Positions 1-64,000 of a stretch of 64,000 nt of DNA are shown piece after piece. Position numbers and translations under genes: made by a program. The stretch lies in assembly GCA_024743115.1 (NCBI GenBank), contig JANSXC010000022.1, positions 43,645-107,644 on the forward strand, in the 5' to 3' direction. Within the stretch, counting starts at the first letter, position 1; each line of letters starts with the position of its first letter. Source of the DNA: a bacterium. Its GTDB lineage: Bacteria; Planctomycetota; UBA1135; UBA2386. Under the pieces are notes generated by a model. That model searched no databases. It was not told where the DNA came from and was given only the letters and a program-made list of their open reading frames with translations.

Positions 1-26
1 GAGCTCTACCATTGAGCTACACCCGC
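1..26 (-). tRNA. tRNA-Gly, 5' part only (truncated by window start)
   Basis: Reverse complement GCGGGTGTAGCTCAATGGTAGAGCTC matches the acceptor/D-arm start of a bacterial tRNA-Gly; anticodon lies outside the window. Confidence 0.7.
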
Positions 27-126
27 ATCCTTCGGCGGAAGAATGCGATCAGAAGTGTGGTAGCACAGGAACGCGGATTGCCTCCCGACCGACGACTGCC
101 GCGAGGCCGACAGCCGGAGGGGAAAC

Positions 127-211
127 TGGTGGGCGGAGCAGGATTCGAACCTGCGAAGGCTGAGCCGCCAGATTTACAGTCTGGTCCATTTGACCGCTTT
201 GGTATCCGCCC
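127..211 (-). tRNA. tRNA-Tyr (GTA)
   Basis: Reverse complement GGGCGGATACCAAAGCGGTCAAATGGACCAGACTGTAAATCTGGCGGC...GGTTCGAATCCTGCTCCGCCCACCA; GTA anticodon, long variable arm, encoded CCA. Confidence 0.95.
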
Positions 212-339
212 GAAGTTGCGTTCGTGCGCTCCTTTCCTTCGACTGCGAGCCCGCGAGCCCGGCTCCCCGGACCGTCGCTGACCGTGTCCGAAACACGGCC
301 GTCGAGGGCCAGATGAAGTCCGATTCGTAGCGTCCTGAC

Positions 340-416
340 TGGAGCTAGCGATGGGACTCGAACCCATAACCTCTTGATTACAAATCAAGAGCTCTACCGG
401 ATTGAGCTACGCTAGC
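340..416 (-). tRNA. tRNA-Thr (TGT)
   Basis: Reverse complement GCTAGCGTAGCTCAATCCGGTAGAGCTCTTGATTTGTAATCAAGAGGTTATGGGTTCGAGTCCCATCGCTAGCTCCA; TGT anticodon, paired acceptor stem, encoded CCA. Confidence 0.95.
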
Positions 417-549
417 GGGCTTGTCGCCTTGGGAAAGGCCGAGGGAGGATACCGACGGCCTGGGGCAGTTCAAGCGCACCCAGGGGCATTTTTTGGCTCG
501 GCGCATGGGCTCCGCGCCGACCGTCGCGGAGCCGCGACGCGCGGCGGGG

Positions 550-1734
550 TCAGCCTTCGGCCGGCGGACGCAGTGCGCGCGCCGCTGCCAGGAAGGCCTG
601 CAGGCGGGCCTCGAACTCGGCAACGCTCTCCCCACCGATCCGCTGCAGCGTGGCATCGGCGACCACCAGGGCGACCATCGCCTCGGCAACGATCGCGCAG
701 GCCGACACCGCGCAGACGTCCGACCGTTCGTAGCCGGCCGCGGCCGCAGCGTCCGTCGTCAGATCGACGCTCGCCAGCGGCTGCCGCAGCGTGCTGATCG
801 GCTTCATCGCCGCGCGCACGACCACCGCCTGGCCGTTCGTCATCCCGCCCTCGATGCCACCGGCGCGGTTGCTGCCACGGCCATGCGCGACGCCGCCGAG
901 CCCGGTCGCAGCCGGCAGGATCGAATCGTGCACTGCACTACCGCGGCGGCGCCCGGCCGCCATGCCGAGCCCGATCTCGACGCCCTTGATCGCGGGGATC
1001 GACAGCAGGGCGGCCCCGAGTCGGGCCTCGAGACGCTCGTGCCATTGCACGCAGGTGCCGATGCCGGGCACCGGGTCCCTGACGACGACCTCGACGATGC
1101 CGCCCACCGTGTCGCGATCCTTGGCCGCTTCCTGCACCCGTTCGAGCATTGCGGCATCGGTGGCGGCATCGACGGTGTAGAGCCGGGAGGCGTCGCGCTG
1201 CGCCCGCAGGGCTTCGATATCCGCCGATTCTCCGGGCAGATCATCGGGGAGCGACACTGTTTCGCATTCTCGCACGTAGCCCAGGACGGCCGTCCCGGCG
1301 ACCGCCAGTAGCTGCCGGCAAACGGCGCCAGCCGCCACCCGGGCCGCCGTCTCTCGAGCCGAGCTGCGTTCCAGCGTCGAACGGATGTCGTGATCGAGCC
1401 AGTGGTAGCAACCGGCCAGATCCGCATGTCCCGGGCGCGGCCGGACCGGTTCGGGCAACTCGTCGATCTTGTGGTCGCGGTTCGGGATCCGGAAGCACAG
1501 TGGCGACCCGATCGTGCGGCCCTGCCGCACGCCCGCGAGGATCTCGACGTGATCGTCCTCGATCCGCTGACGCCCGCCGCGCCCGGCGCCGCCCTGGCGC
1601 AGTCGCAAGGTCGCATCGATGGCCGCGACGTCGAGTTCGAGGCCACGCGGCACGCCCTCGAGCGTGACCATGACGGCCGGGCCGTGGGACTCGCCGGCGC
1701 TGCGGAACGACAATCGTGCCAGCGGCTCACTCAT
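550..1734 (-). CDS. aroC: chorismate synthase
   Basis: SFRSAGESHGPAV, GRQRIEDDHVEILAGVRQGRTIGSP, CYHWLDHDIRSTLERSSARETAARVAAGAV motifs. Confidence 0.95.
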   Translation of the reverse strand: MSEPLARLSFRSAGESHGPAVMVTLEGVPRGLELDVAAIDATLRLRQGGAGRGGRQRIEDDHVEILAGVRQGRTIGSPLCFRIPNRDHKIDELPEPVRPRPGHADLAGCYHWLDHDIRSTLERSSARETAARVAAGAVCRQLLAVAGTAVLGYVRECETVSLPDDLPGESADIEALRAQRDASRLYTVDAATDAAMLERVQEAAKDRDTVGGIVEVVVRDPVPGIGTCVQWHERLEARLGAALLSIPAIKGVEIGLGMAAGRRRGSAVHDSILPAATGLGGVAHGRGSNRAGGIEGGMTNGQAVVVRAAMKPISTLRQPLASVDLTTDAAAAAGYERSDVCAVSACAIVAEAMVALVVADATLQRIGGESVAEFEARLQAFLAAARALRPPAEG

Positions 1735-1740
1735 CGGGGC

Positions 1741-2214
1741 TCAACCACCTGCGGCGGCCTCGGCACCACCGGCGGCCTCGGCACCACCGGCAGCCTCGAC
1801 ACCACCGGGAACGGCGAGCGCGCGCACGGTGTCGGCGAACTCGAACAGGTCGAACGGCTTCCGCATTACGGCACGCACGAAATCGAGGGCGTCGAGCCGG
1901 GCCTGCGCCCGTTCGTCGACGAATCCCGAGATGACGACCGTCGGCGGCCGGCACTCGGGCGCCAGCCCCTCGAGCACCTCCAGGCCACTACGCCCGGGCA
2001 TGTCGAGGTCGCACACCAGCACCTGGACCTCCGGGTCGCACGCGCCGTGCGCCGCCTCGTTGCCATCGTAGGCACAGGCAGTGCGCAACCCGGACCGGGC
2101 GAGCACGTCGACGAGCAGCGCGCTCACCGCCCGGTCGTTGTCGGCGATCAGGACGAGCGGAGTAGGCAAGGGATCGAATGGTAACGCACCGACCGGGCGC
2201 GGATCGCGGGTCAA
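1741..2214 (-). CDS. single-domain response regulator (receiver domain)
   Basis: PLVLIADNDRAVSALLVDVLARSG...VLVCDLDMPGRSGLEVLE...VVISGF...VMRKPFDLFEF has receiver-domain Asp and Lys landmarks. A TTG start at 2214 is assumed because the longer ORF runs back into the neighbouring gene. Confidence 0.75.
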   Translation of the reverse strand: MTRDPRPVGALPFDPLPTPLVLIADNDRAVSALLVDVLARSGLRTACAYDGNEAAHGACDPEVQVLVCDLDMPGRSGLEVLEGLAPECRPPTVVISGFVDERAQARLDALDFVRAVMRKPFDLFEFADTVRALAVPGGVEAAGGAEAAGGAEAAAGG

Positions 2215-2356
2215 TTCGCGAAAGCTGCGGCCGCGGCGGCCGCCGGCGTTCGCCGCGAACCGCCATCGGCACGAACGTGGCTGACCGGGTTGTCGCTCCT
2301 CATGGCAGACAGCCGAATCGTTGTCCGATCGGCACCACCCCCGACACCGCTCTGCC

Positions 2357-4492
2357 ATGCGCTCGTATCCTCTGCGTTCTTCGTTCCGTTCTCTGCTCCT
2401 GCTCCTGAGTTGTGCACTCGTGGGTCTCGGCTTCGCCCGCTCCGCATCCGCCCAGGAGGATCGCGAGAACGCCACCCCGACGAACTACTACGTCTGGGGT
2501 TCCACCGTCAGTTCGATCAGCTCGGTCGTCAACCAGGGCTACCGCATCACTTCGCTGAAGTACCGCGGCACCAACCTGCTCGGCTCGTCCATGTTCGACG
2601 CCACGCTGGTTCGGAACACCGGCTCCTACGCGCGCACCTGGTGGTGGTACGTCAACTCGTCGGTGAGCTCGATCTCGAGCCGACTGTCGACCAACAACGC
2701 GCGGCTCGTCGAACTCGAACCCTACGTCGAGAACGGCACGCTGAAATACGCGGCCGTGATGATCCGCAACACGGGCTCGCACGCGAAGAGTTGGTGGTGG
2801 TACGTCAACTCGTCGGTCTCGAGCATCAGCAGTCGCATCAACTCCAACAACGGCCGCCTCGTCGACGTCGATTCGTACACGGTCAACGGCACGACCTACT
2901 ACAGCTGCATCATGATCCGCAACACGGGCTCCGATGCGCGATCGTGGTGGTGGTACGTCAACTCGACCGTCAGCACGATCAGCAGCCGGATCAACTCCAA
3001 CAACGCGCGGCTCTACTCGCTCGACCGACGCTCCACCGGTCGATTCGACTGCATCATGATCCGCGACCCCTCGCCCAAGCAGTGGCACTGGTGGGTCGGC
3101 GTGCCCACGAGCCAGCTCGTGTCGCGACTCGAGAACTACGGCGAACGCGCAATCGACCTGATGAGCTACGTCGTCAGCGGCACGCGCTACTACGCCGTGC
3201 TCACGATCAACAACAAGAACGCCCTGACCACCGACGTCGGCAACCGCATGCGCTCGACGACCAACGGCACGGTCGGCTGCTGGCTCGAACGCGTCAACGG
3301 CAGCAACCTCGCGGACCTGAACGGCAACGCCGTCTTCGAACCGGCCAGCACGATCAAGGTGCTGCACCATGTGCACGCGATGCGTCAGGTGCGATTCCTC
3401 GGCATCAACCTGACCACGCCGATCACCGTCTACTCGGGTTACAACGGCTCGTGCCCGCTCGACACCGGCCCGTTCAGCGAGCAACTGCAGGCGTCGCTGC
3501 GCCGCATGATGGAGAACTCGGACAACGCCCGCACCCAGGCCGTCGCCCGCCGCTTCGGCACCAGCGCGATCAACTCCACCGCGGCGTCGCTCGGCATGTC
3601 GTCGACGAGCCTCAACCACCGCATCGGCTGTGGCAGCCCCGCGCTCGCGAACCCCAACGAACTGACCCTGCGTGATCTGCACGTGCTCTACGAAGCCGTC
3701 GCCAACGGCTACCTCGGCAGCTACCGCAACACGTTCTACGACCTGATGCTCCAGAATCTGAGCGGCATCGGCATCAGCGCGGTCATCGACAGCGAAGGCG
3801 CGTCGCTCAACCTGTCGTCGCAGACCATCGCGAGCTTCAAGAACTTCACGCTCGCCGCCCACAAGGGTGGCAGCTACACGCTCAACTCGGCCGAGCACCG
3901 CTCGGCGTTCGGCTGGGTGTCGCTACCGTTCATCAGCAACGACGTGATCGTGCCGCGGGAATACACCTTCGGCGCATTCGTCAACGACGCGACCAACGGT
4001 ACCAACGCGAACAACGCGATCTACCAGCAGGCGATCCCGACGCTCCTCCGCGCCGAGATCCGCGCCGCGATGCAGTCGTGGACGAACAGCCTCGCGGGCA
4101 GCCAGTCGTTCGGCGCCGGTTGCGGCAGCCCGGTCTACCGCCAGGACCTGCAGAACCTGCCACGCATCGGCACCAATGTGAGCTACCGCGCCAGGAACGG
4201 TAACCCGAGCACGCTCGCGGTGATCGGCTTCGGGTTCTCGTCCACGATCTGGAACGGCACGGCCCTGCCGGCCTCGATGCGCGGCTTCGGAAGCGAATCC
4301 GGCTGCTTCGCCTACAACGACATCGTGGTGCCCGTCGCGCACGTCAGCGACTCGATCGGCACCGCGACGCACAGCCTGACGATCCCGAACGATCCGTCGT
4401 TCGTCGGCACCGAGTTCCTGTCGCAGTGGTACTCGTTCGGCCGGTCGGCGTTCCGCACGTCGAACTCGCAGCGCACGATCATCGGCCTATGA
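2357..4492 (+). CDS. secreted tandem-repeat (BTRD1-like) plus class A beta-lactamase-fold serine hydrolase, polyglycine-hydrolase-like, with shared C-terminal module
   Basis: Signal peptide MRSYPLRSSFRSLLLLLSCALVGLGFARSASAQ; about five repeats of VNSSVSSISSR...MIRNTGSxAxSWWWY; SxxK (ASTIKVLHH), SDN (MENSDNART) and KGG (AAHKGGSYT) motifs. Confidence 0.8.
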   Translation: MRSYPLRSSFRSLLLLLSCALVGLGFARSASAQEDRENATPTNYYVWGSTVSSISSVVNQGYRITSLKYRGTNLLGSSMFDATLVRNTGSYARTWWWYVNSSVSSISSRLSTNNARLVELEPYVENGTLKYAAVMIRNTGSHAKSWWWYVNSSVSSISSRINSNNGRLVDVDSYTVNGTTYYSCIMIRNTGSDARSWWWYVNSTVSTISSRINSNNARLYSLDRRSTGRFDCIMIRDPSPKQWHWWVGVPTSQLVSRLENYGERAIDLMSYVVSGTRYYAVLTINNKNALTTDVGNRMRSTTNGTVGCWLERVNGSNLADLNGNAVFEPASTIKVLHHVHAMRQVRFLGINLTTPITVYSGYNGSCPLDTGPFSEQLQASLRRMMENSDNARTQAVARRFGTSAINSTAASLGMSSTSLNHRIGCGSPALANPNELTLRDLHVLYEAVANGYLGSYRNTFYDLMLQNLSGIGISAVIDSEGASLNLSSQTIASFKNFTLAAHKGGSYTLNSAEHRSAFGWVSLPFISNDVIVPREYTFGAFVNDATNGTNANNAIYQQAIPTLLRAEIRAAMQSWTNSLAGSQSFGAGCGSPVYRQDLQNLPRIGTNVSYRARNGNPSTLAVIGFGFSSTIWNGTALPASMRGFGSESGCFAYNDIVVPVAHVSDSIGTATHSLTIPNDPSFVGTEFLSQWYSFGRSAFRTSNSQRTIIGL

Positions 4493-7055
4493 GCCGATGA
4501 TCGGTGAGCGCCGCTGCCGCGAACAGCACCGCGTGCAGCACCGACGCGCGCGCGCGCGCCACGGCGGCGGCCTCGCGCACCGCACTCGGATCCGCGCCAT
4601 CGGCCGCCGCCACGTGCCCGCGCCGCGCGGCGTCGACCGTCGCACCGAGCGCCGCGAGCGCGGCTCCCGGCGCCCCGAGTCGAGCGTGCGCTCGCGCGGC
4701 GCAGGCACCCCGCCAGGCGAGCGCACGCTGCCAGGTGCGATTCTCACCGGCGCCTCCGGCCAAGGCCGGCTCGAATGCCTCGGTCGCCGCGAGCTCGGCG
4801 AGCACGTCGTGATCGCGCCCCAGTTCGTGCAGCGCCTGCATCAGCTTGCGCTGCGTCGAGAACAACTGGAACACGCGGCGGAGATTGCCCGGGTCCTCCG
4901 CGACGAGCGGCTCGAGCAGATCGAAGCCGCGCCGCAGTCGCTCGATCGCTGCGACTGGCTGCCCACGCGCGAGCAGCACGCGCGCGAGTTTGCCCTCGGC
5001 CACCGCGAGGTTCGATTGGTCGAGTTCGTTCTGCGGCATGAGCTCGTGGCCCGCGGCCGCGCACTCATGAAAGCTCTCGTACTCCCGCCAGGCACGGTCG
5101 AGTTCGCCGGCCTCGAAGTAGAAGTTGCCCAGCCAGCTGTGCGAGACGACGAGACCACGCAGCTGGTATGCCCGATCTGCCGGCGTCGTCGACCGGCGCA
5201 AGGACTCGCGGCTCTGCACGAGCGCCTCATCGAACAGAGCAATCGCCCCGGCACGATCGCCGCGACGCAACCGCAGTCGACCGAGCTGATTCAGCACGGC
5301 GCCCAGATCTCCGGGCAGGTCGATTTCGGCCGGGTACCGCGCCACCGCCGGCCGCATCACGGCTACGGCCTCGCGCAGCAGTCGCTGCGCCACGTCGGAT
5401 CGCTCGGCGTCGACGTGGTGGCGCGCGAGGTAGTAGAGCGCAAGCCCGTACTTGCTCGCATCGGTCGACTGCTCGGGATGGTCGCTGTCGACAACGAGCC
5501 GCCAGAGCCGGACGGCTTCGCCAAAGCACTCCCCGGCGCTCGTGCTGTCGCCCCGATGCGACGTGTCGCCACCACGCAGCCGCCCCTGCCAGAGGTAGGC
5601 CTGCGCGACCTGACGCATGAGTCGGGGGTCGTCGCCTTCTTCGGCATGCAGCTTGCGCAGCGCTTCGAGCCCGAGATCAACGAGCATCTGCCGCCCCTCC
5701 GCGGCCCCCGGGAGATGCTTGATGCGATCGTGCACCCGGAACACCGAGTGGGTCGCGAATTCCTGCACATCCCCAAGGCGGCGCTCGGCTCGCTGGCGCG
5801 CGACGCGTTCGCGGCCGGCCGCGTCATGGGCCACCACCGCTTGCCACGCCGCGATGCTGGCGCCGATCACCAGGGCGAGCAGAGCGCCGCCAACAGCCAG
5901 CACGAGCCCGCGGTGGCGGGCGGCGAACTTTCGCAGCTGGTAGACGGTCGTCGCCGGCCGCGCCGAGATCGGCTCGCTGGCCAAGAACCGGCGCACGTCA
6001 TCGGCCAGCGCCGCCGCGGTCGGATAGCGCCGATCGCGGTCGGTCGCGAGCGCCTTGTCCACGATCGTCGATACGTCGCCGCGCAGCCCCGGCGCGACGC
6101 TGGCGAGCGAACGTGGCGACTGCTCGACCAGCCGCTGCAGGGCCGCGGTCAGTCCGAGATCATCGAGTTCGTGCGGCCGTTGCCCGCGACTCAGCAGCTC
6201 GAACGCGATCACCCCCAGCGCCCAGACATCGGCGCGCGTGTCGACGTCAGTGATGCGTCCGGCCGCCTGCTCGGGGCTCATGTAGGCAACGGTCCCGAGC
6301 ACCTGACCCGCGCGCGTTGTCTCGAGATCCGGCTCGGAAGCGGCCGGTCGCGCGATGCCAAAATCGAGGATCACGGGCTGCCCTCGCGACGTAACGAGCA
6401 CGTTGCCGGGCTTGAGGTCGCGATGGATCACGCCCTTCTGGTGCGCATGCGCCACCGCATCGGCGATCGCGGCGACGAGTTCGAGCCGCGCCCGATCATC
6501 GAGTTCGGCGCGAGACACATGATCGAGCAACCCCGCGCCCGCGACGAACTCCATCGCCAGAAAGGGCACCCCCAAGGTGGCATCAACGCCGGCCTCGTAG
6601 ATCCGGGCGATGCCGGGATGCTCGAGCCGCCCGAGCAGCTCCGCTTCGCGTGCGAACCGGACCGCGAGTTCGGACGAGCCGTGGTAGTGCATGATCTTCA
6701 GCGCGACCGGCCGGCGCGGCTTGTCCTGCGTCGCGAGGAATACCCGCCCCATCCCGCCGCTGCCGATCTCACGCTCGATCGCGTACGCCCCCAGCCGCCG
6801 CGGCACCGACCCAAGGTCCCCACCCAACCCATCGCCCCCGCAGTCCGGCAACGCGAGTGGCGTCTCGCTCGCCGGCGCGAGAAAACCATCGTCGGCGGCG
6901 TGAGCCAGCAGCTCTGCGAGTTCGGTGCGCAGCTCGCGGGGACACTCCCGCGCCAGGTAGTCGGCGCGCGCTTCGGCGTCGAGTTCGACCGCGGCGGCGA
7001 ACCGACGCTTGAGCTCGGCCCGGTGCGCCGCCGCGGCAGCGTCACCGTTCGTCAT
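4479..7055 (-). CDS. serine/threonine protein kinase with TM segment and TPR-like C-terminal region
   Basis: GSGGMGRVFLATQDKPRRPVALKIM, HRDLKPGNVLV, DFGIARP, GTVAYMSPEQ; TM segment LVLAVGGALLALVIGASIAAW. ATG at 7055 overlaps the sigma factor stop. Confidence 0.93.
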   Translation of the reverse strand: MTNGDAAAAAHRAELKRRFAAAVELDAEARADYLARECPRELRTELAELLAHAADDGFLAPASETPLALPDCGGDGLGGDLGSVPRRLGAYAIEREIGSGGMGRVFLATQDKPRRPVALKIMHYHGSSELAVRFAREAELLGRLEHPGIARIYEAGVDATLGVPFLAMEFVAGAGLLDHVSRAELDDRARLELVAAIADAVAHAHQKGVIHRDLKPGNVLVTSRGQPVILDFGIARPAASEPDLETTRAGQVLGTVAYMSPEQAAGRITDVDTRADVWALGVIAFELLSRGQRPHELDDLGLTAALQRLVEQSPRSLASVAPGLRGDVSTIVDKALATDRDRRYPTAAALADDVRRFLASEPISARPATTVYQLRKFAARHRGLVLAVGGALLALVIGASIAAWQAVVAHDAAGRERVARQRAERRLGDVQEFATHSVFRVHDRIKHLPGAAEGRQMLVDLGLEALRKLHAEEGDDPRLMRQVAQAYLWQGRLRGGDTSHRGDSTSAGECFGEAVRLWRLVVDSDHPEQSTDASKYGLALYYLARHHVDAERSDVAQRLLREAVAVMRPAVARYPAEIDLPGDLGAVLNQLGRLRLRRGDRAGAIALFDEALVQSRESLRRSTTPADRAYQLRGLVVSHSWLGNFYFEAGELDRAWREYESFHECAAAGHELMPQNELDQSNLAVAEGKLARVLLARGQPVAAIERLRRGFDLLEPLVAEDPGNLRRVFQLFSTQRKLMQALHELGRDHDVLAELAATEAFEPALAGGAGENRTWQRALAWRGACAARAHARLGAPGAALAALGATVDAARRGHVAAADGADPSAVREAAAVARARASVLHAVLFAAAALTDHRLIGR

Positions 7056-7644
7056 GACCATCCCCGCGCTGCATCTCACGCAACAGCCAGGCCTGTGCCA
7101 TCTGCAGCTCGCGGACGACCGTTCGCCGCGAGATGCCCTGCACCTCGGCGATCTCGTCGCCGGTGAGCCCACCGAAGAACCGCAGCTCCACGATGCGCGC
7201 CTGTTCGGAGTCGATCGCGGCGAGCCGGGCCAGTGCCTCGTGCAACGCGAGCACGTCGACCGTCGGCCCGGCCTCGCCGGCGAGCGCGGTCTGCAGCGTC
7301 ACCGCACGGCAGCCGCCACCACGCTTTTGGGCCCGCCGCGCGCGCAACTGATCCACGAGCACGTCGCGCATCACCTTCGCCGCCAGCGCCGCAAAGTGCG
7401 TCGCGCTGCGCCAGCGCGGCCCCGTGCCCGGCGCCGACGGACGCGCGAGCCGCACCCAGGCTTCGTGCACGAGCACCGTCGGCTGCAGCGTCGCACCCGC
7501 CGCCCGGCCGCGCAGGTAGCCCGCAGCCACCGCGCGCAACTCGGCGTAGACCTCGGGCTCGAGCTCGGACGCGGCCGGTTGCTCGCGACCCGGGCCGCGA
7601 CCAGCGTCTGAGGAATCGGGTCTGAGAGGGTCCTGGGAGGGCAT
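7042..7644 (-). CDS. ECF RNA polymerase sigma factor (TIGR02999-like family)
   Basis: LQPTVLVHEAWVRLA...HFAALAAKVMRDVLVDQLRARRAQKRGG...IVELRFFGGLTGDEIAEVQGISRRTVVRELQMAQAWL. Confidence 0.9.
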   Translation of the reverse strand: MPSQDPLRPDSSDAGRGPGREQPAASELEPEVYAELRAVAAGYLRGRAAGATLQPTVLVHEAWVRLARPSAPGTGPRWRSATHFAALAAKVMRDVLVDQLRARRAQKRGGGCRAVTLQTALAGEAGPTVDVLALHEALARLAAIDSEQARIVELRFFGGLTGDEIAEVQGISRRTVVRELQMAQAWLLREMQRGDGHDER

Positions 7645-7768
7645 CGGTCCGCCGAATCCTACCTCGCCGCCGAAAAACTCGAGATTCGTGGCGCAACTCC
7701 TCGCGATCTACCGGGAATCGGAATAGCGGCCGATCGCCGCCTCTCAGAACCCATTCGCGCCGAACCCG

Positions 7769-9181
7769 ATGAAACTCCGATCCCCCGTTCTCGCCCTTGC
7801 CACCGCCGCCACGCTGATCTCGGCAACCGCCGCCCAGTGCCCCCTGGGCTACCAGGACAACTGGAATGGCATCCACACCTCGACCGACGACTTCAGCCTG
7901 CGACGCAGCTTCGTGATTCACAACCTGCACCCGTTCCCGATCCGGATCTGCCAGATCGATGTGCGGATGCGGAACGGCGGCTGCACCAGCGCCAGCATGC
8001 ATCTCGAGGTTCGCACGTCGGACGCCAGCGGCCAACCCGGCGCGCTTCGGAAGACTTCGCCGAGCCAATCGATCCCCAGCAGCGTGACGACGCGCAGCGC
8101 TACGTTCACCAATCTCGTGTTGGCGGCCGGCGAGCGCAACCACGTGGTGATCGACTACGAGAACACCAACCCGTGCGGCTTCTTCGCGACGTTCGTCGAC
8201 CTGCCCGCCACGAGCTCGGGCCCGAGGGTCGAGAGTTGGTCCGAAGTGCAGCAGAGCGGCGTCACATTCTGGCTGCGCGACGACCAGCCGCTGCGCTACC
8301 GCGTCAGCTACGAACCGTGGGAACGGGCCAACTGGAATCCCGTCGGCAGCCCGTGCGGCACCAGCGTGGCCTGCGGCACGACGCCATACCGCACGCTCAA
8401 CTGGAACGGCAACCCGCCACTCGGCAACCTCTTCAACGATCGGCGCGCGTTCCGCATGGCCGACAACTTCGGCTATCCGTCGCGCTGGATATGCGGTCTC
8501 GACCTGCCGATCGGTTCGCTGACCCCACCGAGCCGACTACGCGTCTCGATCCTCAGCGACACCAACGGTGATCCCGGTAGCGTGCTGAGCCAGACCGATG
8601 TGACCGTGACCAACCCCGTCGGGAGCATTCACGCCGCGTTCGACGGCCCGGCCCGTATCGGCGCCGGCATGTCCTACTGGATCGGCTTCGAGTCCCTCGA
8701 TGGCGACCAGCTCAGTGTGCCGGCCGAGCGCTTCGGCAGCGCCGTCAATGGCGCGGTATGGAACGGCACGAGCTGGCAGAGCAACGGCTCGACGTCGTAC
8801 GCGACCCGAACGTACATCACGACCTCCACACCGCTCGCCCCGACATTGACCGGCGACCCCGCGATCATCGGCACGACCAAGGACACCGACCTGACCACCG
8901 CCCCGGCCAATACGATCGCGATGCTCGGCGTCGGGTTCTCGAACCCGGCCACGGACCTGTCGAGCCTCGGAGCGCCGGGCTGTATCGCGCAGTCCAGCGC
9001 CGAACTCGTGGTCTGGACCGTCACCGACGGGCTCGGGCGCGCAACGGTAAGCCTGCCGGTACCCTACGAACCGGCGTTCCTCGGCGTCGAACTCCATGAA
9101 CAGTTCGCAACTCTGACCAACCAGAACGCGCTGGGGATCTCGTTCAGCAACGGCGCCCTCGTCGAGATCGGCTCGTTCTGA
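7769..9181 (+). CDS. secreted protein with two beta-sandwich-like repeats and shared C-terminal module
   Basis: Signal peptide MKLRSPVLALATAATLISATAAQ; the C-terminal ~115 aa resembles the C-termini of the 2357 and 33036 proteins. Confidence 0.8.
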   Translation: MKLRSPVLALATAATLISATAAQCPLGYQDNWNGIHTSTDDFSLRRSFVIHNLHPFPIRICQIDVRMRNGGCTSASMHLEVRTSDASGQPGALRKTSPSQSIPSSVTTRSATFTNLVLAAGERNHVVIDYENTNPCGFFATFVDLPATSSGPRVESWSEVQQSGVTFWLRDDQPLRYRVSYEPWERANWNPVGSPCGTSVACGTTPYRTLNWNGNPPLGNLFNDRRAFRMADNFGYPSRWICGLDLPIGSLTPPSRLRVSILSDTNGDPGSVLSQTDVTVTNPVGSIHAAFDGPARIGAGMSYWIGFESLDGDQLSVPAERFGSAVNGAVWNGTSWQSNGSTSYATRTYITTSTPLAPTLTGDPAIIGTTKDTDLTTAPANTIAMLGVGFSNPATDLSSLGAPGCIAQSSAELVVWTVTDGLGRATVSLPVPYEPAFLGVELHEQFATLTNQNALGISFSNGALVEIGSF

Positions 9182-9215
9182 CCTGGACCCACTGCCGCCC
9201 CCGCTGGCCGCGCCC

Positions 9216-11318
9216 TCACGACTGGTCGAGCGGCACGAGCCAGGAGACGTCCTCGAACGGCACCTGCATCTTGACCTTGCCGTAGTCGACCGTGACCTGC
9301 TCGCGCACCTTGTCGACCTTGTGCACCTGCGCGTGGCGGTGCCAGCGCGGCAGGAAGACGCGGTCACCCTTCTTCAATCCGTGGCAGAAGCTGGTGCGGC
9401 GGCGGTGGACCTTGGCGTTCCGCAGCAATCCGTCGAGCGCCTGCTTGAGTTCGCGCGCGCGGTCGCCGTGCTTGCCCGGCGCGTTCTCGAGCGCCTGGAC
9501 GTGCTCCTCCAGTGCCGCCTTGGCCGCGCGCAGCTCGTGCTCGACGACGCCATCCGCCTCTTCCTGCAGCCAGGTCTCGCGGCGGACGGCCTCGGCGAGC
9601 TTCTCTTCCAGCTCGCTCTGCTGACTCGCGACCTCCCGCGACTTGGCGGCGGTGCGCTGACGGTCGGCCTCGGCCTCTCGTCGCGCGACCTGCACCTTCT
9701 CGATCACGTTGTCGAGCTGCGGATCGCGCTTCCCGAGAAGCTTGCGGGCGCGCTGAACGACCCGCTCGGGCATGCCGACGCGCGCGGCGATGTCGAGCGC
9801 GTGGCTGTTGCCCGGGATGCCGACCTCGAGCCGATAGAGCGGCGCGAGCGTCTTGCCATCGAACGCCATCGAGCCGTTGTCGGCACCCTGGTTCTGGTAG
9901 GCGAACTCCTTGAGCCGACCGAGGTGCGTCGTCACGACCGCGAACGCGCGAGCCCGCACGAGTTGTTCGAGCACGGCGTAGCCGAGCACGGAACCTTCTT
10001 CGGGGTCCGTGCCGGCGCCGAGCTCGTCGAGCAACACGAGCGCATTGCCCGCCGCGTGCGCCAGGCAGGTCGCGATCCGCTGCACGTGCGAACTGAACGT
10101 CGACAGGTTCTGCGAGATGCCCTGCTCGTCCCCGATGTCGGCCTTCACCGCCGCGAAGAACGGCACGCGCGCCCCGACATCCGCGGGCACGGGCACGCCG
10201 CTGATCGCCATGAGCGCGAGCAGGCCGACGGTCTTGAGCACGACCGTCTTACCGCCCGTGTTCGGTCCCGTGACGACGAGCAGATGATGCGGATCGCCGA
10301 GCGCGAGATCGAGCGGCACGACGGCCGCACCCGCCTGCTCCGAACGGCGGCCGCGATCGTCGATCTCGAGCAACGGATGACGCGCGCCGTGGAGCCGCAG
10401 CACGGCCGTGTCGTTGCCGTCCGCAACCTCGGGAACGGTATAGCCGTCCTCGCGTACGAGCCGGGCCTTGGCCTGCAGCAGGTCCGCGTGCGCGACGAAC
10501 TCGACCGCGGTCACGACCTCGCGTTCGAGCCGCCGCAGCGCGCGCGCGGCATCGGCCAGCACGACGTTGATCTCGCGGTTCTCGGCCGCCTGCGCATCGG
10601 ACAGGCGGTTGGCCATCTCGACGACGTTCTGCGGTTCGATGAACAGCGTCTGCCCCGAGCTGCTGCGATCGTGCTGCACGCCCGGCACGCGATTGCGGGA
10701 GTCCGACCGCACCTGCAACACGGGCCGACCGTGGCGCCAGGCGGCATCCGGGGCCTGCAGCGCCCGCCGCACCTGCGGATCCCCGAGCACGTGCTGCACC
10801 GCCGCATCGACGGCACCGCGCGCCTGCTGGATCTCGCGGCGAATCTCCCGCAGCCGCTGCGACGCCGAGTCCTGCACCTCGCCGCGGTCGTCGACCAGCC
10901 GATCGAGTTCGTCGACGAGATCCTGGAGATCGGCCGCGTCTCGCGCGACCGCCGCGAGCGCCTCGGGCTGCGCCAGCAGCCAGCGCCGACAGTGCTCCGC
11001 GACCCGCAGCAGGCGCTTGAGGTCCGCGAGATCCCGCGCCGCGACGACGTGTTCGCCCGCGAAAAACCCCGGCAGCCATGACCGCACCTCGATCGCGCCC
11101 GTGAGCGGCAGACCACGCCCGTGATCGAGCCGTTCGGCCAGGGTTTCGACCGCGGCGTGCCGGGCCCGCGCCGCTGCCGCATCGGGGCAGGGACCGAGGG
11201 CCTCGACCGCCGTGCGCCCGACCGGCGAACTCAGCCGCGCGGTGAGCAGGGTGCGCACCGCCCCGAACTCGAGCGCTTCGAGATCGTAGGGCCTCGGGGT
11301 GGACGGTTCGGCGGGCAT
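9216..11318 (-). CDS. mutS2: MutS2 family protein lacking a C-terminal Smr domain
   Basis: Walker A VVTGPNTGGKTVVLKTVGL, STFSSHVQRI, LVLLDELGAGTDPEEGSVLGYAVLEQL; ends after a KOW-like segment. Confidence 0.92.
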   Translation of the reverse strand: MPAEPSTPRPYDLEALEFGAVRTLLTARLSSPVGRTAVEALGPCPDAAAARARHAAVETLAERLDHGRGLPLTGAIEVRSWLPGFFAGEHVVAARDLADLKRLLRVAEHCRRWLLAQPEALAAVARDAADLQDLVDELDRLVDDRGEVQDSASQRLREIRREIQQARGAVDAAVQHVLGDPQVRRALQAPDAAWRHGRPVLQVRSDSRNRVPGVQHDRSSSGQTLFIEPQNVVEMANRLSDAQAAENREINVVLADAARALRRLEREVVTAVEFVAHADLLQAKARLVREDGYTVPEVADGNDTAVLRLHGARHPLLEIDDRGRRSEQAGAAVVPLDLALGDPHHLLVVTGPNTGGKTVVLKTVGLLALMAISGVPVPADVGARVPFFAAVKADIGDEQGISQNLSTFSSHVQRIATCLAHAAGNALVLLDELGAGTDPEEGSVLGYAVLEQLVRARAFAVVTTHLGRLKEFAYQNQGADNGSMAFDGKTLAPLYRLEVGIPGNSHALDIAARVGMPERVVQRARKLLGKRDPQLDNVIEKVQVARREAEADRQRTAAKSREVASQQSELEEKLAEAVRRETWLQEEADGVVEHELRAAKAALEEHVQALENAPGKHGDRARELKQALDGLLRNAKVHRRRTSFCHGLKKGDRVFLPRWHRHAQVHKVDKVREQVTVDYGKVKMQVPFEDVSWLVPLDQS

Positions 11319-11368
11319 TGTTGCGAAGCATGTTGCCGACTCGCCCGCGCTTGTAAACTCCGCGCCCG

Positions 11369-12526
11369 ATGAAGCGCAAAAACCCCGGTTTCGGCACCCT
11401 CGCGATCCACGCCGGTCAGTCGCCCGACCCGTCCACGGGTGCGATCATGACCCCGATCTTCCAAACCAGCACCTACGTGCAGAAGGCCCCCAACCAGACC
11501 CAGGGTTACGACTACTCGCGGTCCGGCAACCCGACGCGCTCGGCGCTCGAAGGCAACATCGCGGGCCTCGAAGGCGCGGAATGGGGCCTCGGGTTCAGCA
11601 GCGGCATGGCGGCCATCACCTGCGTGCTGCACCTGCTCGAAGCCGGCGATCACGTCGTCGCGGGCAACGATCTCTACGGCGGCACGTTCCGCCTGCTGCG
11701 GACGGTGTTCGAGAAGTTCGGCGTCGAAACGACGTTCGTGGACCTCACGGACCTCGACGCGTTCCAGGCCGCGCTGCAGAAGAACACGAAGCTCGTGATG
11801 CTCGAGACGCCGACCAACCCGCTGCTGCGGTGTTGTGATCTGCGCGCGATCGCGAAAATCTGCCGCCGCAAGAAGCTGCTCACGCTCGCCGACAACACGT
11901 TCGCGACGCCCTACCTGCAACGCCCGATCGACCTCGGCTGCGACCTCGTCGTGCACTCGACGACGAAGTATCTCGGTGGCCACAGTGACGTCGTCGGCGG
12001 CATGCTCGTCGGCAACGGCGAGGAACTCCGCGCCCGCCTCGCGCACTTCCAGAACTCGTGCGGCGGCACGCCCGGGCCGATGGACAGCTTCCTCGTGCTG
12101 CGCGGCACCAAGACGCTGCACGTGCGCATGCAGCGCCACTGCGAGAGCGCGCTGAAGATCGCGAAGTGGCTCGAATCGCACAAGAAGGTCGCGCGGGTCT
12201 ACTACCCTGGCCTGCCGTCGCACGAGACCTACCGCACGGCGAAGAAGCAGATGAAGCACGGCGGCGGCATGGTGTCCGTCGAACTGAAGGCGACGGTCGC
12301 GCAGGCCAAGCGCTTCTGCTCACGCCTCGAGGTGTTTGCGCTCGCCGAGAGTCTTGGCGGCGTCGAGAGCCTCGTCGACCATCCGGCATCGATGACGCAC
12401 GCGTCGATCCCGAAGAAGGAACGCAAGAAGGCCGGACTCGAAGACGGCCTGATCCGCCTGTCGGTCGGCATCGAGGATCTCGACGACCTGGTCGCCGATC
12501 TCGATCAGGCGCTCAAGCGCCTGTAG
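11369..12526 (+). CDS. Cys/Met metabolism PLP-dependent enzyme (cystathionine gamma-synthase/lyase)
   Basis: YDYSRSGNPTRSALEGNIAGLEGAE, DNTFATPYLQRPIDLGCDLVVHSTTKYLGGHSD, SLGGVESLVDHPASMTHASIP. Confidence 0.95.
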   Translation: MKRKNPGFGTLAIHAGQSPDPSTGAIMTPIFQTSTYVQKAPNQTQGYDYSRSGNPTRSALEGNIAGLEGAEWGLGFSSGMAAITCVLHLLEAGDHVVAGNDLYGGTFRLLRTVFEKFGVETTFVDLTDLDAFQAALQKNTKLVMLETPTNPLLRCCDLRAIAKICRRKKLLTLADNTFATPYLQRPIDLGCDLVVHSTTKYLGGHSDVVGGMLVGNGEELRARLAHFQNSCGGTPGPMDSFLVLRGTKTLHVRMQRHCESALKIAKWLESHKKVARVYYPGLPSHETYRTAKKQMKHGGGMVSVELKATVAQAKRFCSRLEVFALAESLGGVESLVDHPASMTHASIPKKERKKAGLEDGLIRLSVGIEDLDDLVADLDQALKRL

Positions 12527-12648
12527 CGTGGCCCGCTAGACGCGAGGCCCTGCAGGTCCGCTGCGCGACCCGCCGTTTGTTTCCCACGATCGGCCGACTG
12601 TCGGCCTCGCCGTCGCTCTCCCGAACTCTCGCGAGCGTTCGGCGCGCG

Positions 12649-13041
12649 TTACGCGCTGCCCTGCGCCTCGCCGGCAGCGGGCGGATCCGTGACGGGCTTG
12701 CTCAAGCGCGGCGCGGGCGCGTCGTCATCATCATCGAGCGTGATGTTGCCGACGTCCTCACCGGAGACGCGCTTGCGCATGAGGCGCCCGACCTTGAATT
12801 TCACGATGCGCTTCGCGGGCACCGGGACCTTCTCGAGCGTGCGCGGGTTCTGTGCCAGTCGGGCCGCCCGTTCGCGCGACTCGAATACACCGAACTCACG
12901 GAACTCCAACCGGTTGCCGGCCGCGAGTTCCTCGATGATCGAGTTGAGAAAGGACTGGATCACGTCCTTCGCGACCACCTTGGTCACGCCGGTCTTGTCC
13001 GCGATGCGGTGAACCAGTTCCTTCTTGGTTATCGTTTTCAA
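12649..13041 (-). CDS. HU/IHF family DNA-binding protein with extended C-terminal tail
   Basis: MKTITKKELVHRIADKTGVTKVVAKDVIQSFLNSIIEELAAGNRLEFREFGVFESRERAARLAQNPRT. Confidence 0.93.
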   Translation of the reverse strand: MKTITKKELVHRIADKTGVTKVVAKDVIQSFLNSIIEELAAGNRLEFREFGVFESRERAARLAQNPRTLEKVPVPAKRIVKFKVGRLMRKRVSGEDVGNITLDDDDDAPAPRLSKPVTDPPAAGEAQGSA

Positions 13042-13139
13042 CGTATCCTCCGAGGCTCCGATGGCCGCCCGGCGGGGAGACGAGGCGCGGATTCCGGTCC
13101 GCTGACCGCCTGGGGCTCCAAAGCAACAAGTAGCTACCG

Positions 13140-13169
13140 ACTATACCTTTGTGGAGACTGTGTCGACAA
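13140..13169 (-). promoter_or_regulatory. candidate sigma70-type promoter for the HU/IHF gene
   Basis: On the minus strand: TTGTCG, 18 nt spacer, TATAGT, about 90 nt upstream of the HU ATG. Confidence 0.45.
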
Positions 13170-13897
13170 GCATCCCCACCCAATTGGCGCAAGTTCGCGG
13201 CGAACCGCAATCGGGGTCGGGCTTCGGCCTGACGAATGGCCCGAACCCCCTTGGCAGCAGGGATTTCGGTGAGATCGTAACGGATCGACGGAGCTCGTGG
13301 GTGCGTAAAGTCCGCTCCGAGGCCGGTGAACTACACGTAAAAACTTACGATTACCCGACTTGGAGGGACCGCTGGCGGGGCGCGCTGCGGTTCACGGGAC
13401 CCGGCCGCGCCTCCCGGGCGACCCGCGAGTTCGACGCGCTCCAGTGGCTCCGAGCCCACCTCAACGAGGGCGTCGAACCCGTCGGAGTGTGGGAAAACCG
13501 TCGGGCAGGATTCCTCACCCGCGCCGTGTTGATCACCCACACGTTCCCCGGCCGCGCACTCGACGAACTGCTGGCCGAGACCGAGCAACGCACCGACCTC
13601 GCGATCGCGCTCGGCCATTTCGTCGGCCGGCTACACGCCCACGGCTTTCGCGACGGCAACCTCGACCTCCGCAACCTGCTCGCCGGCCCCGACAAGGCGC
13701 GCGGCAGCTGGCAGATCTGCAAGATCGACTCGCCGCGTTACCACGTCACCGCGCCCGGCCGACGCAGCGACACCGCGATCACGCGCGACTGGGACCGACT
13801 GCGACCGCAACTCGAACCGTTCGGCATCGTTCGTGCGGTGCTGCAGGCGGCCGGTGCCGCGCATGATGACTACACGCGAGAGCACCGCAGCCAATAG
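13151..13897 (+). CDS. lipopolysaccharide kinase (Kdo/WaaP/InaA-like)
   Basis: SSWVRKVRSEAGELHVKTYDYPTWRDRWRGALRFTGPGRASRATREFDALQWL...FVGRLHAHGFRDGNLDLRNLL. The exact start is uncertain. Confidence 0.75.
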   Translation: METVSTSIPTQLAQVRGEPQSGSGFGLTNGPNPLGSRDFGEIVTDRRSSWVRKVRSEAGELHVKTYDYPTWRDRWRGALRFTGPGRASRATREFDALQWLRAHLNEGVEPVGVWENRRAGFLTRAVLITHTFPGRALDELLAETEQRTDLAIALGHFVGRLHAHGFRDGNLDLRNLLAGPDKARGSWQICKIDSPRYHVTAPGRRSDTAITRDWDRLRPQLEPFGIVRAVLQAAGAAHDDYTREHRSQ

Positions 13898-14034
13898 CGT
13901 GATGGGCCAGCCCCAAGGCGGCCTGCTTCATCCCGATCGGCGCGACGTGGATGGCGGTGATCGCCCATAGCGCCAGGGCGATGGCAACGCCTCGGGCCAC
14001 AAACACCGATCGGGGAACGTCGCCAGCGCCGCGA

Positions 14035-15138
14035 CTACCCGCCCGCCAGCCGCAGGTCGTCGACCGTCACCGGCGTCGTCGGGGCGGCCCCGAGCAGCTC
14101 GTCGATCACTCCGAGTCGATACGGCACCGCGAGCGACCGCTCGAACGCTTCGTGGCCGTCCGCGGCTTCACCGAGCGCCAGGAAGTAGCGGAACGCCGCG
14201 CGCGCCTTCGGCCACCACTGCCGGCGCTCCTGATCGGAGTCGTTCTGCGGCATCGCGTCGTAGTAGATGAGTCCGATGTTGAGCGCGGCGCGCGCCGCAC
14301 GCGGATCGAGGTCGAGCACGGCGAGGTAGTTCGACAGCGCCTCGCGCGGCCGGAACGCGCGCCACAGCGCCGCCGCGCGATGCATGCGCAGGTCGAGATC
14401 GTTCTCGAACTTCGCATCGAGGCGCGCGAGCAGTTCGAGGGCCCGATCGATCCGCACGAGGCGATAGATCAGCATCGACGCGTATTCGCGCATCGCGACG
14501 TAATCGTCCGGCACGTGCTCGAAGTAGCGCTCGTAGTCGAGTGCGGCCTCGGGCAGCCGACCGAGATCGGCAAGCGCCTGCGCGCGTTCGAGCGCGGCTT
14601 CGTGCAGGCCCGGATCGTTGACGTAGGCCGTCGCGAACGCATCGACCGCGGCCTGCAGCTGACCCTGCCCGCGGCGGACGCGCCCCAGCGAGAGCCACGC
14701 CCAGCCGAACGAACGATCCCCCTCGAGGATCTGCTGCAGCGCCTGCCCGCGCGCGTAGGACGTGTCCGCGAGCCGCGCGCGCACGTAGGGGCCGACCGGC
14801 GAATCGCTCTCGGGTAGCTCGTAGCGGTAGTATCGCCGCATCTCGGCCTCGCTCTCCCCGCCGATCGCCATGCTCGCGTCCTGATACGCGAGGTGGGCCC
14901 GCACGAGATCGGGGCTCTCGCGCACGATGCGGCTCAGCAGCGGCCACGCGATCTCGTGCTCCCCCACCGCCGCCGCCTCCCGCGCGGTCTGCCAGTCCGC
15001 CGCCACGGTCGGCGCGGGCTCGGAGTAGCGCCGCGGATCCTGCGCGTTCCGCGGCCGCACCGGGCCGGTCACGCACGCGGTCACGCAGAACGCGACGGCC
15101 ATCAGCGCCACGCTGGCACCGACCCGGGATCGGCTCAC
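14035..15138 (-). CDS. TPR-containing lipoprotein
   Basis: GTG start at 15138; lipobox-like VALMAVAFCVTAC; alpha-helical TPR-like repeats. Confidence 0.7.
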   Translation of the reverse strand: MSRSRVGASVALMAVAFCVTACVTGPVRPRNAQDPRRYSEPAPTVAADWQTAREAAAVGEHEIAWPLLSRIVRESPDLVRAHLAYQDASMAIGGESEAEMRRYYRYELPESDSPVGPYVRARLADTSYARGQALQQILEGDRSFGWAWLSLGRVRRGQGQLQAAVDAFATAYVNDPGLHEAALERAQALADLGRLPEAALDYERYFEHVPDDYVAMREYASMLIYRLVRIDRALELLARLDAKFENDLDLRMHRAAALWRAFRPREALSNYLAVLDLDPRAARAALNIGLIYYDAMPQNDSDQERRQWWPKARAAFRYFLALGEAADGHEAFERSLAVPYRLGVIDELLGAAPTTPVTVDDLRLAGG

Positions 15139-15139
15139 C

Positions 15140-15760
15140 TCACGACCCTCCGAGCACACCGTCCGCGATGACGAACTCGCGCACCGCCCGCGGCCGCCCG
15201 CGCGCCTCCTGCACGACGACGCGTTCACCCGAGGCGGTCGCCTTGAGCGTCATCGCGTGCGTGCGCTGGTGGATCCGCAGCCGTACCTCGTGCGTGACGG
15301 AGAACGTCGTGCGCGGGCCGAGTTTGATGCCCGTCGGGGTGTATTCGGGCAACTCGCCGACCGCGATCGTCATCGCGCCGCGCGAGAGCCCCATCCGGTT
15401 GGTCCAGATCTTGTCGATGTAGCTGCCGTCTTGCGCCTGCTCGTGCCGCATCTCGTGCACCCGGGGATCGACCGCGGGCTGCCCGACGAACTGGTTGAAG
15501 TTGCCCGTCATCTCGATCAGCAGCTCGTTGCAGCGCACCGTCTTGTTGACCAGGAACGGCTGCAGCAGCGCCTTCTCCGTCTGCTCGACGTCCTCGGGCG
15601 CCACGGGTCCGCTGGCGCAGCCCGCCGCGACGAGCCCAACGAGCAGCGCCGCCGTGGCTGCCCCTGGCAGGCGGCACCAGCGAGTACGGAACCGCGACGA
15701 ACCGCCCCCGTAACAGTGGGACGGCGACGCGACGAACCGGCGTTTCGACCTCTCGTGCAT
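15140..15760 (-). CDS. hypothetical lipoprotein
   Basis: ATAALLVGLVAAGCASGP lipobox; its stop lies immediately before the start of the 14035..15138 gene. Confidence 0.7.
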   Translation of the reverse strand: MHERSKRRFVASPSHCYGGGSSRFRTRWCRLPGAATAALLVGLVAAGCASGPVAPEDVEQTEKALLQPFLVNKTVRCNELLIEMTGNFNQFVGQPAVDPRVHEMRHEQAQDGSYIDKIWTNRMGLSRGAMTIAVGELPEYTPTGIKLGPRTTFSVTHEVRLRIHQRTHAMTLKATASGERVVVQEARGRPRAVREFVIADGVLGGS

Positions 15761-15897
15761 GGCTCCGGAGTCTACGTGGCGGACCCGCGCCCCGCGAATT
15801 CGATCACAACGGTGCCCGCCGGAATGCGCTGGGTCTCCCCGCATTCCGGTTTCCCAACTCGACGCCAGTTGCCCCGACAGTATCTTCCGACTCCTCC

Positions 15898-17376
15898 ATG
15901 GCGCGCCCGAGCCGCACTCTGAGAAACGTGATGACGGTCGCGGCGCTGCTGCTGCTGACGTCGTGCTCGCTGATGCCCCGCGAGCTCAACCTGACGCCGC
16001 TGTGGTTCCACCGGCTCGACGAGGACGGCGAGCTCCTGGAGTGTGACTTCCTGTGGCCCATCGTCCACTACGAGCAAACGCCCCAGGGCGGCGACGACTT
16101 CCGCATTCGGCCGCTCTACCGCCGCTTCACCGAGCCCGAGGAGCAGAACGTCGGCGAAGGTGACGCGGTCGAGCACCAGTTCCTCGTGCCGTTCGGCCGC
16201 GTCCGCACCGACGCCGGCGAGACCTCCCACCGGCTGTTCCCGCTCTGGAGCTGGCGCGCGCACCGCAACGAGGTCGGCGAGCGCGACGTCGATTGGTATT
16301 TCCTGTTCCCGATCTTCTGGGGCGGCAGCAGCGCGGACGGCCGCGAGGACTACTTCGCGATCTTCCCGCTCTACGCCGACATCCCGCAGTTTTTGACCTG
16401 GGACCGGTTCCTCGCGATCCTGTTCCCGCTCTACCTGCGACTCGACAAAGAAGGTCACCGCCACCACATGTTCCTCTGGCCGTTCATCGGCACGAGCTCG
16501 TGCGCGGAGAACGGCCACCAGCGGTTCCACTTCTACCCGTTCTACGGCCACGACATCGATCCGGGCATCCACGATCGGCGCTTCCTGCTGTGGCCGTTCA
16601 TCAGCTGGAGCACCGAGAACATGGACACGGACGCGCCCGTGTCCAGCTTCTGGATCTGGCCGTTCGCCGCCTGGCGCAACGGCCGCACGGTCGGTGGCTG
16701 GAGCGTGCTGTGGCCGTTCTTCTCGCACGTCTGGAAGGAGAATCACTTCACGTCGCTGCACCTGTTCTGGCCGCTGTTCCACTACTACTGGAACCGCGCG
16801 CAGGACGACGTCACGACGTGGTGGTTCTGGCCGTTCTTCTCGCGCACCAAGAGCACGGATCAGGATGCCTGGACCGCGCTCTGGCCGCTGATCTGGTGGC
16901 GGCGCTACGACGACCCCGACGGTGTGACGGAGCAGCAGTGGGTGTTGCCGTTCTTCTGGCACATCAACATGGCGAACAACGACGGGTCCGGCGAGGATCA
17001 CACCAAGGTCTGGCCCTTGTGGCACCGCACCGTGTACACCGACACGGCAGGCAAGACCGTAATGGGCGAATCGACGTTGCTGTCCCCGCTGCCGGTCCGC
17101 GGCAGCAGCGCGGCCGGGCTCGCAGAGACCTACGGGTTCCTCTGGGAGCTCGCGGCCTGGCGGCAGCGTGGCCCCGACGATCACGCGATCGACGTGCTCG
17201 GTCGGGTCTACACCGAGCGCGTACGCAACGGCAGCAAGACGAGCAGCGTACCCTTCCTGTTCAACTACGAGCGCGATTCGAACGGCGAACGCACGCTGCG
17301 CCTGTTCCAGTTCCTGCCGATCTCGCTCGGTACCGCGAGTGCCGAGGCCGAACCGGAAGGGAGCGACCCCGAGTGA
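15898..17376 (+). CDS. lipoprotein with about 17 aromatic-Pro (LWPF-type) repeats
   Basis: Lipobox VAALLLLTSC; periodic FLWPI, LFPLW, FLFPIF, AIFPLY, FLWPFI, LLWPFI, FWIWPF, VLWPFF, LFWPLF, FWPFF, LWPLIW, VLPFFW. Confidence 0.85.
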   Translation: MARPSRTLRNVMTVAALLLLTSCSLMPRELNLTPLWFHRLDEDGELLECDFLWPIVHYEQTPQGGDDFRIRPLYRRFTEPEEQNVGEGDAVEHQFLVPFGRVRTDAGETSHRLFPLWSWRAHRNEVGERDVDWYFLFPIFWGGSSADGREDYFAIFPLYADIPQFLTWDRFLAILFPLYLRLDKEGHRHHMFLWPFIGTSSCAENGHQRFHFYPFYGHDIDPGIHDRRFLLWPFISWSTENMDTDAPVSSFWIWPFAAWRNGRTVGGWSVLWPFFSHVWKENHFTSLHLFWPLFHYYWNRAQDDVTTWWFWPFFSRTKSTDQDAWTALWPLIWWRRYDDPDGVTEQQWVLPFFWHINMANNDGSGEDHTKVWPLWHRTVYTDTAGKTVMGESTLLSPLPVRGSSAAGLAETYGFLWELAAWRQRGPDDHAIDVLGRVYTERVRNGSKTSSVPFLFNYERDSNGERTLRLFQFLPISLGTASAEAEPEGSDPE

Positions 17377-18170
17377 ACCCTCTGGCTGCCGTCGGCAAGA
17401 GCCTGACGTCGCGCGTCGACGGCGCAGGCTACGTCTTCGATCTGCTGCTGCGCACGTTCCTGCAGCTGACGTTCCTACCACGCCGACTGCGCTTCCTGCT
17501 CGACGTCGGTTTCAACGCGGGCGTACGCTCGCTGCCGGTCACGATGATCGTCGCGGCGTTCGCGGGTGCGATCCTGGCGATGCAGACCGGCATCGAGCTC
17601 AAGCGCTTCGGCGACACCGCGATCCTCGGCACGATCACCTCGCTGTCGATGTGCCGCGAGATGGGGCCGTTCATCACCGCGGTGATCCTCGCCGCCACGG
17701 TCGGCTCGGCGATGGCCGCCGAGATCGGCACGATGAAGGTCAGCGACGAAATCGCCGCGCTCGAGGTGATGTCCGTCGACCCGGTCAACTACCTCGTGAT
17801 GCCGCGCGTCATCGCGCTCGCGTTGATGTGCCCGACGCTGACCGTGCTCAGCAACCTGATCGGCATCTACGGCGGCAGCATCATCGCGGAACAGAATCTC
17901 GGCGTGAGCTCCGTGCTGTTTTGGAGCAGCGCGCGCGAAGCCCTGACCTCGTCGGGCACGCTGCTGCCCAAGGAGGTCTACGTCGGACTCTTCAAGGCAC
18001 TCGTGTTCGGCATCGTCATCGCGACCGTGAGCTGCGCCGCCGGGCTGCGCGCGAGCGGCGGCGCACTCGGCGTCGGCCTCGCGGTGCAGACCGCGGTCCG
18101 CAACTCCGTGATCCTCGTGATCATCCTGGGTTTCATCATCACCTGGTTCTTCTACTTCCTCGCCGGATGA
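17373..18170 (+). CDS. mlaE: MlaE-type ABC transporter permease
   Basis: FLLDVGFNAGVRSLPVTMIVAAFAGAILAMQTGIELKRFG...VTVGSAMAAEIGTMKVSDEIAALEVMSVDPVNYLVMPRVIA. GTG start overlaps the upstream stop. Confidence 0.93.
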   Translation: MNPLAAVGKSLTSRVDGAGYVFDLLLRTFLQLTFLPRRLRFLLDVGFNAGVRSLPVTMIVAAFAGAILAMQTGIELKRFGDTAILGTITSLSMCREMGPFITAVILAATVGSAMAAEIGTMKVSDEIAALEVMSVDPVNYLVMPRVIALALMCPTLTVLSNLIGIYGGSIIAEQNLGVSSVLFWSSAREALTSSGTLLPKEVYVGLFKALVFGIVIATVSCAAGLRASGGALGVGLAVQTAVRNSVILVIILGFIITWFFYFLAG

Positions 18171-18895
18171 TCGAGCTACTCGACGTCAAGAAGCGCCTCG
18201 GCGACCGCCAGATCCTCGACGGCCTCACGGTCGAGGTGCAGAAGGGCCTCAACTACGTGCTCATGGGGCCGTCGGGCACGGGCAAGAGCGTCACGCTCAA
18301 GCACGTCATCGGCATCCTCCGCCCCGACAGCGGCACCGTGCGCGTCGACGGCAAGGACGTGCCGTCGATGAACCAGGACGAGCTCATGGCGCTGCGCAAG
18401 CGCATGGGCTACCTGTTCCAGAACGGCGCGCTGATCAACTGGCTCAGCGTGTTCGACAACGTCGCGCTGCCGCTCAGGGAACACAGCCGCGTCAAGAAGA
18501 GCGAGCTCGATGACCGCGTGCACGAGGTGCTGGCCCTCGTCGGCATGGATCACGCCGCCGACCAGTTTCCGCCGAGCATCTCGGGCGGCATGAAGCTGCG
18601 CGCCGGCCTCGCGCGCGCGCTCGTGACCCGCCCCGAGTACGTGCTCTACGACGAACCCAACGCCGGCCTCGATCCGATCATCAGCCAGCAGATCCACGAG
18701 CTCATCGCCGAGGTCCGCGACACGCTGCACGTAACCGGCCTGGTCGTGACCCACTCGCGCGCCTGCGCGACACAGTGCGGCGACCGCATCGGCGTGATCA
18801 AGGGCGGCCGCATCGTCGTCGAAGGCACCGTCGACGAGATGATTCACAGCGACCACGAACTCGCGAAGGCCTTCCTCGGTGAAGGCAGCGACTGA
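18167..18895 (+). CDS. mlaF: MlaF-type ABC transporter ATPase
   Basis: Walker A MGPSGTGKSVTLKHVIG, signature SISGGMKLRAGLARAL, Walker B VLYDEPNAGLDPI; ATGA overlap with mlaE. Confidence 0.95.
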   Translation: MIELLDVKKRLGDRQILDGLTVEVQKGLNYVLMGPSGTGKSVTLKHVIGILRPDSGTVRVDGKDVPSMNQDELMALRKRMGYLFQNGALINWLSVFDNVALPLREHSRVKKSELDDRVHEVLALVGMDHAADQFPPSISGGMKLRAGLARALVTRPEYVLYDEPNAGLDPIISQQIHELIAEVRDTLHVTGLVVTHSRACATQCGDRIGVIKGGRIVVEGTVDEMIHSDHELAKAFLGEGSD

Positions 18896-18938
18896 ACCCC
18901 GAACGACCGACCCTGAGAACCCACCGCCGGAGTAACTG

Positions 18939-20111
18939 ATGGAACGCACCCGCCGCGACACCCTGCTCGGCCTCGTCTTCTTCGGCACCCTCGGGTTCCT
19001 GCTCTGGGCGACGGTCAACCTCACCGACATCTCGCTCGGCGAGGTGCCGCCGCTCGAGGTCTGGTTCGAGGACGGCGGCGGCGCGCAGGTCGGCACCAAC
19101 GTGCTCGTGCTCGGCAAGCGCATCGGCAAGGTCGGCGAGATCGACATCGTCTACAGCGACGAGCGCCCCGCCACCCCGATCCGCATGACGCTGCTGCTCG
19201 AGGACGAAGTGCCGCTCACGAGCGACTACACGATCGAGGTGCGCGCCGACGGCGTGCTCGGCGGCAAGCTGATCTACATCAGCCCCGGGCGCGGCACCCC
19301 GCTCGCGGCCGACACGGAGCTGCTCGGCCAGGTCCAAAAGAACGTGTTCGACGCGTTCACCGATCTCGCGGAGGGCCAGGGCCCGGTCGGCAGCAACTTC
19401 AACGCGATGGTAACTGCCATCCGAGAAGCGGCCGAAGCGCTGCAGGATCCCAACAACACGATGGGGCGACTGCTCACGCAGCGCGATCTCTACGATGAGG
19501 TGCTCGGCACGGTCGAGACGATGAACGAGATCCTCGCGGAGATCCGCGGCGGCAAGAGCACGTTCGGGCGGCTCGCGGTCGACACCGCGATGGGCGAACG
19601 CGTGCAGTTCCTCATCGACAACCTCGCGACGGCCAGCGCGACGCTGACCGAGAAGGACGGCACGATCGGCATGCTGCTCAACGACGAGGAGACCGCCGGC
19701 AACGTGCGGCGGATCGTCGCCGACATCGCCGTGATCGTCGCGGACGCGCGCGATGGTCGCGGCGTGGTCGGCCAGCTGCTGCGCGACGATCGGCTCGCGA
19801 CGAACTTCAACAACGCCGTCGCCAACTTCAACCGCCTGCTCGAGCGCGCCAACGACCCCGACGCGGGCCTCGTCGGCGCCGCGTTCGCCGACCCGGCCTC
19901 GGCCGAACACTTCAAGGTCGCCGTCGCAAACATCCGCGACGTCACCGACCAGCTCACGCGCGCCGAGGGCGCGCTCGGCATCCTGATCAACGACAAGGAC
20001 GTCGGCGTCCGCCTGCGCCGCATCTTCACGCAGGTCTCACGCGCGCTCGAGGACGCCCGCGAAGCCGCACCGATCAGCAGCTTCGTGCAGGTCCTGCTCG
20101 GCGTGTTCTGA
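18939..20111 (+). CDS. mlaD: MCE/MlaD family lipid transport protein
   Basis: N-terminal TM followed by MCE domain (PPLEVWFEDGGGAQVGTNVLVLGKRIGKVGEI...ADGVLGGKLIYISPG) and a long helical C-terminus. Confidence 0.92.
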   Translation: MERTRRDTLLGLVFFGTLGFLLWATVNLTDISLGEVPPLEVWFEDGGGAQVGTNVLVLGKRIGKVGEIDIVYSDERPATPIRMTLLLEDEVPLTSDYTIEVRADGVLGGKLIYISPGRGTPLAADTELLGQVQKNVFDAFTDLAEGQGPVGSNFNAMVTAIREAAEALQDPNNTMGRLLTQRDLYDEVLGTVETMNEILAEIRGGKSTFGRLAVDTAMGERVQFLIDNLATASATLTEKDGTIGMLLNDEETAGNVRRIVADIAVIVADARDGRGVVGQLLRDDRLATNFNNAVANFNRLLERANDPDAGLVGAAFADPASAEHFKVAVANIRDVTDQLTRAEGALGILINDKDVGVRLRRIFTQVSRALEDAREAAPISSFVQVLLGVF

Positions 20112-20231
20112 TCGAACGGGGGCAGGGCGAACGCTTGCCGGGGCGGTTTTCCCGACTCCGCGGCCAGTGGCAGCGGGCGACAATCTTTCGCTGGACGCCC
20201 GCATCGTGCGTAGCAGCCGCCGAGCCCCGCC

Positions 20232-21644
20232 ATGAGCGAACCCGAACCGTTCTCCCCCATCGCCCAGGCGAACCCCAAGCCGTTCCTGGTCCGACTCGGA
20301 CTGGGCTTCGTGCTGGTGTACCTGCTGCTCTACGGGCTGCCGTTTCCGTTGGGCCAGGTGCCGGCACAGGAGGACGCGTGGCCAATCGCGGAGGCGGTGG
20401 ACTGGTGGAACGAGCAAGACACCGTGGCGGCGCCGGACTGGCTGAAGTACCCCGTGAAGTGGAAGCGCGAGGTCGACGAGGAGGTCGCCGACTACACCGG
20501 GTGGTTCGGGCAGACCGTGCTCGGACTCGAAGCCGAGGTGAAGCCGGCCAGCTCGGGCAGCGGCGACACGTTGTTCGACTGGGTCCGGGTCGCGCTGATG
20601 CTTGCGCTCGCCTTGCTCGCAGCGCCGCTGTTCGCACTCGTGACGGGGAACCGCTCGCTGCGGTGGTGCCACGGCTTCGCACGCGTGATCGTGCGCTACG
20701 GCCTCGCCTCCACGCTCTGCGTCTACGGCTTCGCCAAGGTCTACCCGCTGCAGTTCAGCATGCTGCACGGCCAGTGGCTCTACGGCTCGTTCGGTGAGGC
20801 GTCACCGATGAACATGCTGTGGACGTTCATGGGCTCGTCCGATCCGTACACGATCTTCTCGGGCGCAGCAGAACTACTCGGCGGACTGCTGCTGTTCTGG
20901 CGCCGCACCACGCTGCTCGGCGCGCTCGTCGCCTTCGGCGTCATGCTCAACGTCGCGACGCTCAACCTCTGCTACGACGTGCCGGAGAAGCTGTTCTCGC
21001 TTCACATGGTGCTGTTCTCGGTGTTATTGGTCGCGCCGGACCTGCCGCGACTCTGGGCGCTGCTCGTCAGCCATCGCGCGACGCCAGCGGCAGCAACGCC
21101 GGCAACACCGGCGCGCTGGCTATCGATTCCGCAGCTGGTCGGCAAGCTCCTGATCGTGGCGATCATCGTCGGCGTGCCGTGGCACGCGTGCCACGACCGC
21201 TGGATGCAGATGCAGAACCGCCCGACCGGACCGCTCGAGGGCATCTGGGAGACCCGTGAGTTCGACTCACAGCAGAACGCCACCCGGCACTGGCACCACT
21301 TCGCCGTGCAGCGCTGGAACCGGCGCGGTACGACCATCGCATTCGCTAGCATCGAGACCAACTCCGGCGAGCTGCTGCAAGGCCGCGCCGAGTTCGACCT
21401 CGAGCGCGGCAAACTGCGAATCCTCCGCCGCCAACAGCCACCGCTCGAACTCACGTTCGAAGAACGCAGCCAGGTCGCCTCCGACCCCGATACCGACCCG
21501 GTGCGACAACTGATCCTGAGCGGCACGGTCGAAGGCGAAGACGTCCGCGCGGTGCTCGAGTATCGCGACGAATCGACGTTCCGCATCAAGTCGTCACCGT
21601 TCCGCTGGATTCAAGAACGGCCGTTCAACGCCAACCGCCGCTGA
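20232..21644 (+). CDS. DoxX-like integral membrane protein with soluble C-terminal domain
   Basis: Multiple TM segments (YGLASTLCVYGFAKVYPLQF, YTIFSGAAELLGGLLLFWRRTTLLGALVAFGVMLN) then a polar ~130 aa C-terminus. Confidence 0.7.
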   Translation: MSEPEPFSPIAQANPKPFLVRLGLGFVLVYLLLYGLPFPLGQVPAQEDAWPIAEAVDWWNEQDTVAAPDWLKYPVKWKREVDEEVADYTGWFGQTVLGLEAEVKPASSGSGDTLFDWVRVALMLALALLAAPLFALVTGNRSLRWCHGFARVIVRYGLASTLCVYGFAKVYPLQFSMLHGQWLYGSFGEASPMNMLWTFMGSSDPYTIFSGAAELLGGLLLFWRRTTLLGALVAFGVMLNVATLNLCYDVPEKLFSLHMVLFSVLLVAPDLPRLWALLVSHRATPAAATPATPARWLSIPQLVGKLLIVAIIVGVPWHACHDRWMQMQNRPTGPLEGIWETREFDSQQNATRHWHHFAVQRWNRRGTTIAFASIETNSGELLQGRAEFDLERGKLRILRRQQPPLELTFEERSQVASDPDTDPVRQLILSGTVEGEDVRAVLEYRDESTFRIKSSPFRWIQERPFNANRR

Positions 21645-21645
21645 G

Positions 21646-22029
21646 TCAGTCGCCCGCATCGGACGCCGCCGGCCAGCGCCAGTACCACCAGTGTTCCTCC
21701 GCCGTGAGCCCGTCCGCCGCGGCGGCTGCGGCCCCATAGACACATTCGGGTTTCGCGAGCGTCGTCTGACGCAACCGTTCGTCCGCGCGGTCCACGCGCG
21801 CGGCGACGCGCGCCCACTCGTTCGCCGCCGCCACTTCCTTGGCGAGATGCAGCAGCAGGCGCGCGTCGAGATCGTTGCACCAGTCCTCGGGTGAGAACTC
21901 GTAGCCCTGCTCGACCTCGGCCGCGACGGCCTCCCAGCGCAGGACGAGCCCGTCGAGCCCACCGGCGACGACATGCTGCGCCACACCGCGAGCCGAGAGC
22001 AACGCACGCACGGGGTCGTCGTCGAACAT
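21646..22029 (-). CDS. hypothetical protein, candidate immunity/antitoxin partner of the 22031 gene
   Basis: ATG sits 1 nt after the upstream TGA (TGACATG); acidic/tryptophan-rich soluble 127 aa protein. Confidence 0.7.
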   Translation of the reverse strand: MFDDDPVRALLSARGVAQHVVAGGLDGLVLRWEAVAAEVEQGYEFSPEDWCNDLDARLLLHLAKEVAAANEWARVAARVDRADERLRQTTLAKPECVYGAAAAAADGLTAEEHWWYWRWPAASDAGD

Positions 22030-22030
22030 G

Positions 22031-22552
22031 TCAGTCTTCGCGCCTGGCCTGGCGCTTGAAGTAGCGCTCGCCGTCATCGGGTTTGAACAACGTGCGGATC
22101 GTCCGGTCCGCGTTGAACGCCACGAACGCACCGGTATCGCGATCGAACCGCGTCACCACCCCGTCCCGCCGGCGTTCTTCGAGCACATCCCCGCCCACCG
22201 GCGCGTCCCGCAATCGCTGAGCGATGGCGAGGTATTCCGCCGCCGACGCGACGTCGAACTCGTGACCGTGCTTCTCGAAGTGCCGCTCGAGCGACCGCGG
22301 GCTCGTGAACCCGGGCCCGGCCGCGGGTGCCCGCTCGGCCGGCGCCCCCTTGGCTGAGCCGTGGTCGGCCGGCGCGGACTTCTGCGTCGGCTCCGGGGCC
22401 GGCGGCTTTGAACCGTTCTGGTCACCGAACAACCCGAGGTCGAGCCACCAGTTGGCAACGAGCACGAGGACGGCAATGGCGATGCCGGAGAGGGAGAGCG
22501 TCGCCTGCTTGCGATTGGCCATGGAACTTCGCGAACGAGAACGGTCGGTCAC
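22031..22552 (-). CDS. single-TM protein with C-terminal putative BECR-type ribonuclease (toxin-like) domain
   Basis: TLSLSGIAIAVLVLVANWWL anchor, Pro/Ala linker, then FTSPRSLERHFEKHGHEFDVASAAEYLAIAQRLRDAPVGGDVLEERRRDGVVTRFDRDTGAFVAFNADRTIRTLFKPDDGERYF. GTG start at 22552 or ATG at 22522. Confidence 0.65.
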   Translation of the reverse strand: MTDRSRSRSSMANRKQATLSLSGIAIAVLVLVANWWLDLGLFGDQNGSKPPAPEPTQKSAPADHGSAKGAPAERAPAAGPGFTSPRSLERHFEKHGHEFDVASAAEYLAIAQRLRDAPVGGDVLEERRRDGVVTRFDRDTGAFVAFNADRTIRTLFKPDDGERYFKRQARRED

Positions 22553-22932
22553 TCGCGCGGATCACGAATGACGAGATCAGGATACCGAGCCCGGAAGAAC
22601 TCGAGTGCCAGCGTCGTGTGACATCGCGCCACATCCGGGTTCTTCGCCGTCGGACAGCTGCAGCCGAACCAGACATCGCCGGTTCGGGCGCGTTCGGCGA
22701 TCAGGTCGAACGGCGCCCGGTCCTGGGCGAACCGCCGGTGCAACAGCTGTTGGTACGAAGCCGCGAACGTAACCCACGCCGCCGCACTCGGCGCCGCCAG
22801 GAAAGCCCTGACTTTCGCCGCCTCGGGCCGCACCACGTGCCGCGTATGCATGCGCGTGTCCTGACGGATGCCTGCCGGCAGCGGCTCCGAACTCGGCCGC
22901 GTGCCGCGCACCATGCGATAGCGCCCCAGCAT
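22549..22932 (-). CDS. DUF488-like protein
   Basis: MLGRYRMVRGTRPSSEPLPAGIRQDTRMHTRHVVRP...DVWFGCSCPTAKNPDVARCHTTLALEFFRARYPD; its stop overlaps the next gene. Confidence 0.7.
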   Translation of the reverse strand: MLGRYRMVRGTRPSSEPLPAGIRQDTRMHTRHVVRPEAAKVRAFLAAPSAAAWVTFAASYQQLLHRRFAQDRAPFDLIAERARTGDVWFGCSCPTAKNPDVARCHTTLALEFFRARYPDLVIRDPRE

Positions 22933-23049
22933 CCCGCCAGTCTGCGGCCGACTCGGCCGGGCCGCGACGGTTTCTCGCTCCCCTGACGAATTGCTGTCGA
23001 TTCCGTGCCGCCCCACCCGTCGTTCCGGCAACGCCGACGGCAACCCACG

Positions 23050-23559
23050 ATGAACCGACCTCTCAAAGCCACCTCCCTCGTCCCGCTCGCGATCGCGGCC
23101 CTGCTCGCGACCCTGACACTCTGCACCGGCTGCGCCACATCCGGCGACCGCCCGACCGAACCGACGCTCCCCTGTGCCTGGCTCACGGGTCACTGGGTCG
23201 GCGAAGGCTTCGGCGGCGAATCCGAGGAGGTCTGGTTACCCGCGCGTGACGGCACGTTGTCGGGAATCTTCCGCCTGGTTGTCTCAGGCAAGGTGCGGTT
23301 CTACGAGCTCTTCACCATCGCCGAGATCGACGGCGAACTGCAAATGAAGCTCAAGCACTTCCACGCCGACCTGCGCGGCTGGGAAGAACGCGACGAAGTC
23401 CTCACCTGGCCAGGCACCGACCTCGGCCCGAGCAGCGTCACGTTCGGCCCGGTGCGTTACGAGCTGCTCGCACCCGATCGACTGCGCGCCTCGGTGACCG
23501 TCGAGGAGAACGGCACGACCGGCGTGCAGCACCTCGAGTTCCGGCGAATGGATGGCTGA
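23050..23559 (+). CDS. lipoprotein, DUF6265-like
   Basis: Lipobox TLCTGCATS; CAWLTGHWVGEGFGGESEEVWLPARDGTLSGIFRLV. Confidence 0.75.
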   Translation: MNRPLKATSLVPLAIAALLATLTLCTGCATSGDRPTEPTLPCAWLTGHWVGEGFGGESEEVWLPARDGTLSGIFRLVVSGKVRFYELFTIAEIDGELQMKLKHFHADLRGWEERDEVLTWPGTDLGPSSVTFGPVRYELLAPDRLRASVTVEENGTTGVQHLEFRRMDG

Positions 23560-23583
23560 ACGACCGATTCCGGGCAGCGGCGG

Positions 23584-23991
23584 CTACCCGCGTTCGTCGG
23601 CGTCGAGGAACCGCGCCCGGACCTCCGGCGTCGGCACCAGGCAGTGCTCGGCCCGCCCGAACCAGCGGTATCGCCGCTCCGCGAAACGCTTGTAGAACCA
23701 GTCGCGGATCGGCGCCGGCACGAGCAGGAACACGCTCAGCACCGGCCACGGGAAACGCAGACCACGCGCGATACGCAACACGGCCCCCGACCGCAGCCAG
23801 ACCCGGCCCTCCGTGATGAGGATCATCGAGTCCGGCACCTCACCCGTGACCCCGCGCTCTTCGAGCGCCCGCCGGGCCACGGCCGACTGCAGCGAGGCGA
23901 AGCGGAATCGCCGCTTCGTATCGCGCTTCAGCACGAACTGCACCGACCGGTTGCAGACGTTGCAGTCGCCATCGAACAGGATGAGGTCCAC
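23584..23991 (-). CDS. DCC family thiol-disulfide oxidoreductase (YuxK-like, DUF393)
   Basis: ILFDGDCNVCNRSVQFVLKRDTKRRFRFASLQS...LRIARGLRFPW. Confidence 0.9.
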   Translation of the reverse strand: MDLILFDGDCNVCNRSVQFVLKRDTKRRFRFASLQSAVARRALEERGVTGEVPDSMILITEGRVWLRSGAVLRIARGLRFPWPVLSVFLLVPAPIRDWFYKRFAERRYRWFGRAEHCLVPTPEVRARFLDADERG

Positions 23992-24003
23992 GTCTATTCA
24001 ATG

Positions 24004-24645
24004 CTACTCGGACGCCGGAGTTGCAAGGCCACCACCGAGCCCACGAGCCGCGAGCAGGTTCTCCACGTACTTCGCCAGCACGTCGACCTCGACGTGAATC
24101 GCCCGTCCCACGGGCAAACTACCGAGCGTTGTCACCGCCGCGGTGTGCGGGATCACGGCAATCTTGACCACGTCGGTCGGCGGCCCCGCGATCGTGAGCG
24201 AGACGCCATCGAGCGTGATCGAGCCCTTCTCGACGCAGTAGCGCCGCAGTTCCGCCGGCACCCGCACCGCGAACTCGCCGCCCGCCGCCGGGTCGATCGC
24301 CGCGGTGACCTCGCCGACGCCGTCGACGTGGCCCTGCACCAGGTGCCCCCCGAGCGGATCCCCCGCCCGCAGCGCGGGTTCGACGTTGAGCCAGTCGCCG
24401 ACGACCGCCTGCCCGAGCCAGGTCCGCGCCAGGGTCTCGGCGCTCAGATCGAACGCGGCGACGTGGCCCGTGAGTTCGACGACCGTGCAGCAAACCCCCG
24501 ACAGGGCAATGGAATCACCGATTCGGGGCGTTCCACCGAACTCAGTGGCGACCGGCGCCCCGAGGTCGACGTCGATCCGTCGCGCGTCACCGGAGTCTTG
24601 CACGGCCGTGACAGTGCCGATCGTCTGGACTAGACCCGTGAACAT
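24004..24645 (-). CDS. ribE: riboflavin synthase alpha chain
   Basis: MFTGLVQTIGTV, IGDSIALSGVCCTVVEL, DPLGGHLVQGHVDGVGEV, KGSITLDGVSLTI. Confidence 0.95.
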   Translation of the reverse strand: MFTGLVQTIGTVTAVQDSGDARRIDVDLGAPVATEFGGTPRIGDSIALSGVCCTVVELTGHVAAFDLSAETLARTWLGQAVVGDWLNVEPALRAGDPLGGHLVQGHVDGVGEVTAAIDPAAGGEFAVRVPAELRRYCVEKGSITLDGVSLTIAGPPTDVVKIAVIPHTAAVTTLGSLPVGRAIHVEVDVLAKYVENLLAARGLGGGLATPASE

Positions 24646-24689
24646 GACGGCAAGGTGTATTGCACCGCGAAAACGCCGTCACGCTCCGA

Positions 24690-25285
24690 TGCGCTCGATC
24701 CACCCCAAGTACGCAACTGCCGGCCTGGCGACCGTCCTCGCCCTGATCGGCAGCTGCACCAGCCCTCCACGGCGCGACCCAGGAACGGGCCCCGAGCACG
24801 ATCTGGTCGGCAAGTTCGTGTGGGTCATGCCGCCGGAGATCCACGAGGAGTTCGATCTGCTGCCCGACGGCACCCTGCGTTGGCTGCGCTGGAATACCCA
24901 CCGCGCCGGGCCTGGCAAGGAATCCGGCATCGAGGCGCGCGGCACCGGCCGCTGGGAGGTGACGAGCTGGACCGGCCGCGAAACCGGGCTGACGGTCGAA
25001 CTCGACGCCGCCCGATTCGACCGCCGGCCGCTCGCCTTCAACTGCAATCCGATACGCCTGACCGTACGATTGCACGAGGGCCAGCGCTACCTGCTGCGGC
25101 CGAACGACCTCAGCTGGTTCGAGCGTCATGGCCCGATGGTCGAGTTCTGCCTCCACCGCCGGGGCGCACCGCTCAAGATCTACCAGCCGTTCTTCCACCC
25201 GGCACCGCGATCGACCGACCCGAGCGGGCCAGACCGCTCGGTAATTCGCTCGACCGAACGACAATCGGGTCACCGGAATTCTTGA
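24690..25285 (+). CDS. hypothetical lipoprotein
   Basis: MRSIHPKYATAGLATVLALIGSCTSPP signal/lipobox. The ATG at 24690 is preferred over the longer ORF. Confidence 0.65.
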
Positions 25286-25339
25286 CCGCCCCGGGGGCGA
25301 TCCCTACTCTGGTCCGCCCTTTCCTCGGGGCAAAGCACC

Positions 25340-26041
25340 TTGCATTGCGCCATCCTGACGCTCTTTCCGGCCGCTCTGCGGCCCTATCTGGACGAGAGTA
25401 TCCTCGGGATTGCGCAGGCGCAGGGCCACTTGCAGGTCGACCTCGTCGACTTTCGGAACTACGCCTACGATCAACACCATACGGTCGATGACCGACCGTT
25501 CGGTGGCGGTCCGGGCATGGTGCTGAAACCCGAGCCGATCTTTGACGCCATAGAAGACGTGGAGCGCACCCATGGTTCGTTCCACAAGATCCTGCTCTGT
25601 CCGCGCGGCCGGTCGTTCGACCAGCAGCGGGCGCGCGAACTCAGTCGCAAAGAACGACTGCTGTTTCTGTGCGGCCGCTACGAGGGTTACGACGAACGCA
25701 TTCGCGAGGGCATGCAATGGGAGGAGATCTCGCTCGGCGACTTCGTGCTCGCCGGCGGCGAACTGCCCACCCTTTGCGTGCTCGAAGCGGCGGTGCGCCT
25801 GATCCCGGGAGTGCTCGGTTGCGCGGATTCCGCGACGCTCGAGTCGTTCGAATCGGACCTCATGGACTACCCGCAGTACACGCGACCTCGCGAGTTCCGC
25901 GGCATGACGGTGCCCGACGTGCTGCTCTCCGGCGATCACGCCGCGGTTGCACGTTGGCGACAAGAGCAGGCTCGACAGCTGACTGCTGCCAAGGTCGCGG
26001 CCGAGGGGAGACGCCCCGAGAAACGTTCTACCGACGGCTGA
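25340..26041 (+). CDS. trmD: tRNA (guanine-N1-)-methyltransferase
   Basis: DRPFGGGPGMVLKPEPIFDAIE, LCGRYEGYDERIREG, EEISLGDFVLAGGELPTLCVLEAAVRLIPGVLG; TTG start. Confidence 0.95.
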   Translation: MHCAILTLFPAALRPYLDESILGIAQAQGHLQVDLVDFRNYAYDQHHTVDDRPFGGGPGMVLKPEPIFDAIEDVERTHGSFHKILLCPRGRSFDQQRARELSRKERLLFLCGRYEGYDERIREGMQWEEISLGDFVLAGGELPTLCVLEAAVRLIPGVLGCADSATLESFESDLMDYPQYTRPREFRGMTVPDVLLSGDHAAVARWRQEQARQLTAAKVAAEGRRPEKRSTDG

Positions 26042-26152
26042 ATCGCGTGCCTGGCAGCGCCAACCAACAACCCATCAACTCTGACAACCGGCCCGTCTGA
26101 CTACCGGCCCGCGACCAGCATCCCGCGACCGCCGGACCCCAGGTAACGAACT

Positions 26153-26575
26153 ATGAACATCCTGCGCCAAATCGAACTCGAGCACATGAAGCCGACCATC
26201 CCTGACTTCGGGGTCGGCGACACCGTGGACGTGCACTACCTCATCAAGGAAGGGGACAAGGAACGCGTCCAGATCTTCTCGGGCACCGTGATCGCACTGC
26301 AGGGCGGCGGGGTCCGCCGCACGGCGACCGTCCGTCGCATCGTCGCGGGTGAGGGTGTCGAGCGCACGTTCCCCCTCCACAGCCCGCGCGTCGCGGACAT
26401 CAAGGTGAAGAGCCGCGGCGTCATCCGCCGCGCCAAGCTCTACTACCTGCGCGACCGTGAGGGCAAGGCCACGCGCCTGAAGCCCAACCTCGGCAAGCTG
26501 CAGCAGCCGCGTTCGGGCAAGGGCAGCGGGCTCGAGCCCAAGGCCGCCTCGAACGACGCGGCGTCGCAGGACTGA
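26153..26575 (+). CDS. rplS: 50S ribosomal protein L19
   Basis: PDFGVGDTVDVHYLIKEGDKERVQIFSGTVIALQGGGVRRTATVRRIVAGEGVERTFPLHSPRVADIKVKSRGVIRRAKLYYLRDREGKATRLK. Confidence 0.97.
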   Translation: MNILRQIELEHMKPTIPDFGVGDTVDVHYLIKEGDKERVQIFSGTVIALQGGGVRRTATVRRIVAGEGVERTFPLHSPRVADIKVKSRGVIRRAKLYYLRDREGKATRLKPNLGKLQQPRSGKGSGLEPKAASNDAASQD

Positions 26576-26667
26576 TCCCCGACCGCATCCCACGCGACAC
26601 CCGACCCCGTGACCACGCCCGCTGACCAAGGTCAGTCGGCGCGGTAGCCAGCGAGTCACCACCGATC

Positions 26668-29600
26668 ATGCTCGAAAACATTCGCGCACAGCTCTTCATC
26701 GTCCTCCTGTCGATCCTCGGCGCCGCCGTCTGCATCTCGGTGTTCGAGCCGTTGTTCGGCCCGGACCTCAAGGGCGGCACGCAGCTGATCTACGAAGTGC
26801 CCGAGGACGTCCTCGAGGAGCTCACCCAGAAGGAGGGCGACTCGATCTCGGTCAACGAGATCATGGACCAGACGGTGCTCGTCCTGAAGGAGCGCATCGA
26901 CCCCAACGGCACCACGGGTGCGGCGGTCACGCGCAGCGGCGACACCGGCATCCTGATCGAGCTGCCGTGGTCCGATGACCCGCAGGACCTGGTGCGCTTC
27001 AAGGACCGCATCGCCAACCTCGGCAAGCTCGAGATGCGCGTCGTCGCCGACGGCGACTACAACGCGCCGGCCACCGACAACGAGCCCGAGGTCCGGTTCA
27101 ACATGCGCGGGGAGTCGACCCGCCTCACGAACTGGCTGCAGCAGGAAGGCAACAAGGCGTTGATGAGCTCGAAGATCGACGAGCTCGCCAAGAACATCCG
27201 GCGCTTCAACGAGGCCGGCCCCGCCGTCGGCCCCGAGGCGTTCCCGAACCTCGCGTGGTACCCCCGCGTCATCACAGCGAGCTCGAAGAACCCCGACGCC
27301 TGGGATCGTGCCTACTCCGATATCCCCGGGCTCAGCGGTTCGGTCGTCAAGGTCTACGACGACGCCGAGTGGAACAACGGGATCATTCCCGAGGCCGCGC
27401 GCACCAAGGCCGCGGAGAACGGCTCCGAGCCGTTCCTCGTCGAGTTGATCGCGATCAACATGCACGAGGAGAACTTCTCGGGCGACGATCTCGACCCGAC
27501 CGGCGTCGGGCCGACGACGGATGAGTCGGGCGGCATGGCGGTCGCCTACCAGCTCTATGGCGACAAGTCGGGCCAGTACGCCGACTGGTCGGAGCGCTAC
27601 ATCGGCAAGAGCAGCGCGATCATCCTCAACGGCCTGGTCAAGTCGGCGCCGGAGTTCATCACCCGCATCCCGGGCCGCGGCCGCATCACCGGCTCCTTCA
27701 CCCGCCTCGAGGTCGAAGAACTCGTGAAGGTGCTGCGCACCGGCTCGCTGCGTATCGAGCCCGAGTTCGTCAGCCAGCACACGGTCGGCGCGACGCTCGG
27801 CGACGAGGCGATCAACAAGGGCGTGATCTCGCTGCTGATCGGCGGCGTGCTCGTGTTCCTGTTCATGCTCTGGTACTACCGCAAGCCCGGTGTGATCGCG
27901 TGCATCACGCTGCTGCTGAACATGACGCTGCTGTTCGCGGCGATGGTGTTCATGCAGGCGACGATCACGCTGCCGGGCCTGGGTGGCATCGTGCTGACGC
28001 TCGGTATGGCGGTCGACGCCAACGTGCTGATCTACGAGCGCATCCGCGAGGAGCTGGCCAAGGGCAAGGACATGGTCCGGGCCGTGCGCGCCGGCTTCGA
28101 ACGCGCGATGTCCGCGATCCTCGACTCGAACATCACGACGTTCCTCGTCGGCATCGTGCTGTTCAACGTCGGTGTCGGCCCGGTCCGTGGCTTCGCCGTG
28201 ACGCTCATGGCCGGCATCGTGATGACGGTGTTCACGCAGTTCTTCGTGACACGCCTGCTGTTCCACTTCGCGTTGGATCGCAAGCTGCTCGACGACTACA
28301 AGCCGCGCCGCATCCTCGGTGACTCGCACATCAACTTCGTCGGCAAGATCCGGATGTGCCTCGCGCTGAGCGCGATCGTCATCCTCGGCGGCGTGTTCTT
28401 CGCGCTGACGGCCGTGCCGCGGAACGTGATGCTCGGCATCGAGTTCACCGGCGGCGGCAACCTGCAGATGGTCGTCGCGCAGTCGATGGCGGCGGACGAC
28501 GTCCGCGGCATGATCGCCAAGGATCCCAACTTCACGAAGGACTACCCCAACGCGACGGTCAACACCGTTGGCGACCTCGACGACGCCGGCCGCACCAACG
28601 TGTTCAACGTTCGTCTGAAGCTCAACGACGAGCAGCGGGCGAAGATCACCGAAGGCCGCAAGGCGTGGCGCGAACTCCGCAAGGAGAACGAGAAGCAGGA
28701 GCTGCCGCCGCCGGCGCCCTACGAGCCGCCGTACCTGCTCGCGCTGAAGAGTCTCTTCGAGAGCGAGCTGGTCCAGCCGGCCTCGAGCGCCCCCGCGCTC
28801 GTCGAGGACCCCGACAACAAGGCTCTGCAGTTCGCGCAGATCGAGCTGCACTTCCAGTCGGACATCAACATCCCCGACGCGCAGCAGGAGCTGATCAAGA
28901 ACAAGCTCCTCGAGGGCGAGATCCAGGGCCTCGCGGACCCCAAGGCCACGACGGCCAAGGACGTCCTCGTGCAGTGGAAGGTGCCGACCAACACGCGAGA
29001 ATGGGAGCTCTTCGAGCTGGCGCGCACATCGCTCGCCGACCTCAAGACCACGGACGGCGACAAGGTCATCCTCAGCAACCCGTTCCCCGAGGCCCAGGAG
29101 ATCCAGGGCAGCCTCGTCGACGACCTGCGCAACGCGGCGATCAGCGCGCTGATCATCTCGTGGGGCCTGATCATCTTCTACCTGCGCATCCGCTTCCACG
29201 AGTACAAGTACGGCTTCGCGGCCGTCGTCGCGCTCGTGCACGACGTGCTCGTGACGTTCGGCGCAGTCGTCGCGGCCAACTACTTCGGCCTCGTCAGCGC
29301 CGAGATCAGCGTCAGCATGATCGCGGCCTTCCTGACGATCATCGGCTACTCGGTGAACGACACGATCGTGGTGTTCGACCGCATCCGTGAGAACCTGCGT
29401 GAGAACGCCAAGGCGGGCGTCGAGGAGCCGATGAGCCCCGTCGTCAACCGCTCGCTCAACCAGACGCTGTCCCGCACGTTGATCACGACCGGCCTGACGC
29501 TGTTCGTCGTGCTCGCGCAGTTCTTCGTCAACTGGCAGAGCGAGAGTGAGCTCGGCGCCTTCGCGTTCGCGATGATCGTCGGCATGGTCTCGGGCACCTA

Positions 29601-29760
29601 CTCGACGATGTTCATTGCGGCGCCGATCCTCATCAAGATGCGCCAGGAAGAGATCATCATCGAGCCCGAGGAAGAAGAGATCGAAGACGTCGAAGCGCTC
29701 CTCGTCGAAGGCGGCAACGCCGGCGGCGCGGAAGCCGAAGGCGAGAAGCCGGCGCAGTAG
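26668..29760 (+). CDS. secDF: SecD-SecF fusion, Sec translocon accessory protein
   Basis: LFGPDLKGGTQLIYEVP; GMAVDANVLIYERIREELAKG; MLGIEFTGGGNLQMV; IGYSVNDTIVVFDRIRENLRENA. Confidence 0.95.
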   Translation: MLENIRAQLFIVLLSILGAAVCISVFEPLFGPDLKGGTQLIYEVPEDVLEELTQKEGDSISVNEIMDQTVLVLKERIDPNGTTGAAVTRSGDTGILIELPWSDDPQDLVRFKDRIANLGKLEMRVVADGDYNAPATDNEPEVRFNMRGESTRLTNWLQQEGNKALMSSKIDELAKNIRRFNEAGPAVGPEAFPNLAWYPRVITASSKNPDAWDRAYSDIPGLSGSVVKVYDDAEWNNGIIPEAARTKAAENGSEPFLVELIAINMHEENFSGDDLDPTGVGPTTDESGGMAVAYQLYGDKSGQYADWSERYIGKSSAIILNGLVKSAPEFITRIPGRGRITGSFTRLEVEELVKVLRTGSLRIEPEFVSQHTVGATLGDEAINKGVISLLIGGVLVFLFMLWYYRKPGVIACITLLLNMTLLFAAMVFMQATITLPGLGGIVLTLGMAVDANVLIYERIREELAKGKDMVRAVRAGFERAMSAILDSNITTFLVGIVLFNVGVGPVRGFAVTLMAGIVMTVFTQFFVTRLLFHFALDRKLLDDYKPRRILGDSHINFVGKIRMCLALSAIVILGGVFFALTAVPRNVMLGIEFTGGGNLQMVVAQSMAADDVRGMIAKDPNFTKDYPNATVNTVGDLDDAGRTNVFNVRLKLNDEQRAKITEGRKAWRELRKENEKQELPPPAPYEPPYLLALKSLFESELVQPASSAPALVEDPDNKALQFAQIELHFQSDINIPDAQQELIKNKLLEGEIQGLADPKATTAKDVLVQWKVPTNTREWELFELARTSLADLKTTDGDKVILSNPFPEAQEIQGSLVDDLRNAAISALIISWGLIIFYLRIRFHEYKYGFAAVVALVHDVLVTFGAVVAANYFGLVSAEISVSMIAAFLTIIGYSVNDTIVVFDRIRENLRENAKAGVEEPMSPVVNRSLNQTLSRTLITTGLTLFVVLAQFFVNWQSESELGAFAFAMIVGMVSGTYSTMFIAAPILIKMRQEEIIIEPEEEEIEDVEALLVEGGNAGGAEAEGEKPAQ

Positions 29761-29867
29761 CCGCGCCGGGGGGCGCGCCGCGAGCCGGTCGCGAGACTGG
29801 CCCTCAGGCGCCCCCCCCCAACCCGAACGGCGCACCAGAGCGACGATCGGCCCATGAGGATCGACCG

Positions 29868-31559
29868 ATGACGGGAACCATGAGCGCGCTGCACGCCGAG
29901 CCGCGGTTCCCCGCGCAGCTGCGGGCGTTCGACCTGCGCCGCACGGCGCTCTTGCGCACGGACGTCCTCGTGATCGGCTCCGGCATCGCGGGCGCCTGCG
30001 CGGCGCTCCACGCGGCCGACGACGGCGCCGACGTGTTGCTGCTCAGCAAGGGCGAGATCGACGACACCAACACGGCCTATGCCCAGGGCGGCATCGCCGT
30101 GGTACGCCGCGCCGAGGACAGCATCGCAGCCCACGTCGACGACACACTGCGCGTCGGCAACGGCCTCTGCGACCCCGAGGTCGCCCGCCACGTCATCGCG
30201 GGCGCGGACACCGCAGTCGAGTGGCTCGAACGCCTCGGCACCCGCTTCGATCAGGACGACGGCGGCAGCCTCGAGCTGTCGCGCGAGGGCGGCCACACGC
30301 ATCCGCGCGTCGCCCACGCCAACGGCGACGCCACGGGCCTCGAGATCCAGCGCGCGATCTCTGAGGCGCTGCGCGAGCACCCGCGCATCACGGTCCGACC
30401 GCGAACCTTCGTGCGCGACCTCATCGTGCGCGGCGGACGCTGCCTTGGCGCGATCGCATTGCAGAACGACCTCGAACTCGCAGTCGAGGCCGGTGCGGTC
30501 GTCATGGCGTCGGGCGGCACCGGCCAGATCTTCCGCGAGACGACCAACCCGACCGGCGCCAGCGGCGACGGCCACGCGCTGTGCTTCCGCGCCGGGGCGC
30601 GGATGGTGGACTGCGAGTTCGTGCAGTTCCACCCCACCACGCTCTACATCGCGGGCGCGTCACGCTTCCTGATCAGCGAGATCGTGCGCGGCGCCGGCGC
30701 CGTGCTGCGCGATCGCAACGGCGACCGATTCATGCCGGCCGCGCATCCGATGGCCGAACTCGCGCCGCGCGACGTCGTCAGCCGGGCGATCCTCGAGCGC
30801 ATGGTCGCGACGGACGACACGCACGTCTATCTCGACCTCTCGACCGTCGAGGGCGATCCGCGCTCGATATTCCCGTCGATCGCGCGCATCTGCGGCACGT
30901 TCGATCTCGACCTCGCGCGCGACCCGATCCCGGTGCGCCCCGGCGCCCACTACATGCTCGGCGGCGCCGCGACCGACCTCGACGGGCGCACCTCCGTCGC
31001 GGGCCTGCTCGCCGTCGGGGAAGTCGCGGGCTCGGGTCTGCATGGCGCCAACCGCCTGGCCTCGAACTCGCTGCTCGAGGGCGCGGTGCTCGGTCGCCGC
31101 ACCGGTCTCGTGGCCGCGGCCGAGGCCCGCAACCCACGCACGGAGCTGCCCAGGAGCGGCGGCGACGCCCGCCCCAACGGCCCGCGACCGCACCTGCTCC
31201 ACGAAGACCTGCTCTACTCGCTCAAGAGCATGATGGGCCGCCAGGTCGGCCTCATCCGCGATGCCCGCGGGCTCGCGGAGGCCAGGAGCCGCATCGGTTT
31301 CTGGAACCACTGCCTCGTTCGCGCCGACGCGCAGGACCAACGCGCCTGCGAACTCGCGAACATGCTCACGGTCGCAGCGCTCGTTGCCACGGGCGCCGCC
31401 GAGCGCCGAGAGTCGCGCGGCACCCACTACCGCAGCGACTTCGGCGAGCGCGACGACGACGCGTTCTGCCGCCGCATCTACCTCCATCGCGAGGAAGATG
31501 GTTCGATACGTTCGACGGCGGGCGCGGTGCTCGCGGCGAGCGATCGGCAGCAGGCCTGA
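29868..31559 (+). CDS. nadB: L-aspartate oxidase
   Basis: DVLVIGSGIAGACAALHAADDGADVLLLSKGEIDDTNTAYAQGGIAVV, GREGGHTHPRVAH-like motif, GLHGANRLASNSLLEGAV. Confidence 0.95.
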   Translation: MTGTMSALHAEPRFPAQLRAFDLRRTALLRTDVLVIGSGIAGACAALHAADDGADVLLLSKGEIDDTNTAYAQGGIAVVRRAEDSIAAHVDDTLRVGNGLCDPEVARHVIAGADTAVEWLERLGTRFDQDDGGSLELSREGGHTHPRVAHANGDATGLEIQRAISEALREHPRITVRPRTFVRDLIVRGGRCLGAIALQNDLELAVEAGAVVMASGGTGQIFRETTNPTGASGDGHALCFRAGARMVDCEFVQFHPTTLYIAGASRFLISEIVRGAGAVLRDRNGDRFMPAAHPMAELAPRDVVSRAILERMVATDDTHVYLDLSTVEGDPRSIFPSIARICGTFDLDLARDPIPVRPGAHYMLGGAATDLDGRTSVAGLLAVGEVAGSGLHGANRLASNSLLEGAVLGRRTGLVAAAEARNPRTELPRSGGDARPNGPRPHLLHEDLLYSLKSMMGRQVGLIRDARGLAEARSRIGFWNHCLVRADAQDQRACELANMLTVAALVATGAAERRESRGTHYRSDFGERDDDAFCRRIYLHREEDGSIRSTAGAVLAASDRQQA

Positions 31560-31563
31560 GCGA

Positions 31564-32931
31564 ATGCACGGTGACAACAAGATCGAACCCGGCAAGGGAC
31601 CGCCAACGGAGGCGATCCTGTTCGGCATCGTGCCCGCGGGCGACCCGCGCACCGCGGCCGAGGCCCTGCACGAGCTCCAGCAGCTCGCGGACACCGCCGA
31701 GTTCGTGACGGCTGGCTGCATGGTCCAGCACCGCCGCACGGCGGACCCCAACAGCTATCTCGGTTCGGGCAAGCTCGAAGAACTCGCCGAAGTCGTGCGC
31801 CTGGCCCACAGCGGCGCGGTGATCTGCGACGACTCGCTGACGCCGAACCAGGCCAAAACGATCGAGACCGCGGTCAACGTGCCCTGCATCGATCGCAGCG
31901 AGCTGATCCTGCAGATCTTCGGCATGCACGCGCGCACACCGCAGGCGCGGCTGCAGGTCGAGCTCGCAGCCCTGCAGTACGAGATGCCGCGCCTCAAACG
32001 GCGCTGGACCCACCTCGAGCGTCAGCGCGGCGGCATCGGCCTGCGCGGCGGCGCCGGTGAGAAGCAGATCGACGTCGACCGCAACCTGCTGCGCACGCGC
32101 ATCGCCGCTGCAAACCGCGAGCTGTCACGAATCTCGCAGCACAAGGTCCGCGAGGTCGCCGCGCGCCCCGAGCTCTTCACGATCGCGCTGGTCGGCTACA
32201 CCAACGCGGGCAAGTCGAGCCTGATGAACCGCCTCACGGATGCCGGTGTGCTGGCCGAGAACCGACTGTTCTCGACGCTCGACACCCGAACGCGACCGTG
32301 GCGTCTGCCCGGCGGTCGCACGATCCTGCTCACGGACACGGTCGGCTTCCTGCGCAAGCTGCCGCACCAGCTCGTGGCCTCGTTCCACGCGACGCTCGAG
32401 GAGGCCCTGCACGCCGATCTGCTGCTCGTGCTCGTGGATGCGAGTTCTCCCGAGGCCGCCACACAACTGCGCACCGTCGACGAGGTGCTCGAGCAACTCG
32501 GCGCCGAGGAGCTGCCGCGGCTGACGGTTTTCAACAAGCTCGACCGGGTCGAGGACCGCGGCCAGCTCGCCGAACTCTGGCAGCTCGAACCCCGCGCGGT
32601 GCCGATCTCGGTCAAGACCGGCGAAGGCGAAGCCGACCTGCTCGCCGCGGTGCAGACCCATCTGGCCGCGGTAGAAAATCGCATTTCGATCCTCTTGCCC
32701 CACTCGGCGGGCGGACTCCACAGCGAGATCCGGGCCCGGGCTACCGTGCTGTCCGAGTTCTTCACCGAGGAAGGCTGCCTGATGGAAGTCCAAGCCTCGC
32801 CGGCAGTTCTGGGCCGGCTGCTGGCCACGGGTGCACGCCGCGCCGACCCTGACGTACGGTCAAAAGAAACGCCGACACCGCCCACCGATACGTCGGCGGC
32901 GAAGAACGACGAAAACGGCGAGAAAAGATAG
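31564..32931 (+). CDS. hflX: GTPase HflX
   Basis: DPNSYLGSGKLEEL, LERQRGGIGLRGGAGEKQIDVDRNLLR, GYTNAGKSSLMNRLTDAGVLAENRLFSTLDTRTR, TDTVGFLRKLPHQLVASFHATLEE. Confidence 0.96.
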   Translation: MHGDNKIEPGKGPPTEAILFGIVPAGDPRTAAEALHELQQLADTAEFVTAGCMVQHRRTADPNSYLGSGKLEELAEVVRLAHSGAVICDDSLTPNQAKTIETAVNVPCIDRSELILQIFGMHARTPQARLQVELAALQYEMPRLKRRWTHLERQRGGIGLRGGAGEKQIDVDRNLLRTRIAAANRELSRISQHKVREVAARPELFTIALVGYTNAGKSSLMNRLTDAGVLAENRLFSTLDTRTRPWRLPGGRTILLTDTVGFLRKLPHQLVASFHATLEEALHADLLLVLVDASSPEAATQLRTVDEVLEQLGAEELPRLTVFNKLDRVEDRGQLAELWQLEPRAVPISVKTGEGEADLLAAVQTHLAAVENRISILLPHSAGGLHSEIRARATVLSEFFTEEGCLMEVQASPAVLGRLLATGARRADPDVRSKETPTPPTDTSAAKNDENGEKR

Positions 32932-33035
32932 TCAGCAATCCGCTGCAACATTGAGACCCGAGTCCCCGTTGTCGCGACTCGAGTACAATCAACTCTGCGT
33001 CACTTCGCACACTTCCCTTGCACAGAGGATTCTCA

Positions 33036-36000
33036 ATGCAATTCGTCTCACTCTCGACCGGGCTCGCTCTAGCCCTGTCCCTCACCGCCCCCGTCCTTGC
33101 ACAGGCCGCGGGTGATGACACCACCAACCAGAACACCTCTTCGGCGACGCGCACCGCGATCGACGACAACCGTCTCCACCTCAAGTACGGAGTCTTCGAC
33201 CCGCTCGCGGGCCTGCCGATGATCCCCGAGCAACTGCTCGCGGGCGCGGACACCAACCTCTACATCGTCCAGTTCAACTACGCCTTCATCGACGCGGATC
33301 GTGACGCGCTGCGTGCGGCTGGCGCCAAACTGCACTCGCCGCTGCCCCACAACGCTCTCGTCGTGCGCATGGACGCCGGCCAGGCTGCCGTCGTCAACGG
33401 CATCGAAGGCGTGCGCTGGGTTGGCCCGTTCCAGCCGGCCTACCGCCTCGAAGGCGACCTGCTGAACGAGATCGCGGCTCACACCGGCATGCCGGCCCGT
33501 GAGTACAACATGGTCATGGCCGACAAGCACAACGACAAGGCCACGCTCGAAGCGAAGATCAAGGCGATCGGCGGCGCGGTCACGCACCGTCACCCGAACA
33601 GCCTCCTCTTCTCCGCCAAGCTGACGGAAGCCCAGCTCATCCAGGCCGCGCGCCTCGACGAGGTGCTGTGGATCGACCGCACGCCGGAGAACGAGCTCGA
33701 CATGAACAACGCCCGCAACCTGGGCGGCAGCAACTACATCGAGACGCAGGGTGGCTACACCGGCACGGGTATCCGCGGCCACGTCTACGAGGGTGTCGAG
33801 AACAACCATCCCGACTTCAACTTCGTGATGACGAACGTCCTCAGTGGCGGCCAGGCGCAGAGCCACGGCCACTGCACGGCCGGCATCGTCTTCGGCAACG
33901 GCACGAGCGCTGCGAGCGCCCGCGGCCACGCGCCGAACGCCCGCGGCTACTACACCAACTACACGACGGTGAATGGCGGTGTGTCGCGCAACGACGTCAT
34001 CGACGCCGTCGTCAACACGCACAACTGCATGTTCACGACCGCCTCGTGGGGCGGCTCGCGCACCACGCAGTACACGTCGACCTCGGCGGACTCGGACGAC
34101 ATCGTGTTCGACCACCGGATCCCGTGGACGCAGAGCCAGAGCAACGCGGGCAACCAGAACTCGCGCCCGCAGGCCTGGGCCAAGAACGTGATCTCGGTCG
34201 GTGGCATGCGTCACTTCAACGACGCCAACCCGGCCAACGACAGCTGGGGCAACGGCGCCTCGATCGGTCCGGCGGCGGACGGTCGCATCAAGCCCGACCT
34301 CTGCAACTTCTACGACTCGGTCTGGACGTCGGACCGCACGGGCAGCAACGGCTACTCGTCGGGCAACTCGACGACGGGCTTCAACGGCACGTCGGCCGCG
34401 ACGCCGATCGTGGCGGGCACGAACGCCCTCGCGTGCCAGATGTACACGGACTTCCTGTTCTGCAACACGCCGCGCGTCTCAGGCGGCACCCGCTTCCAGA
34501 ACCGTCCGTACGCGCAGACGCTGAAGGCGCTGCAGATCGTCAACGCCTCGCTCTACCCGTGGGGCACGGGCACCGGCCAGGCGATCCGTAACTACCAGGG
34601 CTGGGGCTACCCCAACCTGCGCACGATGTACGACAACCGCGACAAGATGATGGTCGTGGCGGAAGACAACCCGATCCAGCAGGGCCAGACCCACAGCTAC
34701 TGGGTCAACGTCGAGCCCGGCACGCCGGTCCTCAAGATCTGCATGTCGTACCTCGATCCGGCCGGCAACGTCGCCGCGTCGATCGACCGCATCAACGACC
34801 TCACGATGGAGGTCCTCCACCCGAACGGCGTGTTCGACTACTGGGGCAACGCTGGTCTGAAGACCAACAACAACTCCTCGACGCTCGGCAGCGCCGACAC
34901 GATCGACACGGTCGAGATGTTCATCTGGAACAACCCGCCCGTCGGCCTCTGGCGCATCGACATCACCGCGCCGGTCATCGCGCAGGACGCCCACACCGCC
35001 ACGGCGGCCACGGACGCCACCTACGCCCTCGTCGCCATGGGCGGCGCTCGTGACTACAACGGTTGCGCGCGTTACACCGCGGACGACGCCGCTAGCGCCG
35101 GCACCGACAACTTCATCCCGTTCGGCACCTCGGCCCCGAGCACGCTGCTCACGACGTTCGCGAACAACAACGGCAACAGCTCGCCCGGCCACACGGTCTA
35201 CATGGACGTGACGCCGACCGCCTCCTCGTCGCACATCTACCTGCACGGCCTCGCTGTGCACACGGACGTCACGGCCGGCACCGAGATCGCCGCGGACATC
35301 TACCGCCGCTCCGGCACCTACGTCGGCAACACGACCAGCTCGGCTGGTTGGACCCTGTGGACTACGGCCAAGGGCGAGTCGGCCGGCACGGGCAACGAGA
35401 GCGTGCTCGACTTCAACTCGGGCATCTACCTGGCCTCGGGCTCGACCAACGGCATCGCCGTCGTCGCCCGCAACTACGACTCCAACTACACCAACGGAGC
35501 GAACACCTACAGCAACGCCGACCTGACGGTCGACACCGGCGCGGCGTCCTCGGGCACCTTCTCGGGCAGCCAGTTCAGCCCGCGCACCGGCAACTTCCGT
35601 CTGCGCTACCAGCGTGACAGTGCCACCTGGCACAACCAGAAGTACCAGACGATCCTGCGCTGTGACGAGCTCGGTGGCGCCGGCGATATCACTGGCCTGT
35701 CGTTCGCCTCGTCGGCTTCGAGCGTGCACTACAACCGCATCATGCGCATCCGCATGACGCACAAGCCGGCCGGCTACGCGCTGTCGACCAACTTCAACAC
35801 CAACATCTCGGGTTCCACCACGGTGTTGAGCGAAGTCGACCACTCGTGGGAGGTCCGTGCCAACGCGTGGAACGAGATCGGCCTGCAGAACTCGTTCGCC
35901 TACGACGGTGTCTCCGACGTGGTCGTCGAGCTGATGTGCCGCGGCAACCACACCAGCACGGGCTCCGTGGACGAGTTCCACCGCGACCCGAACGCCAACA

Positions 36001-36506
36001 CCCCGCGTGCCTTCGCTTGTGGCTGGCCGTGGAGCTCGGAGCCGAGCACGACGACCGGCGGCACGGCAGTCGAAGGCATCGACAACTTCGGCACGATGGT
36101 TCGCGCCGAGTTTGCCTGCGCCAACGTCGGTGACTTCGGCACGTCCTGTGGCACGGCCGACGGCTACGCCGCAAGCACGCCGGTCGCCGGCACGTCCTAC
36201 GCGTACCGTCTGCAGAACGCCCCGGCCAACGCGGGCGCGTTCATCATCATGGGCTTCGGCGTGCCGGGCACGCCGCTGAGCACCTCGGGCTTCGACGGCT
36301 GCTACGCCTGGATCGACAACGTCGCCTCGGTGTTCAAGCTGACGTCGGCCTCGGGCTTCGCGTCGCACACGGTGAACGTTCCGAACACGACCATCTACGA
36401 TGGCCTGATCATCAACGGCTACTGGGCTGCGCTCGACAGCAACGCCGCGGGTGGCCTGACGTTCACGAACTACACGCGTGCGATCATCGGCCAGTCGAAC
36501 AACTGA
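33036..36506 (+). CDS. secreted S8 (subtilase) family peptidase with shared C-terminal module
   Basis: Signal peptide MQFVSLSTGLALALSLTAPVLAQA; SHGHCTAGI (His region), QSNAGN, IKPDL, GFNGTSAATPIVAGTNALA (Ser region); Asp region degenerate. Confidence 0.88.
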   Translation: MQFVSLSTGLALALSLTAPVLAQAAGDDTTNQNTSSATRTAIDDNRLHLKYGVFDPLAGLPMIPEQLLAGADTNLYIVQFNYAFIDADRDALRAAGAKLHSPLPHNALVVRMDAGQAAVVNGIEGVRWVGPFQPAYRLEGDLLNEIAAHTGMPAREYNMVMADKHNDKATLEAKIKAIGGAVTHRHPNSLLFSAKLTEAQLIQAARLDEVLWIDRTPENELDMNNARNLGGSNYIETQGGYTGTGIRGHVYEGVENNHPDFNFVMTNVLSGGQAQSHGHCTAGIVFGNGTSAASARGHAPNARGYYTNYTTVNGGVSRNDVIDAVVNTHNCMFTTASWGGSRTTQYTSTSADSDDIVFDHRIPWTQSQSNAGNQNSRPQAWAKNVISVGGMRHFNDANPANDSWGNGASIGPAADGRIKPDLCNFYDSVWTSDRTGSNGYSSGNSTTGFNGTSAATPIVAGTNALACQMYTDFLFCNTPRVSGGTRFQNRPYAQTLKALQIVNASLYPWGTGTGQAIRNYQGWGYPNLRTMYDNRDKMMVVAEDNPIQQGQTHSYWVNVEPGTPVLKICMSYLDPAGNVAASIDRINDLTMEVLHPNGVFDYWGNAGLKTNNNSSTLGSADTIDTVEMFIWNNPPVGLWRIDITAPVIAQDAHTATAATDATYALVAMGGARDYNGCARYTADDAASAGTDNFIPFGTSAPSTLLTTFANNNGNSSPGHTVYMDVTPTASSSHIYLHGLAVHTDVTAGTEIAADIYRRSGTYVGNTTSSAGWTLWTTAKGESAGTGNESVLDFNSGIYLASGSTNGIAVVARNYDSNYTNGANTYSNADLTVDTGAASSGTFSGSQFSPRTGNFRLRYQRDSATWHNQKYQTILRCDELGGAGDITGLSFASSASSVHYNRIMRIRMTHKPAGYALSTNFNTNISGSTTVLSEVDHSWEVRANAWNEIGLQNSFAYDGVSDVVVELMCRGNHTSTGSVDEFHRDPNANTPRAFACGWPWSSEPSTTTGGTAVEGIDNFGTMVRAEFACANVGDFGTSCGTADGYAASTPVAGTSYAYRLQNAPANAGAFIIMGFGVPGTPLSTSGFDGCYAWIDNVASVFKLTSASGFASHTVNVPNTTIYDGLIINGYWAALDSNAAGGLTFTNYTRAIIGQSNN

Positions 36507-36547
36507 TCGACTGCCGGTCGACTGCCGGTCGACTGCCGGTCGACTGC
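36507..36547 (+). repeat. 11-bp tandem repeat tcgactgccgg, 3 full copies plus a partial copy
   Basis: Directly visible immediately after the stop codon of the S8 peptidase gene. Confidence 0.95.
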
Positions 36548-36553
36548 AGTGAC

Positions 36554-36571
36554 GCCGGTCTTCGGACCGGC
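36554..36571 (+). other. perfect UUCG-tetraloop hairpin in the 3' UTR
   Basis: GCCGGTC TTCG GACCGGC. Confidence 0.8.
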
Positions 36572-36597
36572 TCGGGCAACTCCGGTTGTCCGACAAC

Positions 36598-36635
36598 GAG
36601 CCCGCTCGACCTCGGTCGAGCGGGCTCGTTTCGTT
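36598..36635 (+). terminator. intrinsic terminator between convergent S8 peptidase and pyc genes
   Basis: GAGCCCGCTCGAC-CTCG-GTCGAGCGGGCTC (13-bp stem, 4-nt loop) followed by GTTTCGTTT. Confidence 0.85.
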
Positions 36636-36645
36636 TGCCCCTTCG

Positions 36646-39600
36646 TTACGGCTCGATGACGACCAGCAGGTCGTCGCCCTGCACCTGCGCCTTGGTATCG
36701 GTGCAGAGTTCGAGCACGGTCCCGTCGATCGGCGCCCGCACGACGGTCTCCATCTTCATCGCTTCGAGCGTGACGAGCGGATCCCCGACTGCCACGGTCG
36801 CGCCCTCGCGACAGTGCAGCGTCACGACCCGACCCGGCATCGGCGCGCCGACGTCACCAGCGTTCTTCGGATCGGCCCGGCGGCGGGCGTCGCCCTCGGG
36901 CGCGCGCGCCAGGTCACGAACCGTGACCTGGCGGTTCTGCCCATTGAGCTTGAAGTAGACGGTGACGTCGCCGTTCTCGTCGGGGTCGCTCTGGGCCTCG
37001 AGCGAGATCACCAGCGTCTTGCCGGGCTCGATTTCGACCCAGACCTCCTGCCCCATCTCGATGCCATAGAAGTAGACGGGCGTCGGCAGCAGCGACACGT
37101 TGCCGCAGCGGCGCCGCGTCACGAAGAAGTCGTCCAGTACGCGCGGGTAGAGCGCGTGGCTCACAACGTCGCGCGGTGTCGCAGGCTTACCCGTCTGCTG
37201 CGCCACATGATCCGCCGCCGCGTCGAAGTCGAACGGTGCCATGCCATCACTCGGCCGCCCCTCGAGCACGGACTGCCCCTTCAGCACGGCCTCCCGCAGC
37301 GTGGTCGGGAACCCGCCCGGCGGCTGGCCGAGGTAACCCTGGAAGTACTGCACGACACTCTGCGGGAAGTCGAGGCGACGGCTCTCGGCAAGCACCCGCT
37401 CCATCGTCGCGCGCACCGACTCGTCGAAGTCGCCCTGCAGCACGAGCAGATCGTTCTGCACCAGGAAGATCGCGAAGTCGCCGACCATCTTCGACGACGG
37501 CGTCACCTTCGGGATGTCGCCGACGAGCTGATTGACGACCGCAAACGCGTGGCGCACGTCTTTCCACCGGTCGATGAGTCCGAGCTCCGCGACCTGCGGC
37601 CGCAGGTTGGAGTACTGACCGCCGGGGATCTCGTGATAGTAGACCTCGCTCGTGCTGCTCTTGAGCCCGCACTCGAACGGGGCGTAGAACTCGCGCACCG
37701 CCTCCCAGTAGTCGGCGAGCGGCTGGATCGCGCGATTGGTGAGCCCGGTCTCCTGCGGATGCCCGCGCAGCGCGGCGATCAGCGCGTTCATGCTCGGCTG
37801 CGACGTCAGACCAGCCATCGGCGCGAGCGCCGTGTCGACGATGTGCACCCCGCTCTCGATCGCCGCGATGTAGGTCGCGATGCCGTTGCCGGAGGTGTCG
37901 TGGGTGTGCAGGTGGATCGGCAACGACGTCACCTCGCGCAGCCGCTCGACGAGCATGCGCGCCGCCTGCGGCCGCAACAGCCCGGCCATGTCCTTGATGC
38001 AGAGGATGTGCGCCCCGAGGTCCTCGATGCGCTTGGCGAGATCCGCGTAGTATTCGAGCCCGTACTTGGTGCGCGCCGGGTTGTCGATGTCGCCCGTGTA
38101 GCACGCCGCAACCTCGGCGATCTTGCCCGTCTGCAGCACGCGCGCGACCGACACCGCCATCGAATCGAGATCGTTGAGGCTGTCGAACACGCGGAACACG
38201 TCGATGCCCGTCTCCGCGGCGCGATCGATGAACGCCTCGACGACGTTCTGCGGATAACTCGTGTAGCCGACCGCATTGGCGCCGCGCAGCAGCATCTGGT
38301 GCAGCACGTTCGGAATCGCGGCCTTGAGCTGCTCGAGCCGCTCCCACGGATCCTCGTCGAGGAACCGATACGAAACGTCGAACGTCGCACCGCCCCAGGT
38401 CTCGAGCGAGAACAGCGGCGCGAACAGATGGGAGGTCGGATGTGCGACCGCGAGCATGTCGCGGGTTCGCAGGCGGGTCGCGAGCAGCGACTGATGCGCG
38501 TCGCGCATCGTCGTGTCGCAGAGCAGCGGGTGCTCCTGCTGTTTGATCCACTCGACGACCTTGGCCGGCCCGCCCGCTTCGAGCAGCTGCGCCGTACCCG
38601 CAGGCGGGGCGCCCGCATCGACCGTCGGCACCGGCGGATCGACACACTCGGCCGGGCGCAGGCGCAGCTCGGGTTTGATCGTGCGATGGCCGTTGACGAT
38701 GACCTCCGCGAGATAGGTCAACAGCCGCGTCGCCCGATCGCGGCCGGCCTCGATCTCGAACAGCTCCGGCGTGTCGTCGAGGAAGCGCGTCCAGGTCTCG
38801 CCCGCGAGCAACGCCGGGTGCGCAATCACGTTCTGCAGGAACGCGAGGTTGGTCTTCACGCCGCGGATGCGGAACTCCCGCAACGCGCGCAGTTGCTTTT
38901 GTGCCGCAATCTCGAGCGTCGCGCCGTAGGAGATGCACTTCACGAGCAGCGAGTCGTAGTGCCCGCCGACGTGCGTACCCGCGAGGCTGTCGCCACCGTC
39001 GAGCCGCAGGCCGAACCCGCCCGGCGAGCGGTAGGCCATGATCGTACCGGTATCGGGCAGGAAGTCGTTCTGCGGATCCTCGGTCGTGATTCGACACTGG
39101 ATCGCGTAGCCGCGCGGCCGCACCGAAGTCTGCGAGTCGATGCCGATCGCATCCGACGTCAGCTCGTGCCCCTCGGCGACGCGAATCTGCGCTTGCACGA
39201 GATCGACGCCGGTGACCTGCTCGGTGACCGTGTGTTCGACCTGCAGGCGCGGGTTGATCTCGATGAAGTAGTGCTCGTTCCCGGCGACGAGGAACTCGAC
39301 CGTACCCGCGTTGTGATAGCCGGCGCCGCGCGCCAGTTTCAGCGCGTCGTCGAACAGCGCGCCGCGCACGTTCTTCTCGAGGTTCGGCGCCGGCGCCATC
39401 TCGACGACCTTCTGATGCCGGCGCTGCACGGAGCAGTCCCGCTCGTTGAGATGGACGACATTGCCGTTCTGGTCGCCGAGCACCTGCACCTCGATGTGGC
39501 GCACGCGCGGCAGATACTTCTCGAGGAACACGACCGGGCTGCCGAACGCCGCGAGCGACTCGCTGCGCGCCTGGCGCAACGAACCCGCGAGCTCCGACGC

Positions 39601-40140
39601 CGCCGAGATCACGCGCATACCGCGACCGCCGCCGCCATGCGCAGCCTTGACGATGGTCGTGCCGTTGCTGGCAAAGAACGTCTCGGCCGCCGCGAACGCC
39701 GCGGCTTCGTCGGTCGGCAGTTCGATCCCCGGCACTGTCGGGATCCCGAGGCGGGTGGCCTCTTTGCGGGCTTCGACCTTGTCACCGAGGAACCGGATCA
39801 CCTCCGGCTTGGGCCCGATGAACGCGATCCCGGCCGCCTCGACCTTGGCCGCGAACTCGTGATTCTCCGACAGGAAGCCGTAGCCGGGATGGATCGCGTC
39901 GACACCGGCCTGCTGCGCGATCGCGAGGATCTCGTCGCCCGCAAGGTAGGCCGCGACCGGCGCCAGCCCCTGGCCGACGAGATACGACTCATCCGCCTTG
40001 TAACGGTGCTGGTGAGTCGCGTCTTCTTCGCTGAAGACCGCGACCGTGCGGATGTCGAGCTCGGCACACGCGCGAAACACGCGAATCGCAATCTCGCCAC
40101 GATTCGCGCAGAGGACCTTCCGAAACGAGCGAACTTCCAT
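36646..40140 (-). CDS. pyc: pyruvate carboxylase
   Basis: MEVRSFRKVLCANRGEIAIRVFRACAELDIRTVAVFSEED; biotin carboxylase, carboxyltransferase (LCDTTMRDAHQSLLATRLRTRDM) and biotinyl (LVTLEAMKMETVV) domains. Start set at 40140, not the longer ORF. Confidence 0.96.
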   Translation of the reverse strand: MEVRSFRKVLCANRGEIAIRVFRACAELDIRTVAVFSEEDATHQHRYKADESYLVGQGLAPVAAYLAGDEILAIAQQAGVDAIHPGYGFLSENHEFAAKVEAAGIAFIGPKPEVIRFLGDKVEARKEATRLGIPTVPGIELPTDEAAAFAAAETFFASNGTTIVKAAHGGGGRGMRVISAASELAGSLRQARSESLAAFGSPVVFLEKYLPRVRHIEVQVLGDQNGNVVHLNERDCSVQRRHQKVVEMAPAPNLEKNVRGALFDDALKLARGAGYHNAGTVEFLVAGNEHYFIEINPRLQVEHTVTEQVTGVDLVQAQIRVAEGHELTSDAIGIDSQTSVRPRGYAIQCRITTEDPQNDFLPDTGTIMAYRSPGGFGLRLDGGDSLAGTHVGGHYDSLLVKCISYGATLEIAAQKQLRALREFRIRGVKTNLAFLQNVIAHPALLAGETWTRFLDDTPELFEIEAGRDRATRLLTYLAEVIVNGHRTIKPELRLRPAECVDPPVPTVDAGAPPAGTAQLLEAGGPAKVVEWIKQQEHPLLCDTTMRDAHQSLLATRLRTRDMLAVAHPTSHLFAPLFSLETWGGATFDVSYRFLDEDPWERLEQLKAAIPNVLHQMLLRGANAVGYTSYPQNVVEAFIDRAAETGIDVFRVFDSLNDLDSMAVSVARVLQTGKIAEVAACYTGDIDNPARTKYGLEYYADLAKRIEDLGAHILCIKDMAGLLRPQAARMLVERLREVTSLPIHLHTHDTSGNGIATYIAAIESGVHIVDTALAPMAGLTSQPSMNALIAALRGHPQETGLTNRAIQPLADYWEAVREFYAPFECGLKSSTSEVYYHEIPGGQYSNLRPQVAELGLIDRWKDVRHAFAVVNQLVGDIPKVTPSSKMVGDFAIFLVQNDLLVLQGDFDESVRATMERVLAESRRLDFPQSVVQYFQGYLGQPPGGFPTTLREAVLKGQSVLEGRPSDGMAPFDFDAAADHVAQQTGKPATPRDVVSHALYPRVLDDFFVTRRRCGNVSLLPTPVYFYGIEMGQEVWVEIEPGKTLVISLEAQSDPDENGDVTVYFKLNGQNRQVTVRDLARAPEGDARRRADPKNAGDVGAPMPGRVVTLHCREGATVAVGDPLVTLEAMKMETVVRAPIDGTVLELCTDTKAQVQGDDLLVVIEP

Positions 40141-40282
40141 GGGCGACGCCTGTGAAGAACCTTCGACAGCCCCGCCGGACTGCCTGTAGGTAGACTGCCT
40201 CCAGATAGACTGCCGCAGTGCATCACGGTGACTGCGCCACGGCAATGACCGTGACGGGCTTCCGGGTGTCAAGTTTCTCGAC

Positions 40283-41620
40283 ATGGCCAGATCCACCTCC
40301 CTACACGTGCTGATCGTTGCCCGATTCGTTCGCTTCGCACTCGCGGTCGCGGCCGCCATCGCAGTGCCACGCGACGCCACGCCCCGGGCCCAGTCTCCGG
40401 ACACCCCGTCTCCGGAGGCCCAGTCTCCGAAGGTGCAGCCCGAGGCGCCCGCGGAACCCCAGCTCGGCCCCGGCCCCCTGCTCGCGTTCACCGCCGTCGT
40501 GACCGACCGCCCCCGGATCGTCGCCGTCCACATCGCCGAACTCACGCCCCCGGAACCCACCGCGAAGCCGAAGACCGCGGAGCCGAAGACCGACGCGCCG
40601 CCACCGGCCCTGATCACGACGCACGAGATCTACCGAGGCCCGGGTGGTGTCCGGGTTCTGAAGCGGCTCGGGCGCGACCACATCCTGCTCGCGCTACGGC
40701 AACCGTCCCGCCTCGTCACCGTCGAAGTGCGCACGGGCCGGATGCGGGAACTCATTCGTGGCGACGTGCGCTTCGCCGGTCAGCGCGGCGACGACGTCGT
40801 GTTCGTCGAGGGCCGCGGCAAAACGGCCCACCTCGCCGCGGTGCCCTGGCGCCGCCCCGGCATGCCGGTCCGGCTCGCCGAGCAGCCGCTGGCCCGCGTG
40901 CCGCGGATCGCGGGCAACCTCGCGTTCGCCATCGCGCCCGACGATCGCGAGGTCTGGGTCGTGAGCCTGGCGTCGGGCAGGAGCCGCCGGCTCTGGCGCG
41001 CGCCTGCAGGTCACGGCCGGCTGCGCATCGCGCTGGCCCCCGGCGGTCAGCACCTCGCGATCGGCGCCGTCGATCGTGGCCATCGCGGCCACCTGACCGT
41101 GATCGACACGGCGACGGGCAGCGTCCTGAGCCGCGCCGCGAACCTGCCGATCTGGCTGTCACCACTGTCGAGCAGCACGCCGACCCTCGAGGTGGCGTTC
41201 GCCGGCGACCGCCACGTGGTCTGCTCCGAGACCCGCGGCGATCCGCGCGGCATCCAGGGCGAGTTCGTGCACGTGACCCGGGCGATCGAAACCGGCGAAA
41301 TCACGGACGAGGCGCCCTACTCGGGGCTCGCGATCAACCATCGGGCACCCGAACCCAAGGGCCAGGCGCCCCGGTTCGAGATCCGCCGCAACCGCGAGCG
41401 CGCGAGCCTGCACGAGCTCGGCAACGACACGCCCCTGGCCGAGCGCCCCCGACAACACGAGCAGTACGAGGACCTGCTGATCGCGCCGAGCGGCCGGTTT
41501 GCCACGGCTCGTCTCGGTGACCGGCGCCGGCACCTGGCCCTGTTCGCCCCCGGACGGCCCCCGCGACAGCTGAGTCGACACTGGTGCCACAACCTCGTCT
41601 GGCTGCCCCCGGCCCGCTGA
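40283..41620 (+). CDS. secreted beta-propeller-like hypothetical protein
   Basis: N-terminal hydrophobic segment; repeated short beta-strand segments (DREVWVVSLASGRSRRLWRAPAG, GHLTVIDTATGSVLSRA). Confidence 0.6.
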   Translation: MARSTSLHVLIVARFVRFALAVAAAIAVPRDATPRAQSPDTPSPEAQSPKVQPEAPAEPQLGPGPLLAFTAVVTDRPRIVAVHIAELTPPEPTAKPKTAEPKTDAPPPALITTHEIYRGPGGVRVLKRLGRDHILLALRQPSRLVTVEVRTGRMRELIRGDVRFAGQRGDDVVFVEGRGKTAHLAAVPWRRPGMPVRLAEQPLARVPRIAGNLAFAIAPDDREVWVVSLASGRSRRLWRAPAGHGRLRIALAPGGQHLAIGAVDRGHRGHLTVIDTATGSVLSRAANLPIWLSPLSSSTPTLEVAFAGDRHVVCSETRGDPRGIQGEFVHVTRAIETGEITDEAPYSGLAINHRAPEPKGQAPRFEIRRNRERASLHELGNDTPLAERPRQHEQYEDLLIAPSGRFATARLGDRRRHLALFAPGRPPRQLSRHWCHNLVWLPPAR

Positions 41621-41701
41621 ACCGCGCCGCTCCGAGCCCTGCGAACCGAGCCCGGCAGCAGAGTTTTCTTTGGCCGCCGATCCGCTATGTTGAGCGCCCG
41701 C

Positions 41702-42322
41702 ATGGCCGTCACGCAGCCCTCGACGACCACCGCGCCGCGGCCTCCGGGCCGCCGGTCGGTCGGCCGCCTCGTCTGGCCCACCCTCTTGGTGGCAGGTGCC
41801 TGCGCCGCCACACCGAACCTCCGCCGCGCCGTGACGGTTCACCCCGGTGAGCGCACGACGGTCCGGATGGTGCAGTTCAACGGCGGCCGGATGTTCACGC
41901 TGCAGAACGCTTCGAGCGGCTCGGCGCACGACGTTTACAAGAACAAGCGCAGCGACCCGCTGACGAAGGTGGTCGACGACGAACTGCTGCAACGATTGCT
42001 CGACGTCCTCGCCGAACGCGGCCTGTTCCAGACCGCGACGCCGGCCGCGCCGTCTTCGGCCCGCGACGCTTTGATCATCGATCACAACAGTCCTGGATCG
42101 GGATCGCGCCGCTACGTAATCCACCGCGAAGGCCTGCCGCTCGCCGAGGCCCAGCGTTACCTCGAGGCGAAGAAGTACTTCCTCGACGTCTACAACCGCG
42201 CCGAGGCTTTCCACACGGCCGACATCAACCGCACCGACCTGCGCAACGAAGGCGACCGCGCGCGCTACGACGCCGATCGTGCGCGCCGCAAGCTCGAGCG
42301 GCTCAAGGAGCGCGGCAAGTGA
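41702..42322 (+). CDS. hypothetical lipoprotein/secreted protein
   Basis: LVWPTLLVAGACAATPN lipobox-like; stop overlaps the kdsB start. Exact ATG uncertain. Confidence 0.6.
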   Translation: MAVTQPSTTTAPRPPGRRSVGRLVWPTLLVAGACAATPNLRRAVTVHPGERTTVRMVQFNGGRMFTLQNASSGSAHDVYKNKRSDPLTKVVDDELLQRLLDVLAERGLFQTATPAAPSSARDALIIDHNSPGSGSRRYVIHREGLPLAEAQRYLEAKKYFLDVYNRAEAFHTADINRTDLRNEGDRARYDADRARRKLERLKERGK

Positions 42323-43077
42323 ACCCCGGCGCCGTCGCGATCGTGCCGGTGCGCGTCGGCAGCCAGCGACTCCCGGGCAAGGCTCTCCTCAGCGAGAGCG
42401 GGCGCCCTTTGTTCCTCCACACCTGCGAGCCGGCCCAGGCCGCCGCGCTGATCGACCGTGTGGTCGTGGCGACCGACGACGACGAGGTCGAGTCAGCTGC
42501 ACGCGCCGCCGGCATCGAAGTCGCCCGCACGAGCCCCGACTGCCGCACCGGCAGCGAACGCTGTGCCGAGGCAGCAAGGGCCCTCAACTGCCGCGCCGTT
42601 CTCGACATCCAGGGCGACTGGCCCGACGTCACGCCCGCGGACCTCGATGCCCTTGCCGAACAGCTGCTCGCGGGCAAGGCCGAGTGCAACACGCTCGCGG
42701 CGCCGCTGACCGACGAAGCCCGGATCGCGGACCCCAACGTCGTCAAGGTCGTGCGCGGGCGGCACGGCAAAGCGCTCTACTTCAGCCGCGCGGCGATCCC
42801 CCATCGCCAGAACCACGGCAACAACCCCGATCCGGCGGACGCCACAGCGGCCCCGCCCATGCTGCGCCACATCGGCGTCTACGGCTTCACCCGCGACGTG
42901 CTGCTGCGCATTCCCGAACTGCCGAGCAGCGGTCTCGCGGAAACCGAGAGCCTCGAACAACTGCGCTTCCTCGAGAACGACATCCAGATGCACGTGCTCG
43001 ACGCCCAGGGCGATCCCTGGGGCATCGAGAACCGCGCGGACTACGACGCCTGGCTGGCGCGTCGCACCCATCGTTGA
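42319..43077 (+). CDS. kdsB: 3-deoxy-manno-octulosonate cytidylyltransferase
   Basis: VAIVPVRVGSQRLPGKALL, VVVATDDDEVESAARAAGIEV, DIQGDWPDVTPADLDAL, LRHIGVYGFTRDVL. Confidence 0.88.
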   Translation: MNPGAVAIVPVRVGSQRLPGKALLSESGRPLFLHTCEPAQAAALIDRVVVATDDDEVESAARAAGIEVARTSPDCRTGSERCAEAARALNCRAVLDIQGDWPDVTPADLDALAEQLLAGKAECNTLAAPLTDEARIADPNVVKVVRGRHGKALYFSRAAIPHRQNHGNNPDPADATAAPPMLRHIGVYGFTRDVLLRIPELPSSGLAETESLEQLRFLENDIQMHVLDAQGDPWGIENRADYDAWLARRTHR

Positions 43078-43088
43078 GTGGACCGTGA

Positions 43089-44738
<1,650 letters not shown>

Positions 44739-44748
44739 CGTTCGCCCG

Positions 44749-45351
44749 ATGACGTTCAACTTCCTCGTCGACACCTATCGGACCGAACTCGAGAAGACGC
44801 TCTCGGTCTGGTGCATGTTCGACCCGGATACCATCGACGCCCGACCGCGCTCGGACGATCGTCGCGGCCGCACGCTGCGCGAGCACATGGTGCACCAGTG
44901 CATGTCGGAGCACGGGTGGTTTGCCAACATGCTCGGCATCGACATCACGGTGCCCGTGCTACCCGAAACCGAGACGCGCGAAGCGTTCGTCGCGACCTAT
45001 GCGGCCGCCGCGGGCGAACGACTCACCGCCCTTGGCGAGAAGCCCGCGAGCTGGTGGCAGGAGGAGGTCGACTTCTTCGACGTCCGGCGCTCACGCGCCT
45101 GGGTGCTCGTGCGGCGCATCGCCCACACGGCGCACCATCGCGGCCAGCAAACCGCGCTGCTGCGCGCGCGCGGCCAGGACCTGCACAGCACTTACGGCCC
45201 GACGGCCGACACCGGCGGCCTCGGCAAGGACGGGGCGCCGGTGATCTACCCGTGCGCGGACACCGGGGATCTGCTCGCCGGCAGGGTTCCGACCGGGCTC
45301 GAGCCCTTGCCGGCCGCGCCCGATCGTGCCGTCACCGAACGACCGGAGTAG
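44749..45351 (+). CDS. DinB family protein
   Basis: LREHMVHQCMSEHGWF...VLVRRIAHTAHHRGQQTALLRARGQDLHSTYGPTADTGG (DinB-type His motifs). Confidence 0.85.
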   Translation: MTFNFLVDTYRTELEKTLSVWCMFDPDTIDARPRSDDRRGRTLREHMVHQCMSEHGWFANMLGIDITVPVLPETETREAFVATYAAAAGERLTALGEKPASWWQEEVDFFDVRRSRAWVLVRRIAHTAHHRGQQTALLRARGQDLHSTYGPTADTGGLGKDGAPVIYPCADTGDLLAGRVPTGLEPLPAAPDRAVTERPE

Positions 45352-45386
45352 ACGGCGCCACAGCCGGCGCCTGCGGCGCTGCGGCG

Positions 45387-46493
45387 CTACTTCGCGCCGC
45401 TGACCCAGCGCTTCTTCCATTCCTTGTGATCCTCGGTCTTCGGATCGAGCTCGATCGCGCGGTCGACGACGGCGAACGCCTCCTTGCGCTTGTTGTTGAC
45501 GATGAGAACGGCTGCGTGACGCACGAGCGCGTTCGCCATCCAGGCCTTGTCCGGCGTCTTCTTGAACGCGGCTTCCGCGGCGTCGAGCGCCTTCTTGCTG
45601 ATCTTGAGCGCCTGCTTGAGGATGCCCTTGTCGATCTTCGCGAGCTCCTTGTGCTTGTTGTAGGCGATGCTCGCCATGCGCTGGCCCCAGTCCAGCACGC
45701 GATCCTTGGGGATGCTCTTCCACGCAGCCTCGCAGTGCTTCGCCGCGGCCTTCAGGTTGTCGCGTGAGTACTCGATCCGCGCCATCTGGTCGTAGCCGAG
45801 AAACTTGACGCGCTTGTTGCGCTGCTTGGCGAGGAACTTGCGCAGTGGCGCGACGTCGTAATCGAGCGACGACACACCGGGCTTGCGCACCTCCGCGATG
45901 ATCTTGGCGAGCATCATCTCGGCGACGAACGGGTTCCTGCCCTTGGGATCACGCGCGATCATCGCGTCGATCACCTTCGCCGCACCCTCGGCATCACCGA
46001 TCGAGTTGAGCTTGTTCACGAGGTCGGCGCCGCTCTGGAAGTCATCGGGCGCTGCCGCGATCTTCGCCCGCAGCCCCGCAATCGTGTCATCCCCCTTCTC
46101 GATCCGCTCGACCTCCGCAAGGAAGTCCGCAACCGCCACGTAGCCTTCGACGAGGTCGACGACGGCACCATCGGGCTGCACGAACACGACGGTCGGCACC
46201 TGCTGGATGTGGTACTTCGCAAACAGCGGCGTGCCGATCTCGGTCTCGGCCTGCGCGCCCATGCAGACATAACGCGAGATCACGGGCACCGCCTTCTCGT
46301 CGCCGAGTGTGCCACCGAACATCGACGAGCAGCCGCCATGGTCGGCCCGCCAGAAGTAAAGCATCACCATCTTGCCTTCCGCCTCGCCCGCGGCGGCGAG
46401 GGCGCTGTCGAAGTCCTGCGTCCACCACTCGACCTGGGCCGGAAGCTGGGTCAGAACGGCGAGCGAGAGCAGACTGGCGAAAAGGTGTCGCAT
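45387..46493 (-). CDS. secreted thioredoxin-fold protein with C-terminal helical repeats
   Basis: Signal peptide; KMVMLYFWRADHGGCSSMFGGTLGDEKAVPVISRYVCM...HIQQVPTVVFVQPDG. Confidence 0.75.
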   Translation of the reverse strand: MRHLFASLLSLAVLTQLPAQVEWWTQDFDSALAAAGEAEGKMVMLYFWRADHGGCSSMFGGTLGDEKAVPVISRYVCMGAQAETEIGTPLFAKYHIQQVPTVVFVQPDGAVVDLVEGYVAVADFLAEVERIEKGDDTIAGLRAKIAAAPDDFQSGADLVNKLNSIGDAEGAAKVIDAMIARDPKGRNPFVAEMMLAKIIAEVRKPGVSSLDYDVAPLRKFLAKQRNKRVKFLGYDQMARIEYSRDNLKAAAKHCEAAWKSIPKDRVLDWGQRMASIAYNKHKELAKIDKGILKQALKISKKALDAAEAAFKKTPDKAWMANALVRHAAVLIVNNKRKEAFAVVDRAIELDPKTEDHKEWKKRWVSGAK

Positions 46494-46623
46494 GGGCGGT
46501 TCGGATGGTCAGGCGTCCACGCCGAGCGTACGCAGCGACCCACGGCCGAGCCAGTACACGCCGGCCCCGAAGCCGACCGGGCCGCATCCGGCAGTCGGAA
46601 GGAAATCGCGCTAACCTGACACC

Positions 46624-48399
46624 GTGCGACGATCGAACGCCGAATCGCTCCGGAACGCGGCTCGCTGCGGCCTGCTCCCGCTCGGCCTGGCCGCCACGCT
46701 GTCATGCCAGGAGCACCACGCACGACTCCACGGCCTCGTCCTCGACCCGCACTCCCGGCCAGCCGTGAACGCCGCGATCACGATCGATCATGGTGACGAG
46801 AAACCGCGACGCGCGTTCACCGACGCCACGGGCCAGTTCCGGGTCACGCGGCTGCCGGCCGGCCGCCTCGTCGTTCGCGTCGTGGCCGAGACCGAGCGCG
46901 GCCCCCAGATCGGAGCAGCCGCCGTGAACCGCGCCGCGGCCGACCCGCGCCATGTGACCATTCGCACGCGGCCGGCACGCAAGATCACGGGCGTCGTTCG
47001 CGGCGCCGCAGGCGAACCGATCGCCGGCGCCTGGGTGAGCGCGACCCCTTTCGGCTTCGCGGCATGCCGTCCGTTGGCGCAATCGTCGACGACGGACGAA
47101 GCTGGCCAATACGAACTCACGCACGTGCCGTGCGGCCGGCTCGAGCTGCGCGCGTGGTCAGCGGTTCATCGCGGCGCCACCGCCACGTTGCCGCACGCGG
47201 GCGAACCACATGCCGAGGTCGATCTCACGATGGCCGAGGGTGAGCCGGTGGTTCATACGGTCACGCTCCTCGGCGCCGCTCCGAAGGAACTCGAGTCGGC
47301 GCACATCGACCTGCGCATCACGGCCGCCGCGGCGCGCCATCCGCTGCCGCCAGGACTCGTCCGGCGCGATCCGAACGACGCTACGAGATGGACCATTCGT
47401 GGCTGGCCGATCGCCGACGAACTGCGGCTCGCCACGTTCGCCGACGCGGTGACGTTCGAACCCGCAGAGAGCCGCATCCGCGCGTTCTGCAGCAATCGCA
47501 CCAAACGATTCCACGCGCTGGTCGACGAGTACCGCCACATCCGCGGGGAACTCGTCACGGATCACGAACTCGGACTCGGCGGCCGCCGACTCGTCGCACG
47601 CGCGGTCCGACGTGGCGAGACCGTCGAGACCACCGGAATCACCCGCGCCGACGGCTCGTTCGAGTTCCGCTCACCGACGCCGACAGGCGACCACTTCGTG
47701 CTCCGATGCCCCGCCGAAGACCTCGTGCTCGTCGATGCCGACTCGCGACGGGCCCTGCGCGCGCTACGCCACCCCTCGCAGGTCTTCCTGCAGCACGGCC
47801 GCCGGCGATTCCACGAGGTCGAGGCCCGCCCGGCGTGGCGCCTCACGGGGACCGCCCACACGGCGACCGGGGCCCCGTATCCGTTCGCGATGATCAGCAT
47901 CCTGCTGGTCGACGCCGAACGGATGATTCGCCGCCTGCCGGACTGGCGCACACTGGGCGACGATGGTGGCGTGTTCGCCGTGACCGATGAGCGCGGACAC
48001 TTCACGCTCACCGGACTCGACCTCACGGAGCGTGACGTCATCCGCGTGCTCGTCAGCGGCGCCGATGGCTATGGCGACCACACCGCGCCCCTCGCCGACA
48101 ACCGCGCCGTCGACCTCGGAACCATCGCATCCTCCAGGGGCATGAACCTGACGGCCGCGGTCACCGACCCGAGCGGCGCACCGGCCATCGCCGCCCCCAT
48201 CCGAATCATGACGTCCGGCACTCTCCGACCGATCTATCTGGCAACGGACCGCGACGGGCGATTCACCGCACGCAACCTACCACCGGGACCGTGTATCGTC
48301 GCGCTCCTCGACTCGCTCGGCCAGGAGGTCGACCACGAGATCTCGCTCGGTCGGGACCCCTCTCACGCGACCGCGGTCGATCTCACGATTCCGCAATGA
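46624..48399 (+). CDS. carboxypeptidase regulatory-like (CnaB-type) repeat protein, exported
   Basis: LHGLVLDPHSRPAVNAAITID...RRAFTDATGQFRVTRLPAGRLVVRV; later repeats GTAHTATGAPYPFAMISI, VTDERGHFTLTGL, RDGRFTARNLPPG. Confidence 0.75.
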   Translation: MRRSNAESLRNAARCGLLPLGLAATLSCQEHHARLHGLVLDPHSRPAVNAAITIDHGDEKPRRAFTDATGQFRVTRLPAGRLVVRVVAETERGPQIGAAAVNRAAADPRHVTIRTRPARKITGVVRGAAGEPIAGAWVSATPFGFAACRPLAQSSTTDEAGQYELTHVPCGRLELRAWSAVHRGATATLPHAGEPHAEVDLTMAEGEPVVHTVTLLGAAPKELESAHIDLRITAAAARHPLPPGLVRRDPNDATRWTIRGWPIADELRLATFADAVTFEPAESRIRAFCSNRTKRFHALVDEYRHIRGELVTDHELGLGGRRLVARAVRRGETVETTGITRADGSFEFRSPTPTGDHFVLRCPAEDLVLVDADSRRALRALRHPSQVFLQHGRRRFHEVEARPAWRLTGTAHTATGAPYPFAMISILLVDAERMIRRLPDWRTLGDDGGVFAVTDERGHFTLTGLDLTERDVIRVLVSGADGYGDHTAPLADNRAVDLGTIASSRGMNLTAAVTDPSGAPAIAAPIRIMTSGTLRPIYLATDRDGRFTARNLPPGPCIVALLDSLGQEVDHEISLGRDPSHATAVDLTIPQ

Positions 48400-48420
48400 G
48401 CTGACGCCCCGTAGAAACCC

Positions 48421-48894
48421 ATGCCCACGCCCCAGCCCGACGAACACCACCTTCGCCTCCATCGCCTCGCCGGGCACTGGGTCGGTAAGGAGACGATGCA
48501 TCCCTCCGAGTGGCAGCCGAACGGCGGCGTCGCGGACGGGGTCACGACGAGCCGCGTCGCCCTCGGTGGGTTCACCGTGGTGACCGACTACACGCAATCG
48601 CTCGACGGCCAGACGACCTACGAGGGCCACGGCGTCTACACCGTCGATTCCACGACCAAGGACGTCGTGCTCTACTGGTTCGACAGCTTCAGCGGCAGCT
48701 GCGAGGAGTTCCGTGGCGGCTGGGACGGCGATGTGCTGACCCTGTTCAGCGAGAGCCCGATGATGGGCCACATGCGAATGACCTCGGATTTCGGGAAGCC
48801 GGGCGTGCTGCGGGCGTCCATGGCATGTTCGCGCGACCGCGAGACCTGGCAGGGTATGTTCGACTGCGACTACGCCCGCCAGGACGCCTCCTGA
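48421..48894 (+). CDS. DUF1579 family protein
   Basis: LHRLAGHWVGKETMHPSEWQPNGG...GGFTVVTDYTQSLDGQTTYEGHGVYTVD. Confidence 0.8.
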   Translation: MPTPQPDEHHLRLHRLAGHWVGKETMHPSEWQPNGGVADGVTTSRVALGGFTVVTDYTQSLDGQTTYEGHGVYTVDSTTKDVVLYWFDSFSGSCEEFRGGWDGDVLTLFSESPMMGHMRMTSDFGKPGVLRASMACSRDRETWQGMFDCDYARQDAS

Positions 48895-48918
48895 CCCAAC
48901 TACCTGACCTTTCGAAGC

Positions 48919-49422
48919 ATGCGTCACACCCCCGCCTTGCTCTGCCTGCTGTTCGTCGGCTGCACGACCCACCACCACGAGTATCCGACGATTCTCACGG
49001 AGGCCGGCAAGGCGGTGTTCGTGGACACCGACGGGAACGGACTCCCGGACCAGCGGGTCATCGTGGCACCTCACGCGACCGTCCTCGGCCCGGCCATCAT
49101 GGTCGACGAAGACGGCGACGGCTTGCCCGAGGGCATCCTGGGCAAGACGTCCGACCCGAACGAACCGGGCCGCGTCATCATGATCGACACGGACGGCGAT
49201 GGCGAGCCCGACGAGCTGCGGCAGACAACCGCGACCACCGGCTTCGGGTTCACGAACTTCGGCGTATCCACATTCACCGACACCGACAGCGACAGCGACG
49301 GCCTGCCGGACACCCGGCTGCCAAACTTCCGTGACCCGGCGCCGGCGAGCGCGACCGAACTGCGCGCGGCACTCGAGCAGCTCGAGGCGGCGATCGCGGA
49401 GGTCCGGCGACACCTGCGCTGA
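48919..49422 (+). CDS. lipoprotein with DxDGDGxPD-type calcium-binding repeats
   Basis: ALLCLLFVGCTTHHH lipobox; VDTDGNGLPDQ, VDEDGDGLPEG, IDTDGDGEPDE, TDTDSDSDGLPDT. Confidence 0.75.
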   Translation: MRHTPALLCLLFVGCTTHHHEYPTILTEAGKAVFVDTDGNGLPDQRVIVAPHATVLGPAIMVDEDGDGLPEGILGKTSDPNEPGRVIMIDTDGDGEPDELRQTTATTGFGFTNFGVSTFTDTDSDSDGLPDTRLPNFRDPAPASATELRAALEQLEAAIAEVRRHLR

Positions 49423-49441
49423 AGCGCAGCGCGAAGCCGCT

Positions 49442-50728
49442 TCAGTCGGCGGCCGCGTCCCGCCAGTGCCGCCACGCGAAGTCGACGTAGCGCTGCCAGT
49501 CGTAGGCCGTGAGATCGTGGCCGCCGCGACGCACGTGGTAGCCCACATGATGCCCGACGGGCACGTCGACCGCGGGCCAGCGCTCGACCCCGACGCCATG
49601 GAGCCCGAACGCCTCGTAGACCGGCCCGGCCAACAACCCAGCGAGGAATTCGCCTTCCGGGTCGGCCCACGAATCCTCTATCGCGCTGCCGATGTAGACC
49701 GCGCGCGGCGCCGCCAGGCCCACGAGCATGTGCTGATCGACCGGGCAGCGCGACGGGTCGTCGCCGTAGGTCGCATACGTCGAGGTGAACCAATGCGGGA
49801 ACGTCGACGTGATCTTCGCGGTCGTTTCGCCGACGGGCCGGCGCATCAGCGCCGCGCCACCCTCGCCCGAATCGTTGGACACGACGACCGTGAAGCGCGA
49901 GTCCTGCGCCCCGGCCCACAGCGCCGTCTTGCCGAGCCGCGAGTGACCGATCACAGCCAGCCGCCGTGGGTCGATCGCCGGGTCCTGTTCGAGGTAATCG
50001 GCCATCAGGCGCAGCCCGAACGCCCACGCGCCGATCGCCCCCCACTCGCCGGGCTGCCAATCGTGCTCGTGCCGCTGCGGCGCCGCCGCCCCGCGCAAGC
50101 CACGTCGCCAGCCGTTCGGTGAATCCGGCTCGATATCGCCGTACCACGCCGTCGCGACCGCGACCCCACGACCGAGGATCTGATCGAACGGCCAGCGCGA
50201 CGCCTTCGCCCCACGCGCCACTTCACTGTCGGCGACGATCGGCACGTCGGCGGCGTTCGTAGCGCTGTGATTGCCGGCGAAGTTCAGACCGACGAAACAC
50301 GGCACCCGACCGGCAGGCTGCCCACCCGGCCCGTTCGGCACGTGGAGCATGAGTACGAGGCCCGGCCAATCCGGCACTCGCGGCAAGGTGACGCGCACGA
50401 GCCGCCGGGTCGCGCGCCCACCGAGCGCGTCCGACCGCGTGGCGAGCACGTCGAACGCGGGCTGACCGAAACCTCCCGGCGTCCGGCCGTAGACGTGCTG
50501 TTCGAACAGCGCGAGAACCTCGGGCCGCCGCACCCGCTGCCAATGCTCCGCCGAACGGGCGTCGAGCGCCGGCAGGTCGAGGCCGAAGGCGGCGGGTGAT
50601 GGCGCAGGCGGAGGCGAGGGCACGGGAGATGCGGAGTCGGGCGCAGCGCAGCCGCCGGAGAGACCGACAACGAGCAGTGCAGGGCCGAGCAGAAGCAGCG
50701 GAAGAGCCGCACTCCGAGTCGAGGTCAT
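49442..50728 (-). CDS. secreted alpha/beta hydrolase, glucuronoyl esterase (CE15)-like
   Basis: Lipobox LSGGCAAP; LAVIGHSRLGKTALWAGAQD, SNDSGEGGAALMRRPVGE, GGHDLTAYDWQRYVDFAWRH. Confidence 0.85.
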   Translation of the reverse strand: MTSTRSAALPLLLLGPALLVVGLSGGCAAPDSASPVPSPPPAPSPAAFGLDLPALDARSAEHWQRVRRPEVLALFEQHVYGRTPGGFGQPAFDVLATRSDALGGRATRRLVRVTLPRVPDWPGLVLMLHVPNGPGGQPAGRVPCFVGLNFAGNHSATNAADVPIVADSEVARGAKASRWPFDQILGRGVAVATAWYGDIEPDSPNGWRRGLRGAAAPQRHEHDWQPGEWGAIGAWAFGLRLMADYLEQDPAIDPRRLAVIGHSRLGKTALWAGAQDSRFTVVVSNDSGEGGAALMRRPVGETTAKITSTFPHWFTSTYATYGDDPSRCPVDQHMLVGLAAPRAVYIGSAIEDSWADPEGEFLAGLLAGPVYEAFGLHGVGVERWPAVDVPVGHHVGYHVRRGGHDLTAYDWQRYVDFAWRHWRDAAAD

Positions 50729-50815
50729 CACCCGATCGTGGCCGACCTGGGCGGCGAACGCCACGACTGCCCAGGAGTCGTGGCGTTCGCAGCGACCAGA
50801 GCGCAGACTGGGACC

Positions 50816-51253
50816 ATGCTAGCCGCCGGACAACCCGCTCCCGATTTCTCCGTTGCCGACGAGTCCGGCAACGTGCACCGTCTCGCCGACTACGCCGGCA
50901 AGACCCTCGTGCTCTGGTTCTATCCCAAGGCCGATACGCCCGGTTGAACGGCGCAAGGATCCGGACTCCGTGATCGAGTCCAGCAGTTCGAAGCCAAGAA
51001 CGCCGTCATCCTCGGCGCCTCGACGGACACCGCGGCCGAGAACGCCGCCTTCAAGACCAAGTTCGCCTTCCCGTTCCCGCTGCTCTGCGACACCGACCAC
51101 GCGCTGGCCAAGGCCTACGGTGCGATCACGGACGACGCGCAGTACGCGACGCGCGCGGCCGCCGTGATCGGCCCCGACGGCAAGATCACCCACTACTGGC
51201 CCAAGGTCGACGCCAAGACGTTCCCCGCGACGGTGCTCGCCGAACTCGGCTGA
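50816..51253 (+). CDS. peroxiredoxin (BCP/PrxQ-like) with in-frame UGA, probable selenocysteine, at the peroxidatic position
   Basis: MLAAGQPAPDFSVADESGNVHRLADYAGKTLVLWFYPKADTPG-U-TAQGSGLRDRVQQFEAKNAVILGASTDTAAENAAFKTKFAFPFPLLCDTDHALAKAYGAITDDAQYATRAAAVIGPDGKITHYWPKVDAKTFPATVLAELG. UGA at 50945..50947; same frame continues to TGA at 51251..51253. Confidence 0.88.
50963..50981 (+). promoter_or_regulatory. candidate bacterial SECIS hairpin
   Basis: GGACTC-CGTGATC-GAGTCC: 6-bp stem, 7-nt loop containing GU; stem begins 15 nt after the UGA codon. Confidence 0.65.
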
Positions 51254-51332
51254 ATCGACACGCGCGGCCACTGAGGCGATTCGCCGGCTCCTCCTGGGCC
51301 CCGGGCTCGGCGCCGGGCATCATGAGCGCGCC

Positions 51333-51899
51333 ATGACTGCTCTCGCCGCCCTGTGGCTGCCGATTCTGCTGTCGGCGGTCTTCGTGTTCGTCGTGAGTTC
51401 CATCATCCACATGGTGCTCCCGATCCATCGCAAAGACTTCGGCAAGGTGCCGGACGAAGACGAGGTCCGTGCCGCGATCCGCAAGGCCAGCCCCGCACCG
51501 GGTCAGTACATGATCCCGTGCGCGCCCGACATGCAGGCGGCCGCAACCCCGGAGTTCAAAGCGAAGCTCGACGAGGGCCCCGTCGCGACGATGATCGTGC
51601 GGCCCAACGGGCTGTGGGGTCTCGGGCCGGCGCTGCTGAAGTGGTTCGTGTTCTCGCTCGTCGTGAGCACGTTCTGCGCCTACCTCACGGCGATCCGGAA
51701 CGCACCCGGCGCCGAGGCCAAGGTCGTCTTCCAGATGACGGGTGCGATCGCGACGCTCGGCTACGTCTTCTCCCACGTCCACGAATGGACGTGGAAGGGT
51801 CTCCCTACGGCGGTCATGGTGCGTTTCGCGATCGACGGCGCGATCTACGCGATGGTCACGGCCGCGACGTTCGCCTGGCTCTGGCCGGCCGCGGCGTAG
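51333..51899 (+). CDS. hypothetical integral membrane protein
   Basis: Hydrophobic N-terminus WLPILLSAVFVFVVSSIIHMV and further TM-like segments. Confidence 0.7.
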   Translation: MTALAALWLPILLSAVFVFVVSSIIHMVLPIHRKDFGKVPDEDEVRAAIRKASPAPGQYMIPCAPDMQAAATPEFKAKLDEGPVATMIVRPNGLWGLGPALLKWFVFSLVVSTFCAYLTAIRNAPGAEAKVVFQMTGAIATLGYVFSHVHEWTWKGLPTAVMVRFAIDGAIYAMVTAATFAWLWPAAA

Positions 51900-51911
51900 A
51901 CCGCTCCACGC

Positions 51912-53000
51912 TCACGACACCAACCGCTGCACCACGGCCTCGATCTCAGGGCCGAGGTGATCGATGGTGAAGTTGGCAAGGCACCGTTCGCGCCCCGCCG
52001 CGCCATGGGCCGCGCGCAAGGCCGGATCCTCGAGGTAGCGCGCCAGCGCCACGGCGAGCGCTTCGGCATCGCCGGGGGGCACGACCGCCCCTGTCTCGCC
52101 GTCGAGAACGATCTCGCCGTTGCCACCCGCCGTCGAGACGACCTGCGGCAGCGCCGCGAAGCCGGCCTCGAGGCAGGCGTTGCAGAGACCCTCGTGAAAC
52201 GACGGCATCGTGAAGATGTCCGATGCCGCGTAGACATCGTGCACGGGCTTGACGGGGCCCGGCAGCAGCACGCGCTCGGCGAGCCCGTGTCGGGCCGCCT
52301 GCCCCGCCAGGCGCTCGCGTTCCGTGCCGCCACCGGCGAGCAGCAGAACAGCCGTCGGGAACCGTGCCGCGAGCCGCTGGAACGCATCGATCAGCACGTG
52401 CTGCCCCTTCCGCGGCCGCAGCACCCCGGCCAGGCTGATGACGAGCGCATCGCCGGCGATGCCGAGGCGGTCGCGCGCCGCCGCCTTGTCGTCCTGCAGG
52501 CCGGTCCACGGCGCGGGATCGATGCCGTCGTAGACGCGCGTGATCCGCTCGTCGGGCACGCCGCCCGCGCGCAGCCGGTTGCGAATCGCGTTACAGATCG
52601 CGATCGTGTGATCGACGAGTCGCACATAGCGCGCGCCGCCGAACAGCCCCGGGCGGATTGGGTAGTCGATGCGGCGGATCGTGAACTTCTTCGCCGCGTG
52701 GTTGCGCGCCACGAGACCCGCGTTGACGAGCGATCGCGGACACGCGTAGTGGATGACGTCGGGCTGCACGTCGCGCAGCACGCGCCGCACCTTCGTCCAG
52801 AGATCGGGGCGCCACCAGCGTCGCAACGGCGCCTCGGCGAACGGCACGCCAAGTTCGCGCGCAGTCGCCACGAACTTGCCGCCCGGCGCGAGCAGGAGGT
52901 GGTTGTCGTAGCCGGCCGCGAGGAAGTGCTCGAGGATCAGCCGCAGCTGCGTCTCACCGCCGGAGTAACCGGTCTCGGCAAGCACGTGCAGCAGCCGCAT
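51912..53000 (-). CDS. glycosyltransferase family 4
   Basis: VLAETGYSGGETQLRLILEHF; SLAGVLRPRKGQHVLIDAFQRL; MPSFHEGLCNACLEAGFAALPQVVS. Confidence 0.92.
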   Translation of the reverse strand: MRLLHVLAETGYSGGETQLRLILEHFLAAGYDNHLLLAPGGKFVATARELGVPFAEAPLRRWWRPDLWTKVRRVLRDVQPDVIHYACPRSLVNAGLVARNHAAKKFTIRRIDYPIRPGLFGGARYVRLVDHTIAICNAIRNRLRAGGVPDERITRVYDGIDPAPWTGLQDDKAAARDRLGIAGDALVISLAGVLRPRKGQHVLIDAFQRLAARFPTAVLLLAGGGTERERLAGQAARHGLAERVLLPGPVKPVHDVYAASDIFTMPSFHEGLCNACLEAGFAALPQVVSTAGGNGEIVLDGETGAVVPPGDAEALAVALARYLEDPALRAAHGAAGRERCLANFTIDHLGPEIEAVVQRLVS

Positions 53001-53020
53001 CGATGATGCCCGCCGGCGAC

Positions 53021-54241
53021 CTACGAGTCGCCCGTCTCGCGCCGGGGCGCAGACGAGGGCACGGCACCCGACTGCGAACTCGCGCCGGTCTCCGCCGACG
53101 CGCGGTCGCCCGCTGCCTGGTCACCGGCGACTGGCCGCTCGAGTTCGATCGGCTCAGGCGCGCCGTCGAGACCTTCGGCAGCCGCCGCGCCACGCGGCAG
53201 ACCGGTCTGCAGCCAGTGCATGACGCGCGCGACCCGGTGGAAGTAGCGATGGTGCTCCATCACCTCGGCGTGGCCGCTCGCAGCGATCCGCGCGCGATCG
53301 GCGTCGCGTTGCAGCCAGTCACCGATCTGCTCGATCGCTTCGTCCTCGTCGTGGTACCACGCGAGTTGCTCGCCGTCCTTGAACACGTTCTCCAGGCGCG
53401 GCACATAGTGCGTCAGGTGGAAACCACCACACGCGAGTGTCAGGAACGTCCGGTTGCTGAAGTAGTAGGTGTCCTCGTTGACCTCGTTGATCCCGAGCAC
53501 GATCCGGGACGAAGCGCAGACCCTGGCATACTCGCGGTTCTTGACCGCGCCACGAACCCGCAGCCGCCCGCGCAGGTGCGGCCAGCGGTTCCAGTGCATG
53601 CCGAATACCTCGGTATCGAACTGCTCGGCGATGCGCGCCAGGAACGATGCGCGCTGCCCCTTGCGACCCGGCCCGCCGATGAACGCGACATCGCGCTTCA
53701 TCGGCTGTGCGGGCGCAGGGCTGTGGAACCGTGGCGTGAACCCGCTCATGAGGAACGCCATGTTGTCGAGGCCCCGCTCACGCAGCCATGCGAACCGAGC
53801 CGGGTTACTCATGCAGACGATGTCCGCGAGCTCGAAGTAGTCGACGATCGAACCATCGAGCGACTCGAGCGCCTCCTCACACCAGATGACGATGCGGGCG
53901 TCACGCCGGAACTCCGACGCGAGCAGCGCCGGCAGATCGCGAAAGAACACGAAGACGGTGTCGGGCCGGAAGCGCTTGAACTCGGCCCGCGCCATGCGGA
54001 TCGCCCGGTCGGCACCGAACCATCGCCGCCAGGTCGTGAGGTTGCGCCACCTGACGTGCACACCTTGCTCGCGCAGCGCCTCGACGAGCGCTCCGGTGCA
54101 CCGCGTGCGTGACATGCTCTTCCCGTAGAACAGCACGCGCTTGACCGGCCCCAACCGAGCGGGGTCGCCGGCAGTACCGGCAGGTATCACGAACGCCGAC
54201 TCGGACGAGTCGTCACTCATCTGGTTGTCGTGAGTCCCCAT
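53021..54241 (-). CDS. glycosyltransferase, CgeB-like
   Basis: KRVLFYGKSMSRTRCTGALVEALREQG...INEVNEDTYYFSNRTFLTLACGGFHLTHYVPRLENVFKDGEQLAWYHDEDEAIEQI. Confidence 0.8.
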   Translation of the reverse strand: MGTHDNQMSDDSSESAFVIPAGTAGDPARLGPVKRVLFYGKSMSRTRCTGALVEALREQGVHVRWRNLTTWRRWFGADRAIRMARAEFKRFRPDTVFVFFRDLPALLASEFRRDARIVIWCEEALESLDGSIVDYFELADIVCMSNPARFAWLRERGLDNMAFLMSGFTPRFHSPAPAQPMKRDVAFIGGPGRKGQRASFLARIAEQFDTEVFGMHWNRWPHLRGRLRVRGAVKNREYARVCASSRIVLGINEVNEDTYYFSNRTFLTLACGGFHLTHYVPRLENVFKDGEQLAWYHDEDEAIEQIGDWLQRDADRARIAASGHAEVMEHHRYFHRVARVMHWLQTGLPRGAAAAEGLDGAPEPIELERPVAGDQAAGDRASAETGASSQSGAVPSSAPRRETGDS

Positions 54242-55277
54242 CCGTACCGCTCCCCGCTTGCTGCCGTAGCTGCATTTGCTGCAAGTGCCCATCGAGTTCC
54301 GCAACGCCTGACCTGGCGATCGCGAGTTCTCGCTCGAACCGTTCCTCTCTGCACGTTTGAGGAACATACAAGGCCCCACCACCGCCGAGCCACCACCACT
54401 TTCGGAAGAAAGCCCAGAACACGGGTGAACGAGAACCGAACATCGCGTGGACGCGCTGACCGATCCACGCGTCACGCAACTCGACACCGCGACCCTGCCG
54501 GTGCCAGTAACCCGGCGGCGCGACCGTGCGATGACGATGCTCGATCCCGGACCAGCGCACACGCCGCGTGAACTCAGTAGTTTCCCCGAGACAGCGCATC
54601 ACGCGCCGCCGCCAGAACGCCGTGCGTTCGCGAGCGGCGCGTTCCAGAACGGCCTCGGCCTCCGCGCTCGTGATGAGCCCACCCTCGACGGCCGCCGCAA
54701 CCCGGCTCGTGGGATGATCCCGCACGAGCCGTGCGGCGGCGGCAAGGCGGTGCACCGCGTCGTCGGCTGCCTTCCCGGCACTCGCGGATTGCAGATCCAG
54801 CACGGCCACGGAGCCATCCTGCAGCCGCACGAAGTTGTCGGCGTGCAGATCGCGATGCACGATCCCCGCCCGCAGGAGCCGCAGCGCGACCTCGGCCTGC
54901 TCAGCCAGACTCGGTGGCTCTCCGGCCAACGGGACGGGCAGCGCGCGCGTGACGAGCCACGACCGGTGCGGCAACCCGAAGCGGCGAGCCGCCCGCACGT
55001 CGACGACTTCGGGACACGGGATGCCGGCGGCCGCGACCCGGCCGAGCATCGCGGCCTCGTGCTGCGCGGGCAGGGCGCGCACGAGGTACCGCAGTCGGTC
55101 CTTCCGGCGCGGGAACGTCATCGTTTTCACGAACACGGCACCACGAGGCAACTCTCCGCGGTGAACGCTGCGAATCAGTCGACTCTGCACCTCGGACAAC
55201 TCCGCCGGCAGTGCCCCCGACCGCCGATAGTGCTCCCACCAATCCGCGAGCTGCTGCCGCTCGCCCAGCGAACTCAC
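54213..55277 (-). CDS. lipopolysaccharide kinase (WaaP/Kdo kinase-like)
   Basis: VFVKTMTFPRRKDRLRYLVRALPAQHEAAMLGRVAAAGIPCPEVV...LRAGIVHRDLHADNFVRLQDGSVAVLDLQSA; GTG start. Confidence 0.85.
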   Translation of the reverse strand: MSSLGERQQLADWWEHYRRSGALPAELSEVQSRLIRSVHRGELPRGAVFVKTMTFPRRKDRLRYLVRALPAQHEAAMLGRVAAAGIPCPEVVDVRAARRFGLPHRSWLVTRALPVPLAGEPPSLAEQAEVALRLLRAGIVHRDLHADNFVRLQDGSVAVLDLQSASAGKAADDAVHRLAAAARLVRDHPTSRVAAAVEGGLITSAEAEAVLERAARERTAFWRRRVMRCLGETTEFTRRVRWSGIEHRHRTVAPPGYWHRQGRGVELRDAWIGQRVHAMFGSRSPVFWAFFRKWWWLGGGGALYVPQTCREERFERELAIARSGVAELDGHLQQMQLRQQAGSGTDGDSRQPDE

Positions 55278-56440
55278 AGCGGGCCCTCGAGCAGCCGTTC
55301 GTAGAGTTCCGCGGTAACCGCAGCAGCGTGCGCGGGGTTCATCTCGGTGCGCGCGACCCGCAGCGCCGCGGCACCGCGCGCGGCACGCAGGTCGTCGTCC
55401 TGCAGGAGTGCGATGAGTTCTCCCGCCATCTCTTCGGCCGATTCCGGACACGCGCGACCCGGCAGCTCGTCCGGTCGCCGCGGCGCGAGCAGGGCCGGCA
55501 GGATACCGCGATCCGTCGCCACGACCGGCAGCCCGAACGCCATCGCATCGGTCACGGCCCGACAGGTGCCATCACTGCCCGGCACGAGGAACAGGAACGC
55601 ATCGAGCGCACGCAGCGCGGCGTCGTAGTCCGGGCCACGCTGGTAGCCCGGCAGCACGACATGACGCCCGAGCCCCAGCCGGGCGATCGGCTCGGTGACG
55701 TGCGCCTTCGTATCCTCGTCGTTGCCCCGACCGAGCAGTACGAACCGTGCCGCGGGCACGGCGTCGACGACGCGGCGCGCGATCTCCCACAGCAGCTCGA
55801 AGCGCCGGTGCGGCTGAATGCGCGCGGTGATCCCGACGATCTTGTGCGAAGCATCCAGTCCGAACTTCGCGCGCGCATCCGGCCCCTCGAGCACGCGCGG
55901 CTCGGTCACCGGATCGAGGTAGCGGACCTGGTTGCCGTTCATGCCGAAGCGCTGACGCACACCATCCCGCGCGGCCGGGGTCGGCGCGAGAACCACACCC
56001 GTGCGCCGAAACGCGAAGCGTTCGCGCCAACCGCGCGGCGGCGCCTCGGGGTCGTACAGCGTGCGGACGATCCGCGGCGGCTCAGCGAGCCGCCGGCTCG
56101 CGAGCGCGGCGAGAAAGTGATCGCCCGGCAGATGGCAATGAACGATCGCGATGCGCTCGCGTTCGAGCAGCGTGCGCAACCGCCCGGTATCGCGCAACAG
56201 CGACGGAACATGGAAGTGCTTGCGCAACTGCAACCCCGTGAGCACCGGCAGCCGCCAGCGGAACAGCTGATCCGCCACGTCGTGCCGATTGCCGGAGTGC
56301 ACGAAAGCCGCCTGCGCGAACGCCACGTCGAGCCCGCGTTGCCGCAACCGCGCCGCGGCCCGAATCGCCGGATCGGCGGGCCCCGTCCACTTGTAGTTGG
56401 CGAACAGGTGCAGGATTCGCGCGTCCGCGAGCCGGATCAT
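55274..56440 (-). CDS. glycosyltransferase family 4
   Basis: VHCHLPGDHFLAAL, VGITARIQPHRRFELLWEIAR, FVLLGRGND, VTDAMAFGLPVVATDRG. Confidence 0.9.
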   Translation of the reverse strand: MIRLADARILHLFANYKWTGPADPAIRAAARLRQRGLDVAFAQAAFVHSGNRHDVADQLFRWRLPVLTGLQLRKHFHVPSLLRDTGRLRTLLERERIAIVHCHLPGDHFLAALASRRLAEPPRIVRTLYDPEAPPRGWRERFAFRRTGVVLAPTPAARDGVRQRFGMNGNQVRYLDPVTEPRVLEGPDARAKFGLDASHKIVGITARIQPHRRFELLWEIARRVVDAVPAARFVLLGRGNDEDTKAHVTEPIARLGLGRHVVLPGYQRGPDYDAALRALDAFLFLVPGSDGTCRAVTDAMAFGLPVVATDRGILPALLAPRRPDELPGRACPESAEEMAGELIALLQDDDLRAARGAAALRVARTEMNPAHAAAVTAELYERLLEGPL

Positions 56441-57225
56441 GCCGCACGCTCCGAACCCGGGCGCGGCTGCCACAACAGCCGCCAGTACTTCTTCCAATCC
56501 GTGTATGCCGCCATCGCCGCCACGACGAAACCGCGCCAACCGTCGAGGAACCCGCGCTTCAGCACGAGGCTCTTTACGAACACGGCCGGCGGCCGGACGA
56601 GCAGATCGAACGGATTGGTGCGCCGGCCCTCCGCGGCCATCGTTTCCGCGGCGAGCCGCGTAAACGAGTCGATCGTGCGCAGGTGATGCGCGAAGTCACG
56701 GTAGCTCAGGTGCTCGATCCCTTCCGCGAGTCGGACGGGCGCCGTACCGGCCCGCAGCTCGACGCGCTCGTGGAGGTTGCGGCCGCCCCACCGCGCCTGC
56801 CGGCGGTCGAACAGCCGCACCTTGCGGTCGGGCCAGAACAGCCCCCGGCGCAGGATCCGCCCGAGGTAGTGATTGAGGCGCGGGGTCTCGTAGGCGACCT
56901 CCGTCAGCCCGGCTCCCGCGAGTTGGCGAAGCCGCTCCTGCAACTCCGGGGTGGCCCGTTCGTCGGCGTCGAGGCAGAACACCCAGTCGTGCTCGCACTG
57001 CTCGACCGCGAACTGTTTCTGGTCGCGATAGCCCGGAAACGGGTGGTTGCTGATCACGCGCGCACCGTGCTCGGCCGCGAGCTCCGCGGTGCCGTCCGTG
57101 CTGCCGCTGTCGACGACGACCACCTCGTCGCAGAACCCGAGCGATCGCACGCAATCGACGATCCGGTCGGCTTCCTGATAGCAGATCACGCAGCCGCTGA
57201 TCGGCGTGCGAGGCTGCTCACTCAT
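56437..57225 (-). CDS. glycosyltransferase family 2 (WaaE/KdtX-like)
   Basis: PISGCVICYQEADRIVDCVRSLGFCDEVVVVDSGSTDGTAELAAEHGARVISNHPFPGYRDQKQFAVEQCEHDWVFCLDADER. Confidence 0.92.
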   Translation of the reverse strand: MSEQPRTPISGCVICYQEADRIVDCVRSLGFCDEVVVVDSGSTDGTAELAAEHGARVISNHPFPGYRDQKQFAVEQCEHDWVFCLDADERATPELQERLRQLAGAGLTEVAYETPRLNHYLGRILRRGLFWPDRKVRLFDRRQARWGGRNLHERVELRAGTAPVRLAEGIEHLSYRDFAHHLRTIDSFTRLAAETMAAEGRRTNPFDLLVRPPAVFVKSLVLKRGFLDGWRGFVVAAMAAYTDWKKYWRLLWQPRPGSERAA

Positions 57226-57712
57226 CCCCCGCCTCGGCTTCGGCGCCGGCTCCGGCATCGGGTTCGCCCCCGCCCCGTTCCGCGGTGCCCCGTTCCGCGG
57301 TGCCCCGTTCCGCGGTTCCCCGTTCCGCGCTTCCCCGTTCCGCGCTTCCCCGTGCGCTGGCATCCGGAGCGCCAGCAGGCCACTCCGGCGGCAGGGCCGC
57401 GTCGTCGGGCGCGTCGGACATCATGCGAACCTGGATGCGCTCGAGGGCGTCCTGGATCTCGATGAGCCGTCGCCCCCAATCCTGAAGCCGACCGTCCTGT
57501 TCGACCGCCGCGGCGGCGGCCTTCATCACCCGATGACGCTCCTCCTGCGACAGCCCGAGCTTCTCGTGCAACAGGTACTGGTTGCTGTAACCAAGCACCT
57601 GGTTCCAGCGCAGCAGCTCGAGCACCTGACCGAGCAGCTCGACGAGCTGCAGCTCGGCTTCGGTGAGCCCCATCTGCCGGGCCTTCTGCTTGCGCTTGCG
57701 ATTGCTGACCAC
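57218..57712 (-). CDS. hypothetical protein with C-terminal AERG[ST] pentapeptide repeats
   Basis: GTG start 57712 (or ATG 57673); overlaps the GT2 start; C-terminus ARGSAERGSAERGTAERGTAERGTAERGGG. Confidence 0.6.
   Translation of the reverse strand: MVSNRKRKQKARQMGLTEAELQLVELLGQVLELLRWNQVLGYSNQYLLHEKLGLSQEERHRVMKAAAAAVEQDGRLQDWGRRLIEIQDALERIQVRMMSDAPDDAALPPEWPAGAPDASARGSAERGSAERGTAERGTAERGTAERGGGEPDAGAGAEAEAGDE
57277..57351. repeat. 15-bp tandem repeat gttccgcggtgcccc (5 copies, last three variant)
   Basis: Directly visible; encodes the AERG[ST] repeats on the minus strand. Confidence 0.95.
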
Positions 57713-57891
57713 GAATTGCGGCAGGTGACGGTGTTCTCCCGGCGGCGAGCCCACTGTGGCACCGCGAATCGCCGTGGCAGCCTGCAGGTTACGGGACGTT
57801 CCAGGCGCTGCGAGCCGAAATCGCCGCGCGGCCGGCGCGTTTTCGGTGACCCGGCCCACGCGCCGACGCGCGCCGGAGATAGCCTGCCGCC

Positions 57892-58707
57892 ATGGCCAAT
57901 CCACCGCCGATCGACGAGCGTTCCGACCTGCCGGGCCTGCAGCGCCTGCTGGCCACCGTCGCGGCACTGCGCGCCCCCGATGGCTGTCCATGGGACCGCA
58001 AACAGACGACGGACTCGATGGCGCCGCACCTGCTCGAGGAGGCCTTCGAGACCGCGGACGCTCTGCGCCGGAACGTCGATGGCGAAGCTGCCGAAGAGCT
58101 CGGTGACGTACTCGTCAACGTCGCGATGATCTGCCAGATCGCGGGTGAAGCGGGGCGGTTCGGTGCTGACGCGATCGCCGCAGCCGCGGCGGAGAAGCTG
58201 ATCCGCCGCCACCCGCACGTGTTCGGCCCCGACGCCGATCGGGTCGACGGTGCCGAGGCGGCCTACGGCAGCTGGGAACGCATGAAGCAGCAGGAGCGCG
58301 GAGCTGCCGACGCCGAGGCGTCACGCAGCGTGCTCGCGGGTGTCCCGGCCGCACTTCCGGCACTGCTGCGCGCGTTCCGGATCGGCGAAAAGGCGAGTCG
58401 CACCGGCTTCGACTGGCCGGATCGCAGCGGGCCGCGCGCCAAGCTCGACGAGGAGATCGCGGAACTCGACGAAGCGGTCGCCACGGGCGATCCTGCGGCC
58501 GTTCGCGCCGAACTCGGCGACGTGCTCTTCAGCATCTGCAACCTCGCGCGTCACCTCGGCGTGAATCCGGAGGTCGCGCTCGCGGACACCTGCGACGAGT
58601 TCCAGCGGCGCTTCACGGCCATCGAATCCGAGTTCGATCACGACCTTCGCGGCCGCAGCCTCGATGAACTCGAAGCGGCGTGGCAACGCGCCAAACCGCA
58701 AGCCTGA
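57892..58707 (+). CDS. mazG: nucleoside triphosphate pyrophosphohydrolase MazG
   Basis: LRAPDGCPWDRKQTTDSMAPHLLEEAFETADAL...EELGDVLVNVAMICQIAGE; second domain KLDEEIAELDEAV...ELGDVLFSICNLARHLG. Confidence 0.95.
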   Translation: MANPPPIDERSDLPGLQRLLATVAALRAPDGCPWDRKQTTDSMAPHLLEEAFETADALRRNVDGEAAEELGDVLVNVAMICQIAGEAGRFGADAIAAAAAEKLIRRHPHVFGPDADRVDGAEAAYGSWERMKQQERGAADAEASRSVLAGVPAALPALLRAFRIGEKASRTGFDWPDRSGPRAKLDEEIAELDEAVATGDPAAVRAELGDVLFSICNLARHLGVNPEVALADTCDEFQRRFTAIESEFDHDLRGRSLDELEAAWQRAKPQA

Positions 58708-58960
58708 AAGACGCCCCGCCGCGGGCCGTCGGCTCGCCGACGGCGGATCGACGGCGACCCGTCACGGGATTCCGTCGATCGCTCGAAACGACCCTCGAGC
58801 GCGCCCGAGAGGGAGCTTCCACGAACCCATAAAGCACTACGCGAGCGAATCTTGCGTCGATGATCGAAAAATCGACACCGATCGCCCGAGACGGCACGGG
58901 TTGTGCTTCTAGATGGGCGGTGGAAAGAAACGCCTGGGCATGGGCCCAGTGGCAGGGATT

Positions 58961-59002
58961 GGCCCTGGTGCGGAGTGGTGCCGCGCCAGGGCCGCTTTTT
59001 TT
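58961..59002 (+). terminator. strong intrinsic terminator (no adjacent plus-strand CDS)
   Basis: GGCCCTGGTGCGG-AGTGGTG-CCGCGCCAGGGCC (13-bp stem including one T-G wobble, 7-nt loop) followed by GCTTTTTTTCC. Confidence 0.88.
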
Positions 59003-59081
59003 CCCTCGGACCGCTCGGCACTCCACAGGCGGAGGCGCCCCCGCCACGCAGAGCAGGTCGCTCCAGGCGGACCCGGTCTCC

Positions 59082-59789
59082 CTACGCAGAGCCGGGCCAG
59101 GTCGTGATGACCCAGAACACCCCGACGCCAACGCCCGCCACCGAACTGGCGTACATCATGCCCTTGAGCCGCCAGGCGGAGCCGCTCGCGAGCCGGCCGA
59201 GCCCGAGGCCGAACAACCCCATCGAAGCGACGGCCGCCACGAAGTAGCAGGCCAGATAGAGCACGGCCCAGCCCGTCGGCAGCGCCAACGCGGGCATCAC
59301 GGTAAGCAGGTGGCCGGTGCCGGCGGCGCCGTGCACGAAACCCATGCCGAGCCCGAGGTGACCGTGGCGATGCGGCCCCTCGGCCTTCGGCGAGTGCGCT
59401 TCCCCTACCGTGTGGACGTGCACGTGGCGATGCCGCGAACCGTCATGATCGTGCTCGTGGCTGTGGATGACCGTTCGCGTCGCCGCGCGGAACGCCCAGA
59501 GGCCGAGCCCGATCAGCAGAAAACCGACGAGGAACTCGGACCATTCCGAGAGCGCCGCGACATCGAACGTGTCCTGCACGACGAGCGCGAGGCCACCCAG
59601 CAATGCCGCGCCCAGACCGTGACCGAGACCCCACAGCAGACCGACCCGCAGCCCGCGGCGCGGCTCCTTCGCGGCGATTGGCGCGACGGCCGCAAGGTGG
59701 TCGGGTCCGAGGACCACGTGCAGACTGCCGGCCGCGAGGCCGAACCCGATGACGGCGAGAGTCGAATCGGCGACGAAGGTGGAATCCAT
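59082..59789 (-). CDS. nickel/cobalt permease-like protein (UreH/HupE-type, SOD-linked)
   Basis: GSLHVVLGPDHLAAVAPIAA...GLLWGLGHGLGAALLGGL; His-rich loop HSHEHDHDGSRHRHVHVHT; adjacent to sodN/sodX. Confidence 0.8.
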   Translation of the reverse strand: MDSTFVADSTLAVIGFGLAAGSLHVVLGPDHLAAVAPIAAKEPRRGLRVGLLWGLGHGLGAALLGGLALVVQDTFDVAALSEWSEFLVGFLLIGLGLWAFRAATRTVIHSHEHDHDGSRHRHVHVHTVGEAHSPKAEGPHRHGHLGLGMGFVHGAAGTGHLLTVMPALALPTGWAVLYLACYFVAAVASMGLFGLGLGRLASGSAWRLKGMMYASSVAGVGVGVFWVITTWPGSA

Positions 59790-59807
59790 GGACAGGTTGC
59801 TCGAGGT

Positions 59808-60122
59808 TCAGTTCTCGACGACGGTGCCGATCACGAGGTCACGCGGAAATGCACCCAGGGTGCGACTGTCGGTGCTCGCTGCCGGATTGTCGCCGGCGAG
59901 GACGAGGCGATCGCGGGCATCGACGGACTGCACGCGCTTGATGACGAGCGTCGACCGCCGAAACGGATGCCGACAGACGACGATGTCACCGATCTCCGGC
60001 TGCCGCCCGACCGCGGCCAGGACGTGAGCGCCCGGTGCGAGCGCCGGCAGCATCGAATCGCCGACGATCTCGAACCGCCGCAACTCGGCCGGCTGTTCGG
60101 GCCGCGCCACGACGGTTCGCAC
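59808..60122 (-). CDS. sodX: nickel-type superoxide dismutase maturation protease (S26-like)
   Basis: FEIVGDSMLPALAPGAHVL, IGDIVVCRHPFRRSTLVIKRV, LVLAGDNPAASTDSRTLGAF; Ser/Lys dyad motifs beside sodN. Confidence 0.9.
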   Translation of the reverse strand: MRTVVARPEQPAELRRFEIVGDSMLPALAPGAHVLAAVGRQPEIGDIVVCRHPFRRSTLVIKRVQSVDARDRLVLAGDNPAASTDSRTLGAFPRDLVIGTVVEN

Positions 60123-60137
60123 GCCAGTGAGTCCGGT

Positions 60138-60617
60138 CTAGCCGGCGCGGTAGAACGCGACGTCGCGGCTCTTGGTCGCCCAGAAGATCCCGTGGATCTC
60201 CTCGATCGCGGCCATGAGCTCCTCGGCGTGCTGCGCGCTGACCTCGACCTTGACGGCCGAGCAGAGTTTCGCGGCCTTCCAGAACGTGTCGTGCAGGTTC
60301 GGGTACTGCTCGAGATGCGGCGGCTTGAAGTAGTCCGTCCAGAGCACGAGCAGTTCGGTCTTGGCGAGATGGGCCTGCTCTTCCTTGATCGCGATGTAGC
60401 GGCTCAGCGTGTTGACGTAGGCGGCCATCGCCTTGGCGTCGTCGGCTGCCGGCGGCGTGAGGTCGAGAATCTTCTTGGTCATCGAGACCGCGGCTTCCGC
60501 GGCGATGCGGGCCGACGCCGGATCGTAGATGCCACAGGGCCCGTCGCAGTGGGCCTCGACGGGGGTCACGTGCTCGTTGGAGTTGGACATGACCCAGAGG
60601 GTAGCGCCCACGACCAC
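60138..60617 (-). CDS. sodN: nickel superoxide dismutase
   Basis: MSNSNEHVTPVEA|HCDGPCGIYDPASARIAAEAAVSMTKKI: nickel hook HCxxPCGxY after a short propeptide. Confidence 0.96.
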   Translation of the reverse strand: MVVGATLWVMSNSNEHVTPVEAHCDGPCGIYDPASARIAAEAAVSMTKKILDLTPPAADDAKAMAAYVNTLSRYIAIKEEQAHLAKTELLVLWTDYFKPPHLEQYPNLHDTFWKAAKLCSAVKVEVSAQHAEELMAAIEEIHGIFWATKSRDVAFYRAG

Positions 60618-60698
60618 GCGGCAAAAGACTCCGAATCCGCGGATGAAGACCGCACGAAGCGCAGTTCGTGAAACGAGGAGCCGCGTTCGCGATCCGGT

Positions 60699-61685
60699 TC
60701 ATCGGGACCGACGCCGCGAGAGCTCGGCCTCGGCGGCGATCACTCCGAACGCGGCCCAGCCCGGCCGTCGCGCGAGCGCGTCGAGTTGCCGCAGCGCCGC
60801 GCTCTCATCCCCCGTGACCAACTCGTGGTGCGCGAGCCCGAACGCGAGCGCGGCACCCGCACTGCCGCCACCCGCCACCAGCTCCGTGCGCGGCAACCGA
60901 CCGGCGTAGAGCCGGCAGAGCCGCAGGTAGCTCGTGTTCTCCACGACGTCGAGCTCCTCACCGAGCGCCGCGACGACGGCCTGCGCCCCGGCAGGATCGT
61001 CGCGCCGCATCCGGACGGACCAGAGCCAGTGCGACACGGCGACGCGAGATTCGTCGTCGTCGCACACTGCCAGGCAGTCGAGCCAGGCCCGTTCCGCAGC
61101 CGCGAAGTCCGCGTTCAAGAAGTGGGCCAGACCGAGGTGGTAGTGAACGTTGAAATGCAACGAGCTGTGTGGCGGCCGCCCCGGCGTCGGCAGGCCATCG
61201 GGCTCGACGCAGTCGGGCTCGTGTCGACACTGCCGGGCCGCGAGTTCGAGATCCGCGATCGCGCGATCCAGTTGACGGAGCGAGATGTGGCGATGACCGC
61301 GATGGCGCAGCAGGTAGGGGTCGCGGGGATGATGCGCGAGCGCGCGGGTGTAGACGGCGATCGCTTCGCGATACCGCGCGAGATAACCGAGTCGACGGCC
61401 GACCCAGATCGCGGCGCCGCGATCGCGCGGGCGCTGGGCGAGCTCGGCCCGCGCCGTCGCGAGGAGCCGCTCCTGCTTCTCCCGCATCGCGGCGGCGATC
61501 GGCTGGGGTGCGAGGACTCGACCGTCGAACGCCACCGCACCGCGGGCCGACGGATCTGCCAGCCCCTGGTGGATCGGGTCGGGGCCGGCGTCGGCCGCGC
61601 ACGCGGCAAGAACGAGGCCGGCAGCCAGCGCGATCGAAACTGCACGACACGAACGTTGCAGACCTGCCATCGAGAACTCCTTCAT
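60699..61685 (-). CDS. TPR-like lipoprotein
   Basis: LAAGLVLAACAADAG lipobox; helical repeats YREAIAVYTRALAHHPRDPYLLRHRGHRHISLRQLDRAIADLELA. Confidence 0.75.
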   Translation of the reverse strand: MKEFSMAGLQRSCRAVSIALAAGLVLAACAADAGPDPIHQGLADPSARGAVAFDGRVLAPQPIAAAMREKQERLLATARAELAQRPRDRGAAIWVGRRLGYLARYREAIAVYTRALAHHPRDPYLLRHRGHRHISLRQLDRAIADLELAARQCRHEPDCVEPDGLPTPGRPPHSSLHFNVHYHLGLAHFLNADFAAAERAWLDCLAVCDDDESRVAVSHWLWSVRMRRDDPAGAQAVVAALGEELDVVENTSYLRLCRLYAGRLPRTELVAGGGSAGAALAFGLAHHELVTGDESAALRQLDALARRPGWAAFGVIAAEAELSRRRSR

Positions 61686-62713
61686 CGGCCGGTCGCCGGC
61701 CAGTCGTGGTAGATCGCACGCAGGCCACCCTGCGCCTCATCACGGACGAGCAACAACGCTGCCGGCTGCAGCTCACTGCGCACGCGATCGAGCACGCGCT
61801 GGCCGCGGTGTTCGCCGAGCACGAGCAGCGCGGTGCCGAGTGCATCGGCCACTGCAGCGCTCGCGGCGAGCACCGTCGCACTGACCACGGCCGTCTCGCT
61901 GTTGCTGCCCGTCCGCGGATCGAATACGTGGTGCACGACGCGACCGTCCGCGCCGAGGAACGCGTTGCGATAGTCGCCGCTGGTGCAAACCGCGAGGTCA
62001 CGCGCAGGCAGACTCACGAACGCCGCATCGCGCCCCGTGAGATCCGCGCGCGGGTCGACCACGGCGACGAGCCACGGCACCCCGGACGCCTTCTCGCCGT
62101 AGCAGTAGATCTCGCCCGTCACGTCGAGAAAAGCGCCCGGAACACCGACTTCGCGCAGTCTGGCCGCGAGTTCGTCGAGGCAGGCCCCCGCAACGATGCC
62201 GTCGAGATCGAGTTCGATGCCGGGACGGCCGAAGTGGACCGTGCCGCTGTCGACGCTGACGTGGCGGTGCCCGATTCGCTCACGGGCCGCCGCGACCGCT
62301 GCCGGCTCGAGGACGACGTCCTCGCCGGACTGGGCGGCTACCTTGGCCGCGCGATAGAGCCGCATCAGCGGCTCGACGGTCGGGTCGTAGGCACCGTCGG
62401 TCGCCCGCGCCACGTGCAGCGCGAGTTCGAGCACCTGCGCGAACCGCGGCGTCGCCCGGAACGATTGCGCCGTCGCCGCCGCGCGGTTGCACGCCAGGAT
62501 CTCGGAGTCTTCACGCCACTTGCTGAACGTGCGGTCGAACTCGTCGAGCACCTCCGCCACGACGTCCCGCACGCGCGCCTCGGGCACGTCGCCGACGAAC
62601 TTGACGACGTAACCGGAACCCATCGTCGGCCCCGACATCTCGTGCACTACCGGCGCCCGGTCGCACGCCGCGGCGATCGCCAGGAGCCCCAGACCAACGA
62701 TCGTGCGGAGCAT
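61682..62713 (-). CDS. apbE: FAD:protein FMN transferase
   Basis: Lipobox AIAAACDR; MSGPTMGSGYVVKF; FSKWREDSEILACNR; AVCTSGDYRNAF; HVFDPRTG. Confidence 0.93.
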   Translation of the reverse strand: MLRTIVGLGLLAIAAACDRAPVVHEMSGPTMGSGYVVKFVGDVPEARVRDVVAEVLDEFDRTFSKWREDSEILACNRAAATAQSFRATPRFAQVLELALHVARATDGAYDPTVEPLMRLYRAAKVAAQSGEDVVLEPAAVAAARERIGHRHVSVDSGTVHFGRPGIELDLDGIVAGACLDELAARLREVGVPGAFLDVTGEIYCYGEKASGVPWLVAVVDPRADLTGRDAAFVSLPARDLAVCTSGDYRNAFLGADGRVVHHVFDPRTGSNSETAVVSATVLAASAAVADALGTALLVLGEHRGQRVLDRVRSELQPAALLLVRDEAQGGLRAIYHDWPATGR

Positions 62714-62882
62714 GCTCACGCGGGGATCGTATCGGTTCGCGCCGCCGGCACACCTCGGATGTGCCGGCAACCGCGCCCGCCGGCTGCGCGAACGGCACGG
62801 CCCGCTTGCACGCCGGCCGCGCGCGGCACACGATCTCGTTCGGCGCGATCCGCTCCGCAGCCGCGCCAAAGATCGAGACCGC

Positions 62883-63857
62883 ATGAACCGAACCTCGCGT
62901 CCCTGGTCAGGCTGCCTCCCGGCGCTGCTGCTGACGGCCTGCGCCACCGCACCGCTCGAACTGCAGGCGCCCGACCCCGGCCTCGCGATCAGCGTCGGCC
63001 CGAACGACTTCCCCGGCGCCGCCCGGCTGATGGCGGGTTTCGACCACCGCAGCGAACAGCCGTTCTGGCAGAGCGGCGATCAGCTGCTGTTCGGCCTGCG
63101 GCTCCAGCGCGGCGAGGAGTTCCGCCGCTGGCTGCTGCTCCTCGAAGTCGTCGTCGGCGACGGCATGCCACGGCCCGCCGGCGCGGACGAGTCGTTCCCG
63201 AAGTTCGAGCTGTTCGAGAAGCGACAATGGAGCTACCACGCCATGGTGAAGGGCGAGCGCCGCAAGATCGGCGTCGACTCCCGCACCGCCCTCGTCAGCG
63301 TCGTCGTGCACGACGAGAACGCCAAGCCGCTCGGCAAGTCGCTCGTCAAACTGCCCGCCGAACTGATGGGCAAGGGCCTGCTCCCCGGCATCGAAGCCGC
63401 TCGCGCCCACCAGAGTCAGGGCGGCACGTTCGAAGAGTTCGAGAGCCTCGAGGAGGTCCGCCCGATGGCCGAGGGCCTCATCGCGCTGATCGCCCTGCTC
63501 GACGTCGTGCAGAACGACGAGGTGCTGGAGGACTACTTCTGGGAGGTCGTCCAGAAGCCGAGCATCTGGTCCGTGATCGCCGGCTTCGGCGTGCGTGCGT
63601 CACTCACCGCGTCACTCGAAAAGAGCGTCCCGGTCCAAGCGCTACCCGCGCCGCTGCCGCCCACCGTCAAAGCGTTCGCCATGCCGCTCCGCGTCGACGT
63701 CAACGACACGGCCGCACTCGTCGCCGACGTCATCGCCGTCGACGCCCAGCGCCCCTACGCGCTGTGCGGTGGAATCATCGCCGCCACCGCCCGCCACCCG
63801 TCGATCGAGGACCTGACGTTCGGCGTGCAGCTGCTGGCGGCGCGGTTGGGGAAGTAG
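62883..63857 (+). CDS. hypothetical lipoprotein
   Basis: Lipobox LPALLLTACATAP; continuous high-GC coding ORF, no family recognised. Confidence 0.65.
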   Translation: MNRTSRPWSGCLPALLLTACATAPLELQAPDPGLAISVGPNDFPGAARLMAGFDHRSEQPFWQSGDQLLFGLRLQRGEEFRRWLLLLEVVVGDGMPRPAGADESFPKFELFEKRQWSYHAMVKGERRKIGVDSRTALVSVVVHDENAKPLGKSLVKLPAELMGKGLLPGIEAARAHQSQGGTFEEFESLEEVRPMAEGLIALIALLDVVQNDEVLEDYFWEVVQKPSIWSVIAGFGVRASLTASLEKSVPVQALPAPLPPTVKAFAMPLRVDVNDTAALVADVIAVDAQRPYALCGGIIAATARHPSIEDLTFGVQLLAARLGK

Positions 63858-64000
63858 GCGGTGGCTGCGATGCGGCGCGCGTAGCGCCGTGACGCCCCGG
63901 GGTCAGCCGGTCACCGCGCCCTTCCGCGCGTCGCAAACGCGTCTCCCTCCTGGGCGTGGCCGCCGGTTGCGCCACTCGCCGATACCGTGAAACGGCAGCC

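Follow-up and report, generated by a model that had tools for sequence, protein, structure and literature searches.

A predicted selenocysteine-containing PrxQ/BCP-type peroxiredoxin gene in a planctomycete genome

The frame at positions 50816-51253 of the window (the whole stretch of DNA analysed, 64,000 nucleotides) very probably encodes, as judged from its sequence, a thiol peroxidase of the PrxQ/BCP type whose peroxidatic residue is selenocysteine (Sec). It is very likely a functional selenoprotein gene, as opposed to a pseudogene, a sequencing error or the product of a reassigned genetic code; the actual insertion of Sec and the peroxidase activity of the product are what we infer from this. 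Standard gene callers would miss, split or drop such a gene.

Reading frame and protein family

50816..51253, + strand: predicted Sec-containing PrxQ/BCP-type peroxiredoxin gene, 145 codons plus stop, TGA read through as Sec
50945..50947, + strand: TGA codon 44, predicted Sec at the peroxidatic position (TPG-U-T); TGA in 45/100 homologs, TGC/TGT in 55, none other

The preliminary description had noticed an uncalled frame that runs on past a TGA for 101 codons to a second TGA, and the translation bears it out. The sole internal stop is the TGA of codon 44, 101 codons follow it, and the frame closes at the terminal TGA (51251-51253). Read through, positions 50816-51256 give MLAAG...ADTPG*TAQGSGLRDR...TVLAELG*, and a Pfam AhpC-TSA match covers residues 5-126 of this protein (2.1e-35), spanning both sides of the TGA. 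A bacterial selenoprotein is marked by an in-frame UGA that stands in place of a conserved Cys and has homologous sequence before and after it, and this is found here. The best NCBIfam matches of the read-through protein are PrxQ models, although the scores fall under the strict PrxQ/BCP equivalog cut-offs of what are narrow functional models (NF053650, 108.5 of 260 bits; PRK09437, 97.6 of 140 bits). The AlphaFold2 model of the read-through protein (mean pLDDT 97, pTM 0.91) has its best solved fold matches among BCP/PrxQ proteins, to which the closest solved sequences also belong; their peroxidatic Cys in TPGCT aligns with residue 44, in agreement with the earlier placing of the UGA at the catalytic Cys of that motif. 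Residues P37, T41, 44 and R113 are invariant in the homolog alignment, so that both the PxxxTxxC/U motif and the conserved Arg are present.

Codon 44 among homologs

The class search, made in 154 genomes, returned many relatives whose frame holds a single TGA, besides others without any, while 80 loci came out of a scan of bacterial and archaeal genomes, spread over Planctomycetota, Acidobacteriota, Myxococcota, Rokuibacteriota, Binatota, Nitrospinota and others; relatives of the Sec peroxiredoxin were not found in viral contigs. Across 100 distinct homologs, any codon other than TGA (45) or TGC/TGT (55) at position 44 was seen 0 times. The genes with TGA, which come from several phyla, are intact and of full length. 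This does not agree with the possibility, raised in the preliminary description, that this UGA might be confined to decayed copies. Sec and Cys forms are intermingled in the tree, which needs 12 state changes, at least 8 of them forced by well-supported branches. Among the loci, L038, from one genome of the same taxonomic order, carries two tandem TGA-containing peroxiredoxin genes (997-1446 and 1498-1953), the upstream copy reading TPG-U-R, not TPG-U-T.

The gene of the same-genus genome (70% identity; identical to L052, isolate HKST-UBA81, Planctomycetota MAG) keeps both the TGA and the open frame. Compared with it codon by codon past the TGA, the window gene is identical at 45, differs synonymously at 21 and non-synonymously at 34, and the changes at codon positions 1, 2 and 3 number 21, 22 and 36. 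This third-position excess indicates that a coding constraint of moderate strength persists downstream of the TGA. A pseudogene, i.e., an ordinary Cys peroxiredoxin disabled by a TGC to TGA nonsense mutation, is very unlikely: the two codons are indeed one base apart, and Cys stands at codon 44 in the sister genes of this family (class search group f1), but the TGA is common to the same-genus genome and to many intact genes of Planctomycetota, Acidobacteriota, Myxococcota and others, and both a matching hairpin and the coding constraint lie downstream of it. As a minor event, termination at codon 44 with internal re-initiation downstream, giving two products, is compatible with the sequence; as an account of the gene it is most unlikely, since the catalytic residue would be lost, whereas the downstream part is conserved in frame and position 44 is always TGA or Cys.

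Sec machinery and genetic code

Decoding of codon 44 as Sec would need components that the preliminary description had placed outside the window, and the search of the genome located them: tRNA-Sec on contig C51 (76.6 bits; SeC with anticodon tca according to ARAGORN), selB on contig C13 (338.9 bits), selA on contig C19 (448.1 bits) and, adjoining selA, selD (362.7 bits). All four matches are above curated cut-offs, and the selA/B/C/D set is thus complete. The selD gene (L019 1501-2421) is itself a putative selenoprotein gene with one in-frame TGA, in the motif SGSG-U-AAKL; Sec-type SelD with such an in-frame TGA motif is a known form.

UGA still serves as an ordinary stop in this genome, since TGA ends 5 of the 7 neighbouring genes checked and Trp is written TGG in 39/39 cases in neighbouring genes, where Cys is TGC or TGT. 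A genome-wide reassignment of UGA, e.g., to Trp or Cys, for which no supporting points were found, is contradicted by this usage as well as by the dedicated tRNA-Sec and the presence of selA, selB and selD, and can be considered vanishingly unlikely.

As for the co-occurrence of the TGA form with selB, the latter is found above cut-off in 139 of the 154 class genomes, and the within-class test is without power because selB is nearly universal there. Among 50 genomes of the wider set, selB is present in 26/28 with the TGA form versus 12/22 with the Cys form (p 0.002, supporting only, as related genomes are not independent). Two genomes of the wider set have the TGA form and no selB match, probably on account of incomplete assemblies. 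The same probably applies to three genomes of the class search (G068, G069 and G010, two of which share one genus) that have a one-TGA peroxiredoxin match and no selB match at E<=1e-50.

A candidate SECIS hairpin

50963..50981, + strand: predicted bacterial SECIS hairpin, overlapping the CDS (GGACTC 50963-50968, loop CGTGATC 50969-50975, GAGTCC 50976-50981)
50958..50975, + strand: competing hairpin GATCCGG / ACT / CCG-(T)-GATC, belonging to the minimum-energy fold of the 46-nt stretch

A hairpin beginning 15 nt past the TGA had been put forward in the preliminary description as a plausible SECIS. Its presence and position stand, and among homologs it follows the TGA, but its own stability lends no support and was rejected as SECIS evidence: against synonymous recodings the hairpin is unexceptional (z +0.6; 73% fold as well), and in the 46-nt stretch an alternative fold beats it. 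The competing hairpin is related to the SECIS form of Acidobacteriota and Myxococcota homologs. The Rfam scan of the region returned no SECIS and no other meaningful RNA match.

The support is comparative. A hairpin at the fixed offset is found in 43/45 TGA forms versus 6/55 Cys forms, with a p value (4e-19) that is optimistic, as the scoring rules were set after seeing the TGA forms. Two forms of it occur, namely a six-pair stem with the loop CGUGAUC, as in the window (type A; 21/45 TGA forms, 0/55 Cys forms), and a stem of eight pairs capped by a GUU loop, which is found chiefly in Acidobacteriota and Myxococcota. Less exposed to the post hoc rules are two further checks. Folding compared with synonymous recodings of the same protein gives a mean z of -1.48 for TGA forms versus +0.28 for Cys forms (p 5e-13), and among 8 Sec/Cys pairs that are phylogenetically independent, hairpin and TGA go together in 5.6 on average, with the opposite in 0.0 (median p 0.03), this test using the same hairpin definition as the 43/45 versus 6/55 count. 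Within the 21 type-A sequences, which were selected for forming the stem and whose 100% pairing is therefore not evidence, two stem pairs change on both sides (7 cells), a result reached by 0/500 shuffles. One compensatory change separates the stems of the window and the same-genus gene (GGACUC/GAGUCC versus GGAUUC/GAAUCC). In neighbouring genes, each of the codons of the loop region (GGA, CGT, GAT and CGA) is one of the less used choices; that of CGT and CGA recurs in TGA homologs. A SECIS role is thus predicted for the window hairpin from its homologs, the single sequence supporting it weakly.

That an error of sequencing or assembly produced the TGA of codon 44 is extremely unlikely, considering that independently assembled genomes, including the same-genus one, have the same TGA, that the 100 homologs have either Cys or TGA and nothing else, and that a SECIS-like hairpin accompanies the TGA and is absent from the Cys forms apart from the six counted above.

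Proposed mechanism and recycling

50960..50962, + strand: Ser49 codon TCC, site of the resolving Cys in many PrxQ
51086..51088, + strand: Cys91 codon TGC in PLLCDTD, the one further Cys of the protein and a possible alternative resolving thiol

SelB carrying Sec-tRNA-Sec, components found in this genome, would bind the hairpin just past codon 44, and Sec would be inserted at the UGA instead of termination. By analogy with the family, the selenolate at residue 44 would then attack H2O2 or organic peroxides and be converted to a selenenic acid. With Ser at position 49, the usual U44-C49 bond is precluded, and the enzyme is probably reduced either directly by thioredoxin or another thiol, in a 1-Cys-like manner, or through Cys91.

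The preliminary description had seen in Ser at the resolving position a sign of a different recycling mechanism. The residue is indeed Ser, but its occurrence is not linked to Sec: Cys49 is kept in 26/45 Sec forms (58%) versus 34/55 Cys forms (62%), and the independent-pairs test gave no significant link between Sec and Cys49 loss. The idea that the loss of Cys49 is tied to selenium was accordingly rejected, its absence being equally common in Cys homologs. Cys91 is present in 37/45 Sec forms (82%) versus 51/55 Cys forms (93%), and in 38/40 proteins without Cys49 versus 50/60 with it (p 0.12, not significant), so that Cys91 is a possible resolving thiol. In atypical 2-Cys PrxQ the resolving Cys lies at +5 or in helix alpha3, and the window protein has Ser49 and Lys80 at these places. 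The latter aligns with Cys84 of PrxQ from Xanthomonas campestris (XcPrxQ), which we take to be the resolving Cys, in helix alpha3; the mutant entries C48S and C84S of XcPrxQ are among the solved-fold matches. It can tentatively be proposed, at somewhat less than even odds, that recycling of the Sec peroxiredoxin takes an unusual route, in which either Cys91 of the PLLCD loop is the partner or the protein is reduced directly, as a 1-Cys selenoperoxidase, and that the SECIS behind its decoding has a CGUGAUC loop, not GGUC. To our knowledge, a selenylsulfide geometry of the U44-Cys91 type has not been described for PrxQ.

Neighbourhood and other putative selenoproteins

51333..51899, + strand: small membrane-protein-like gene downstream of the peroxiredoxin, no Pfam match

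In the same-genus genome this small gene is conserved and again lies next to the Sec peroxiredoxin. In the genome of the window, which appears to be rich in redox selenoproteins, 10 of 22 AhpC-TSA matches have one in-frame TGA, the window gene included. Among the nine further TGA-containing AhpC/TSA loci (L135, L137, L138, L140, L141, L142, L143, L144 and L153), there is a second TPG-U-T peroxiredoxin, which is extended at the N-terminus and has Cys at position 49; seven are UxxC proteins (C three residues past U) and one reads T-U-PPF. Five of the UxxC genes (L137, L138, L141, L142 and L144) share an identical hairpin after the TGA, CACGAGC-GGUC-GCUCGUG, and the only exact copies of CACGAGC-GGTC-GCTCGTG in the assembly are those five sites (L156-L160). 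The GGUC apical loop of this hairpin resembles the classic E. coli SECIS; the window loop CGUGAUC differs from the GGUC loop of these five putative selenoprotein genes.

Comparison with known systems

A Sargasso Sea survey (Zhang et al., 2005, PMC1088965) assigned 43 Sec peroxiredoxins with a TXXU motif to COG1225, a bacterial survey counted 12 Sec peroxiredoxins, including homologs with a T/SxxU/C site (Zhang et al., 2006, PMC1794560), and a 2026 review tabulates Prx with TxxU and cites experimental PrxU work, setting it apart from families marked only as predicted (PMC13188914). For Planctomycetota, Sec machinery and selenoproteins have been reported in a genome paper (PMC4807772). The COG1225 Sec peroxiredoxins are, like the window gene, of the BCP/PrxQ type, with Sec as peroxidatic residue, TxxU and widespread Cys homologs (PMC1088965, PMC1794560, PMC13188914); unlike them, the window protein is without Cys49. 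The Planctomycetota lineage of the window gene is not treated for Sec peroxiredoxin in the portions available of the four papers (PMC1088965, PMC1794560, PMC13188914, PMC4807772). PrxU of Eubacterium acidaminophilum (NF040737), known from experiment to be a Sec peroxiredoxin, has the peroxiredoxin fold in common with the window protein, but the latter is of the PrxQ type and scores 47.7 of 270 bits against NF040737, far under the cut-off. PrxQ of X. campestris (5iiz and others) and BCP of Burkholderia (5enu) have the same fold, the TPGCT site and about 31% identity to the window protein; they use Cys, whereas the window protein would use Sec.

Sec peroxiredoxins of the TxxU type have thus been known since 2005, and the window gene adds another, namely a well-supported predicted selenoprotein in a planctomycete whose genome holds many putative redox selenoproteins. 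With its repeated switches between Sec and Cys and its variable resolving Cys, the family is well suited to asking what a peroxidase gains from selenium, and likewise to following the gain and loss of SECIS structure alongside UGA.
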